39,249 bases of DNA from positions 1 through 39,249 of IMG/VR virus record IMGVR_UViG_3300033153_008646; one strand, given 5' to 3'. The notes beneath the pieces were generated by a model that ran no database searches, was not told the DNA's origin, and saw only the letters and a list, made by a program, of their open reading frames with translations. A program made the position numbers and the translations under genes. The DNA is from a virus. Positions 1 through 39,249 of the stretch are shown piece by piece (position 1 is the stretch's first letter; each line of letters opens with the position of its first letter).

Positions 1-2
1 AA

Positions 3-626
3 AAAAGAGTAGGTTGGCACAGACACCCAAATGGTGGTGGATGGGTTGAGAATACTGCAACGGTTCACCCAGATGCTTTTATCGGAGTAAATGCACAGGT
101 TTTCGGTCATGCACGGGTTTTTGGTCACGTGTGGGTTTTTGGTGAAGCAAAGGTTTTTGGTCACGTGTGGGTTTTTGGTGAGGTAGTGGTGTGTGGAGCG
201 GCAGTGGTGTGTGGAGCGGCAGTGGTGCATGGAGCGGCAGTAATCTATGATCATGCACAGATTTATGGCAATGCAGAGGTCAGTGATCATGCACGGGTTT
301 TTGATCATGCACGGGTTTTTGGTCATGCACAGGTTTTCGGTCATGCACAGGTTTTTGGTCATGCACAGATTTTTGGTGAGGCAGAGGTTGGTGGTCAGGC
401 ACAGGTTGGTGGTGAGGCAAAAGTTTTTGGTCACGCACACATTATGAACCATGCACAGATTATGGACCATGCAGAAGTTTTTGATCATGTTTGGGTTTTT
501 GGTCATGCACAGATTTTTGGTCACGCACGGGTTTTTGATTATGCACAGATTTTTGGTCAGGTACAGATTTTTGGTGAGGCAGAGGTTGGTGGTATGACAA
601 AACTGCAAGGAGAGATTGCCAAATGA
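3..626 (+). CDS. Left-handed beta-helix hexapeptide-repeat protein (5' truncated)
   Basis: The frame is open from the first codon of the window to TGA at 624-626, so the true start lies outside. About 207 residues are visible. After a short lead (GGGWVENTATVHPDAFIG) the protein is almost entirely six-residue repeats of the type VFGHAQ/VFGHAR, some with E, N or W substitutions. A small aliphatic residue recurs every sixth position, as in left-handed parallel beta-helices. Phages and bacteria carry a family with a 'GGWVE' lead followed by such repeats, but its function is not established. A GTG at 129 would also open the frame but would cut off the conserved lead, so I prefer the longer, truncated reading. 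The stop overlaps the ATG of the next gene (ATGA). A structural or binding surface role is inference. Confidence 0.75.
   Translation, partial: KRVGWHRHPNGGGWVENTATVHPDAFIGVNAQVFGHARVFGHVWVFGEAKVFGHVWVFGEVVVCGAAVVCGAAVVHGAAVIYDHAQIYGNAEVSDHARVFDHARVFGHAQVFGHAQVFGHAQIFGEAEVGGQAQVGGEAKVFGHAHIMNHAQIMDHAEVFDHVWVFGHAQIFGHARVFDYAQIFGQVQIFGEAEVGGMTKLQGEIAK
90..600 (+). repeat. Tandem 18-bp repeats encoding hexapeptides
   Basis: The unit is about 18 bp, typically GTTTTTGGTCATGCACAG or a close variant ending CGG. It recurs through the beta-helix gene, and each copy encodes one hexapeptide rung. Neighbouring copies are nearly identical at DNA level, for example between about 290 and 380. Such DNA can gain or lose rungs by slippage without breaking the frame. 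The same repeats leave the other frames open, so overlapping ORFs here are shadows. Confidence 0.85.
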
Positions 627-790
627 AGCGGATGAATAACATAGAGATTGCAATGGCGGCAGAGAAGAAGTTTACAGCAACAATGTGCCATGTAGGGATT
701 GCCAATGCAAAAAAGATTATGTATCGTGCCTGGAAATTGGCACAGGCAGAAGAAAAACGTCAAAAACAAAAGAATAGAGTAGGAGGATAA
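623..790 (+). CDS. Small hypothetical protein (55 aa), basic C terminus
   Basis: ATG at 623 overlaps the stop of the beta-helix gene (ATGA), and the frame runs to TAA at 788-790. The 55-residue product starts MKRMNNIEIAMAAEKKFTA and ends in a lysine/arginine/glutamine-rich tail. Its last codons (GTA GGA GGA TAA) contain the strong AGGAGG ribosome-binding site of the next gene, so the two genes are tightly packed. I do not recognise a family. The start-stop overlap and the packing argue that it is real. Confidence 0.55.
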   Translation: MKRMNNIEIAMAAEKKFTATMCHVGIANAKKIMYRAWKLAQAEEKRQKQKNRVGG

Positions 791-791
791 T

Positions 792-980
792 ATGGACAAG
801 AAAAATCCGAGATGGTTTTTTGTAAAGGGGATGAATACTTGCCGAGAGATTTTGACCACTATGGTCTATGCTTACAACAAAAAGGACGCCAAGAGAAGGG
901 CAAATAGAAGAACAGGCAGTAAATTTATAGGCAAAGCGTATTATGCAACATCTACCGATGTGTTTGATGATTTATATTGA
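792..980 (+). CDS. Small basic hypothetical protein (62 aa)
   Basis: ATG at 792 is preceded by a near-perfect AGGAGG at 781-786. The product is 62 residues and lysine/arginine-rich in the middle (KKDAKRRANRRTG), with an acidic end (DVFDDLY). There are no membrane segments or cysteines. The family is unknown. The strong ribosome-binding site makes it a confident gene call, but no function can be assigned. Confidence 0.6.
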   Translation: MDKKNPRWFFVKGMNTCREILTTMVYAYNKKDAKRRANRRTGSKFIGKAYYATSTDVFDDLY

Positions 981-1024
981 AATAGGAAAATAAGACCTGT
1001 AATGAAAGAAGCAAAGGAGACAAA

Positions 1025-1114
1025 ATGATTGCCAGAACGGTAGAATGTGTCAATATAATTATCGGACTATGTTTAGGCCAAAATGTTTCTCATAGAATAT
1101 ATCGTTCTGTGTGA
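1025..1114 (+). CDS. Possible 29-aa peptide
   Basis: ATG at 1025 follows AAAGGAG at 1013-1019 and opens a 29-codon frame ending TGA at 1112-1114 (MIARTVECVNIIIGLCLGQ...). It lies in the 247-base stretch between the 62-aa gene and the HTH gene, which is otherwise empty except for the promoter-like element near 1197-1253. It is supported only by the ribosome-binding site, so this is a weak call. Confidence 0.3.
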   Translation: MIARTVECVNIIIGLCLGQNVSHRIYRSV

Positions 1115-1196
1115 AATTCTGAAAAAAAATTTGAGGCACATAAACCTCGCTCTGATAAGCACTTAGCACAATTTTTCTTTGGTCATACAGAAGGAT

Positions 1197-1253
1197 TGTA
1201 CAAAAAAGAACCAAAAAAAGTCATCATATGGGGTATAATAAGGATGGGTGTGT
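1197..1253 (+). promoter_or_regulatory. Promoter-like repeated element, copy 1
   Basis: TGTACAAAAA (1197-1206) and GTCAT (1220-1224) precede TGGGGTATAATAAGGATGGG (from 1229) and GTGT. TATAAT at 1234-1239 is a perfect -10 hexamer, but no good -35 lies 16-18 bases upstream. The same arrangement recurs at 37647-37696, again just upstream of a + strand gene, with 22 of the 25 positions of the 3' block matching. AAGGA within it also serves as the ribosome-binding site for the ATG at 1255. I read it as a phage promoter, perhaps needing an activator. Confidence 0.55.
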
Positions 1254-1254
1254 A

Positions 1255-1641
1255 ATGAAAAAATGTACAGAATTTGATAAACCAGAATTTGATTTGGAAG
1301 AATATATCAACCGCAAAGCATATCGGATAAATTGCCCTCCGTGGTTGACTATAAGGGAGCTTGATGTATTAATGCGAATTGTGCCTGGACCTTTGGGTTT
1401 AGGAATGTCACAAAAAGGGGTGGCGGATAGTCTGGGTATTTGGCCGGAGACAGTAAGCCGAATATGCAAAAGATTATGGGCTAAATTTCCGGTAGCCCAT
1501 GAACGCTATTTGAGTATGTGCAGGGTGATGAATCGGCAACGGCATGGATTGCGGTCTAACCGGAGCTTTGATGGTTTAATATCCGCTATTGGTGATGGGG
1601 GACTGTATGATGAGTTATTTGAAAAGGAAAAACGAAAATGA
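1255..1641 (+). CDS. Helix-turn-helix DNA-binding protein (sigma region 4-like)
   Basis: 128 residues from ATG 1255. An upstream ATG at 1228 lies inside the conserved promoter-like element, whereas 1255 is placed 10 bases after AAGGA, so I chose 1255. The central part (LTIRELDVLMRI ... SQKGVADSLGIWPETVSRICKRLW) has the shape of a sigma-70 region 4 or LuxR-type helix-turn-helix: a start helix, a 'SQ..VA..LGI' turn and a recognition helix. The C terminus is charged and ends KEKRK. It probably binds DNA and regulates phage transcription; its target is not visible. Its stop overlaps the next start by four bases, so it is translated with the nuclease gene. Confidence 0.7.
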   Translation: MKKCTEFDKPEFDLEEYINRKAYRINCPPWLTIRELDVLMRIVPGPLGLGMSQKGVADSLGIWPETVSRICKRLWAKFPVAHERYLSMCRVMNRQRHGLRSNRSFDGLISAIGDGGLYDELFEKEKRK

Positions 1642-2633
1642 AAGTAGATAATCAAAAGAATCTTCCAAAGTTACTGTATCAAGCATTAGCTGATAACAGA
1701 CCTCCCGTTGAAGGTGAGATTCATGTTACAACTCTAATAGGTCCAGCAATGATTGACTATTTACGGAGGAAACATTGGGATGAGCTTGAAGATGATGCAA
1801 GCAATCGATTATTTGCTCTTTTGGGGACTGGACTTCATGCCGCTATTGCTAATGATGGACGCCTACAGCAAGCGAAGGGGATTATCTCAGAAATAATTGA
1901 TAGTTGGGATAAAATAGACAGGGATGTTCAATTATCTATCCTGTTGGAATTGCTCCAATCAATAGATTGTTCCAATCAGTCTGGCATAGAGTCTAACTTG
2001 AGGATCAAACTCAGCAGTAAATGGACTCTGGTAGGAACAGATGATCACTATGATGAGATGGCAGCAAAGATAATGGACTGGAAAATTACTTCGGTATGGT
2101 CTGTTCTTTACGCGGACCATAATTGGGAGGATCAACTAAATGTGTATGCCTATATGAGACGAAAGTTGGGCTACGAAGTTGAGGAGTTATCAGTTTGGGC
2201 TTTACTTCGGGATTGGCAGAAGTCTAAGGCTATGTACAGTGGAGACCCCACCTATCCGGCAATCCCATTTGTTGAAATAAAGCTACCTCTTTGGAGCATA
2301 GAAGCGCAGGAAGAGTATATCTATGATCGTTTGCTTGAATTTGATGGGGAGCCTAAGCCATGCACGCCCCTTGAGAAGTGGGAAACTCCTACGGTGTACA
2401 AAGTAATGAAAAAAGGCAGGAAGTCTGCCCTCATTGCTACTGTGTGGCGGGATGGCGAGAAATGTAATCTATTGACAGAAGCTGATGCTTTATATGCTGC
2501 CCAAAAGAAGGGGGAAACTGTTGATGGCACAAAAATATACATTCAGAAATTCAAGGGAGAATCCAAAAGATGTGATTTGTACTGTGTAGTCAATTCATTC
2601 TGTAAACAATATCAGGAGAGTAAGGATGAGTAA
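1638..2633 (+). CDS. PD-(D/E)XK nuclease-fold exonuclease (RecB/Cas4-like)
   Basis: 331 residues. The nuclease core is visible: GxGxH-type residues around 63-67 (GTGLH), an acidic residue in LVGTDDH (D135), the DWK triad part at 147-149, and the Q-x3-Y helix (QLNVY, 166-170). This order is that of RecB/AddB/Cas4-family exonucleases that process DNA ends. Three cysteines near the C terminus (CDLYCVVNSFC) resemble the iron-sulfur cluster cysteines of Cas4 and AddB, but the fourth is not obvious, so cluster binding is uncertain. It neighbours NinB-, SSB- and NinG-like genes, which suggests phage recombination or end processing. Confidence 0.8.
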   Translation: MKVDNQKNLPKLLYQALADNRPPVEGEIHVTTLIGPAMIDYLRRKHWDELEDDASNRLFALLGTGLHAAIANDGRLQQAKGIISEIIDSWDKIDRDVQLSILLELLQSIDCSNQSGIESNLRIKLSSKWTLVGTDDHYDEMAAKIMDWKITSVWSVLYADHNWEDQLNVYAYMRRKLGYEVEELSVWALLRDWQKSKAMYSGDPTYPAIPFVEIKLPLWSIEAQEEYIYDRLLEFDGEPKPCTPLEKWETPTVYKVMKKGRKSALIATVWRDGEKCNLLTEADALYAAQKKGETVDGTKIYIQKFKGESKRCDLYCVVNSFCKQYQESKDE

Positions 2634-3216
2634 TTTGATAAAATCTATTGGGCATTCAAATAAAGAAGTAATTGGAAATATCCTTGAACTTCATGTCCCC
2701 AATAAGTGTTTTGACCTTGATCCTACCTATTCTAAGGGTAAATTTTATAAAGGACTACCAGAGCCAAAAATTAGAGGGGATGTAAACCCACAATGTGATT
2801 CTTCGATATTTTGTGATTCAACTAATTTAGAATCTTTTGAGTCTGAGAGCATTGACAGTATTATGTTTGATCCACCCTTCTGTTTTGGAATACACGGCAA
2901 AACTTTGGACAACATAATGGCGAAGCGATTCACAATGTTTGATACCTTTTCTTCTTTACACAGGATGTACCAAGATTCACTAAAAGAATTTTATCGTGTT
3001 CTGAAGAAAAATGGTATTCTGGTATTCAAATGCCAGGATTACACAGATAGTAAAACTACCATAACCCATTGTCTTGTCTATAATTGGGCAGTGGCTTTGG
3101 GGTTTTATGCAAAGGATTTGTTTATTTTGATAAATGAAAGCCGAATTTGGAACCCTGGATTAAAACAAAGACATTCGAGAAAATGCCACAGTTATTTTTG
3201 GGTACTGCAAAAATAA
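2626..3216 (+). CDS. DNA methyltransferase (N6-adenine or N4-cytosine type)
   Basis: 196 residues; overlaps the nuclease gene by eight bases with GGAG upstream. The catalytic motif IV is clear as FDPPF in SIMFDPPFCFG, preceded by the acidic strand CDSTNLES typical before it. The FDLDPTYSKGKFYKG segment near the N terminus probably belongs to the cofactor-binding side. A helix and the strand GILVFKCQD follow, as in the Rossmann-like fold. DPPF fits amino-methyltransferases acting on adenine N6 or cytosine N4; which one cannot be told. No cognate restriction enzyme is nearby, so it is an orphan, perhaps protecting phage DNA from host restriction. Confidence 0.85.
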   Translation: MSNLIKSIGHSNKEVIGNILELHVPNKCFDLDPTYSKGKFYKGLPEPKIRGDVNPQCDSSIFCDSTNLESFESESIDSIMFDPPFCFGIHGKTLDNIMAKRFTMFDTFSSLHRMYQDSLKEFYRVLKKNGILVFKCQDYTDSKTTITHCLVYNWAVALGFYAKDLFILINESRIWNPGLKQRHSRKCHSYFWVLQK

Positions 3217-3296
3217 GTAGTCAATTCTTCTGTGTTTGTAAGGTCGAATTGGCCAAAAATGGTGTTATTGTTAGGATAATTCTTGGGAGATAGTAA

Positions 3297-3428
3297 ATGA
3301 AAAGAATTTTTTGTGATGTATGTGGTAGAGAAATGAGTGTGAGTGCACATGATGAAGACCTATTGCATTTTTGCGAGTATTGTATTATTCATTTACCTGA
3401 TGAATGTGAAAAAGTGAGGAATAGTTAA
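3297..3428 (+). CDS. Small zinc-ribbon protein (43 aa)
   Basis: ATG at 3297, TAA at 3426-3428, and the next gene starts at the very next base. GGGAG at 3284-3288 is a suitable ribosome-binding site. The 43 residues hold two C-x2-C pairs (CDVC at 6-9, CEYC at 26-29), the spacing of a small zinc ribbon, plus one further cysteine. It may be an adaptor or regulator that binds nucleic acid or protein; no specific family is recognised. Confidence 0.6.
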   Translation: MKRIFCDVCGREMSVSAHDEDLLHFCEYCIIHLPDECEKVRNS

Positions 3429-3995
3429 ATGGGATATAGAGATAGTGGTACTAAGAGCTTCCAAGCCGACCCAATTAAGCAATTTTTAATTAGTCGGGGT
3501 ACAGCCAGAGACAGAGCAGTTGATCTCTGCTGTGCAGGGAAAATCAAAATTGAAGAAATTCCAATAATGACAGACAAGTTGACCATTTTGCACTTTGGTA
3601 AAATTGAAGTGAGTCCCCAGGTAGATGCAGAGGTTATGCGTATTGCAGCACGGTTGTGGGATAAGTTGGCTAAAAAAGACGTTTCTCCAGAGCCTACACC
3701 GAGATCAGACCTATGTGATAGCTGCACAAGAATATACGAGGGTTGTGATATAACGGATAACCAACGCCCGGTTACAATGTGCAGGGATTATTATTCTAAC
3801 GATGATAAACAAGCTGATGCAAATAAACAACTACAGGATGAAGCCGATGAGCGACAACGTGCTGAGGATGAATTAAATGACAGCAAGAAGGATGTGCCTG
3901 TAAAAGAGGAGTATGTCTGCACAAAATGTGATGGACGCTACAAAACTGCCAAAGGTCTTGCAAAGCACGTGAAAGCAAAACATGGGGGTGAGTGA
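3429..3995 (+). CDS. Zinc-finger protein with C-terminal C2H2 finger
   Basis: 188 residues. The N-terminal third (to about 85) is of unknown fold. A cysteine group follows in the middle (CDSC, then GCD and CRDYY), which could hold a metal. Next is an acidic, coiled-coil-like stretch rich in D, E, Q and K (about 125-160). The last 25 residues form a classical C2H2 finger: YVCTKCDGRYKTAKGLAKH, then H four residues on (C-x2-C-x12-H-x4-H). It probably binds nucleic acid. It directly follows the 43-aa zinc protein and overlaps the next start by four bases. Confidence 0.65.
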   Translation: MGYRDSGTKSFQADPIKQFLISRGTARDRAVDLCCAGKIKIEEIPIMTDKLTILHFGKIEVSPQVDAEVMRIAARLWDKLAKKDVSPEPTPRSDLCDSCTRIYEGCDITDNQRPVTMCRDYYSNDDKQADANKQLQDEADERQRAEDELNDSKKDVPVKEEYVCTKCDGRYKTAKGLAKHVKAKHGGE

Positions 3996-4399
3996 TGCAA
4001 AAATTCCCTTGGGTTGGGACTATCAAAAAGATTGATGGGAAACTACACCTTGTCCTGCGGGATAGGGAACAGTTTAATAGGTGGATAGGTACACAGTACA
4101 AAGAAGATGATAAGGTATGGGTTACAGTTGCCACACCAAACAAAGAACGGACCCACTTGCAATTCAAATACCTCTACAGTTGTGTGTACCCATATATCGC
4201 AGAGGATATTGGGATAAGTATTGAAGAATGTGATGGTATAATGAAAAGGCGACACTTAACCGTTAATCCTGATAGTCCGCTTGAATATGTAAGAAATAAG
4301 ACGGACCTTGACAGAAAAGAACTTGCCAAGTATATCGACGATGTACGGAGAGAAGCCGCAGGGATGGGAATTGAAACCTTAGACCCAGTAGGAGAATGA
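3992..4399 (+). CDS. NinB-like recombination protein (putative)
   Basis: 135 residues. The pattern of the second half resembles phage NinB/Orf-type recombination mediators: a basic 'THLQFKYLYSCVYPYIAE' helix, then 'EECDGIMKRRHL', then 'TDLDRKELAKYIDDVRREA' and a final 'GIETLDP'. In that family the protein helps load a recombinase onto SSB-coated single strands. The SSB gene lies 265 bases downstream and the NinG-like gene 3.2 kb downstream, which supports the reading. The family assignment rests on pattern similarity only. Confidence 0.55.
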   Translation: MMQKFPWVGTIKKIDGKLHLVLRDREQFNRWIGTQYKEDDKVWVTVATPNKERTHLQFKYLYSCVYPYIAEDIGISIEECDGIMKRRHLTVNPDSPLEYVRNKTDLDRKELAKYIDDVRREAAGMGIETLDPVGE

Positions 4400-4401
4400 T
4401 C

Positions 4402-4644
4402 ATGGGAATTAAGATTACAGAGAGAAAAAAAGAGGTTGAAAAACCTGTACTCTACTTCAAAGATGTTCCGGATGGGTGCGTGTACAAAACCTCTGAAGAT
4501 ATTGCTATACTAAAAGTGAATATAAGTACTGGAGTTGTTTTACAGGGGCCAAATGGGTCGGACTATATGGATGTAGCAGGAAGGTACAAAAGAATTCCGG
4601 TATCCAAAATCCTTGGCAAACTTGTGGAAGTTGTTGTAGAGTAA
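4402..4644 (+). CDS. Hypothetical protein (80 aa)
   Basis: Two starts are in frame, 4396 and 4402. AGGAG at 4390-4394 leaves one base before 4396 but seven before 4402, so 4402 (MGIKITERKK) is chosen. The product is a small beta-rich protein, with an N-terminal charged stretch and then alternating hydrophobic strands (KPVLYFKDVPDG, ILKVNISTGVVLQG, KLVEVVVE). There are no cysteines beyond one and no membrane helix. It lies just upstream of SSB and is probably cotranscribed with it. Function unknown. Confidence 0.6.
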   Translation: MGIKITERKKEVEKPVLYFKDVPDGCVYKTSEDIAILKVNISTGVVLQGPNGSDYMDVAGRYKRIPVSKILGKLVEVVVE

Positions 4645-4664
4645 TTTATTGAAAGGAAAATTGT

Positions 4665-5168
4665 ATGTTTAATCACGTTGTATTGCAGGGTAATTTAGTA
4701 CGTGATGTTGAATTCGCCGACGTAAAAGGGGATTGTGAGATTGTCAACTTTACGGTAGCCTCTTCTCGTAAGTATAAAAACAAAGAGGATGTGACTTTTA
4801 TGGATTGTACAGCGTTTGGGCAAACGGCTGAAAACATCGGCAAATTTTTCTCAAAGGGCAGTCCAATAGGTGTTGAGGGTCGCCTTTCGCAGAATAATTG
4901 GGAGGATAGAGATGGCAATAAGCGGTCAAAAATATTCATTACTGTAGAGAGCTTTCATTTTACCGGCTCTACAGATAGTGGAAATAGTCGTGATAACAGT
5001 CGTGGTAGAGGTAGTAGTCGAGGTAGAAGCTCAGGCAGTAGGTCCAGGGGCAATAGTTATGGAGGTAGTCGTGATAGGAATAATGGTAGGGGTAGTGGAA
5101 GCCAGGGCCAAAGGGGATATGGTCAGAGCAGAGAAGACTATCAAGATGACATTCCCTTTTGCTCATAA
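4665..5168 (+). CDS. ssb: Single-stranded DNA-binding protein
   Basis: 167 residues. The OB-fold is clear at 1-105 (MFNHVVLQGNLVRDVEF, FTVASSRKYK, FMDCTAFGQTAENIGKFFSKG, GVEGRLSQNNWEDRDG). A flexible linker rich in G, S and R (about 106-157) follows, and then the acidic tip DDIPF used by SSBs to recruit replication partners. Here the tip carries two extra residues (CS) after the usual terminal F. It coats single-stranded DNA for the helicase, primase and polymerase encoded nearby. GAAAGGA at 4650-4656 is the ribosome-binding site. Confidence 0.97.
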   Translation: MFNHVVLQGNLVRDVEFADVKGDCEIVNFTVASSRKYKNKEDVTFMDCTAFGQTAENIGKFFSKGSPIGVEGRLSQNNWEDRDGNKRSKIFITVESFHFTGSTDSGNSRDNSRGRGSSRGRSSGSRSRGNSYGGSRDRNNGRGSGSQGQRGYGQSREDYQDDIPFCS

Positions 5169-5183
5169 ATAAAGGTTTTACAC

Positions 5184-5333
5184 ATGAAAGCACAAATGCT
5201 TGTAGCCTTTGGAGAAAGTAATGGTCAAGCCTTGAGTAAAAGTCAGTTGGGAATTACTTTATCCGTAAAAGGGGGTTATTATGACAAATACCCAGAAAGT
5301 GAAACATGCAATAGCTGTGCTGAAAGAGCTTGA
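5184..5333 (+). CDS. Possible 49-aa protein overlapping the loader gene
   Basis: ATG at 5184 (AAAGG nine bases upstream) opens 49 codons to TGA at 5331-5333. It fills the 112-base gap after SSB but runs 53 bases into the next gene in another frame. The peptide (MKAQMLVAFGESNGQALSK ... ETCNSCAERA) has a CxxC near its end. The long overlap and weak ribosome-binding site keep this uncertain. Confidence 0.3.
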   Translation: MKAQMLVAFGESNGQALSKSQLGITLSVKGGYYDKYPESETCNSCAERA

Positions 5334-5808
5334 GAAAAGAGCGGGAAAAGAAAGAGTTGTTAATATTGTTGATAATCTGTATGGCAATCTTATCTCTCTT
5401 CGCCACTTGCTTGAGATACCTCATGTACCGGATGGGAAGAAAACTGAGGCTAAGACAATACCTGGAGTAACACATGATCTCGCTGTATATCTTCTTCATC
5501 TCATCAAGAAGCGTAAGTCAAACTTCCGTGTCCCAGACATGAACAAATGGGTAGTGGATATGGATAAGATCATTCGCATTGATGGGCGTACAACTGAGGG
5601 ACTGAGGGAAGTCATAGAATGGTGTCAACAAGACGAATTCTGGCAGAACAACATTCTGTCCCCGGCGAAGCTCAGGAAACAGCTTGATCGTTTGGAGTTA
5701 CAGATGGATCGTGACCATAAGTGGAAAAGAAACCGGAGAATAGCTCCAGTGGTAAATGGGAAAACTGCCAAACAAAAATACCTGGAGGGCCTTGATGATA
5801 CCAATTAA
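5281..5808 (+). CDS. Replication protein, probable helicase loader
   Basis: 175 residues; AAAGGGGG is placed five to twelve bases before ATG. Residues about 85-145 have the layout of phage replisome-organiser/helicase-loader C-terminal domains: MNKWVVDMDKIIRIDGRT, then IEWCQQDEFWQNNILSPAKL with the conserved W..NI.SP.KLR motif. The N-terminal half is helical and charged, and the end is basic (KWKRNRRIAP). It overlaps the DnaB-type helicase gene by 14 bases, the standard arrangement of loader and helicase. It probably delivers the helicase to the origin or to single-stranded DNA. Confidence 0.7.
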   Translation: MTNTQKVKHAIAVLKELEKRAGKERVVNIVDNLYGNLISLRHLLEIPHVPDGKKTEAKTIPGVTHDLAVYLLHLIKKRKSNFRVPDMNKWVVDMDKIIRIDGRTTEGLREVIEWCQQDEFWQNNILSPAKLRKQLDRLELQMDRDHKWKRNRRIAPVVNGKTAKQKYLEGLDDTN

Positions 5809-6646
5809 GGATAGCCTCAATGAAGTAATAGAAACAATAAAGAACCCTGTTCAGGGAGTACCTACCGGACTAAAGAGTGTTACCAAGGCAACAGGTGGAT
5901 ACAAACCCGGACAACTCATTATCTATGCCGGTCGTAGTTCGATGGGGAAGACAGCATTAGCTGGGGATACTATCCTTGCTCAACCGGGCAAGACGCTTAT
6001 ATTTAGTTTGGAGATGTCAAGCGTTGTCCTGATTGAGAGGCTGATTGCAAACAAAGCTAACGTAGATTTCCACCATCTGGTGAATGACAAACTACGAGAC
6101 CCAGAGCGTGAGAGAGTGCGTAAGGCAATAGCGTGGTTGAAATATCAACCATACTTCATTGATGATACCCCGTGCCTCACACCCAATCAGTTTTGGGAGA
6201 AGGCTGAGAATCATCCTGATGCATCATTGATTATTGTGGATCATTTGCACCTAATGCGGCATGATGATGGTCGGATGAATGAGGTTAAGGCACTTGATGA
6301 TATATGCCAGCAGCTTCGGGAGTATGCTAAAACCAAATGTGTGCCTATTGTATTAGTTGCACAACTAAACCGTAATGCTGAGGATCGTGATAACCATGAA
6401 CCAGTGCTATCCGACCTGCGAGGTTCTGGAGGTATTGAACAAGACAGTGACATTGTGTTGTTGCTGTATCGTCCATCATATTATCAACAACGTGAGATAG
6501 ATTATGATAATGAGGATGATGGTGATGCTACAATCATCTTAGCCAAGCACCGAAATGGGCGTACAGGCAAGATAAAGGCGGTATTCATAGGGCCTTGGAT
6601 GAGTTTCCGAGACAGTCCCAATGAGTCAATGAGTGATTGGAGTTGA
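5795..6646 (+). CDS. DnaB-type replicative DNA helicase (core domain only)
   Basis: 283 residues from ATG 5795, chosen because GGAGGG sits five bases upstream; a GTG/ATG further up at 5756 lies inside the loader gene. This is a RecA-fold DnaB core: Walker A GRSSMGKT (46-53), the IFSLEMSS helix (69-76), Walker B LIIVDHLHLM (145-154), the VAQLNR sensor (188-193) and DLRGSGGIEQDSD (207-219). The usual DnaB N-terminal primase-interaction domain is absent. The protein is thus a minimal helicase, as in several phages. It unwinds DNA 5'-3' at the fork with the neighbouring primase. Confidence 0.95.
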   Translation: MIPIKDSLNEVIETIKNPVQGVPTGLKSVTKATGGYKPGQLIIYAGRSSMGKTALAGDTILAQPGKTLIFSLEMSSVVLIERLIANKANVDFHHLVNDKLRDPERERVRKAIAWLKYQPYFIDDTPCLTPNQFWEKAENHPDASLIIVDHLHLMRHDDGRMNEVKALDDICQQLREYAKTKCVPIVLVAQLNRNAEDRDNHEPVLSDLRGSGGIEQDSDIVLLLYRPSYYQQREIDYDNEDDGDATIILAKHRNGRTGKIKAVFIGPWMSFRDSPNESMSDWS

Positions 6647-6699
6647 TTATGAAAGTAACATGGGATTACTTCTGCCAAGAATTATGGGAGTAATGGATT

Positions 6700-7527
6700 A
6701 TGAATGAATGGGTAGCTGTAAATAGATCAATACCGTGTCCTATATGCTTAAAAACAGATTGGTGTTTACTTCATATTGATGGTAAGAAGGTTATTTGCCC
6801 ACGGATAAAATCTAATGTTAGATTAGGTGAGGCTGGCTTTCTTCACAAGGTACATGACAACGGCCTGAAAAATAGCACTAAACCCAACAAGAGAACATCC
6901 AATCTTTGTGTCAACTGGTTCAATATTCAAAAACTATACCGCCGAAAGCTAAAGAAAAAAGGTAATGCCCATGTACTCCTCAAACAACTTGGACTGAAGA
7001 ACTTGGAGTCTCTTACTCGGTTCGGTCTGGGGTGGGATGGGGATGCATGGACATACCCATGCTATGACGGTGGGAAAAACATTGTAGGAATAATGAGACG
7101 ATTTGAGGATGGGCGTAAATTGTTCGTATCTCGATCCCGACCCGGTTTATTCCTACCAAAAATGAATAGCTTTGAAGGTAATGTGTTTATCTGTGAGGGG
7201 ATGTCAGACTCTGCTTCTATGATCGATCTGGGATTTAGGGCCATTGGTCGAGCTAATTGTCAAACTGGGATACAGTATATCAAACAACTATTACATCACC
7301 ACAGAAATGCTGTAAAGCAGGTTACAATAGTAGGGGATAATGACTTAGACAACGTACAAGGCAATGTGGGTAAGGGGGGTGCTATGAAACTTGCAAGAGA
7401 ACTCTATGGTGGAAATCAGCTTATAGCATGTCTGGAAATACCAGATGAATTCAAGGATATAAGACAGTGGATAACTGAGGGTGGGGCAGGCACAGTTGAG
7501 ATTAAAGAAAGGAGCAGACGATTATGA
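6700..7527 (+). CDS. DNA primase with zinc-binding and Toprim domains
   Basis: 275 residues; GGGAG upstream. An N-terminal zinc site is suggested by C13-x2-C16, C22/H25 and C33 (PCPICLKTDWC ... VICPR). The Toprim domain follows: the E of VFICEGMSDSASM (E166), GRANCQTG, and the D-x-D pair in VTIVGDNDLD (213-215), then GKGGAMKLARELYG. This is the DnaG/T7 gp4-type catalytic core making RNA primers. No helicase domain is fused because the helicase is encoded just upstream. The end overlaps the next ATG (ATGA). Confidence 0.9.
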   Translation: MNEWVAVNRSIPCPICLKTDWCLLHIDGKKVICPRIKSNVRLGEAGFLHKVHDNGLKNSTKPNKRTSNLCVNWFNIQKLYRRKLKKKGNAHVLLKQLGLKNLESLTRFGLGWDGDAWTYPCYDGGKNIVGIMRRFEDGRKLFVSRSRPGLFLPKMNSFEGNVFICEGMSDSASMIDLGFRAIGRANCQTGIQYIKQLLHHHRNAVKQVTIVGDNDLDNVQGNVGKGGAMKLARELYGGNQLIACLEIPDEFKDIRQWITEGGAGTVEIKERSRRL

Positions 7528-7586
7528 GTGACTTTGTGCTGTTGGTTGTATTTATTATATTTGTTGTTGTTTGTTGTGAGGACTAA
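7524..7586 (+). CDS. 20-residue single-span membrane peptide
   Basis: ATG at 7524 overlaps the primase stop (ATGA), and the stop at 7584-7586 overlaps the next ATG (TAATG). GGAG at 7511-7514 is nine bases upstream. The peptide is MSDFVLLVVFIIFVVVCCED: one hydrophobic span with acidic ends. The start-stop overlaps on both sides and the clear hydrophobic composition favour a real micropeptide. The alternative is a coupling leader for the next gene. Function unknown. Confidence 0.5.
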   Translation: MSDFVLLVVFIIFVVVCCED

Positions 7587-8119
7587 TGGCTAAGAGAAAA
7601 GGAACAATGAGTTGGTGGAAGGGAAAAACCTGGACTGAGTTTAGCAAGTATATCCGAATCAGAGATGCACTTAGGACTACTGGTGGTATTGAGATGGCTG
7701 TATGCTGTACCTGTGGTAAGATATATCCTGCATTTGGAAAAGGCTGCATCCAGGCAGGTCACTTTATCCCTGGCAGAATGAGCAGTATTTTATTTTGTGA
7801 GTTGGGATGCCATGCTCAGTGTTATAATTGTAATCTGAGGTTGAAAGGAAACTGGCCTCCGTACCATGCTTTCATTGTTACAAAATATGGTTATGATGGA
7901 CTTGACCGGATGCTTGCTCTAAGACATCACGTTGTGAAATTTTTACCTTCTCGACTTGAAGCTATGCGAGATGTGTACAAATTTATGTACCAAAAGATGT
8001 TTACAACTAAAACTCTATTGAAAGGTGAAACGTATGAAGATTATGCTTCAAATATTCTTACTTTTGATTCTATTGGTAGCCGTGTGCTCCAGTTGTTCGC
8101 TCCTTGTACCAAAACCTAA
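7586..8119 (+). CDS. NinG-like recombination nuclease
   Basis: 177 residues. It matches the lambda NinG (Rap) pattern: zinc cysteines CCTC (40-43), the AGHFIPGR stretch (57-64), and HAQCYNCNLRLKGNW (76-90), with C-x2-C followed by the conserved N and GN. NinG/Rap enzymes cut recombination intermediates. The last 28 codons overlap the next gene in another frame (8034-8119). They coincide with its signal segment and look unlike the usual NinG end, so the original stop may have been lost or the overlap may be ancestral. Confidence 0.85.
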   Translation: MAKRKGTMSWWKGKTWTEFSKYIRIRDALRTTGGIEMAVCCTCGKIYPAFGKGCIQAGHFIPGRMSSILFCELGCHAQCYNCNLRLKGNWPPYHAFIVTKYGYDGLDRMLALRHHVVKFLPSRLEAMRDVYKFMYQKMFTTKTLLKGETYEDYASNILTFDSIGSRVLQLFAPCTKT

Positions 8120-8555
8120 AGTTCCAACAATCAATGATGCAATAACTGCACCTACTCCAGTGGTGCAACTATGGGAGGCGGCAAGGCGGAGCCATTGGTT
8201 AGTGACACTGAGCATCATTGGTATAGCGGCTGGTGTGTTTGCCTTGGTGAATGGTTCGGCAAAATTGGGAATGGCCTCTATTGCAAGTGCGTCTGTGTCT
8301 CTGTTTATGTCATTAGCAGTAGCAAGGTTTGCCCTTTGGTTTGCTGTATTCGGGTTGATAGGATCGGTAGCCTCCGCTCTGTTCTCAGCACTTGCTCGAC
8401 GTAAGGCATTGATGGAAATCATCAAAGGTGTACAAATTTCAAGAGAAAATGAACACGCCCCAGTACTTGATCACGAGTTAGGGAGGCAATCCAAAATAAC
8501 AAAAGTAATCGTAAACAGCGTTAAGAATGAGTTAAAGTTACGAGGTGAATTATGA
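8034..8555 (+). CDS. Membrane protein with lipoprotein-like N terminus
   Basis: 173 residues from ATG 8034; GAAAGGTG upstream fits this start better than GTG 8025. The N terminus is a hydrophobic signal (MKIMLQIFLLLILLVAVCSSC) with cysteines at 18 and 21, close to a lipobox but not ideal. Two to three membrane segments follow: HWLVTLSIIGIAAGVFALV, a glycine/alanine/serine-rich segment, and ALWFAVFGLIGSVASALF. A charged, probably cytoplasmic tail closes the protein. The layout could suit a holin- or spanin-like lysis role or a superinfection-exclusion protein; none is proven. The stop overlaps the next ATG. Confidence 0.65.
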   Translation: MKIMLQIFLLLILLVAVCSSCSLLVPKPKVPTINDAITAPTPVVQLWEAARRSHWLVTLSIIGIAAGVFALVNGSAKLGMASIASASVSLFMSLAVARFALWFAVFGLIGSVASALFSALARRKALMEIIKGVQISRENEHAPVLDHELGRQSKITKVIVNSVKNELKLRGEL

Positions 8556-8656
8556 ATGATGTTGTGGCAATTGTGTTTGGGATAGGTTTGGGTTACATTT
8601 TACATCCAGTTATCAGTTTACTAATTGACAAGTTGAAGAGTCTTATCAGTAAGTAA
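8552..8656 (+). CDS. 34-residue membrane peptide
   Basis: ATG at 8552 overlaps the previous stop (ATGA), with GAGGTG seven bases or so upstream, and TAA is at 8654-8656. The peptide MNDVVAIVFGIGLGYILHP continues with a second hydrophobic half and a basic end (DKLKSLISK). It is probably a membrane peptide working with the preceding membrane protein. Confidence 0.5.
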   Translation: MNDVVAIVFGIGLGYILHPVISLLIDKLKSLISK

Positions 8657-8664
8657 ACAAACTG

Positions 8665-8747
8665 TAGGGGTGGTGTGTCGTAAGACGAAGCTCAGGAGAC
8701 ATGCTGATCAAATCCGGCACACTTCCCCTAACTTTTCTTAACGGGGA
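8665..8747 (+). promoter_or_regulatory. Structured RNA leader with two competing hairpins
   Basis: TAGGGG (8665-8670) pairs with CCCCTA (8725-8730), and GTGTG (8673-8677) with CACAC (8718-8722), extended by wobble and CG pairs. This makes a stem of about 15 pairs with one mismatch around a 34-base loop. The same CCCC (with the preceding T, 8724-8728) can instead pair with GGGGA at 8743-8747, which is the ribosome-binding region of the gene at 8753. TAA/TTA extends that second stem. The layout is that of a translational switch. No known riboswitch class is recognised. Confidence 0.55.
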
Positions 8748-8752
8748 TTACT

Positions 8753-9022
8753 ATGAAAGCAAGTCAGGGCAATGGGAAAGGTGATCTTCCACGAGAGGGT
8801 CAATTTTCTAAAGAATCTCAAGCATCCTATGGTAGAGAGTATGAGCGTATCTTTGGCTCCAACTGTCCTGCCTGTAAGGGCAAGGGCAGTTTTTTGGATT
8901 GGAATAATTTGACAAAAGAAATGATTAAAACAACCTGTATTTTCTGTAATGGTACAGGTAAGGAGAAGAAGCCAACGAGTTATACTCCTGAACAACGAAG
9001 AGCCTTAGAGGATGTTCGGTAA
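8753..9022 (+). CDS. DnaJ-type zinc-finger-like protein (89 aa)
   Basis: 89 residues. Two C-x2-C-x-G-x-G units are visible (CPACKGKGSF at about 38-47 and CIFCNGTGKE at about 62-71), the spacing of one DnaJ-type zinc module. There is no J domain. Small phage proteins of this kind are common and may bind protein or nucleic acid. Translation could be controlled by the hairpins immediately upstream, since GGGGA at 8743-8747 is the only ribosome-binding site. The last base of its stop is the first base of a 13-codon frame. Confidence 0.65.
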   Translation: MKASQGNGKGDLPREGQFSKESQASYGREYERIFGSNCPACKGKGSFLDWNNLTKEMIKTTCIFCNGTGKEKKPTSYTPEQRRALEDVR

Positions 9023-9064
9023 TGAGTGAAAAATCTCAGTCAGAAAAAAAAAGGAGATATTGAC

Positions 9065-9505
9065 GTGGATAAAAGAAAGAACACAAATCCGAAGGATGCT
9101 TTGGCTATCCGCAAGGTTCCCATACACTGTGTCCCAATGCAGGTAATGAGCGAAGTAGGTCTTGCTATGTTGGAAGGTGGTAGGAAATACGGGGCGCACA
9201 ACTACCGGAACGCTGGGGTGAGGACTTCAGTGTACATTGATGCTGTATGGCGTCACCTATTCGTTCAATTCTGGGAGGGTGAGGATGACGATAAGGATTC
9301 AGGTCTCAGTCACGTTACTAAAGCTATAGCATCTCTGGTAGTGCTTAGAGATTCAATGCTGATGGGTAATTGGAAAGATGACAGACCTATTAAACATCCT
9401 AATACATACATTGATCGGCTTAACCAAAAGGCTGGCGAGATCATTGAAAAATATCCAAAGTGTAAAGCTCCCTTTACTGAGAAGGATAAGCCAAAAGTAA
9501 TATAG
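9065..9505 (+). CDS. dATP/dGTP diphosphohydrolase-type protein
   Basis: 146 residues from GTG 9065, with AAGGAG eight bases upstream; a GTG at 9026 in the same frame has no such site. The conserved features of the phage dATP/dGTP diphosphohydrolase (DUF5664-type) family are visible in order: NPKDAL, GLAMLEGGRKYGAHNYR, WRHL, GEDDDKDSGLSH (acidic metal-binding stretch) and DDRPIKHP. Members of this all-alpha family remove diphosphate from purine dNTPs. Related enzymes act in phages that alter their dNTP pool, including Z-genome phages. No PurZ-like gene is in this window. Pool control for the nearby polymerase is the likely role. Confidence 0.8.
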   Translation: MDKRKNTNPKDALAIRKVPIHCVPMQVMSEVGLAMLEGGRKYGAHNYRNAGVRTSVYIDAVWRHLFVQFWEGEDDDKDSGLSHVTKAIASLVVLRDSMLMGNWKDDRPIKHPNTYIDRLNQKAGEIIEKYPKCKAPFTEKDKPKVI

Positions 9506-9518
9506 GAAGGATCTCTAC

Positions 9519-9581
9519 ATGCTCGGCCGGGAGAATGATGCCAACGGTCAATGCAGAGGTACTTGGATGTATAGATTTTGA
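9519..9581 (+). CDS. Possible 20-aa peptide
   Basis: ATG at 9519, AGGAAGG eight bases upstream, TGA at 9579-9581 running into the ribosome-binding site of the next gene. The peptide is MLGRENDANGQCRGTWMYRF. It fills an 87-base gap, but it is supported only by spacing and the ribosome-binding site. Confidence 0.3.
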   Translation: MLGRENDANGQCRGTWMYRF

Positions 9582-9592
9582 AAGGAAACTAT

Positions 9593-10024
9593 ATGAGAAC
9601 AAATAATATCAAAATAACTGCTTACCTGAGTCACCCTATCCGAGGAGAAAAGGGGGCAGATGCAACTCCCCAGGATATGGTTATCAACAATGACCTCGCC
9701 TCTCTGGTTGGAAAGATGTTGAGAAATGCTTGTCCCGCTCTTGATCTGTATGTTCCGGCTGATAATGATGAATATGTATCTGAAGCCTACGCCCGGGGTA
9801 GTGCCTTGGAGTTTGAGATTCTGGAGATTGATAAGGTTATTCTTGGTCGAAGGGACATCCTGATTGCATTTAGTTATAGGGGTATCATCAGTAGAGGTAT
9901 GAGAATTGAATTGGATGAGGCTGAAAGAATGGGCATACCTGTATTTAGATTCTCAAGGATTACAGAAATTCCACAACTGGCAGAGAGAATAATCGAGTGG
10001 TATTACAATCAAAGGAGTAGCTGA
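9593..10024 (+). CDS. Nucleoside 2-deoxyribosyltransferase-like protein (DUF4406 type)
   Basis: 143 residues. ATG 9593 is chosen because AAAGGAA at 9581-9587 precedes it; the TTG at 9578 lies before that site. The fold signature is ITAYLSHPIRGEKG at the start, LYVPADNDEYV in the middle, DKVILGRRDILIAF, and the SRGMRIELDEAERMGIPVF end. This is the pattern of nucleoside 2-deoxyribosyltransferase-like proteins, whose G-x-x-E/D-type acid attacks the nucleoside. Its place beside a dNTP hydrolase suggests a shared part in nucleotide metabolism. The enzymatic activity itself is inferred. Confidence 0.7.
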   Translation: MRTNNIKITAYLSHPIRGEKGADATPQDMVINNDLASLVGKMLRNACPALDLYVPADNDEYVSEAYARGSALEFEILEIDKVILGRRDILIAFSYRGIISRGMRIELDEAERMGIPVFRFSRITEIPQLAERIIEWYYNQRSS

Positions 10025-10929
10025 TGATTACAGCACAACAGTTGAGTGTAATTTGCTTTGGCCTTAGAAATAGACTGATGTGTAAAGAAATATGTAAAAT
10101 GGCCTTAGTCGGTGAACATACAGTAGGGCGAGTAAAAAAAGCTGGACCTACGAGAGTCCTGTTGTCCGGTGATTTGCATTGTGGTAGCAATGTGGGACTC
10201 ACACCCCCATCCTATCAGATTGCTTGTATTCAAAATCCAGCAACAGAGGAGCATAAGAAAAGGAACAAGTGGTCAAAACTACAACATGAGTGTTGGAAAT
10301 GGTATGTGGAAACTCTGGAAATGTTGAAGCCTATTGATAAAGCGTTCATCATGGGAGACTGTATTGATGGTAGTGGGGATCGTTCAGGAGGCACAGAGCT
10401 TATTGTTGCTGATCGTAAGGTTCAGGCAGCTATGGCGATTGAGTGCCTCACACAGATAGGAGCTAAAGAGTACTCTTTTGTTTATGGAACTCCATACCAC
10501 ACAGGACAAGCTGAGGATTTTGAGACAGAGGTTTCTCGTGCCTTCGGTGGTAAGATTGGAAGCCATGAATGGGAAGAAGTGAACGGAGTCATTTTTGATT
10601 TGAAACATAAGCAAGGAAATACCCAGAATCCGGCTACAAGCCTCTTTAACGAGGTACGGGACAACCGAGAATGGGCACTACTTGGTGAGCAACCAAAGGC
10701 AAATGTGCTTGTTCGAGGTCACACACATAGATTCTGTTGTTTGGAAATGGAGGATTGTTTAGCCATATCAACCCCAGCCCTTCAAGCATACGGAACTAAG
10801 TTTGGTTCAAGACAATGTTCTCGTAAGGTGCAGTTTGGTCTAATGGCTATAGATGTATGGCCTGATGGTGTGATTGAAAAGCATGTAAAAATTGCAAAGC
10901 TGGCTGGTCACATAACGAGAGCTAATTAA
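10024..10929 (+). CDS. Calcineurin-like metallophosphoesterase with N-terminal HTH
   Basis: 301 residues; ATG overlaps the previous stop (TGATG). The metal-binding motifs are all present: GDLHCG (49-54, D-x-H), GDCIDG (111-116), YGTPYH (154-159, in place of the usual GNHD), H-containing LKHKQG (193-198) and GHTH (232-235). The first 40 residues form a probable helix-turn-helix (QQLSVICFGLRN ... EICKMALVGEHTVGRVKKAG), an unusual fusion. The enzyme may cleave phosphodiesters of DNA, nucleotides or a signal molecule. It is the last + strand gene before the terminator. Confidence 0.85.
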   Translation: MITAQQLSVICFGLRNRLMCKEICKMALVGEHTVGRVKKAGPTRVLLSGDLHCGSNVGLTPPSYQIACIQNPATEEHKKRNKWSKLQHECWKWYVETLEMLKPIDKAFIMGDCIDGSGDRSGGTELIVADRKVQAAMAIECLTQIGAKEYSFVYGTPYHTGQAEDFETEVSRAFGGKIGSHEWEEVNGVIFDLKHKQGNTQNPATSLFNEVRDNREWALLGEQPKANVLVRGHTHRFCCLEMEDCLAISTPALQAYGTKFGSRQCSRKVQFGLMAIDVWPDGVIEKHVKIAKLAGHITRAN

Positions 10930-11003
10930 GGATAGAGGCGTGGGTTATTGAATATACTGGGCGAATACTGTTAAAGAAGTTTTGAAACTAACCAAGTAAC
11001 AAA

Positions 11004-11042
11004 AGGCAGGTAAGTGCTTTAACAACACTCGCCTGCCTATTT
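11004..11042. terminator. Bidirectional intrinsic terminator
   Basis: AGGCAGG at 11004-11010 pairs with CCTGCCT at 11032-11038, extended inward by AGTG/CACT with a wobble and one mismatch. The stem is about 13 pairs around a nine-base loop. ATTTTC follows on the + strand, and a short T-run (TTTTG) follows on the - strand. It lies exactly between the converging early (+) and late (-) units. Confidence 0.8.
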
Positions 11043-11047
11043 TCATA

Positions 11048-11146
11048 TCAACTTTTGGCCTTCATCATAATTCCTGCTATGATGATTATATCAACCATTG
11101 CCCTGAATCCCAACCAAACTATTGTGGCCCAATCAAATTTACTCAC
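11048..11146 (-). CDS. 32-residue single-span membrane peptide
   Basis: GTG at 11146-11144 overlaps the end of the SPFH gene, and the ribosome-binding site GGGAGG lies inside that gene's last codons; TGA is at 11050-11048. The product starts MSKFDWATIVWLGFRAMVD, continues IIIIAGIMM and ends KAKS, a single membrane span with a basic tail. It closes the late operon just before the terminator. The family is unknown, but the coupling and ribosome-binding site make it credible. Confidence 0.5.
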   Translation of the reverse strand: MSKFDWATIVWLGFRAMVDIIIIAGIMMKAKS

Positions 11147-11675
11147 TACTCTGCCTCCCAAATGGATTCAACAGTAACCGGATATTCTGAGTACACCCTA
11201 TATCTGTGATGTACACCTTCTCTATCTTTACACCCCACCCACTACATGCTTCAGCCATACCCTTTCTAAGCTCTTGCTTCAGGGAGTCCACCTTTTGCAA
11301 CTCTCTCATCGTCTTTCCGTTGACGAAATCAAGAATAATGCCCAATGCCAAAGTCTCCAATGAGTCATCCACAGACTGTACGTTACACACAGCCTTCTCT
11401 ATATCTGCAATGCGATACTGAATAGCCCCACTAACTACTATGTCCTTGTTATCAGCAGTCCGCACCGATTGTGTACGCAGGTCCACCACCTGAGTCTGAA
11501 CTTCCATATATTCAATCTTCTGGATCAAAGGCCAATAGAAGTATATGCCAGGAGAAATTTTCTTAACATATTTTCCCAACAACATCCGAACACCTGCCTC
11601 ATACGGGGCAAGGATAAAGAGGCGGGGAAAAATTGACATCAACCTATCAAAAATTTCTTGTAGCCATCCCATCAT
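11139..11675 (-). CDS. SPFH/Band 7 (stomatin/prohibitin-like) protein
   Basis: 178 residues; AAGGAG just before ATG. The SPFH pattern spans about 20-160: a short hydrophobic N terminus (IFPRLFILAP), YEAGVRMLLGKYVKKISPG (the typical 'G......PG' start), EVQTQVVDLRTQSVRTADN, the strand VVSGAIQYRI, the helix ETLALGIILDFVNGKTMREL, and GVKIEKVYITDI at the end. Cellular members assemble on membranes and regulate proteases or channels. It is shorter than typical stomatins and lacks the long C-terminal coiled coil. It lies between two membrane peptides at the end of the late operon. Action at the host membrane during assembly or lysis is inference. Confidence 0.85.
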   Translation of the reverse strand: MMGWLQEIFDRLMSIFPRLFILAPYEAGVRMLLGKYVKKISPGIYFYWPLIQKIEYMEVQTQVVDLRTQSVRTADNKDIVVSGAIQYRIADIEKAVCNVQSVDDSLETLALGIILDFVNGKTMRELQKVDSLKQELRKGMAEACSGWGVKIEKVYITDIGCTQNIRLLLNPFGRQSSE

Positions 11676-11682
11676 TGTCTCC

Positions 11683-11844
11683 TTATGTCAATAGTGCTAC
11701 TACAAGAGCAGCTATCAATCCTAATTGGGCAGAGACTAACAGATAAAGATAACGGTTGTGGTGGGCAAGATGATTACTCAGTTGCTCCTTCACCCACTTC
11801 ATATCTGTCTCCAACACTGCCATTGTGTATTTGTTATCATCCAT
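11683..11844 (-). CDS. Holin-like peptide: coiled coil plus one membrane span (53 aa)
   Basis: ATG at 11844, TAA at 11685-11683; the stop overlaps the AAGGAG of the SPFH gene. The N-terminal 32 residues are charged and helical (MDDNKYTMAVLETDMKWVKE, LSNHLAHHNR). One strong span follows (YLYLLVSAQLGLIAALVVAL). This is the layout of XhlA-type haemolysin/holin accessory proteins. The late position fits lysis, but no endolysin is visible nearby, so the role is tentative. Confidence 0.6.
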   Translation of the reverse strand: MDDNKYTMAVLETDMKWVKEQLSNHLAHHNRYLYLLVSAQLGLIAALVVALLT

Positions 11845-11851
11845 ATTTCTA

Positions 11852-14800
11852 TTACCCTTCTAATTGAATTAAGTCTTCCATAGTAGCAGTTTTCATTAAA
11901 TTCTGTATGGATTCTTTGCGAACAGCCTCAGCAACCTCTTCCATCAAAGCTGCTTTCATTGCAGGTTCGAGCTTATCCCAAGCTGGGAGATCAACAAGCC
12001 TTGGCAAATATTCAGACAAAGAATCTCCAACCATTTTTTGATATGCAGAATATCTTGTATCATTCAGATACCAACCACTTCCTACTCGTCTGGATAGGCC
12101 AGGAATATACACCTTCAAGTCTTTAATCTGATTCCGTATTTCCTTTGGCAATTTACTGATAATCTTATCAGTAGCCCTTCTCTGCTCTTTCAGATTGACA
12201 GCAATCATATCAAAGTTTTTTCTGGAAACCTGGGATTCCTTCTCAGCCATAATGATCTCAGGCCGAGCCTCTTTTAGTAAATTCTGTGTATATAGGCTTA
12301 GTTTATCCCAGGACTTCCCCATCACTTCCATAGCAATGCCATCCCTTAGTTGGGCTGCTTCTGATGCCGGTGTGGGGGTATATGTCATAGCACCTATACC
12401 ATGTAGGGCCAGAGGAGCAACTATCGCGGCACTGGTTAAGCCCTGAAACCGCATAGCATCCGCTACATCCTGGAAAAACAAAGGAGTGAACCGATCATAC
12501 ATCTGTTTAGTAACGCCTGGAAGAGTCATCTCCATAGGCTCTCCAAGAAATGTCTCACCCCTCGCCAAGTCAACTGCGAATCCAGCAGCAGGAGATAGCT
12601 TGGTTTGTAGAAATCGTGTGAGTATTGACCCTTTATCTGCTTCTCGTATATCTCCACTCTCACTTCCCTTAGACTTGCCTGTTGCCATCTGAGCCATGAG
12701 TCTTGCAATCTGACTGTATCCAGAGAATATATCTATCCTTGTACTGCCAAATCTCACCTTAGCAAAATCGGAGGATCGGGGGTCTTTCTCTACCTTTACT
12801 CCCTTAATGTGACTCAACAACCATAATATCCCCATTCCAGCACCAAAGAAACCAGCCAGATCAGCAGCTATGATTTTACGGATAGGATTAAATTGTCTCT
12901 GCTTTATATCCTTACCTATTCCCCTAAATATATCATAGATAGATTGTATTCTTCCCATCTGCAACCGAGGAGCAAACATAGCAGCGTTAAGGAATGGAGC
13001 AAATTTTTCCAGACCACCCAAATCACCTCTGCCTGTAGCATGATTTATAAACTGAGCTAACATCTTGTAATCAGCATCACTTCTGCCAGTACCATTCCAA
13101 GTACGATAATACTTTTTGAATGTGTTGAATCTGAGAGTATTAAGAAAGGTAGTATAGCCCCTCTCTGTTGCTCTAAGTCCAGGTATTTTACTAACTACCT
13201 CACCTGCAAAAACCTCCTCACCCCGTGTTAAACTTCCAATCTCTGAAAGATGACCCTCAGCCCTCATAAAAGCAGGATAAAGTGGGTCTGTCTTGATCTG
13301 TATGTCCATAAAATTTGTGTACTCAGGGGACAGGACAGCACGGACCTGATGATACCATGACTGTGCCCACTGCTTAGGAGCCATAGGAAGCAGAAGAATA
13401 CCCTGCCTGCCAGAAGCAGATAAATCAAATGAAGCCAACAAAGCTCGTGGAACATTCATAGTCTCCAAAACAGCATGGGTTATCTTATGACTCTCACCCC
13501 TCAATTCAAACAGAGCTTTAGAGAAGTCTTCGCCCCATATCTTTTCCATAGCCATAATCTGTGCTGGCTCTGGCAACTTTGCTTTACCCTTACTGTCTTT
13601 ATACAAACCAAACAAACTATTCAAACCAGCCTCAGCGTTTAGCTCATCAAAAAATCCTACGTTTGAAATGCGTAGTTTCTGGTAAAAATACTCTATCTGA
13701 TCCTCAGAAAATTGCAGAGGGTCAAATCTTAAACCCAACTCGCCCCCCATTGACTTCTTCGCTAAAGCATAACGGGTTTGTATTGGAATAGACTCATCGC
13801 TTAGAATGCTTTCCGCCCCACTAATCCTCTTACCCTTTTCTGTACGTATTTGAGCCTTATGTTCTTCTCGAAGGGAAGTGTCCATCTCTTTCACAGAGGA
13901 TATTAAAGCATCATCCCACTCCCTTTTCAAAGCAGGAATGTCTTTCTTGAGATAGTCTAATGTCTCAGGTTGGGATATTTCTGCATCTAATTCAAGTTCC
14001 TCCCCTGTCTCAGAGTGTATTGTTCTCCCGTCCTCCGTGGTTTCAATCTCTGTACCTTCAGCAGTTTCAAAAACAAAATCACCACTCTCTTTGCCTTTGT
14101 AGATAGCTACGGTATTTTTGGGTATATCAACATCCTTCAAAGCCTCTTCCACGCTCTGCTCTCTTACCTCAATCCTATGCTCCTCAAGAAGAGATACCCA
14201 TGCCTCCTTCTCTTTAGCGGGTATATCCATCTTATTGATTTTTTCAATAGACTCATCTATAGAAGCGTCACTTGGCCTACCGATCTCACCAACAGAACCT
14301 GCTAAAGCACCAGCACCTCCAAGAACACCACCAGCAAATGCCCCACCAATACCTGCTGCACCTACTCTATCTATTACAGAACCCCAATCTACACTACCGT
14401 CTTCATTTCTGGTTATCTCATCTCTGAGAGCATACGGTATTCCGATAGACACACCTTCCTGTGCGGCCTCTTCTAAACCCTCCTCCAGAGCAGTTTTCAA
14501 AATCAAACCAGTAAAGTTTTTTATATCACCATTTACTAAACTCCAGGCTCTGTTGCGTACATTTCTAATGAAACCCTTTAGGGTATGACCACCCATTTTA
14601 TGAAATTTCATCAGTTTGCCAATTTGAGATGCCTCAATAGCCGCATTGATCGTTCCAACTAAAAGCCTTTCATTATTGGCCTCATCCTCGGTAGCCCCAG
14701 AATCTATCGCATCATTATAAGCATTTTGACCCTCTACTGAAAATCCTATTGATGCAGCCCCAAGCATCTGAGCAGCCTTGGTAGCTTTCAAACCTGCACC

Positions 14801-15232
14801 CGCCGCTCCAGCTACTCCACCAAGACCATAAGCGGCTACCATAGCTGTGCCCATGTAAGGTAATGCCTCACCTAAAATACTACCAGCCTTACCAGCCCAA
14901 CCTTTATGGGTAGGAGCATAATCCTCAGAGGCTCTTTCAATGTTCTCCTTGGCTCTCGTCCATGACTCCTGATTTCCAGGTACGAGGTATTCAACAGTAC
15001 CCACCAAACCAGCACCAACACTCATAGAGCCTCTTAGGACACCCTTACCAAACTCGGAACCAAAAGCCTCCAACACACCAGCATCATCTTCTTCAGTTTG
15101 AATTGATTCCAAAGGCTGGGAAATAAATCTATCTTTCTGTGGGACATTCAACGGTTCAATAATAAATCTATCCACATGGGATGTGTCCGGTGATGAAAAA
15201 TTAGTCAAGGGTTCTAAGATGAATTTATCCAC
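11852..15232 (-). CDS. Large internal virion / DNA-ejection-type protein
   Basis: 1126 residues, the largest gene here. No catalytic motif is recognised. Residues 2-41 hold three copies of a D-(K/R)-F-I-x-x-P-L motif. A glycine/alanine-rich amphipathic region follows (about 55-165 and 290-315), then a long charged helical part. A C-terminal half follows with hydrophobic stretches (AADLAGFFGAGMGILWLLSH, AIVAPLALHGIGAM). Size, amphipathic segments and position after the tail genes resemble podovirus inner-core or ejected proteins (T7 gp16-like role) rather than a tape measure. It ends next to the holin-like gene. Confidence 0.6.
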   Translation of the reverse strand: MDKFILEPLTNFSSPDTSHVDRFIIEPLNVPQKDRFISQPLESIQTEEDDAGVLEAFGSEFGKGVLRGSMSVGAGLVGTVEYLVPGNQESWTRAKENIERASEDYAPTHKGWAGKAGSILGEALPYMGTAMVAAYGLGGVAGAAGAGLKATKAAQMLGAASIGFSVEGQNAYNDAIDSGATEDEANNERLLVGTINAAIEASQIGKLMKFHKMGGHTLKGFIRNVRNRAWSLVNGDIKNFTGLILKTALEEGLEEAAQEGVSIGIPYALRDEITRNEDGSVDWGSVIDRVGAAGIGGAFAGGVLGGAGALAGSVGEIGRPSDASIDESIEKINKMDIPAKEKEAWVSLLEEHRIEVREQSVEEALKDVDIPKNTVAIYKGKESGDFVFETAEGTEIETTEDGRTIHSETGEELELDAEISQPETLDYLKKDIPALKREWDDALISSVKEMDTSLREEHKAQIRTEKGKRISGAESILSDESIPIQTRYALAKKSMGGELGLRFDPLQFSEDQIEYFYQKLRISNVGFFDELNAEAGLNSLFGLYKDSKGKAKLPEPAQIMAMEKIWGEDFSKALFELRGESHKITHAVLETMNVPRALLASFDLSASGRQGILLLPMAPKQWAQSWYHQVRAVLSPEYTNFMDIQIKTDPLYPAFMRAEGHLSEIGSLTRGEEVFAGEVVSKIPGLRATERGYTTFLNTLRFNTFKKYYRTWNGTGRSDADYKMLAQFINHATGRGDLGGLEKFAPFLNAAMFAPRLQMGRIQSIYDIFRGIGKDIKQRQFNPIRKIIAADLAGFFGAGMGILWLLSHIKGVKVEKDPRSSDFAKVRFGSTRIDIFSGYSQIARLMAQMATGKSKGSESGDIREADKGSILTRFLQTKLSPAAGFAVDLARGETFLGEPMEMTLPGVTKQMYDRFTPLFFQDVADAMRFQGLTSAAIVAPLALHGIGAMTYTPTPASEAAQLRDGIAMEVMGKSWDKLSLYTQNLLKEARPEIIMAEKESQVSRKNFDMIAVNLKEQRRATDKIISKLPKEIRNQIKDLKVYIPGLSRRVGSGWYLNDTRYSAYQKMVGDSLSEYLPRLVDLPAWDKLEPAMKAALMEEVAEAVRKESIQNLMKTATMEDLIQLEG

Positions 15233-15250
15233 AATAAACTCCTACTATAG

Positions 15251-15844
15251 TTATTGTCTTTCGTAGTCACCTGTTTGTAAAGCCTCTTCAACCTGTGCTA
15301 AAGGTACAGGACCAACCAATCCTGTTTTCTTATTTCTAAGAATAACTGTCTCTGATGTAGGTTGTGGAGCCACATGACTCCTCAGTGCAGATAGGATGGA
15401 ATCTTCTCCAGATTTACTTGTGTCACTATATGGGCCTTGATTGAATTTCATAGCAGTTTCAAAATACTTCTGTTCCTTTTCAAAATCACTAAGTATTTCT
15501 GATTCCTGAATCGCCTTATTCACAGCATCAAACTCAGCCTTCCTACGCTGATCTTGCATAAACTGATCTTCGATCTTTCTCATCCTAAGCTGTTCAGCCA
15601 TTTGAAAATCATTTTGTTGAGCTATTTTAATCTTCTCGTATTCCCACTGCTGTTGAAACTTCATAGCATCCTGTTGGGCTTGTACATTGAACTCAGCCAA
15701 CTCAACACGCTGCTGTTGTTGCTGTATCCTTGTAGCCATCTCAAGAGCTACAGCCTGTCTCTTCTGGTCAAACTTGGCTTCTCCAGCCAGAGCACCAAGT
15801 TTAGCGATAGTATCTGCACTACCATGTTTTACACGAAATCCCAT
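15251..15844 (-). CDS. Glutamine-rich coiled-coil virion protein
   Basis: 197 residues from ATG 15844, chosen because GGGGTGA lies just upstream; an ATG at 15877 would overlap the preceding gene. Residues about 25-130 are a long Q/E/K-rich helix (RIQQQQQRVELAEFNVQAQQ and further), likely a coiled coil. The last 60 residues are a looser tail with ETVILRNKKTGLVGPVPL. It lies between the tail-fibre gene and the 1126-aa protein and probably belongs to the same internal or ejection complex. Confidence 0.55.
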   Translation of the reverse strand: MGFRVKHGSADTIAKLGALAGEAKFDQKRQAVALEMATRIQQQQQRVELAEFNVQAQQDAMKFQQQWEYEKIKIAQQNDFQMAEQLRMRKIEDQFMQDQRRKAEFDAVNKAIQESEILSDFEKEQKYFETAMKFNQGPYSDTSKSGEDSILSALRSHVAPQPTSETVILRNKKTGLVGPVPLAQVEEALQTGDYERQ

Positions 15845-15854
15845 ATCATCACCC

Positions 15855-16088
15855 CTATTTTGATAGTGATACTTCATTTACTTGAATTATATCTTTATCA
15901 TAAACAGGTATGTTTTCCTTACGAAATACCTGCTCTCTCCCCTGCCCATAAATATCAAAAATCTTATTCTTAACACAACGCCTAATCCACGAACTTACAT
16001 CCTCATCTTCTGGAAGTGGATAGATTTGAAGAAAAGATTCTATGAATTCATTTTCTTTTTCTTTGGGTATTTCAAAAGTCAATATCAT
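15855..16088 (-). CDS. Small conserved-type phage protein (77 aa)
   Basis: 77 residues with GAAGGAG-like spacing upstream (AAGGAGAAAG). It starts with a strand and an acidic helix (MILTFEIPKEKENEFIESFL) and continues SSWIRRCVKNKIFDIYGQGRE. Short proteins of this build are frequent next to phage tail genes, but their role is unknown. It ends in TAG. The downstream gene begins 11 bases later from the preferred start. Confidence 0.55.
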   Translation of the reverse strand: MILTFEIPKEKENEFIESFLQIYPLPEDEDVSSWIRRCVKNKIFDIYGQGREQVFRKENIPVYDKDIIQVNEVSLSK

Positions 16089-16113
16089 TTCTTTCTCCTT
16101 TACCTCTTAGGAT

Positions 16114-19113
16114 TTATGCAAATGCTACTGTCTTAACTGTACCACCATCGTTAAAACACAAAGAAACTACGCTATCACCACTATTTTTCCATATAACTAA
16201 TTCACTCGTGTCACATTGAGTAGCACCTGTACCAGCAGCAGGTTCACCAGCTTGAGTTAAAAATCTCGGATAAAACCCTGCACTGCCTATAAAAGTAACA
16301 TCACCTGTCGCACTGATCTTAAATTGATTTGTAGCAGCATCACCAACTTTTACATCACCAAATACCTGAAATTTAGCTGTAGGGATCGTTGCACCTATGC
16401 CTACATAACCAGATGATAAAATAGTCATTCTCGTTGTTTGAACATCACTACCTATTACAGCACCTGATCCACCTGCACCGCATTGAAAATCAAAACTACC
16501 GGCTTGTGTGGCACTGTTAGTAATAGTTGTTTGATAATACTTATCTGTCCCACCTGTCCATTTATATTGAGCAAAAATAGGTTTACGAGACCCATCATCA
16601 TCAATTACTGTTTGTCCTCCATTGGTAACATTAGTTTTACCCATGACGTGGATTCTACCGACAGGCTCTGCTATTCCTATACCTACATAGCCATCTTCAT
16701 CTATTACAACCCTTTGAGTTGTAGAACCACCCTTATTAGTCCAAAACTGCATCTCAGAATTGCCACTACTAATACGTCGAACTCGAACCCTTCCATCATC
16801 TATATCACTGGTAGTTGTTCTGAATAAAAGACTTGCAGTTTCATCATTTGTCGTAGCATTATTTTGAATAATAGCTGCAACATCACCAGCACCATTTGCA
16901 GTTTTAAGATGTAAAAGACCGAGAGGAGTGCTCGTTCCTAATCCAACAAAACCATCTGTCTTCAAATACAACTGACTCGTATTCCCACTTGTATATAACA
17001 CTAAAGGTCTAACAGTACCAGTTCCAGCTTTTTCGGTGAATATCGAATATGAACCCGCATAAGATTGAACCAGCAAGCGTTCATAATTTATTGAATCTGC
17101 AATAAAATCTGTACCGAAAAACTCCAAGGATGCGAATGTCCCCGTCGCCGGTGTTCCATTAGGTATGATCCGTAGAATGCCTGTAGCATCAGCCGTACCT
17201 GATCTAAAATATGACACCCATTTTGCGAAGCGCAAGGCCGGATTGCCGGTTTCATCACCAACAACGCCCCCACCACTGGCGATTGTAAGCCCACCTAATT
17301 TTGGACTGTCTGATTCCCCAACGCCTAAAGATGTTCGTGCAGTAGTAGTAGCTTCATAAGCAAAGGCTCCAGCCCCGGTAGCAACAATAAATTGACCATC
17401 AGAGGCAGATGCCCCCAGTGTATTCAAATCGTCAAGTACATCCCCATGTGCCTGGGTATCAGTCCCTATCACCAAATTCAATTCGGCAGGAGTCACCACG
17501 TGAGGGTTGCCTGCAACCAACCCCCTGTGAGTAGTATTAAGAGCTATATCTGAATGTGTATATGTAGTCTCGTGGTTAGCAGCCAGCCAAGTAGCTGCAC
17601 GGGCATCAGTATGATATATTGTATGGTCATCATCACCAAGACCCGCGAGATTGCCGTGATCTGTTACAATACCTGTAATAGAAGTTCCGAGTAGTGGCCT
17701 TATATCTATCCATCTATCCCCACCTGCTGCTGGGAACGCCGCATCGTTCCCTTTCATTACGACCGCTACAGAACGAGGAAAAAACTCACCAACTACAGGT
17801 ATAATTGGTAAGGGGGCCGCTATTGCTTGTGCAACAGTATCATACTCAGCCTGTGGGTATATCCAGTGTATCATGTTTTCTGAATACATGAATATAGATT
17901 TATAATACTTATTATCTGATCCATCTACCCTATTTGTCAGGTTGTCATAACGGTTTTTACCAGCAGTTCCCTCTGTCATATCTATTTGAGCATTAGAGTC
18001 ATTCGTCCAGTTACCACCTGAATGATACCACCTTGTCATTGCTGTAGTTCTCGTATTGAACCCAGCAGCTAAATTGTGTCTGGTTGTACCAAAATGATAG
18101 AAAGTTCCTGCTGAAATCTCTACGTCAAAAGCATTAGTCCCATCCTCATCTTCGCTCACTAAGAGGCCGTCCACTACCACTACCTTCAGTACATCCTTGA
18201 TAGCAATGCTTATATCGTTCTCTCTGTCAGCCAGGAGATTAGAAGAATGAATATCGTGTATATCAGCAGACTGACAAACAATAATTGCAACAAGAATGTC
18301 GTGGTCTTCATAATCAGGATAAGTCGTCGATAGTGTGAGGGCTGTACCTCCTCCAGACCTATCCCAATATAGATAATTTATACTATCATCAGTACAACCT
18401 GTGGAACCACTGGCATCAGTGACAATTAACTCTTTACTTACACAATCCCACAGTGTACCAGATGTCCATGAGATGTTGATCCCACCTTCGTCCGTCACAA
18501 CTATGGCATTTAACTCACCGCAGCATATAGTGGAATCAAGGATGTGACCAATAGTCTCAACACCACTGGCAAAATCCGACAAAGTGACATCTGCAAATGT
18601 AGGAGATGCACCAGTATGTATATCTTGGGGAGTAGCAAGGGTAATAGAACCTGCACCATTAGTAACTGTTATTTGATTAGCTGTACCTGTTATTCCAGCA
18701 AGCACGGGATCAGCACCAGCAGACCCAATAGGGATATACCCGTTATCAGCAACTCCAAGGGATGTAACAGGGTCAACACCAGAACCTAACAACAAGCTGT
18801 GGTCTGTCAATGTAGCTGCACCAGTACCACCCTTAGCAACTATGAGTGGATTAACAATACCTATAATTACACCACCAGCACCATCATCAGCAATATCAAC
18901 CTCATTAGCTGTTCCAGCAACCAAATCAACTAAATCTTTTGAAGCAAGAGCTTTATTAGCATCGGTCCAAATCAATCTGTTTGCAGACAAACCTGTAAGT
19001 GCTGTACCCACAAAGGATGGAGATGCAGTATATCCGAGCTTCTTGGATACCGCTACTGAAAATCGAATTGCAGAATCCCAGTCACCATGTTTTATATGTG
19101 GAACCAAAGGCAT
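16114..19113 (-). CDS. Tail fibre / tail spike protein
   Basis: 999 residues. The N terminus (to about 50) is probably the virion-attachment part. LSANRLIWTDANKALASKDL and AKGGTGAATLTDHSLLLGSG follow, repeats typical of side tail fibres. The long middle is rich in G, T, S and A with short strands. The distal part (about 700-950) has repeated 'GYVGIG' / 'VGLGTSTPLG' stretches characteristic of trimeric fibre shafts. The end (FYPRFLTQAGEPA ... WKNSGDSVVSLCFNDGGTVK) looks like a conserved fibre tip. It should bind the host surface. Its size and low complexity are normal for the class. Confidence 0.85.
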   Translation of the reverse strand: MPLVPHIKHGDWDSAIRFSVAVSKKLGYTASPSFVGTALTGLSANRLIWTDANKALASKDLVDLVAGTANEVDIADDGAGGVIIGIVNPLIVAKGGTGAATLTDHSLLLGSGVDPVTSLGVADNGYIPIGSAGADPVLAGITGTANQITVTNGAGSITLATPQDIHTGASPTFADVTLSDFASGVETIGHILDSTICCGELNAIVVTDEGGINISWTSGTLWDCVSKELIVTDASGSTGCTDDSINYLYWDRSGGGTALTLSTTYPDYEDHDILVAIIVCQSADIHDIHSSNLLADRENDISIAIKDVLKVVVVDGLLVSEDEDGTNAFDVEISAGTFYHFGTTRHNLAAGFNTRTTAMTRWYHSGGNWTNDSNAQIDMTEGTAGKNRYDNLTNRVDGSDNKYYKSIFMYSENMIHWIYPQAEYDTVAQAIAAPLPIIPVVGEFFPRSVAVVMKGNDAAFPAAGGDRWIDIRPLLGTSITGIVTDHGNLAGLGDDDHTIYHTDARAATWLAANHETTYTHSDIALNTTHRGLVAGNPHVVTPAELNLVIGTDTQAHGDVLDDLNTLGASASDGQFIVATGAGAFAYEATTTARTSLGVGESDSPKLGGLTIASGGGVVGDETGNPALRFAKWVSYFRSGTADATGILRIIPNGTPATGTFASLEFFGTDFIADSINYERLLVQSYAGSYSIFTEKAGTGTVRPLVLYTSGNTSQLYLKTDGFVGLGTSTPLGLLHLKTANGAGDVAAIIQNNATTNDETASLLFRTTTSDIDDGRVRVRRISSGNSEMQFWTNKGGSTTQRVVIDEDGYVGIGIAEPVGRIHVMGKTNVTNGGQTVIDDDGSRKPIFAQYKWTGGTDKYYQTTITNSATQAGSFDFQCGAGGSGAVIGSDVQTTRMTILSSGYVGIGATIPTAKFQVFGDVKVGDAATNQFKISATGDVTFIGSAGFYPRFLTQAGEPAAGTGATQCDTSELVIWKNSGDSVVSLCFNDGGTVKTVAFA

Positions 19114-19122
19114 AAAATCTCC

Positions 19123-19944
19123 TTATAAATACGGGGACCAATTACCCACATTTCCTGGCATCGTTTTGTTTGGTGCTGACTTTCCCCACCCAGGTTTATA
19201 CATTTGAGGATACATTTTCTTCAAACGAGCCTCAACCTGTGCCTGCTCAGAAGCAGTTGGCGTCTTAGACCAACCTGTAGTACCCCCAGGATTATATTGT
19301 GTCCCTGCTGGGGCAGGCGGTGTACTGGGTACACTTGATGGTTGACTAAACAATCCAGCATTTTTAGCCAGATATGCAGAGTAAGCGTCTGCATTACTCA
19401 TGGAAGAACTCCTTGCAGGCGTAGCAGACACAGCAGTTGACTTTGTAGGATAAGGCATCCCAGAAGAAGATGGACTACGGCTACTCCTACCAGATACAGA
19501 ACCCAAAGAACCCACCTGAGCAGCCTGCATATAGAGATTTGCAATAAGACTGGAATCCGGATATTCATCTTCTCGCCGCTCAACAGCACCAGCCTTATTC
19601 ATCAGGGCCTCACCATACCGACCCATTCTCATATCTTCAAGCTGCAAACGAGCAGGACTGCCCACTTCTGCTTCCCAACGACTTGATATACCACCCGTGG
19701 ATTGAACACCAAAAAGACCAGAAGATATTTGATGTTGCAAAGCGGTCCCAGTATCTCTTTTCTTTACACCTTCCAACTGAGCCTCAAAACCAGCACCAAA
19801 ACCCCCACCCGGTTTGTACTGTTCAATCATCTCATCATACATTTTTATTGCTTCTTGGTATCTTTTCAGATTAGCTTCTTTAGCAGCAGCGTACTCATTT
19901 TGAAACTGTTCTGCAAGTTTCTGTAACTGTAAACTCATCACCAT
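19123..19944 (-). CDS. Putative internal virion protein, coiled coil then low complexity
   Basis: 273 residues (a second in-frame ATG lies at 19938). Residues 1-45 form a charged helix (LAEQFQNEYAAAKEANLKRY). A conserved-looking central part follows (ISSGLFGVQSTGGISSRWEA, RLQLEDMRMGRYGEA). From about 145 on it is rich in S, P, T, G and A, and it ends NVGNWSPYL. It sits between hub and fibre genes. Such proteins in podoviruses are often carried inside the head, but there is no direct proof here. Confidence 0.5.
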   Translation of the reverse strand: MVMSLQLQKLAEQFQNEYAAAKEANLKRYQEAIKMYDEMIEQYKPGGGFGAGFEAQLEGVKKRDTGTALQHQISSGLFGVQSTGGISSRWEAEVGSPARLQLEDMRMGRYGEALMNKAGAVERREDEYPDSSLIANLYMQAAQVGSLGSVSGRSSRSPSSSGMPYPTKSTAVSATPARSSSMSNADAYSAYLAKNAGLFSQPSSVPSTPPAPAGTQYNPGGTTGWSKTPTASEQAQVEARLKKMYPQMYKPGWGKSAPNKTMPGNVGNWSPYL

Positions 19945-19951
19945 GATTATC

Positions 19952-21679
19952 TTAGCCTCCTATGCTACCAGCTTCTTCAACATTTCCAAATACACGATTT
20001 ATTGCCCACCCCTCTGAAGCTGTTGTATTGGACAGCTTTATGGCAATGAAAGCCCCACGCACCCTTGTTCTTATCCTGGCTTTTCTGCCTGTGCCAGAAA
20101 GAGTACCTGAAGCAAAAGCATCCGCTCCATCCTTTATATCCTCTAAGATCGTTTCTGGTTCGTCGCCAGTGAATATCTCATAAGTCACACCATCAGTATC
20201 ACTGAAAGTTCCATCAGCAGCACCCCCAGCCAATTCAAATGTGAGGGAAGTTAGTTTGCCCTCTCTGTCATTATCCTCTGTAAGATGGAGCATGGGCAAT
20301 ACCACGTAACTTGATATTGCAGTAGTAGTTGTTGCACCAGTACTATCATCCTTAGTTGATTCACTAAACTTCCGTAAGTACCCATCCTTACAACCCAATA
20401 ACATATCCGCGTAATCATTATCATTAGCAGCATAATAGTACAAAGAATAGGCTCCGCAGGCGGATGGATAAATTTCAGGGAAGAATCCTTTCAGTTTCAA
20501 ATCATACCAATAATTAGAATTAGTACCATCTGAAAGTTTTGTGATACAAACAAGAAGTCCATCTCTTTTCCTATCATACCCCATAGTAATCCGATGGGTT
20601 GTAGGATTCACATCCTCATCACCAATCAAATTTGGCAAATCAATAGACGTCAAGTTTTCAACTGCCCGAAAACCAAGTGGAACTTTGTATATACCACCTG
20701 TACCAAAAAAGTACAGATTTCCGTCGCCGTCGAAACACCAAGACTCTGCACCAAACATACCTATAGTCAAATCAACACTGTCTATTGTACCACCGCCAGC
20801 AGGGTCTCCTGTCAATACCCAAATCGTTGTAGCACAACCAAAAATCAGATAATCATCTTTGTATGGAATAAGTGCTCGAACAATATCACCAATTTCCCCA
20901 GCTTCTGTATTACTTCCATTCACAGCAGTGAGTGGGTCTGTGGAGTCATAAATCCAATTCCAAGGGTCTCCAACTTTGGAGCAATACCATTGATGGGGGT
21001 ACACAGGGTCTCCACTTAGCACCAACCTCCCTCGGTATAGACAACCCAAGTATGCCTTATCTGGCATTGTACCATAAGTAGCTTCATCTCCTTGATAGAC
21101 TGTCCAATCATACCACAGAGGAGGACTTGTATCTGTTGCTGTTGGAGTAAAAGCTGAACCAGCACCGTCACCAGTTACTTCATCATCTGTACTGAATGTC
21201 CCAGTAGTTATTCTACCCCATGTATGTTTCTTATCAACATCAGTGTACTCCACCACCATTTCAGCCCCGGTGACTGCTTGGGTTAATGTATCATCAGCAG
21301 CATGGGCGGTATCTAAAGCAGCATGAGTCAACATCCCATTAATGCCTGTTGGGGTGAAAGCCGTTCCATCCCCATTACCTGTTACCTCATTAGTACAATC
21401 AAAAGTACCACTTTTTACAGTACCATACGTCGCGGTCTTTGCAGTGTTCGTAAAATCCACCACCATTGTATTGTCTGTATCTTGAGTGAGTATGTCACCC
21501 TTTGCATGTGGTGTGGTTAATTCAGTATGTGTCAGTTTGATATTAATAAAATCACATACCTTCAGATTTGCCCCGTTTACTATAAATGCCTTTTGGTATG
21601 CCTCAAACATTCTGAGTTGATCCGAGGTATCAATAGCTCCGGCACTTGTATCTAATTCAATCATTTCTCCAGCACTCAT
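19952..21679 (-). CDS. Tail hub/stabilisation protein, main part (P22 gp10-like)
   Basis: 575 residues. The start region (DQLRMFEAYQKAFIVNGANL) looks like the middle of a larger beta-propeller-like tail protein rather than a natural N terminus. After two tandem modules (residues 49-182) come conserved stretches: KAYLGCLYRGRLVLSGD, YPHQWYCSKVGDPWNW, DIVRALIPYKDDYLIFGC, IGMFGAESWCFDGDGNLYFF and KLKGFFPEIYP. A final beta domain ends GWAINRVFGNVEE. Proteins of this type close or stabilise the DNA-filled head at the tail. ATG follows an in-frame TAG of the upstream gene with no base between; GAGGAT in that gene serves as ribosome-binding site. Confidence 0.75.
   Translation of the reverse strand: MSAGEMIELDTSAGAIDTSDQLRMFEAYQKAFIVNGANLKVCDFINIKLTHTELTTPHAKGDILTQDTDNTMVVDFTNTAKTATYGTVKSGTFDCTNEVTGNGDGTAFTPTGINGMLTHAALDTAHAADDTLTQAVTGAEMVVEYTDVDKKHTWGRITTGTFSTDDEVTGDGAGSAFTPTATDTSPPLWYDWTVYQGDEATYGTMPDKAYLGCLYRGRLVLSGDPVYPHQWYCSKVGDPWNWIYDSTDPLTAVNGSNTEAGEIGDIVRALIPYKDDYLIFGCATTIWVLTGDPAGGGTIDSVDLTIGMFGAESWCFDGDGNLYFFGTGGIYKVPLGFRAVENLTSIDLPNLIGDEDVNPTTHRITMGYDRKRDGLLVCITKLSDGTNSNYWYDLKLKGFFPEIYPSACGAYSLYYYAANDNDYADMLLGCKDGYLRKFSESTKDDSTGATTTTAISSYVVLPMLHLTEDNDREGKLTSLTFELAGGAADGTFSDTDGVTYEIFTGDEPETILEDIKDGADAFASGTLSGTGRKARIRTRVRGAFIAIKLSNTTASEGWAINRVFGNVEEAGSIGG
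21134..21535 (-). repeat. Two tandem ~66-residue modules in the hub protein
   Basis: Residues 49-116 and 117-182 of the hub protein align: LTHTELTTPHAKGDILTQ with LTHAALDTAHAADDTLTQ, MVVDFTNTAKTATYG with MVVEYTDVDKKHTWG, and GTFDCTNEVTGNGDGTAFTP with GTFSTDDEVTGDGAGSAFTP. The protein copies are about half identical, so the duplication is not recent. Each looks like a small beta module inserted in a propeller. Confidence 0.85.
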
Positions 21680-22390
21680 CTATATATCCTCAAACCAAAT
21701 TTCGTTATTACCAGATGCAACCAGACGTTTATAATGAACATCGGTACTCATGTGTATCAACACTGATCCCAAATCACAACTACCCCCACTTACTGCTTCA
21801 CAAGTTCCTGCCAAAGCACTGTATGTGATTAACTCCAAATCTCCTGAACCACTGCTTGATCCAGCACAGTCACCAGATAGTTCAGAGTAGGTAGCAGCTG
21901 CTTCCCATAGAGCATATATACCATACGGCCATGTTGTTTCCGTGCTGGCGGGCCAAGGATCAGTTAAGCCCCCAATATTAGTTTTAAGACTTCTTCTGTA
22001 ATCCGTGCGTTCTTGACCACAAAGAGTTTCCGTAGCAGTATCATCAACCTGAATAGCAATCCAATAAATAGTTTCTGCGGATATTGCCCAATCAACAGCA
22101 ACTTTTTTCCATCCTGCATCCGTACCTTTAGCATTAGTATTTGACCATTCCAGGCGATTTTCAGGTTTGTCATTCCCGACATTATGACTATAAAGACCAA
22201 CTTCAAAATTAGTTTCTTCAGTTGCGTTATCACACCACCAACCTATTTCCGTGATTTTATTAGTACCTGCCGGGGATGTGACTTTTATCGAATGACATTG
22301 ATTGTCAACAGTGGAGTTATAAGAAGCTATCGGATCATCTACAGGAGATGCAGTTATCAAACCCTGATTTATTCCCCATTCAAGTGCCAT
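21680..22390 (-). CDS. Tail-associated beta-sandwich protein ending in a hub segment
   Basis: 236 residues. The first ~150 form a beta-sandwich (ITEIGWWCDNATEETNFEVG, TIYWIAIQVDDTATETLCG), probably a carbohydrate- or surface-binding module. Short repeats of the YSELSGDCAGSSSGSGDL type follow. The last 20 residues (HYKRLVASGNNEIWFEDI) fit the hub protein that follows. The frame is shared with the 575-aa hub gene, and only one TAG separates them, so readthrough would yield a fused protein of about 812 residues. It could equally be translated separately by reinitiation. Confidence 0.65.
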   Translation of the reverse strand: MALEWGINQGLITASPVDDPIASYNSTVDNQCHSIKVTSPAGTNKITEIGWWCDNATEETNFEVGLYSHNVGNDKPENRLEWSNTNAKGTDAGWKKVAVDWAISAETIYWIAIQVDDTATETLCGQERTDYRRSLKTNIGGLTDPWPASTETTWPYGIYALWEAAATYSELSGDCAGSSSGSGDLELITYSALAGTCEAVSGGSCDLGSVLIHMSTDVHYKRLVASGNNEIWFEDI

Positions 22391-22398
22391 ATTAACCC

Positions 22399-22782
22399 CT
22401 ATGTTAATGTCACGTTAAATTCACCAGCAGAAAATCGTGGTGTTTTTCCATCTGTTATTTCCCTTGGTGTATCAAGAACAAAAGATAGTAAAAGATTACC
22501 ATCAGTGGCAGCATCAAATAGTCCAGCATGAGTTATTGTACCCCAATCCCCTGTAGCTTCAGGAAATGTCACAGCAGCATCATTATCAACTTCATTGCCA
22601 GTTCTTGACCATGCTGCACAAGCTACTCTTGCATAACCGTTCCCAACAGGTTCAGCTAAACCAGCAGCATCATCTCCAGGGTCCGCAGTGGACAGTCCAA
22701 CATACATAGTAGGAGCAGCGTATGATCCTATGTCGAACAAATGATCTAAAAGTTCATACTCCAAAAAATCAGCAAAGCTCAT
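22399..22782 (-). CDS. Conserved-type phage tail-associated protein (127 aa)
   Basis: 127 residues; GGAGG about ten bases before ATG. The layout is common to a family of phage structural proteins: helix FADFLEYELLDHLFD, then PTMYVGLSTADPGDD, GNGYARVACA, AVTFPEATGDWGTITHAGLF, GNLLLSF and a C-terminal AGEFNVTLT. The role is not established, but such proteins occur with tail fibres and hubs. It ends with TAG followed within 30 bases by another stop. It lies inside the interrupted hub region. Confidence 0.65.
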   Translation of the reverse strand: MSFADFLEYELLDHLFDIGSYAAPTMYVGLSTADPGDDAAGLAEPVGNGYARVACAAWSRTGNEVDNDAAVTFPEATGDWGTITHAGLFDAATDGNLLLSFVLDTPREITDGKTPRFSAGEFNVTLT

Positions 22783-22784
22783 AA

Positions 22785-23129
22785 TTAAATATCCTCCAGC
22801 CAGATACGATCATTAGCAGCAGCTAACAATTTTCTTACTGTTATCATATTGTTTTGACCTGTTGGTGTTCCAGTCATTTCCCCTTCTTCACCCTCCACAT
22901 CAGTAAGAGACATGCCTGAGACTAATGGAGGATGAAAATCGATTGAGTCAAATGTCCACACATCCCCAGTAGTTGTGCCAAACTCATTTATGGCATCAAC
23001 CCGCCAGCTATACCCCTGATTATATAAAAGAGGTCCAAAATTTATATTCCAAAATAAATCAGAAATACCGGAGGCCACTAAGGCCATCCCCTCACCACCA
23101 TCCACATAAACATCGTATGTCTCTGCCAT
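22785..23129 (-). CDS. Second half of a split fibronectin-III domain plus hub segment
   Basis: 114 residues from ATG 23129-23127, which overlaps the previous stop (TAATG) with GGGAGG eight bases upstream; an ATG at 23144 is also in frame. Residues 1-60 (AETYDVYVDGG ... YSWRVDAINEFGTTTGDVWTFD) are the C-terminal strands of a fibronectin-III domain. Its first strands end the preceding gene. The protein ends with TVRKLLAAANDRIWLEDI, similar to the end of the 236-aa protein. The GAGGAT encoding ED serves as ribosome-binding site for the next gene. Confidence 0.65.
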   Translation of the reverse strand: MAETYDVYVDGGEGMALVASGISDLFWNINFGPLLYNQGYSWRVDAINEFGTTTGDVWTFDSIDFHPPLVSGMSLTDVEGEEGEMTGTPTGQNNMITVRKLLAAANDRIWLEDI

Positions 23130-24019
23130 TATCCAGCCTCCCATGTAAGTTGCTCAAGGCCAGTTATTATATCTGAATCTGTGTTTGAGGGACCAGGATT
23201 AGTTGGTTTCGCAGGTCTTGCATCAAAATGCCAGGTATCCCCAGTTGTTGTACCCGCATCATTAGTAGCATCAACACGCCAGTATATCACTTGCTCAAGA
23301 GGCACATCTGTGTAATCTACAGTAAGGGAAGTTTCAGCCTGAGCACTCGATATGAGAGACAAGTCACCTACCGGACCCATATACACATTGTAAGTATCTG
23401 CACCACCACCATCATCCCAGGACAATCCAAGAGCAGAGAAGTCTTCTTCTGTGGCTCCATTTGCAGGTGATGGGTTTGTGGGCTTGGAAGGTACGGCATC
23501 TTCCCCCCATTCTTGAAACATAAAATCTGATATATTCCCTTCTGAAAATACCTGCCAAGTTTGAAGTTCTGGAAATTCTAAATCTCCAATATACTTTAAT
23601 GCAAGACCTCTGGTATATGTGGACTCCGCTATGTCTATTCTCCATAAAACGGTCTTTTCACCAGCAACTCCATTGGGGGCAGTTAAAACCAAAGCATACT
23701 CAGTACCAATTTGTAAAACAGCAGTATTATCAAGTGTTATTTGTCTGTATGAACCAGCAGTGTCCGTTGTAAGAGTATCTCCATTGGTATTCCCAGAAGC
23801 TAAAGATGCGCCTGTTGGATGGTGATCTCCATCAACAGCATAAATATCTACATTTATAATCCCAGGTGTAGATACCCGAAAGAGCTTTAACTTCACTATT
23901 GTAACTGTGTGAGTATTCTCTGGGGTAAATGTCTGGGCTAATGCATCATCAGCATCTCCCCAAGGAATACCACCTCCACCTGTATCCCCAGTAACATAAT
24001 ATTCATATATGCTTGCCAT
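23129..24019 (-). CDS. Beta-sandwich and fibronectin-III tail protein (second FnIII cut)
   Basis: 296 residues. Residues 1-172 form a beta-sandwich of the kind found in secreted binding modules (LAQTFTPENTHTVTIVKLKL, VDIYAVDGDHHPTG, YALVLTAPNG, ending FQEWGE). Residues 177-267 are a complete fibronectin-III domain (SKPTNPSPANG ... LGLSWDDGGGADTYNVYMG ... YWRVDATNDAGTTTGDTWHF). A second begins at 269 (AKPTNPGPSNT) and stops after LTWEAG; its remainder is the next ORF. The ATG overlaps the stop of the hub N-terminal ORF (TAATG). Surface adhesion is the likely role. Confidence 0.7.
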   Translation of the reverse strand: MASIYEYYVTGDTGGGGIPWGDADDALAQTFTPENTHTVTIVKLKLFRVSTPGIINVDIYAVDGDHHPTGASLASGNTNGDTLTTDTAGSYRQITLDNTAVLQIGTEYALVLTAPNGVAGEKTVLWRIDIAESTYTRGLALKYIGDLEFPELQTWQVFSEGNISDFMFQEWGEDAVPSKPTNPSPANGATEEDFSALGLSWDDGGGADTYNVYMGPVGDLSLISSAQAETSLTVDYTDVPLEQVIYWRVDATNDAGTTTGDTWHFDARPAKPTNPGPSNTDSDIITGLEQLTWEAG

Positions 24020-24252
24020 TATACCACCGTGCTAACTGTACAGATTGCTACTACTGGTTGCTCTGCTGCACCTATCAAAGTACCACTACCCCAATGGGTG
24101 ACACCTGGGCGTTGGGATATTCTAATCCTCTTACCCAATGTTCCACGAACCCTGACGTTACGGATATGGCCACTGGTTAAAGGATCAGATTTATCCACGG
24201 GCATACCTTCACTAAACCCTTTTACTGGCAAATTGAATCCTGCATTAGCCAT
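24019..24252 (-). CDS. N-terminal segment of the tail hub protein (77 aa)
   Basis: 77 residues with GAAGGA upstream. The sequence (FNLPVKGFSEGMPVDKSDPL, NVRVRGTLGKRIRISQRPGV, then LIGAAEQPVVAIC) is the expected beginning of a large phage tail hub/stabilisation protein: a conserved 'NVRP..' strand, a 'GQRPG' turn and the first propeller strand. It stops abruptly at STVV. The remainder of such a protein appears 2.3 kb downstream as the 575-aa ORF, with binding modules in between. It is preceded by a strong terminator-like hairpin. Confidence 0.6.
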   Translation of the reverse strand: MANAGFNLPVKGFSEGMPVDKSDPLTSGHIRNVRVRGTLGKRIRISQRPGVTHWGSGTLIGAAEQPVVAICTVSTVV

Positions 24253-24265
24253 GATATGATTCCTT

Positions 24266-24309
24266 CAAAAAAAATACCACTGATACGTATTTGGCCGCAC
24301 CAGTGGCAT
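24266..24309 (-). terminator. Intrinsic terminator inside the late operon
   Basis: Read on the - strand, ATGCCACTG (24309-24301) pairs with CAGTGGTAT (24282-24274), nine pairs with one wobble and an 18-base loop. Eight T residues follow immediately. It lies between the 61-aa gene and the hub genes, so it would need readthrough, antitermination or a separate role such as lowering tail-gene expression. Confidence 0.7.
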
Positions 24310-24315
24310 CATTGT

Positions 24316-24501
24316 TTATCTTCCTGATAATCTCTTAACTTCCTTGTATGTCAAACCACCCTGTGCAAAGGTTGGATAATTCTTTTTAACAAACTCCTGC
24401 TTAGTTAGATGTAATCTATTGCCAGCTTTATTCCGCTTAGATACACCAGTTCTCTTAATGTAAGCAGCGTATGCTTTGTCAATATCTCTTAAAGTTGCCA
24501 T
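24316..24501 (-). CDS. Small basic protein (61 aa)
   Basis: 61 residues; starts MATLRDIDKAYAAYIKRTG and ends FAQGGLTYKEVKRLSGR, with many lysines and arginines. It is helical with no cysteine or membrane span. GAGTGACATG around the start gives a modest ribosome-binding site (TTAGGAG upstream). It lies between the tail adaptor group and a terminator. Function unknown. Confidence 0.55.
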   Translation of the reverse strand: MATLRDIDKAYAAYIKRTGVSKRNKAGNRLHLTKQEFVKKNYPTFAQGGLTYKEVKRLSGR

Positions 24502-24508
24502 GTCACTC

Positions 24509-24868
24509 CTAACTCTTTAGATAAAGGATGTCTATGACCGCATTGGCATCAGCAGAATAGAAGTAAAGTTTGCTCACGTCGTCAATAGGAACCCACATAG
24601 GTTGAGCGGCAGCCGCACCATATTCATCTGTACCATCATTGATGTGTGGCCGTTGTAGGTCAACACCAAGTATTGCAGAAGCAGCAGCCTCAATATTCAT
24701 CTTGACTACTTCGGTATTCGCAATAGCAGGCTGTACCCAACAACCAGCACAGGGCAGCGAAGTGCCACCATTTCCCTGACCAACATTTGTATCACAGGTA
24801 ACTCTAACACTGCCACCACCACCTCGTATTCTTAAAGGGGAACTGGCATATACAGTTTGGTTACTCAT
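24509..24868 (-). CDS. Hypothetical structural protein (119 aa)
   Basis: 119 residues, AAGGAG upstream. It is beta-rich and contains GGGGSVRVTCDTNVGQGNGG, CAGC in the middle, and VSKLYFYSADANAVIDILYL at the end. The C-terminal strand pattern (interval with coordinates of 'space' residues followed by a hydrophobic strand) is common in small phage capsid- or tail-decorating proteins. No firm family. Ends in TAG. Confidence 0.55.
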   Translation of the reverse strand: MSNQTVYASSPLRIRGGGGSVRVTCDTNVGQGNGGTSLPCAGCWVQPAIANTEVVKMNIEAAASAILGVDLQRPHINDGTDEYGAAAAQPMWVPIDDVSKLYFYSADANAVIDILYLKS

Positions 24869-24878
24869 TAGTTACTCC

Positions 24879-25361
24879 TTAACCATCATACCGCGTGGCA
24901 ATATTGTCGATTACTTCGGGATTAGTGCTGAGGTAAATTACCTCAACATACGCTTTACCTGCTGTAACACCACCCCAATCACTATCAGCAGTAATTGTCA
25001 CCAGAACTGTAGTATCCTCCGTGATAAGAGCAGGAGCATAAACACCACCCTCAGCACCATCAGGGGCTGTGAGTTTATTCGCTGCTACAGAAAAGACATC
25101 AACATCTGCCAAACTGTAACGATCTGTATCGGCTGTAAGACCAACAATCATAACTGCTGAAGTATCACCTGTAAAACCCTCTGTGATAGTCACCTTAGTA
25201 GCAAGAACAATACTTCCGGCAGGAATCTGTTTTGCCAGATTCAGTGTCCCGGCTGCACCCCCGCCATCTGTGAAATCGGCATAACCTATCCACTGACCAA
25301 CCTTTCGGATACCAACTCCTACGGGAGACCGCTCAAGGTCCAAACTAACTTTTCTCGACAT
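24879..25361 (-). CDS. Beta-rich virion protein (160 aa)
   Basis: 160 residues; AAGGAG upstream. N-terminal MSRKVSLDLERSPVGVGIRK is charged, then alternating strands (GSIVLATKVTITEGFTGDTS, VMIVGLTADTDRYS, TTVLVTITADSDWGGVTAGK) end in YVEVIYLS. This suggests a jelly-roll or similar beta-sandwich decorating the particle. It follows the head-tail adaptor gene. Identity not established. Confidence 0.55.
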   Translation of the reverse strand: MSRKVSLDLERSPVGVGIRKVGQWIGYADFTDGGGAAGTLNLAKQIPAGSIVLATKVTITEGFTGDTSAVMIVGLTADTDRYSLADVDVFSVAANKLTAPDGAEGGVYAPALITEDTTVLVTITADSDWGGVTAGKAYVEVIYLSTNPEVIDNIATRYDG

Positions 25362-25378
25362 AACAATTCTCCTTCTGT

Positions 25379-25407
25379 GTCACTGTACCCTCTTGGGGTC
25401 ACTGTAC
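25379..25407. repeat. 10-bp direct repeat in a late intergenic gap
   Basis: GTCACTGTAC occurs at 25379-25388 and again at 25398-25407, 19 bases apart (about two helical turns), in the 49-base gap between the adaptor and the 160-aa gene. It could be a protein-binding site; there is no other support. Confidence 0.4.
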
Positions 25408-25410
25408 ACT

Positions 25411-26178
25411 TTAACTTACTCCATAGACTGAGGTTGCTGCATCAATAAATCGCAGTTGCCTCGCCAAGATTGGGTCCGTCCATAGAGCATCAACAGTATT
25501 CATACTGCCCACAGTAGGCGGTACACGTTTCAAATCCATTTCAATACAGGTATGAAGCATATCCTTTGCTCTGGCGGCATGGATGTTAATCTTACCATCC
25601 TCTTGAGCTTCAGCCTCAGCAAGAGCCAATTCAAGAATACACTCAGAGGCAAATGCCCCACCAATAAAGTAATCATCATCCCCCGTGGGCTTGTCTGGTT
25701 CAACAATATATCCATACACAATCTGGTTGACCCCATTAGCCTCTGGATGAATGTTCAATACATATCTTGTCCCAACTGATACATCATACTTCATTGTACC
25801 CAAACTCCAATACTGGGGGTAAGAAGAAGATGTTATGTTAGAACGATATAACATTAACTGTAGCATTGTGATGGGTGTGGGAGGAGGATAATTTGAATCA
25901 TCTCCAAACTGGGGTGAGTACCAGAAGTATGCAAAATCTGCTGGTAGTGGATACTGCCATTTACCAGACTCTGTATTGATTATTCCATCCTGACGAAGAA
26001 AAGACCAAGCATGAGCACGTCCATTCCTTACATACTTTGGAACCAAAAAGTTACGGTATCCCCTGTAAACTATATCCTTAACCTTAGTAAGAGTAGCCCC
26101 CTCTGGATTAAGACCTGTGCCAAGAAAGTCTGAAACTCTGGTATAAATTGAAGCGAAAGAAAGTTGCAAATCAGACAT
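25411..26178 (-). CDS. Head-tail adaptor protein
   Basis: 255 residues; GAGGAT upstream. It starts SFASIYTRVSDFLGTG with a helical first part (VKDIVYRGYRNFLVPKYVRN), has a central WQYPLPADFAYFWYSPQFG, and ends with a helical EAQEDGKINIHAARAKDMLH section. This is the profile of phage adaptors/gatekeepers that dock below the portal ring (T7 gp11 or P22 gp4-like role). Its place after the capsid and decoration genes agrees. The exact family is inferred. Confidence 0.7.
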   Translation of the reverse strand: MSDLQLSFASIYTRVSDFLGTGLNPEGATLTKVKDIVYRGYRNFLVPKYVRNGRAHAWSFLRQDGIINTESGKWQYPLPADFAYFWYSPQFGDDSNYPPPTPITMLQLMLYRSNITSSSYPQYWSLGTMKYDVSVGTRYVLNIHPEANGVNQIVYGYIVEPDKPTGDDDYFIGGAFASECILELALAEAEAQEDGKINIHAARAKDMLHTCIEMDLKRVPPTVGSMNTVDALWTDPILARQLRFIDAATSVYGVS

Positions 26179-26190
26179 TGTTTATCCTCA

Positions 26191-26232
26191 TAAAAGCGGA
26201 AAACCCTCCAATCCGTTAAGAAGATTTCCCGC
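26191..26232 (-). terminator. Terminator-like hairpin upstream of the adaptor gene
   Basis: On the - strand GCGGGAAA (26232-26225) pairs with TTTTCCGC (26203-26196) around a 21-base loop, followed by TTTTA. This is a weaker candidate than the one at 24266-24309. It lies in the 169-base gap between the 102-aa gene and the adaptor gene, the head/tail module border. Confidence 0.5.
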
Positions 26233-26347
26233 CGGAGACAGCATTATCATCCTTGTTAATGTCCCTATAGTATAATAGCAAGGTGTAGCCATAGAATGAT
26301 ACATCAGCCGTTGGCTGGGTCAGAACTATTGACTACACTCAAAATTC

Positions 26348-26656
26348 TCAAGCATCGTTACCATCAAGTATTTGAAAAACCGGACCAACGACTATTGGAC
26401 CATAAGGCTTCTCTATAACACTCTTCAGTAAAACGATCTGCTCAGGAGTAACCTCTACCTCCTCGTGTTTCTGAATATCCATAGCAAGCATATACTTCTC
26501 TACCTTCTGTTGTCCAGTATCTTTCTCTGCTGGAATCATTAAGGCATTGACCAAAATATTACGCAGTAAAACTTTGCTAACCTCACCCTTTGCATCTGGC
26601 TCAATGAGGTCTTCACCATCAAGATTTTTCAATGTGGTAAGTACGTTCAATTTCAT
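26348..26656 (-). CDS. Small conserved-type phage protein (102 aa)
   Basis: 102 residues from the ATG at 26656, chosen because AAGGAGA is just upstream; the longer frame from 26713 starts in the intergenic region. The layout is MKLNVLTTLKNLDGEDLIEP, LLRNILVNALMIPAE, KYMLAMDIQKHEEVEVTPEQ and PYGPIVVGPVFQILDG. Short proteins with this build occur beside head and tail genes of many phages, sometimes as assembly helpers. Function unproven. Confidence 0.6.
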   Translation of the reverse strand: MKLNVLTTLKNLDGEDLIEPDAKGEVSKVLLRNILVNALMIPAEKDTGQQKVEKYMLAMDIQKHEEVEVTPEQIVLLKSVIEKPYGPIVVGPVFQILDGNDA

Positions 26657-26722
26657 ATCACTGTCTCCTTGAAGATAAAAAATGAGTAGGGACCACAATG
26701 GCCCCCACTCCAAAAATACATC

Positions 26723-27841
26723 TTAGGCATCAGCAACACCCTGGATGGCCTCACCTGCAAGAATATAGTAGGTAGTCCCATCTATAATCACTGGAAATTT
26801 CAGTGTAGTAGCATCACCGTCAAAACCAATCACATGAGCAGCCTCATCTGCACCACAAGCAGTTGCCAACATTGCCCCTGCATTTTCTGCAATAATGAAA
26901 GCATCAATATCCTGTGCTCCATCATTACGACAATAAATCTGACAAAAACCACTACCTGGGTCAGTAGCAACATTCACCGCCAAAGACAATGCAGCAAGAG
27001 TGCTAAGTGATGTCATAGTACAATCACCGCCCTCATAAATACCTGCTCGCAAGGCAGAATAATGTCCACCATTACAAGTACCAGCACCCATATTCAACCA
27101 GTGACCGGATGCGTTGAACCCCTCGGTAATAGTTCCACCAGCTATATCTGCACAGACATTTAATGCAAGACCATAATCCCAAGACTCGGGACCACCAGCA
27201 GTGACATAAGCCTTAATCTGCAAAGCAGAAAACAAACCAGACGCCTGAGAAGTACCAACAATAATCTGATTTATCATCATATTACCAGCATCTTCATCAT
27301 CTACCTCAAGACGAACTCCGTCACCTTTCTGGTAGATAAACATATCAGGGGCCAACTTTGCAAGAACAATACCAGTAGTAGTAGCACAATCCTTTGTTTC
27401 CCACGCTACAGCTATAGCACGGCCAGCAACCTCAAACGGAGCAGTCAAGTGTTGCTCCCCTGTATGGACGGCAAGAATTGTCTTACCAACTGTACAATTC
27501 TGATCCGTTCTCACAGGAACCACAGCACCATTGGCAACAAAGATGTCTATCCAACGCCCTCCAAGTTTTCCAGCCTCAGATGTGCCAGCCACAACACCAG
27601 CAAAAGCATGGATGTTATCAGCATCCGGGTCTTCAACTCGAAGGTACTTACCCTCATTCTGATTACCCTCAGCCGTAGTGTTACCTACCTGCTCATTGCC
27701 TTTGTCCCAACCAAGAACATTTTCGGTCGCATCAAACTCGTAACATACTGGCATACCCTCATAAATGGTAGAAGTAGTCTCTGTGTACCATACACGCTTC
27801 CTTTGGGCCTCTACAATGTTAGTACCAAATTGCGTTCTCAT
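26723..27841 (-). CDS. Head fibre / capsid decoration protein
   Basis: 372 residues; GAAAGGA upstream. The N-terminal ~175 residues resemble capsid-decoration proteins (TIYEGMPVCYEFDATEN, HAFAGVVAGTSEAGKLGGRW, GRAIAVAWETKDC). The C-terminal half is glycine/alanine-rich and beta-like with several cysteines (WDYGLALNVCADIAGGT, GGHYSALRAGIYEGGDC), ending in KFPVIIDGTTYYILAG. It directly follows the capsid gene, where decoration or head-fibre proteins usually lie. A terminator-like hairpin separates the two. Confidence 0.65.
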   Translation of the reverse strand: MRTQFGTNIVEAQRKRVWYTETTSTIYEGMPVCYEFDATENVLGWDKGNEQVGNTTAEGNQNEGKYLRVEDPDADNIHAFAGVVAGTSEAGKLGGRWIDIFVANGAVVPVRTDQNCTVGKTILAVHTGEQHLTAPFEVAGRAIAVAWETKDCATTTGIVLAKLAPDMFIYQKGDGVRLEVDDEDAGNMMINQIIVGTSQASGLFSALQIKAYVTAGGPESWDYGLALNVCADIAGGTITEGFNASGHWLNMGAGTCNGGHYSALRAGIYEGGDCTMTSLSTLAALSLAVNVATDPGSGFCQIYCRNDGAQDIDAFIIAENAGAMLATACGADEAAHVIGFDGDATTLKFPVIIDGTTYYILAGEAIQGVADA

Positions 27842-27857
27842 CGTTCAATCCTTTCAT

Positions 27858-27898
27858 AAAAAATGTCGGATGGCAGTGTACGTTTTTCCTTACCATCC
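27858..27898 (-). terminator. Weak terminator after the capsid gene
   Basis: On the - strand GGATGGTA (27898-27891) pairs with TGCCATCC (27875-27868), eight pairs including one wobble. GACA and then six T residues follow (27863-27858). The T-run is four bases from the stem, so it is likely partial, a common way to make more capsid than downstream protein. Confidence 0.5.
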
Positions 27899-27945
27899 CA
27901 TTTAAGCCGCTCAAGAAATCCATCCCTTGCAGCACATCAAAATTC

Positions 27946-29046
27946 TTAGAGGCCACTATTCTGGTTCATCAAAAACCCGGCGCGTTGGGGGTTCGTGCAA
28001 CATACTGCGTAGGAAAGATCAACGTTGACCTTCAAGACATTATGTTGTGAATCACGCTCTTTGGGTTTGCTCACAACAAAATTATTCGAGTTAAGCACGA
28101 ACACCTTGATATAATCCATATTCACTGCAAGAATCGGGTCAGTACCGTATGTACTGGTATTGGCCGTGTCCAACTTCTGAACATAGATAAACGGTGTACC
28201 TTTATAAACCGTCAAACCGTGATACTTACCAAGATCAGGACCGACCTTATCATCACTCAGAAGAGCCAGATGGTTCAGATTACCAATCACCTTATCATTC
28301 GAGAAGTAACGGTAAGCACCAAAACTATGCTTCTTGTCAGTCTCTTCCACAAGAACAGGAGGCATGAAGTTGGTCATACGGGTTGCTCTGTCCAGAAGAA
28401 CAAGCAGATTGTCACCCAACTCACCTTGATGATCTGCATAGAATGAAGCCCAACGAGCATTAGAAGTAGCACTTGAAGCAATTCCACCCTTGTCATAGGC
28501 TGTACCAGAACCATCATTGTACCGACCACTGTAGGCAGTAAATCCACCAGTGCTGTCCGCCGTACCTTCGCTCAACCAAGCAGGAAGGCCGTGGGGATTC
28601 TTCTTATCCGTTGCACTTGTAGGAGTCTGAAAGAGAGCATCCTGAAGCAACTCAGCCAACTCGCGGAACATATTCTTACGTTTTCCATTAAGGTAATCAT
28701 ATACCCTAACATCGTCGCCCATGTGCATAGCGAGTTCAATACGATTGTAAGACATATTCGTGCTCGCATGGGTCCAATTAACTTCCCACTTCGAGTCTGT
28801 ATTAACCACATTGTCGGAATCCTCTTCCCACAATGAGATATGTTTTGCATTGCCGGTGTCAGCAAGAGTGATGAAACCTTCAATACGATCCCCACCCTTT
28901 AGGCGGGACTTATCCTTACCAAAAAAATCATTGACCGGTTGATAACATGCCTCTTTGAAAGTCATCTCAAGCCGATCACTGGGCTTTGCATAAGCCTCTA
29001 AAGTACTGTAACCGAGGTCTATTGCTTGTTCTATATTAATTTCCAT
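27946..29046 (-). CDS. Major capsid protein (HK97-fold type)
   Basis: 366 residues, AAAAGGAG upstream. It follows the scaffold gene directly. Features typical for this class: an N-terminal helical arm (IEQAIDLGYSTLEAYAKPSD), a domain with RIELAMHMGDDVRVYDYLNG (spine-helix-like region near 100-145), LLVLLDRATRMTNFMPPVLV, and the closing strands DPILAVNMDYIKVFVLNSNN with VDLSYAVCCTNPQRAGFL. This end pattern is characteristic of phage capsid proteins. No protease cleavage site can be assigned with certainty. Confidence 0.85.
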   Translation of the reverse strand: MEINIEQAIDLGYSTLEAYAKPSDRLEMTFKEACYQPVNDFFGKDKSRLKGGDRIEGFITLADTGNAKHISLWEEDSDNVVNTDSKWEVNWTHASTNMSYNRIELAMHMGDDVRVYDYLNGKRKNMFRELAELLQDALFQTPTSATDKKNPHGLPAWLSEGTADSTGGFTAYSGRYNDGSGTAYDKGGIASSATSNARWASFYADHQGELGDNLLVLLDRATRMTNFMPPVLVEETDKKHSFGAYRYFSNDKVIGNLNHLALLSDDKVGPDLGKYHGLTVYKGTPFIYVQKLDTANTSTYGTDPILAVNMDYIKVFVLNSNNFVVSKPKERDSQHNVLKVNVDLSYAVCCTNPQRAGFLMNQNSGL

Positions 29047-29080
29047 TTCTAACTCCTTTTAGCATCAAATACCGAGCTTA

Positions 29081-30184
29081 CTACTCGATACCCGCAACAC
29101 GCTTGGCCTCCGCAACGATGTGACTTGCCTTCGCATTTTCATTCTTAAATACTCTGGTAGTCCGCCGTCTTGTAGGCTTTGGTGTGAAGCGTTTCTGTTG
29201 TCCTTTCAAATCCTTTATAACTTGTCGAGCCGCAATTTGAACTCCTTGACCTCCAGCATAATGCTGAACTGCTTCAACCATTGCCTGCTCAAATGATCCA
29301 CCATTTGCCTGATGAAACATAGAAGCAACACGATAAACTTTATTCCTCAATTCTACTTGAGGACTATTCATCATTATACTACCATCTTTCTTTTTTGGCA
29401 AATCTTTGGTGATACCAAACTCTTCAAAATGTTCGGCTGCTTCGTCGAACACATGATCAGCAATAGTACCCCTTTCTATGGCGGCTCTGGTTTCTGCTTC
29501 CTTCTCATTACTTGCTTTAAGATCATCTACTTCCTTGAATCTGCTTTCAAACTTTGACTCAATACCCTTTACTAAAGCACCAAGTAAGTCATCAGCATCA
29601 TCACCCAGCTTCTCCTTTAGCTTTATGAGAGCCTCATTGCCTGCTTGACTGTCATCATCCTTGACTTTCTCATCCTTGTCATCTTGCCGGTGTGATTCGG
29701 ACGCTTCAAGGCGGGTAGCAATATCCTCCAGAATTGTCATATCGGTCGCAGCGATAAGTCTAACTTTATCATCCGACCAGTTCATCACTTTACCGACTGC
29801 AAGTAGTCGAGGGTCAATGTCCTCTAAATCAACATCGTCAGACACACCAGCACCATCAACGTCCTCAGACTCAGGCTCCTCTTCTGGTTTGTCACCCTGA
29901 TTAACGGCATCACCGCCACTTACATCATCATCCTTGAATTCAGAACCATCCTTTAACAGTTCCTCTTGTTCGGGGTCAATAGCTTTTCCATCATCATCAA
30001 TTTCGACATCTACAAAATCTGGTTCTACTTTACCCCGTATTTTTTCAACAGCATCTTTCACCACCTGGGGAACAGAATTATCATCCCCCATAGCATGAAT
30101 TACATGATCTTTTGTATTGTCATCTTTCTTTGTCTCTTCAACACTCTCTTTATCCTCAGATTTTCCTTTGAGAAACTCGAACAT
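29081..30184 (-). CDS. Capsid scaffold protein
   Basis: 367 residues. The first ~200 residues are strongly acidic and low in complexity (DFVDVEIDDDGKAIDPEQEE and similar runs). A coiled-coil-like middle follows (LVKGIESKFESRFKEVDDLK), and a basic C terminus (FTPKPTRRRTTRVFKNENAK). This charge polarity is that of scaffold proteins, whose basic tail binds the capsid protein during procapsid assembly. It lies directly upstream of the capsid gene. It ends TAG TAA. Confidence 0.85.
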   Translation of the reverse strand: MFEFLKGKSEDKESVEETKKDDNTKDHVIHAMGDDNSVPQVVKDAVEKIRGKVEPDFVDVEIDDDGKAIDPEQEELLKDGSEFKDDDVSGGDAVNQGDKPEEEPESEDVDGAGVSDDVDLEDIDPRLLAVGKVMNWSDDKVRLIAATDMTILEDIATRLEASESHRQDDKDEKVKDDDSQAGNEALIKLKEKLGDDADDLLGALVKGIESKFESRFKEVDDLKASNEKEAETRAAIERGTIADHVFDEAAEHFEEFGITKDLPKKKDGSIMMNSPQVELRNKVYRVASMFHQANGGSFEQAMVEAVQHYAGGQGVQIAARQVIKDLKGQQKRFTPKPTRRRTTRVFKNENAKASHIVAEAKRVAGIE

Positions 30185-30495
30185 TATTTGTCTCCTTTAC
30201 ACTGTAAACACTGAGCTTGGTTGGGGGATGTGGGCATATAATATCTTCCACACTTCTCACATTTTTTACCAACTCGTTTGAAATAAACTTGGAGAATAGC
30301 ATCTTCCAGTAAGGGATACAAATCCTCTTGTGTCTTTGGGTCAGTCAAAGCACATCTCACCACCTTCTTTGTTACTGGACCTACACTTACCCTAAGTTGT
30401 ATAACTACTTCTTCCCTTTTAAGTTTCTCATTTGGAAGAGTTACAATACGGATACCTGTGGTATCATCAAACAAGTGCTCAAAAATTTCTGCCAT
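30184..30495 (-). CDS. Small protein with C-terminal zinc ribbon (103 aa)
   Basis: 103 residues; AAGGAG upstream. A beta-rich N-terminal part is followed by helix LYPLLEDAILQVYFKRVG and then CEKCGRYY ... CLQC, two C-x2-C pairs for one metal ion. It shares one base with the start of the scaffold gene (TAATG). It lies next to the GroES gene. A role in head assembly is possible but unproven. Confidence 0.6.
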   Translation of the reverse strand: MAEIFEHLFDDTTGIRIVTLPNEKLKREEVVIQLRVSVGPVTKKVVRCALTDPKTQEDLYPLLEDAILQVYFKRVGKKCEKCGRYYMPTSPNQAQCLQCKGDK

Positions 30496-30508
30496 TGTTA
30501 TGTCTCCT

Positions 30509-30784
30509 TTACTTAATCACCGCCAATATATTTACATCAGCACAAAAAACAAGCGTGCCAATATCCCTGCCAAAATTTACGGCGGATGCATTGTAGTGGT
30601 TGAAAGCCACCTTGTCTCCAATCTTGACTAACTTAACTTTACTACCTACCTCAATAACCTCTCCAATCTTATCACTGTTCATATCTTGAGACACATTCTC
30701 AGGAAGAACAAGACCTCCAGGGGTTTCTGTAGGCTTCACAATCCTCTTGAGAATAATAGTTTCTGGTGTTGGTACTAACTTCAT
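30509..30784 (-). CDS. GroES-like co-chaperonin
   Basis: 91 residues, the usual GroES length. The fold pattern is clear: IILKRIVKPTETPGGLVLPE (first strand and the start of the mobile loop), GEVIEVGSKVKLVKIGDKVAF (the conserved 'G.V..VG' and 'GD.V.F' strands), and a final TLVFCADVNILAVI. Phage-coded GroES proteins such as T4 gp31 pair with host GroEL to fold the capsid protein. Its place just upstream of scaffold and capsid genes fits. The mobile-loop hydrophobic tip (GGLVLP) is shorter than in T4 gp31. Confidence 0.85.
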   Translation of the reverse strand: MKLVPTPETIILKRIVKPTETPGGLVLPENVSQDMNSDKIGEVIEVGSKVKLVKIGDKVAFNHYNASAVNFGRDIGTLVFCADVNILAVIK

Positions 30785-30894
30785 AATCTGTCTCCTAATT
30801 CTGTCTCCTGTTTAATCATTCTCTTTTTCCTGTGGGAATAAACATTCATAGCCATTACTATAAACATTCCATCTCTTCTTGGGACCATCTTCGT

Positions 30895-31209
30895 TTAGTC
30901 GTACTCACAATATCCACGTTGCTTCATTCGCAGCTTCTTTTCAGTACGGTTTCTAATCAATAAACCGCCATTCTTATCATATCTACTCCCTGGGTATTTC
31001 CGCATAGCTGCCTCTATCTGATTGGGAAGAACTCCCATAGCCAAAGACACTCTTGGGTTATCCTTGAAACCACCTGTACTACCATCAAAACTACGAGGTG
31101 ACATCTTACCGCACTTTGTGCATGGAACCTCTGACTTCCTGTTTGAGATGGTTTCAATCTCATTCATAATTGTATGACAATCTAAACACTGATAACGATA
31201 ATTTGGCAT
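30895..31209 (-). CDS. FmdB-type zinc-ribbon protein
   Basis: 104 residues from ATG 31209 (AAAGGAG upstream). It starts MPNYRYQCLDCHTIM with a second pair, CTKCGK, at 30-33. The lead 'MP.Y.Y.C..C' and the two C-x2-C pairs mark the FmdB-family zinc ribbon. The rest is basic (RKYPGSRYDKNGGLLIRN). Such proteins occur among phage head genes, with unknown role. Confidence 0.75.
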   Translation of the reverse strand: MPNYRYQCLDCHTIMNEIETISNRKSEVPCTKCGKMSPRSFDGSTGGFKDNPRVSLAMGVLPNQIEAAMRKYPGSRYDKNGGLLIRNRTEKKLRMKQRGYCEYD

Positions 31210-31219
31210 ACTATCTCCT

Positions 31220-31588
31220 TTATGTCCCAATCAGCCAATACTCCATTGTGACAGATTCTCCTGCACCATTATTTTTCATATACACTGTACCAGAAGGTTT
31301 GAACATTGCCCATTCACCTTCCTGAACCTCAACATTTGCCTCAAAAGCTGTGGCGTAACAAGGATCAATTTCCACATCGTTTGTAATACAGTGTACAATC
31401 ATCAATTCAATGGTCCCCACGTCGCCAACAGATATGGCCTCCTCTGTGTCTGCAACCGCCTGAATCATGTAGTTGTGGTACTTCCTGGCTGGGGTTGCTG
31501 TAATATCAAACTTATGCAACACATCCCAATTCTCTGCCCCAATTTCGGACAACTGAAATCCTATTGTACCTTTAGCTGATGCTGTCAT
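31220..31588 (-). CDS. Hypothetical beta-rich virion protein (122 aa)
   Basis: 122 residues; its ATG overlaps the protease stop (TAATG), with AGGATGG upstream. Strands alternate throughout: GTIGFQLSEIGAEN, DVGTIELMIVHCITNDVEID, ANVEVQEGEWAMFKPSGTVY, and ESVTMEYWLI at the end. It may decorate the particle. Family not recognised. Confidence 0.55.
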   Translation of the reverse strand: MTASAKGTIGFQLSEIGAENWDVLHKFDITATPARKYHNYMIQAVADTEEAISVGDVGTIELMIVHCITNDVEIDPCYATAFEANVEVQEGEWAMFKPSGTVYMKNNGAGESVTMEYWLIGT

Positions 31589-32271
31589 TATTCCATCCTC
31601 GCTAACTTCAAAACCTCTAAGTAAATATTCATTGCCTGTTTACATATATCGGCTGGCACAATCAAACTAATGTTGTCTGAACCACGAACACCTCCAACGA
31701 GGATGCCTATAATCTCTCCTTCATCATCTGTCACTGCTCCCCCAGAATTTCCTGGGTAAGAAGCTGCATCACTCTGAAGCATAATCTTCTCACCGAAGAA
31801 CCCATAACAATCCCTATTGATTGAAGAAACTATTCCCTGTGTAACACTGAAACAATAATCCCAGCCAAAGGGACTGCCATAGATAAAACAAGTATCCCCC
31901 CTACTACAATCGTCGTTGTCGAAACTAAGAGCAGGTCCATCATAATCCTCCAAAACAATAAACCCTACATCAGCAGTTGGTTCCTTATAAAACGTAGATG
32001 AGGCGTATGAAGATGGTTCATCCTCGAATGTCACCACAAAAGTTTCTGCACCATCTACAACATGACCTGCTGTTAAAATCAGACCATTCCCAATATATAC
32101 ACCTGATCCCTGCCAATCACCGTAATCACCAGAAGCTCCAATATGGACTACTGACTGCATAACGTCATCAGGGTGCGGTATGTTAGGATGTTTTATGTGC
32201 TTTCCCACACATAACAGACACATAACGACTATGAGTAACGCTAATTCTACTTCACAAAACCAACGCTTCAT
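31588..32271 (-). CDS. Membrane-anchored trypsin-like serine protease
   Basis: 227 residues from ATG 32271 (AAAGGTGG upstream); the longer frame to 32394 runs through the portal gene. A hydrophobic segment at 8-23 is a signal anchor. The catalytic triad is complete: H70 in LILTAGHVVDG, D101 in PTADVGFIVLE, S176 in YPGNSGGAV. This is the chymotrypsin/DegP fold (S1-type). It occupies the slot between portal and scaffold where phages usually carry the prohead protease, but that enzyme has a different fold. A host-envelope role is equally possible. Confidence 0.85.
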   Translation of the reverse strand: MKRWFCEVELALLIVVMCLLCVGKHIKHPNIPHPDDVMQSVVHIGASGDYGDWQGSGVYIGNGLILTAGHVVDGAETFVVTFEDEPSSYASSTFYKEPTADVGFIVLEDYDGPALSFDNDDCSRGDTCFIYGSPFGWDYCFSVTQGIVSSINRDCYGFFGEKIMLQSDAASYPGNSGGAVTDDEGEIIGILVGGVRGSDNISLIVPADICKQAMNIYLEVLKLARME

Positions 32272-32284
32272 GTTTAACCACCTT

Positions 32285-34036
32285 TCATTTCTGAGCAGGA
32301 GAAGACAAGCCTGCTCGTGGGCTTGTCTGGAATTGTAACGAATTTCCCTGACGTGAGGCATCACTGGCTCCCATACGATCATCGGATTGTCCAAAATTCC
32401 CCTTAACTTTACCTTGTGTTGGTTGATATGGACCAGCCCCTACCATACCACCATCTTCGGGAACAGCACTTGTCCAGATGTCATCAAAGTCAAGCTGCAT
32501 GTACTTTGCTATCTTCTTTGTTGCGGCGTCGATATTTAGTTGGACACCCTGCTGTTGTGCAATACCCATAACCGGCATAACCCAACTTGTAAGGAACTGT
32601 AATAGCTTCTGACCCTGTATGCTTGGATTAAATCTTTGCATTGAATAAGGTCTGATCTTGAAATTGAAATCCCCAAAGTCACCTTCTTGTGCATACTTAT
32701 CAAAAATAACTTCAATACTGCCAGCACCCTCAATACGCTTGATGATTGGAACTTTAATCATTGGATCGTTCCAAATATACCATGCCAGCTTCTTGAAAAT
32801 ACTCCCGGCAAAATCATATACCAAGTTTGACATATCATCTACAATACGAGATGCGTTTGTCATCAACATCTGTTCTTGGCCTAATGTTTCAGCTTGAGCA
32901 CCACGACCGCCAAGTTGATATAGGTTTCCACCTTGAAGAGAAAACTGTCCCTCTATGTATTGAACCCATTGGTAATTCTCTGGATTGGTCCCACCCATCT
33001 GAATAACCTTGGTGTTATTTATATCATCTACCTTGCATGAACCACCATCAGAGGCAGAACATATTTGTTCTGCATCATCACTGCTCTCAGCACTATATGC
33101 AAGAATAGATTTCTCTCTCTCAGCTTGATTACGCATCTTATTGATAAGAACATTCATTGCTGTGTCCATATCAATCCAACCCCATGCTGGTGGCACAGGC
33201 ATAGGATTCTTGGGAGCAAACTTATACCCAAGAAAATCGTATGGACCATCTTCAGGACCATCATACTCAGTAACCTTCAAAACCTTACTGTAGTCACCAT
33301 CAGCCAACAGGGTCAGTATAACACCCTCATCATGCAAATATATGTCCATGAAGCGTGTCCATGACCTCAAAGTATGATAATCAGTACCCTGAACTGTTTG
33401 CTTCACTACCTCCTTGATACTATCATCACCATGTAGTTTGTACGTGGCAGAAATTCGATCAGCATGTTTAACATGAAAAAATTCTCTCGCCAAAACTGTA
33501 GGCATTACATAGTAATTGCCTTCAATCTCAAAGTCTTCTCTACAGTCTGCTGACACATCACCAATATAATCTTCCTCGTCCACAGGAATAGCGTAGGGTT
33601 GACCAATGTCCAGTCGATCCCCATAGAGTTCAGTTTGATATTCTTTCATTACTCCTGTCTTGACAATACCTGCACCAAACATGCTATTGAATATCGTTGG
33701 ACGTAGCACTGTCTTAGAGAATTTAATCTCTGATATTAGGTGATTCATAGCAAGTTGGGTAGTGTATGCCCAAGGCTTTAGTTTTGGAATCCTTGCCTCT
33801 ACATCGACAGTGGGATTGGACATCGCAAGGTAAGGAACAAGAATACCTATAGCCCTATCAACAAGGTTCATTGTGTGAGCTTTACTTTGAGAACTCCTAT
33901 TGAAGTAACCAGATACCCAGCTATTCACCATCCTATTTCGTTTTTGTAGGCGATGGCGGTCCGCACGAGTCCAGACCTCTGCTGCTTCTCGAACTCTCTG
34001 AGTAAATTTCTTCCGAACATTTGTATCCATTGTCAT
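32285..34036 (-). CDS. Portal protein
   Basis: 583 residues from ATG 34036, placed seven bases after AGGGA; a GTG at 34042 is also in frame. The layout matches large podovirus-type portals: an N-terminal helical part (LQKRNRMVNSWVSGYFN), LVDRAIGILVPYLAMSNPTV, wing regions, WGWIDMDTAMNVLINKMRNQ (the stem/crown helices), TLGQEQMLMTNASRIVDDMS, and a disordered G/S/Q-rich tail (about 520-583). It forms the dodecameric channel at the packaging vertex. It overlaps the terminase stop and precedes the protease, the usual order. Confidence 0.9.
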   Translation of the reverse strand: MTMDTNVRKKFTQRVREAAEVWTRADRHRLQKRNRMVNSWVSGYFNRSSQSKAHTMNLVDRAIGILVPYLAMSNPTVDVEARIPKLKPWAYTTQLAMNHLISEIKFSKTVLRPTIFNSMFGAGIVKTGVMKEYQTELYGDRLDIGQPYAIPVDEEDYIGDVSADCREDFEIEGNYYVMPTVLAREFFHVKHADRISATYKLHGDDSIKEVVKQTVQGTDYHTLRSWTRFMDIYLHDEGVILTLLADGDYSKVLKVTEYDGPEDGPYDFLGYKFAPKNPMPVPPAWGWIDMDTAMNVLINKMRNQAEREKSILAYSAESSDDAEQICSASDGGSCKVDDINNTKVIQMGGTNPENYQWVQYIEGQFSLQGGNLYQLGGRGAQAETLGQEQMLMTNASRIVDDMSNLVYDFAGSIFKKLAWYIWNDPMIKVPIIKRIEGAGSIEVIFDKYAQEGDFGDFNFKIRPYSMQRFNPSIQGQKLLQFLTSWVMPVMGIAQQQGVQLNIDAATKKIAKYMQLDFDDIWTSAVPEDGGMVGAGPYQPTQGKVKGNFGQSDDRMGASDASRQGNSLQFQTSPRAGLSSPAQK

Positions 34037-36087
34037 AGCCACTTCCCTACTTCATTTTCCTTTTTCTGCAATTCCTTTTTACGCTCTTGCATCCTTCCCA
34101 TCATTGAATTCTTGCGAACCTTCTGAGCTTTCTTGATAGAAGCCTTTGGCTGTTCTAAGAGTGCAAGCATTATCAAAGCAGTCGAAATAACTCTGTCTCC
34201 GTGACCATAACGTGCTCCACTACTCTCAGTTATCTGACTTGATGCTCCAACATCAATTCTATCACCAAGAAAAATGTAATCCCGCAACTCTCGTATCGTT
34301 TGTAGATCATGTAGGATAAGATACTGAAATCGTTTGTTCGGCATTAAAGATTCACCGAGAGCAGCATCAAGAGAACTGAGTAAATCATTCTTACTGCCAT
34401 TTATACCTGATGTTGAATACCAACCGTATGTCCTATTACTTGGACGCTTGCGTGTCTTAGCTCGTTCATTTACTTTGTAGTAAACAAAACTATATCCAAT
34501 CTTTCTTACTCTCTTTGCAAAAGTATCACCAGGGCCATTTGCTTCCCAGATAAGGTAGGCACTCTTTGTACCACCACCACACCATAAACACAGAGCTACA
34601 GACAATTCTGCGAAATCTGTGACATCAATAGTGGGATTGACGTAAATACCAACGACTTCACAAGTATTAACATCTGTGATAGTAGCAACACTATTTGATG
34701 CTCCAGTGCCACGACTAATATCACAAGCGACGATATAGTTGTGATCCTGTCGAGGTCTTCCTTTGAAAAGTGGTCCCCACCATTTAAGAAGTTTAGGGCC
34801 TCCTCGTTTGAACTTAATGTCAACTGGTCTCTTCTTATGAATTTCATATTTTATTGTACCAGTATATGTTGGTTCCTTGACATACTTCTTTTCAATACGA
34901 ACCAAATTAACATCATCAAAGAACTGGTCAGCACTACCTTGTGGGATACGGAGTATGTTAATGGCAATATCCTGACGACTTCTGCCACGGGCTTCCTGAC
35001 CATCGAACCAAGGACTACGTAAACAACTGAAATTTCCCTCGCCACCATCAGCAACAAAATCTATACCATCTAAATCCTCATCAGAAGTCTTTAATTTCCA
35101 ATCACTATAAACAAAAGTTTCACCAGCTTCGATCTCATTAAACACTTTGGGACATTTATTCCGATACCAATCAATATCCTTGATAGTTATTTGATCTATC
35201 TCAGGAGAGTTATATAGTCCAAAATTCTTAACTGGGTTGTCCTCCCAGCCAAGTGTAACTACTTCGATCTTATTGCTATTTATCAATTTAGCATACGGAT
35301 GTCCACTTCCCCACTTGAAATGTGTACTATTAAATATAGCACATGAGGTTGTATCTTGAATGTTATCAATGATGTACTGAGCAATGTCTGGTTCAATACG
35401 AGCAGCCTCATCCACAAGCACTGCTTTAGCTCTGTCCCCTGCCCCAAAGTTGTTAGTTGTTGCCTCTCCCCCAATCTTTGAGTTATTGTCCATGTTCTCC
35501 AGCAGAAGATGACTCTTCCTTAGATTGGGTTGCATGTATGGTGGCAAAGTCGTGAGTGCATATAAAATCTTATGAAATAAGCACTTATGATTACCATAAA
35601 CCTGCATCAATCCATTATTATCCTCTTTAATTGTTGTTGCCTTATCAACAAAGTCTTCTACACGAGAACCAACTAAGAAGTACATATCGCTATACATGAG
35701 TATGTATGCAGCAAACATCTTACAAACTATCTCAGTGGCCCCTTCCTCTCTGCTCTTATCAAACAGTAGGTTATGTGGTTTCATAGATGACGCCGTATCA
35801 ATAGCGTACTTCAATCTATCAATAGCAAAAGATTGTTTTGGTCGTAGAATGAATGGTATATTTTGCAAGCCAGGCTCTGCCCTTGCTTCGTAAACCCAAA
35901 AAGAAGAGTTAAAAAGTATCTGTGGCTTCATAGCACATAGTTCCATATAAGTCTGAAACATACCTGTATCATGGGCCATCTTGCTGTGTAGCCGTTTACG
36001 AAACTTCAAATTCTCTGGTATTGTCTTTGGTATTGCTTCCAGAAATCCCTTTGGGTCGTTTAGTAGTGTGCTTATCCTCTTTGCCAT
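34033..36087 (-). CDS. terL: Terminase large subunit
   Basis: 684 residues from ATG 36087 (a TTG at 36105 is also open). The ATPase domain has a deviant Walker A-like DKSREEGAT (110-118) and Walker B VLVDEAA (D226, E227). The RNase H-like nuclease domain shows D456 in IVACDISRGTG, E515 in LIWEANGPG and D631 in GHGDRVIS. The protein ends in a lysine-rich tail. It drives DNA packaging and cuts the concatemer. It overlaps the small-subunit gene by 92 bases in another frame, which is longer than usual. Confidence 0.95.
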   Translation of the reverse strand: MAKRISTLLNDPKGFLEAIPKTIPENLKFRKRLHSKMAHDTGMFQTYMELCAMKPQILFNSSFWVYEARAEPGLQNIPFILRPKQSFAIDRLKYAIDTASSMKPHNLLFDKSREEGATEIVCKMFAAYILMYSDMYFLVGSRVEDFVDKATTIKEDNNGLMQVYGNHKCLFHKILYALTTLPPYMQPNLRKSHLLLENMDNNSKIGGEATTNNFGAGDRAKAVLVDEAARIEPDIAQYIIDNIQDTTSCAIFNSTHFKWGSGHPYAKLINSNKIEVVTLGWEDNPVKNFGLYNSPEIDQITIKDIDWYRNKCPKVFNEIEAGETFVYSDWKLKTSDEDLDGIDFVADGGEGNFSCLRSPWFDGQEARGRSRQDIAINILRIPQGSADQFFDDVNLVRIEKKYVKEPTYTGTIKYEIHKKRPVDIKFKRGGPKLLKWWGPLFKGRPRQDHNYIVACDISRGTGASNSVATITDVNTCEVVGIYVNPTIDVTDFAELSVALCLWCGGGTKSAYLIWEANGPGDTFAKRVRKIGYSFVYYKVNERAKTRKRPSNRTYGWYSTSGINGSKNDLLSSLDAALGESLMPNKRFQYLILHDLQTIRELRDYIFLGDRIDVGASSQITESSGARYGHGDRVISTALIMLALLEQPKASIKKAQKVRKNSMMGRMQERKKELQKKENEVGKWL

Positions 36088-36751
36088 TTTCAAACTCTGC
36101 CTCAATTATTTCTTTCGGCATAAACGCTCCAGCCAACCTGTTAATCTGTTCTGTAGCCACCTTTCCACTAATCTTGATATTAACACTTTTCTTGTCATCT
36201 ATCTCAATCTTATGCTGTGAGGTCCAGGGTATTTCATCTTTTGCTTGGCGAGACATATTAGCAAGCATGAATATGAGCAAGGTAGAGTCAGGCTTCACAT
36301 GCTTATGAAAATGACTTTCCTCCGCCGCGTATTCCACAATGCTACCGTCTGCCATAACCTTTCGTTTTATCTTGATATTCTTTTCTACCGAGGTGTATCC
36401 AGCAGCAGCCTTCAATCCCTGAGCAATTAGATAAGACTTAGCAATGTTCTTGCCATCTTCACAGGCTTTCTTGAAAAGTGGGTTGTGTTTTTTCCAATAC
36501 TTTATTCGGGATACTGTAGTGCCAATCACATAAGCTAAATCCTTGATACTCAACCCAGCAGCAACAAGACGCATAGCCATATCAAGAAATCTTGGACTAA
36601 AATCTGCACGGGCTGGGAGCTTGCCTGTGCTACCTTCTCCAAATAATGTAGATTCATTTTTGAGAATTTCTGCTATAGGTAATAACTCCTTTACCGTTTT
36701 AGTGATGTCCGATACAACTACATCATCCTCTTCTTTCTTCTTATGTGACAT
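35996..36751 (-). CDS. terS: Terminase small subunit
   Basis: 251 residues; TTGGAG upstream. Residues about 50-100 form a helix-turn-helix DNA-binding part (MAMRLVAAGLSIKDLAYVIG, TTVSRIKYWKKHNPLFKKAC), typical of small terminases that recognise the packaging site. A coil-like centre and a charged tail follow. It is the first gene of the late operon, just downstream of the promoter and hairpin at 36.78-36.95 kb. It overlaps terL by 92 bases. Confidence 0.8.
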   Translation of the reverse strand: MSHKKKEEDDVVVSDITKTVKELLPIAEILKNESTLFGEGSTGKLPARADFSPRFLDMAMRLVAAGLSIKDLAYVIGTTVSRIKYWKKHNPLFKKACEDGKNIAKSYLIAQGLKAAAGYTSVEKNIKIKRKVMADGSIVEYAAEESHFHKHVKPDSTLLIFMLANMSRQAKDEIPWTSQHKIEIDDKKSVNIKISGKVATEQINRLAGAFMPKEIIEAEFENGKEDKHTTKRPKGISGSNTKDNTREFEVS

Positions 36752-36779
36752 CGTGTCTCCAAATTATGATAACAAAAAG

Positions 36780-36844
36780 AAAGAGGTGGGTTTAGATCAA
36801 TTTATGGAACGGCGAAGTTTGTGTGATCTTGTAACCACCTCTTT
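36780..36844 (-). terminator. Terminator-like hairpin in the late leader
   Basis: AAAGAGGTGG (36780-36789) and CCACCTCTTT (36835-36844) are perfect inverted arms, and the inner AGATCA/TGATCT extends them with bulges. On the - strand the stem is followed by TTTCTTTTTG. It stands between the promoter and terS, so it would stop late transcription unless antitermination acts. A + strand reading (TTTTAC) is possible but has no gene to serve. Confidence 0.65.
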
Positions 36845-36923
36845 TACAAATCCGTTTGTATCAGCAATCCTTTGTTTTTTTGTATAAAATAATGTTTCCG
36901 ATTAAAAAAGTCTGTACCGGTGG

Positions 36924-36952
36924 CTTATACCCCATCAATACAATTATGTAAA
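36924..36952 (-). promoter_or_regulatory. Sigma70-like late promoter
   Basis: On the - strand TTTACA (36952-36947) is followed by exactly 17 bases and then TATAAG (36929-36924), each one base from consensus. Its -10 region carries ATGGGGTATAA, the same 11 bases as in the element at 1228-1238. Transcription would start about 170 bases before terS and pass the hairpin. Confidence 0.6.
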
Positions 36953-37095
36953 ATAAGCTCTTTTCTTTGTGTTACTTTCTTTTAACAGATTCACAAATCT
37001 ACAAACATTAGAGCTATATAACATTCTACCCTGCATGGTGAGGTATTTAGTTGGTTAAGAATTGCAAGGATAAATCAAAAGTGTAATAGACTGGG

Positions 37096-37185
37096 TTATA
37101 TTTCACACCATGAACTATCGTCGAGCGGATCAGGTTCTTCCCCATCATACACCCCCAAATCATCCAACATTGATTTGAAGTTCAT
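37096..37185 (-). CDS. Possible acidic 29-aa peptide
   Basis: ATG at 37185 follows AGGGG by three to four bases; TAA at 37098-37096. The peptide MNFKSMLDDLGVYDGEEPDP... is acidic and ends SSWCEI. It fills the gap before the late promoter. Short, so uncertain. Confidence 0.35.
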   Translation of the reverse strand: MNFKSMLDDLGVYDGEEPDPLDDSSWCEI

Positions 37186-37301
37186 TTTCCCCTGATACTA
37201 AGCCACCAACGCTCACTTCAACACTCCATCTTTTCTCCAAATTCTTCAGGACGCCGTTCCTTCTTTTTACCAACCAACCGCAGTTTCTCAACATACGGAT
37301 T

Positions 37302-37463
37302 TTAGTATAACAAACTATCAAGAGCCAATGCCATACATTCATCTAAAGTTTCCCAGAACGCATGGTAGGCTTCTTCAACTTGTTTTCGTTTTTCGTAGGA
37401 CCAACTGCAATCAAGCAATTCATCCCTAATCCCTCTAAGGGGTTTTTGTTTTTTGTTCATCAT
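37302..37463 (-). CDS. Small hypothetical protein (53 aa)
   Basis: ATG at 37463 is preceded by GGAG at a good distance; a longer frame to 37523 lacks a ribosome-binding site. The product MMNKKQKPLRGIRDELLDCS continues with a helical, tryptophan-containing part (HAFWETLDECMALALDSLLY). After the TAA the same frame stays open for 26 more codons with protein-like composition (NPYVEKLRLVGKKKERRPEE), so the gene may have lost its end. Family unknown. Confidence 0.45.
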   Translation of the reverse strand: MMNKKQKPLRGIRDELLDCSWSYEKRKQVEEAYHAFWETLDECMALALDSLLY

Positions 37464-37552
37464 AGGCTCCAAATAAAGCACCCTTCTATATAGAGCCTTA
37501 TCCATGACTTTTTTTGTTGTCATTTTTTCGTACTTTTATTCAAAATCAACGA

Positions 37553-37639
37553 TTTTAGCCCAAAAACGTAGATTTTTGGTGCAAATTTTTATTTTATTTT
37601 TTTTTGCCCAAATCAAAAATGTGCTCTTACGGGCTAAAA
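37553..37639. repeat. Distant inverted repeat flanking an AT-rich stretch
   Basis: TTTTAGCCC (37553-37561) and GGGCTAAAA (37631-37639) are perfect inverted arms about 69 bases apart. Between them is an AT-rich stretch with a long T-run (37586-37607). It lies in the 250-base gap between the - strand 53-aa gene and the + strand HNH-like gene. It could be part of an origin or a regulatory loop; nothing else supports either. Confidence 0.4.
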
Positions 37640-37646
37640 ACAAGGA

Positions 37647-37696
37647 TGTACAAAAAGTGAATGTCATGGTTTGGGGTGTAGTAAGGATGGGTGTTT
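37647..37696 (+). promoter_or_regulatory. Promoter-like repeated element, copy 2
   Basis: TGTACAAAAA (37647-37656), GTCAT (37663-37667) and TGGGGTGTAGTAAGGATGGG (from 37672) match the element at 1197-1253, with seven fewer bases between the first two blocks. The -10 core here is TGTAGT instead of TATAAT. The nearby gene has its own GAAAGGA ribosome-binding site, so conservation of the element is not explained by translation. Confidence 0.55.
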
Positions 37697-37713
37697 TTTG
37701 AAAGGAACATCTT

Positions 37714-37992
37714 ATGTCAAACTATCCTCCGCATAGTCACGATGAAAAGGGGATGCCAACAGGAGAATATACTGCTTGGTATTCTATGAAACAAAGATGC
37801 CTAAATCCTGATACCTTGGATTATAAAGACTATGGAGGTCAGGGTATTGTGGTTTGGGATAAATGGTTACATAGCTTTGAAAACTTTTTTGCCCACATGG
37901 GCAAGAAGCCATCTCCAGAAATGTTTCTTGATCTTATTGATAAGGCTTATGGTTATGAGCCTGGGAACTGTAGATGGGCAACCAGAAAATGA
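37714..37992 (+). CDS. HNH-like small phage protein (92 aa)
   Basis: 92 residues; GAAAGGA upstream. The pattern is GEYTAWYSMKQRCLNPDTLD, YKDYGGQGIVVWDKWLHSFE, FFAHMGKKPSP, LDLIDKAYGYEPGNCRWATRK. Phages often carry this family, commonly annotated as HNH or homing-endonuclease-like, with the ID..GYEPGNCRWAT block as signature. It ends right after WATRK, where relatives usually continue. The DNA polymerase frame follows in the same frame after its TGA. Confidence 0.7.
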   Translation: MSNYPPHSHDEKGMPTGEYTAWYSMKQRCLNPDTLDYKDYGGQGIVVWDKWLHSFENFFAHMGKKPSPEMFLDLIDKAYGYEPGNCRWATRK

Positions 37993-38007
37993 AATGGAGG
38001 TGACATC

Positions 38008-39249
38008 ATACGTAAAACTTTTATAACTAACGAGTTTGATTTACAGAATTGGTTTCTCTCAAAGGATGTCACCATCTGTGCCTTTGATACAGAGTCCATT
38101 TGTGAAAATGGTACTAAGAAGGGTGCTTTGGATTATACCCAACTGTATTGGGTTGGTACTTCCTTTTGTAACGGTGCAGATGCTTGTTATGTTGATCTTG
38201 ATGTTCCAGACAGAGAGAAGATGATAGAGATTCTGGCTCATATATTCAAGAACATAATTAAAAAGCTCATAGGACATAATATCCAATATGATATGATGGT
38301 TCTTTATAAATATGGTATCCAACACACAGAGACAATTTTTTGTACTATGGTTGCTGCCCACCTACTTGATGAAAACCAGCCAAAGGGTTTGAAGGATTTA
38401 GCCTATAAATATCTTCCTCACACAACAGATATTATCAAACGCTTTAAGGATGTTGAGGGCAAGGGACATCACTCATATGAGTTTTATGATTATGGATTAA
38501 CTGATGCAATTTTTACCTGGGGCTTATTCGAGATATTTATGCCTGCATTGAAACGGGAAAAGTTTACATATCTCTTTTTCAAAATTGAAATGCCATTCCA
38601 GTTCTGTCTCCGAGATTTACACATCAACGGGGTATTGGTGGATCAAGAGAAAATCCAATCGATTGAAGATCAGATGCAACCACTGATGGATGAGGCAGAG
38701 GATAAGATGTTGGAAATGTTGGGTCGAAAGGCTTTCATTGAAAAAGCATTCTGGGAAGACCTCGATACTCGTAAGGTTGCTATCAATTTTAATAGCAACA
38801 AACAGATTATTCCTTTGCTGATAAAAAAGTTTGGTGTAAAGTTTACAGAGCTTACAAAAACAGGAAAACAAAGAAAGAAAGACAAGTTAGAAATTGGAGA
38901 TGATTACTACAAGCTCGACAAAATCATACTTGGTGGAACAAAACTTGATGATGGCAAAATTGGTGGCTTGGCTCAAGACTATCCATTCTGTCGTGAACTA
39001 CTCATATTCAAGATGGCGAAAGACATCCAGGATAAGTTTACGAAGAAAATGAAGGAGTGTATCAGCCCCGATGGTCGCATCAGGTGTTCGTTCAATGATA
39101 CAGTTGCAGCTACGGGACGGCTCAGTTCCTCTGAACCTAATCTTCAAAATCTGCGTAAGCTCAATGCTGTATTGGGGGTAGAGTGTCGGTCATGCTTCAT
39201 TGCACCAAAAGGTAAGTCTCTTTTAGTTCCTGACTTTTCTGGTCAAGAG
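38008..39249 (+). CDS. Family A DNA polymerase with 3'-5' exonuclease (3' truncated)
   Basis: At least 414 residues, cut by the window end. Exonuclease motifs: FDTES (D27, E29), GHNIQYD (N91, D95), YGLTD (Y162, D166). The polymerase part begins with ATGRLSSSEPNLQNL and reaches motif A (LLVPDFSGQE) at the edge. The frame has no ATG, GTG or TTG before FDTES. GGAGGTGA at 37996-38003 is a strong ribosome-binding site just before ATC (38005) and ATA (38008), so I place the start at ATA, tentatively. It is in frame with the HNH-like gene across one TGA. It should replicate the phage genome with the helicase and primase. Confidence 0.9.
   Translation, partial: MRKTFITNEFDLQNWFLSKDVTICAFDTESICENGTKKGALDYTQLYWVGTSFCNGADACYVDLDVPDREKMIEILAHIFKNIIKKLIGHNIQYDMMVLYKYGIQHTETIFCTMVAAHLLDENQPKGLKDLAYKYLPHTTDIIKRFKDVEGKGHHSYEFYDYGLTDAIFTWGLFEIFMPALKREKFTYLFFKIEMPFQFCLRDLHINGVLVDQEKIQSIEDQMQPLMDEAEDKMLEMLGRKAFIEKAFWEDLDTRKVAINFNSNKQIIPLLIKKFGVKFTELTKTGKQRKKDKLEIGDDYYKLDKIILGGTKLDDGKIGGLAQDYPFCRELLIFKMAKDIQDKFTKKMKECISPDGRIRCSFNDTVAATGRLSSSEPNLQNLRKLNAVLGVECRSCFIAPKGKSLLVPDFSGQE

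Follow-up and report, generated by a model that had tools for sequence, protein, structure and literature searches.

In a 39,249-nucleotide stretch of viral DNA (IMG/VR record IMGVR_UViG_3300033153_008646, positions 1 to 39,249; hereafter the window), what reads as a single tail gene is spread over several abutting open reading frames (ORFs) with other coding sequence between them. Such an arrangement raises the question of whether the gene has been damaged in this phage, is decoded as one long protein, or specifies separate polypeptides that must somehow come together. The reading favoured here, with a probability of roughly 0.6, is that a split podophage nozzle is reassembled by beta-strand complementation, displaying exchangeable adhesins.

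Organization of the locus

Six minus-strand ORFs span positions 24252-19952 (Table 1), as a first-pass annotation of the DNA had placed them; its description of the junctions also stands, with TAATG at 24019, TAATG at 23129, and TAG-ATG in the same frame at 21680, all read directly. The codons for the strand at the end of the 77-aa protein (N77) also provide the gene that follows with a ribosome-binding site of GGTGG type. The second chain of module 1 is 119 aa long from the start chosen by the ORF tool (23144) and 114 aa long from the overlapping ATG at 23129. The same annotation had described binding modules, including a split FnIII domain, between N77 and the 575-aa protein (H575), and these are indeed present. 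The second FnIII domain is truly divided between two ORFs, one ending ...LEQLTWEAG before its stop and the other beginning MAETYDVYVDG..., and at least seven further loci (L032, L046, L116, L164, L089, L090 and L073) divide it at the same loop, the halves being in frame in some and overlapping or out of frame in others. Overlooked at that stage was a feature shared by the 119-aa and 236-aa proteins: the C-terminus of each is a copy of the first hairpin of the nozzle (RKLLAAANDRIWLEDI, YKRLVASGNNEIWFEDI).

Table 1. Features of the split nozzle locus (positions in the window)
Feature	Position	Strand	Description
N77, 77 aa	24019..24252	-	Predicted N-terminal nozzle piece; its end is putative strand a of the first blade (PVVAICTVSTVV)
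Strand a of blade 1	24022..24057	-	Last 12 residues of N77
Module 1, first chain, 296 aa	23129..24019	-	Beta-sandwich, FnIII and first half of a second FnIII
Module 1, second chain	22785..23129	-	Rest of split FnIII, linker, A-type hairpin tag
A-type hairpin tag (NNMITVRKLLAAANDRIWLEDI)	22788..22853	-	Tag HMM 35.6 bits, 0 residues from C-terminus
T127, 127 aa	22399..22782	-	Homologue of podophage GP4 fiber I (gp80), without tag
Module 2 (S236), 236 aa	21680..22390	-	Putative beta-sandwich; C-terminus is the nozzle's own hairpin
G-type hairpin on S236	21683..21745	-	Nozzle b-c hairpin, displaced; tag HMM 34.3 bits
H575, 575 aa	19952..21679	-	Predicted nozzle from blade-1 strand d on, without own hairpin

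Among the cassette and nozzle ORFs of the window, profile searches gave no strong family match other than that of T127, the beta-sandwich of the first module-1 chain matching DUF4082 weakly. T127 clearly belongs to the GP4 fiber I gp80 family, as its matches to Pfam PF23140 (E 1.2e-35; 123.1 bits against a curated cut-off of 27) and to chain E of PDB 8jou (4.6e-05) show. Within H575, residues 50-150 approximately hold a tandem duplication of a stretch of about 70 aa (LTHTELTTPHAKGDILTQ... / LTHAALDTAHAADDTLTQ...); double profile matches at this place occur in several relatives as well (for example L031, L037, L038, L044 and L158), and L100 carries an extra copy near its C-terminus. Since some structural matches bear the annotation 'FCCH domain', the repeat could be a beta domain that moves about within the nozzle.

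Elsewhere in the window, in a search for an adaptor or tail tubular A gene nearby, a 255-aa ORF (26178-25411) weakly matched PHROG 6013, 'tail protein' (E 0.0044). A 999-aa ORF (19113-16114) matches a tail fiber PHROG (E 2.9e-09) and, together with the 273-aa ORF that precedes it, lies downstream of the nozzle in many relatives too. The weak match of a 1126-aa minus-strand ORF (15232-11852) to a virion RNA polymerase PHROG (E 0.0033) is probably not meaningful.

An ancestral split in a nozzle gene

Searches of IMG/VR with H575 and N77, after removal of duplicates, yielded 91 loci that hold both parts, a set that retains a few near-identical pairs (L001/L010 and L002/L003, for instance), and a later search with divergent members added about 20 more. 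The gene order and splits of the window recur throughout. All 91 scored loci, and every locus of the later search that contains N77, encode it as an ORF of its own ahead of the nozzle, about 110 relatives in all, and its stop codon falls 0-4 aa past the end of the profile (..VVAICTVSSV) in 90 of the 91, the exception being the truncated N77-like ORF of L018. Even L012, which has no module at all between N77 and the nozzle, encodes the two as separate ORFs. Therefore the split is ancestral, and not, as the first-pass annotation had supposed, a gene freshly broken in this phage. Chance and assembly error are ruled out by the recurrence of the arrangement across many contigs, and a pseudogene is ruled out by the same recurrence together with the signs of purifying selection on the hairpin tags described below. 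The sole match among 84,980 species genomes was a contig (WTBT01000015.1) in a metagenome-assembled genome of Candidatus Aegiribacteria, which may be a hint of the host or a phage contig binned there by chance.

The suggestion that the 77-aa and 575-aa ORFs are the start and the remainder of one gp10-like protein holds up on structural grounds. Models were built on two relatives, L134 and L076, and the assignment of H575 as a nozzle rests on its homologues and on Foldseek searches with these models. For L134, a chain of N77, module 1, tag, hairpin and nozzle was modelled from 29 alignment rows with stops read as residues; the result was good in the nozzle part only, with module 1 left unmodelled and most of N77 at pLDDT 45-61. 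Its top 19 PDB matches (E from 2.6e-14 to 6.8e-08) were nonetheless the crAss001 muzzle and podophage nozzle or tail chains, the best including SU10, cyanophage A4, Pa223, E1004, LME-1, P22 gp10, Kp9, T7 and GP4. It was replaced by a model of L076 (N77, module 2, hairpin and nozzle; 75 rows) with mean pLDDT 85.9 and pTM 0.77, in which N77, modelled together with the nozzle, reaches pLDDT of about 86-92 over its first 70 residues; this model treats the pieces as one chain through a stop and may join them artificially. Module rows were omitted from long alignments, as MAFFT gave them no placement. The L076 model matched the GP4 portal-tail chain best (E 6e-09), as well as the LME-1 and Carin1 tails, and it resembles many uncultured single-chain phage proteins, BFVD A0A1B1IVA9 among them.

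Thus N77 and H575 are, as modelled, two parts of one podophage nozzle protein of the P22 gp10/T7 gp12 kind, with a predicted beta-propeller fold. The order of strands in the L076 model, with strand a in N77 (66-76), a hairpin (252-261, 264-270) and strand d (273-276), suggests how the strands of blade 1 would pair. In sequence comparison, tblastn of H575 and two relatives' nozzles found zero matches in 50,697 phage records, a profile of the nozzle alignment found zero among PDB sequences, and whole-nozzle local profile alignment gave weak matches. Eight of 12 matched PHROG 376, 'tail protein' (best E 9.6e-05), which was unmatched in the one genome examined.

Coupled junctions

Counted from the end of the N77 stop codon, the next start lies at -1, 0 or +1 in 67 of 94 junctions, and an SD-like sequence upstream of that start, like a CGGTGG-type motif in the final codons of N77, is found in about half of the loci. 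The frame of the next gene is +2 in 41 junctions, +1 in 35 and 0 in 18, and TAA, TAG and TGA are all used as the stop. Since all three stops end genes at this junction, there is no need to invoke an alternative genetic code, and since the reading frames of the pieces differ among relatives, frameshifting or read-through as a programme common to the family is excluded. Termination-reinitiation giving separate chains fits these junctions, and the pieces would accordingly be separate chains in the virion.

Stop read-through as a general mechanism, raised in the first-pass annotation, is thereby set aside, and its picture of one giant mosaic protein survives in part: in 14 relatives the nozzle and the last module form one protein, of which N77 is never a part.

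Exchangeable modules with a C-terminal hairpin

Most cassette proteins share a C-terminal hairpin of about 22 aa that duplicates the first hairpin of the nozzle. A 22-position tag profile built from seeds matched strongly in just two settings, the C-termini of modules and the vicinity of the nozzle N-terminus, and each of the 103 module tags with a score above 12 bits lies 0-6 aa from the end of its protein. The loci fall into three classes. In class I (52 loci), N77 is followed by a tagged module and by a nozzle with its own hairpin. Class II (25 loci, including the window) has N77, a tagged module 1, usually T127, a tagged module 2 and a nozzle without its own hairpin; two tags were scored in 22 of these loci, one in two and none in one, leaving a tagged module ahead of the nozzle in 24 of 25. 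Class III (14 loci) has N77 followed by a fused module-hairpin-nozzle, with a further tagged module in three. T127 lies between N77 and the nozzle in 21 of the 25 class II loci as against 3 of the 66 others, a gp80 homologue inside the split thus pairing almost one-to-one with a nozzle that has no first hairpin of its own.

Position 13 of the tag model divides the hairpins further. Module-1 tags have A there (43 of 51 in class I, 19 of 22 in class II), and nozzle hairpins (42 of 51) and class II module-2 tags (19 of 22) have G, a division into what are, by sequence, two old lineages, the A-type on the first module and the G-type of the nozzle itself. The hairpin of S236 has G at this position, like nozzle hairpins. 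Therefore S236 ends in the nozzle's own hairpin, the 119-aa protein in an old second copy, and H575 is left without one. Tag codons in close pairs give a pN/pS of about 0.21, from pairs that are not independent and with pS near saturation, and the tag therefore appears to be maintained by purifying selection.

The module bodies behave differently from what flanks them. Between L033 and L034 the N77 DNA is 100% identical (local match) and the nozzle DNA 91%, while the module bodies are unrelated, identity ending just past the module start codon and restarting at the tag; conversely, L025 and L028 have modules that are 98% identical and N77s at 30% (local match), with the switch at the junction. 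Other pairs show the same pattern: close relatives swap whole module bodies, with N77, hairpin and nozzle kept. Domain types among the modules include DUF4082, fn3, lectin-like, LamG/concanavalin, pentaxin and beta-propeller; they are adhesin-like, with carbohydrate- or protein-binding folds that suggest a role in host binding. The only cultured-phage match seen for any module is that of L076 module 2 (residues 107-242 of the read-through chain) to VlrC of Stenotrophomonas phage DLP6 (28.7% identity, E 2e-3). Hairpin-tagged modules also occur upstream of N77, outside the split, in L012 (8787-9662) and L018 (25-297), which suggests that the tag works independently of gene position.

Proposed reassembly and display, and competing explanations

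On the proposed mechanism, the split in the podophage nozzle gene is an old one that would fall in the loop joining strand a of the first propeller blade to its b-c hairpin, and an exchangeable cassette of adhesin-like genes now sits between the parts. Coupled stop-start translation of one message would yield separate polypeptides, with N77 supplying strand a, the last module (here S236) or the nozzle itself supplying the hairpin, and H575 supplying strand d and the remainder, the pieces being joined by beta-strand complementation. Because their C-terminus is a copy of the nozzle hairpin, the cassette proteins would be shown on the nozzle, the hairpin probably plugging each into the tail. Least certain is where the A-type hairpin of module 1 would dock: the class I nozzle keeps its own hairpin, and the A-type tag therefore has no obvious vacant slot; it might dock on some of the subunits, or elsewhere. 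Generalized to a propeller of two or more separately translated chains, into which any hairpin-ended adhesin could be plugged by strand complementation so that one virion could bear several different modules that are rapidly swapped, the idea falls somewhat short of an even chance.

The split nozzle could be real and the module hairpins no more than recombination or duplication scars, nozzle sequence from the flanks having been copied along with the inserted genes and having no docking role. Their position exactly at the border of swapped and shared DNA is where a crossover anchor would be expected, but scars would hardly remain as two distinct lineages across nozzles of 36-71% identity, show a pN/pS of 0.21, keep strictly to the C-termini of unrelated folds, or occur on modules upstream of N77, and this explanation is judged unlikely. 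Somewhat less likely still is that N77 and the modules, as virion proteins in their own right, are simply encoded beside the nozzle gene and belong to no common fold. N77 is always a separate ORF, and sequence searches found no relative in which N77 and nozzle form a single chain; on the other hand, the L076 model, built from the deeper alignment, folds N77 confidently with the nozzle, one module is covalently fused to the nozzle hairpin in 14 relatives, and single-chain nozzles have, by eye, their motifs arranged in the same order (NxVR..QRPG, strand a, hairpin, GTMTEL), although they align only weakly with the N77-plus-hairpin profile (P 0.019; 3 of 60 column shuffles equally good). The first-pass annotation had asked whether the two parts might always be unrelated, separate proteins; separate they always are, but not unrelated.

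A single large protein made by read-through of stops or programmed frameshifting is the least probable of these alternatives. It gains some appeal from the window, where a single in-frame TAG divides S236 from H575, and from L077, L153, L156 and L179 (the last being the Candidatus Aegiribacteria contig), which have an in-frame stop at the equivalent point; yet frames and stop codons differ across relatives, the halves of the split FnIII share a frame in some loci but not in others, and each downstream gene begins with a start of its own on or close to the stop. Reassembly of separate chains by strand complementation thus remains the preferred reading. If true, it would be a new way to vary host binding with the nozzle itself left untouched, a natural protein-complementation tag, and a rule for finding, in uncultured phages, adhesins that sequence search misses, namely by a C-terminal hairpin beside a split nozzle.

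Relationship to known systems

In the open-access literature, within incomplete coverage, no account was found of a split nozzle whose modules carry tags. The likeness to the podophage nozzles of P22 (gp10), T7 (gp12), GP4, SU10 and Pa223 is one of fold, seen by Foldseek of two relatives' models; those known are single-chain, whereas all 91 scored loci here have a separate ORF for the N-terminal part, the first hairpin is sometimes encoded on yet another protein, and adhesin genes occupy the break. T127 belongs with GP4 fiber I (gp80, PF23140), but it is placed between tagged modules inside a split nozzle gene. Donor-strand complementation is known from chaperone-usher pili, and the likeness lies in a strand or hairpin of one chain being proposed to complete the beta fold of another; there is no homology, and here the donor would be a copy of the acceptor's own hairpin, carrying a swappable adhesin. 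Modular phage receptor-binding proteins likewise combine exchangeable binding modules with a conserved attachment element, but their usual anchors are N-terminal domains, whereas the candidate anchor here is C-terminal and a copy of the nozzle's hairpin.
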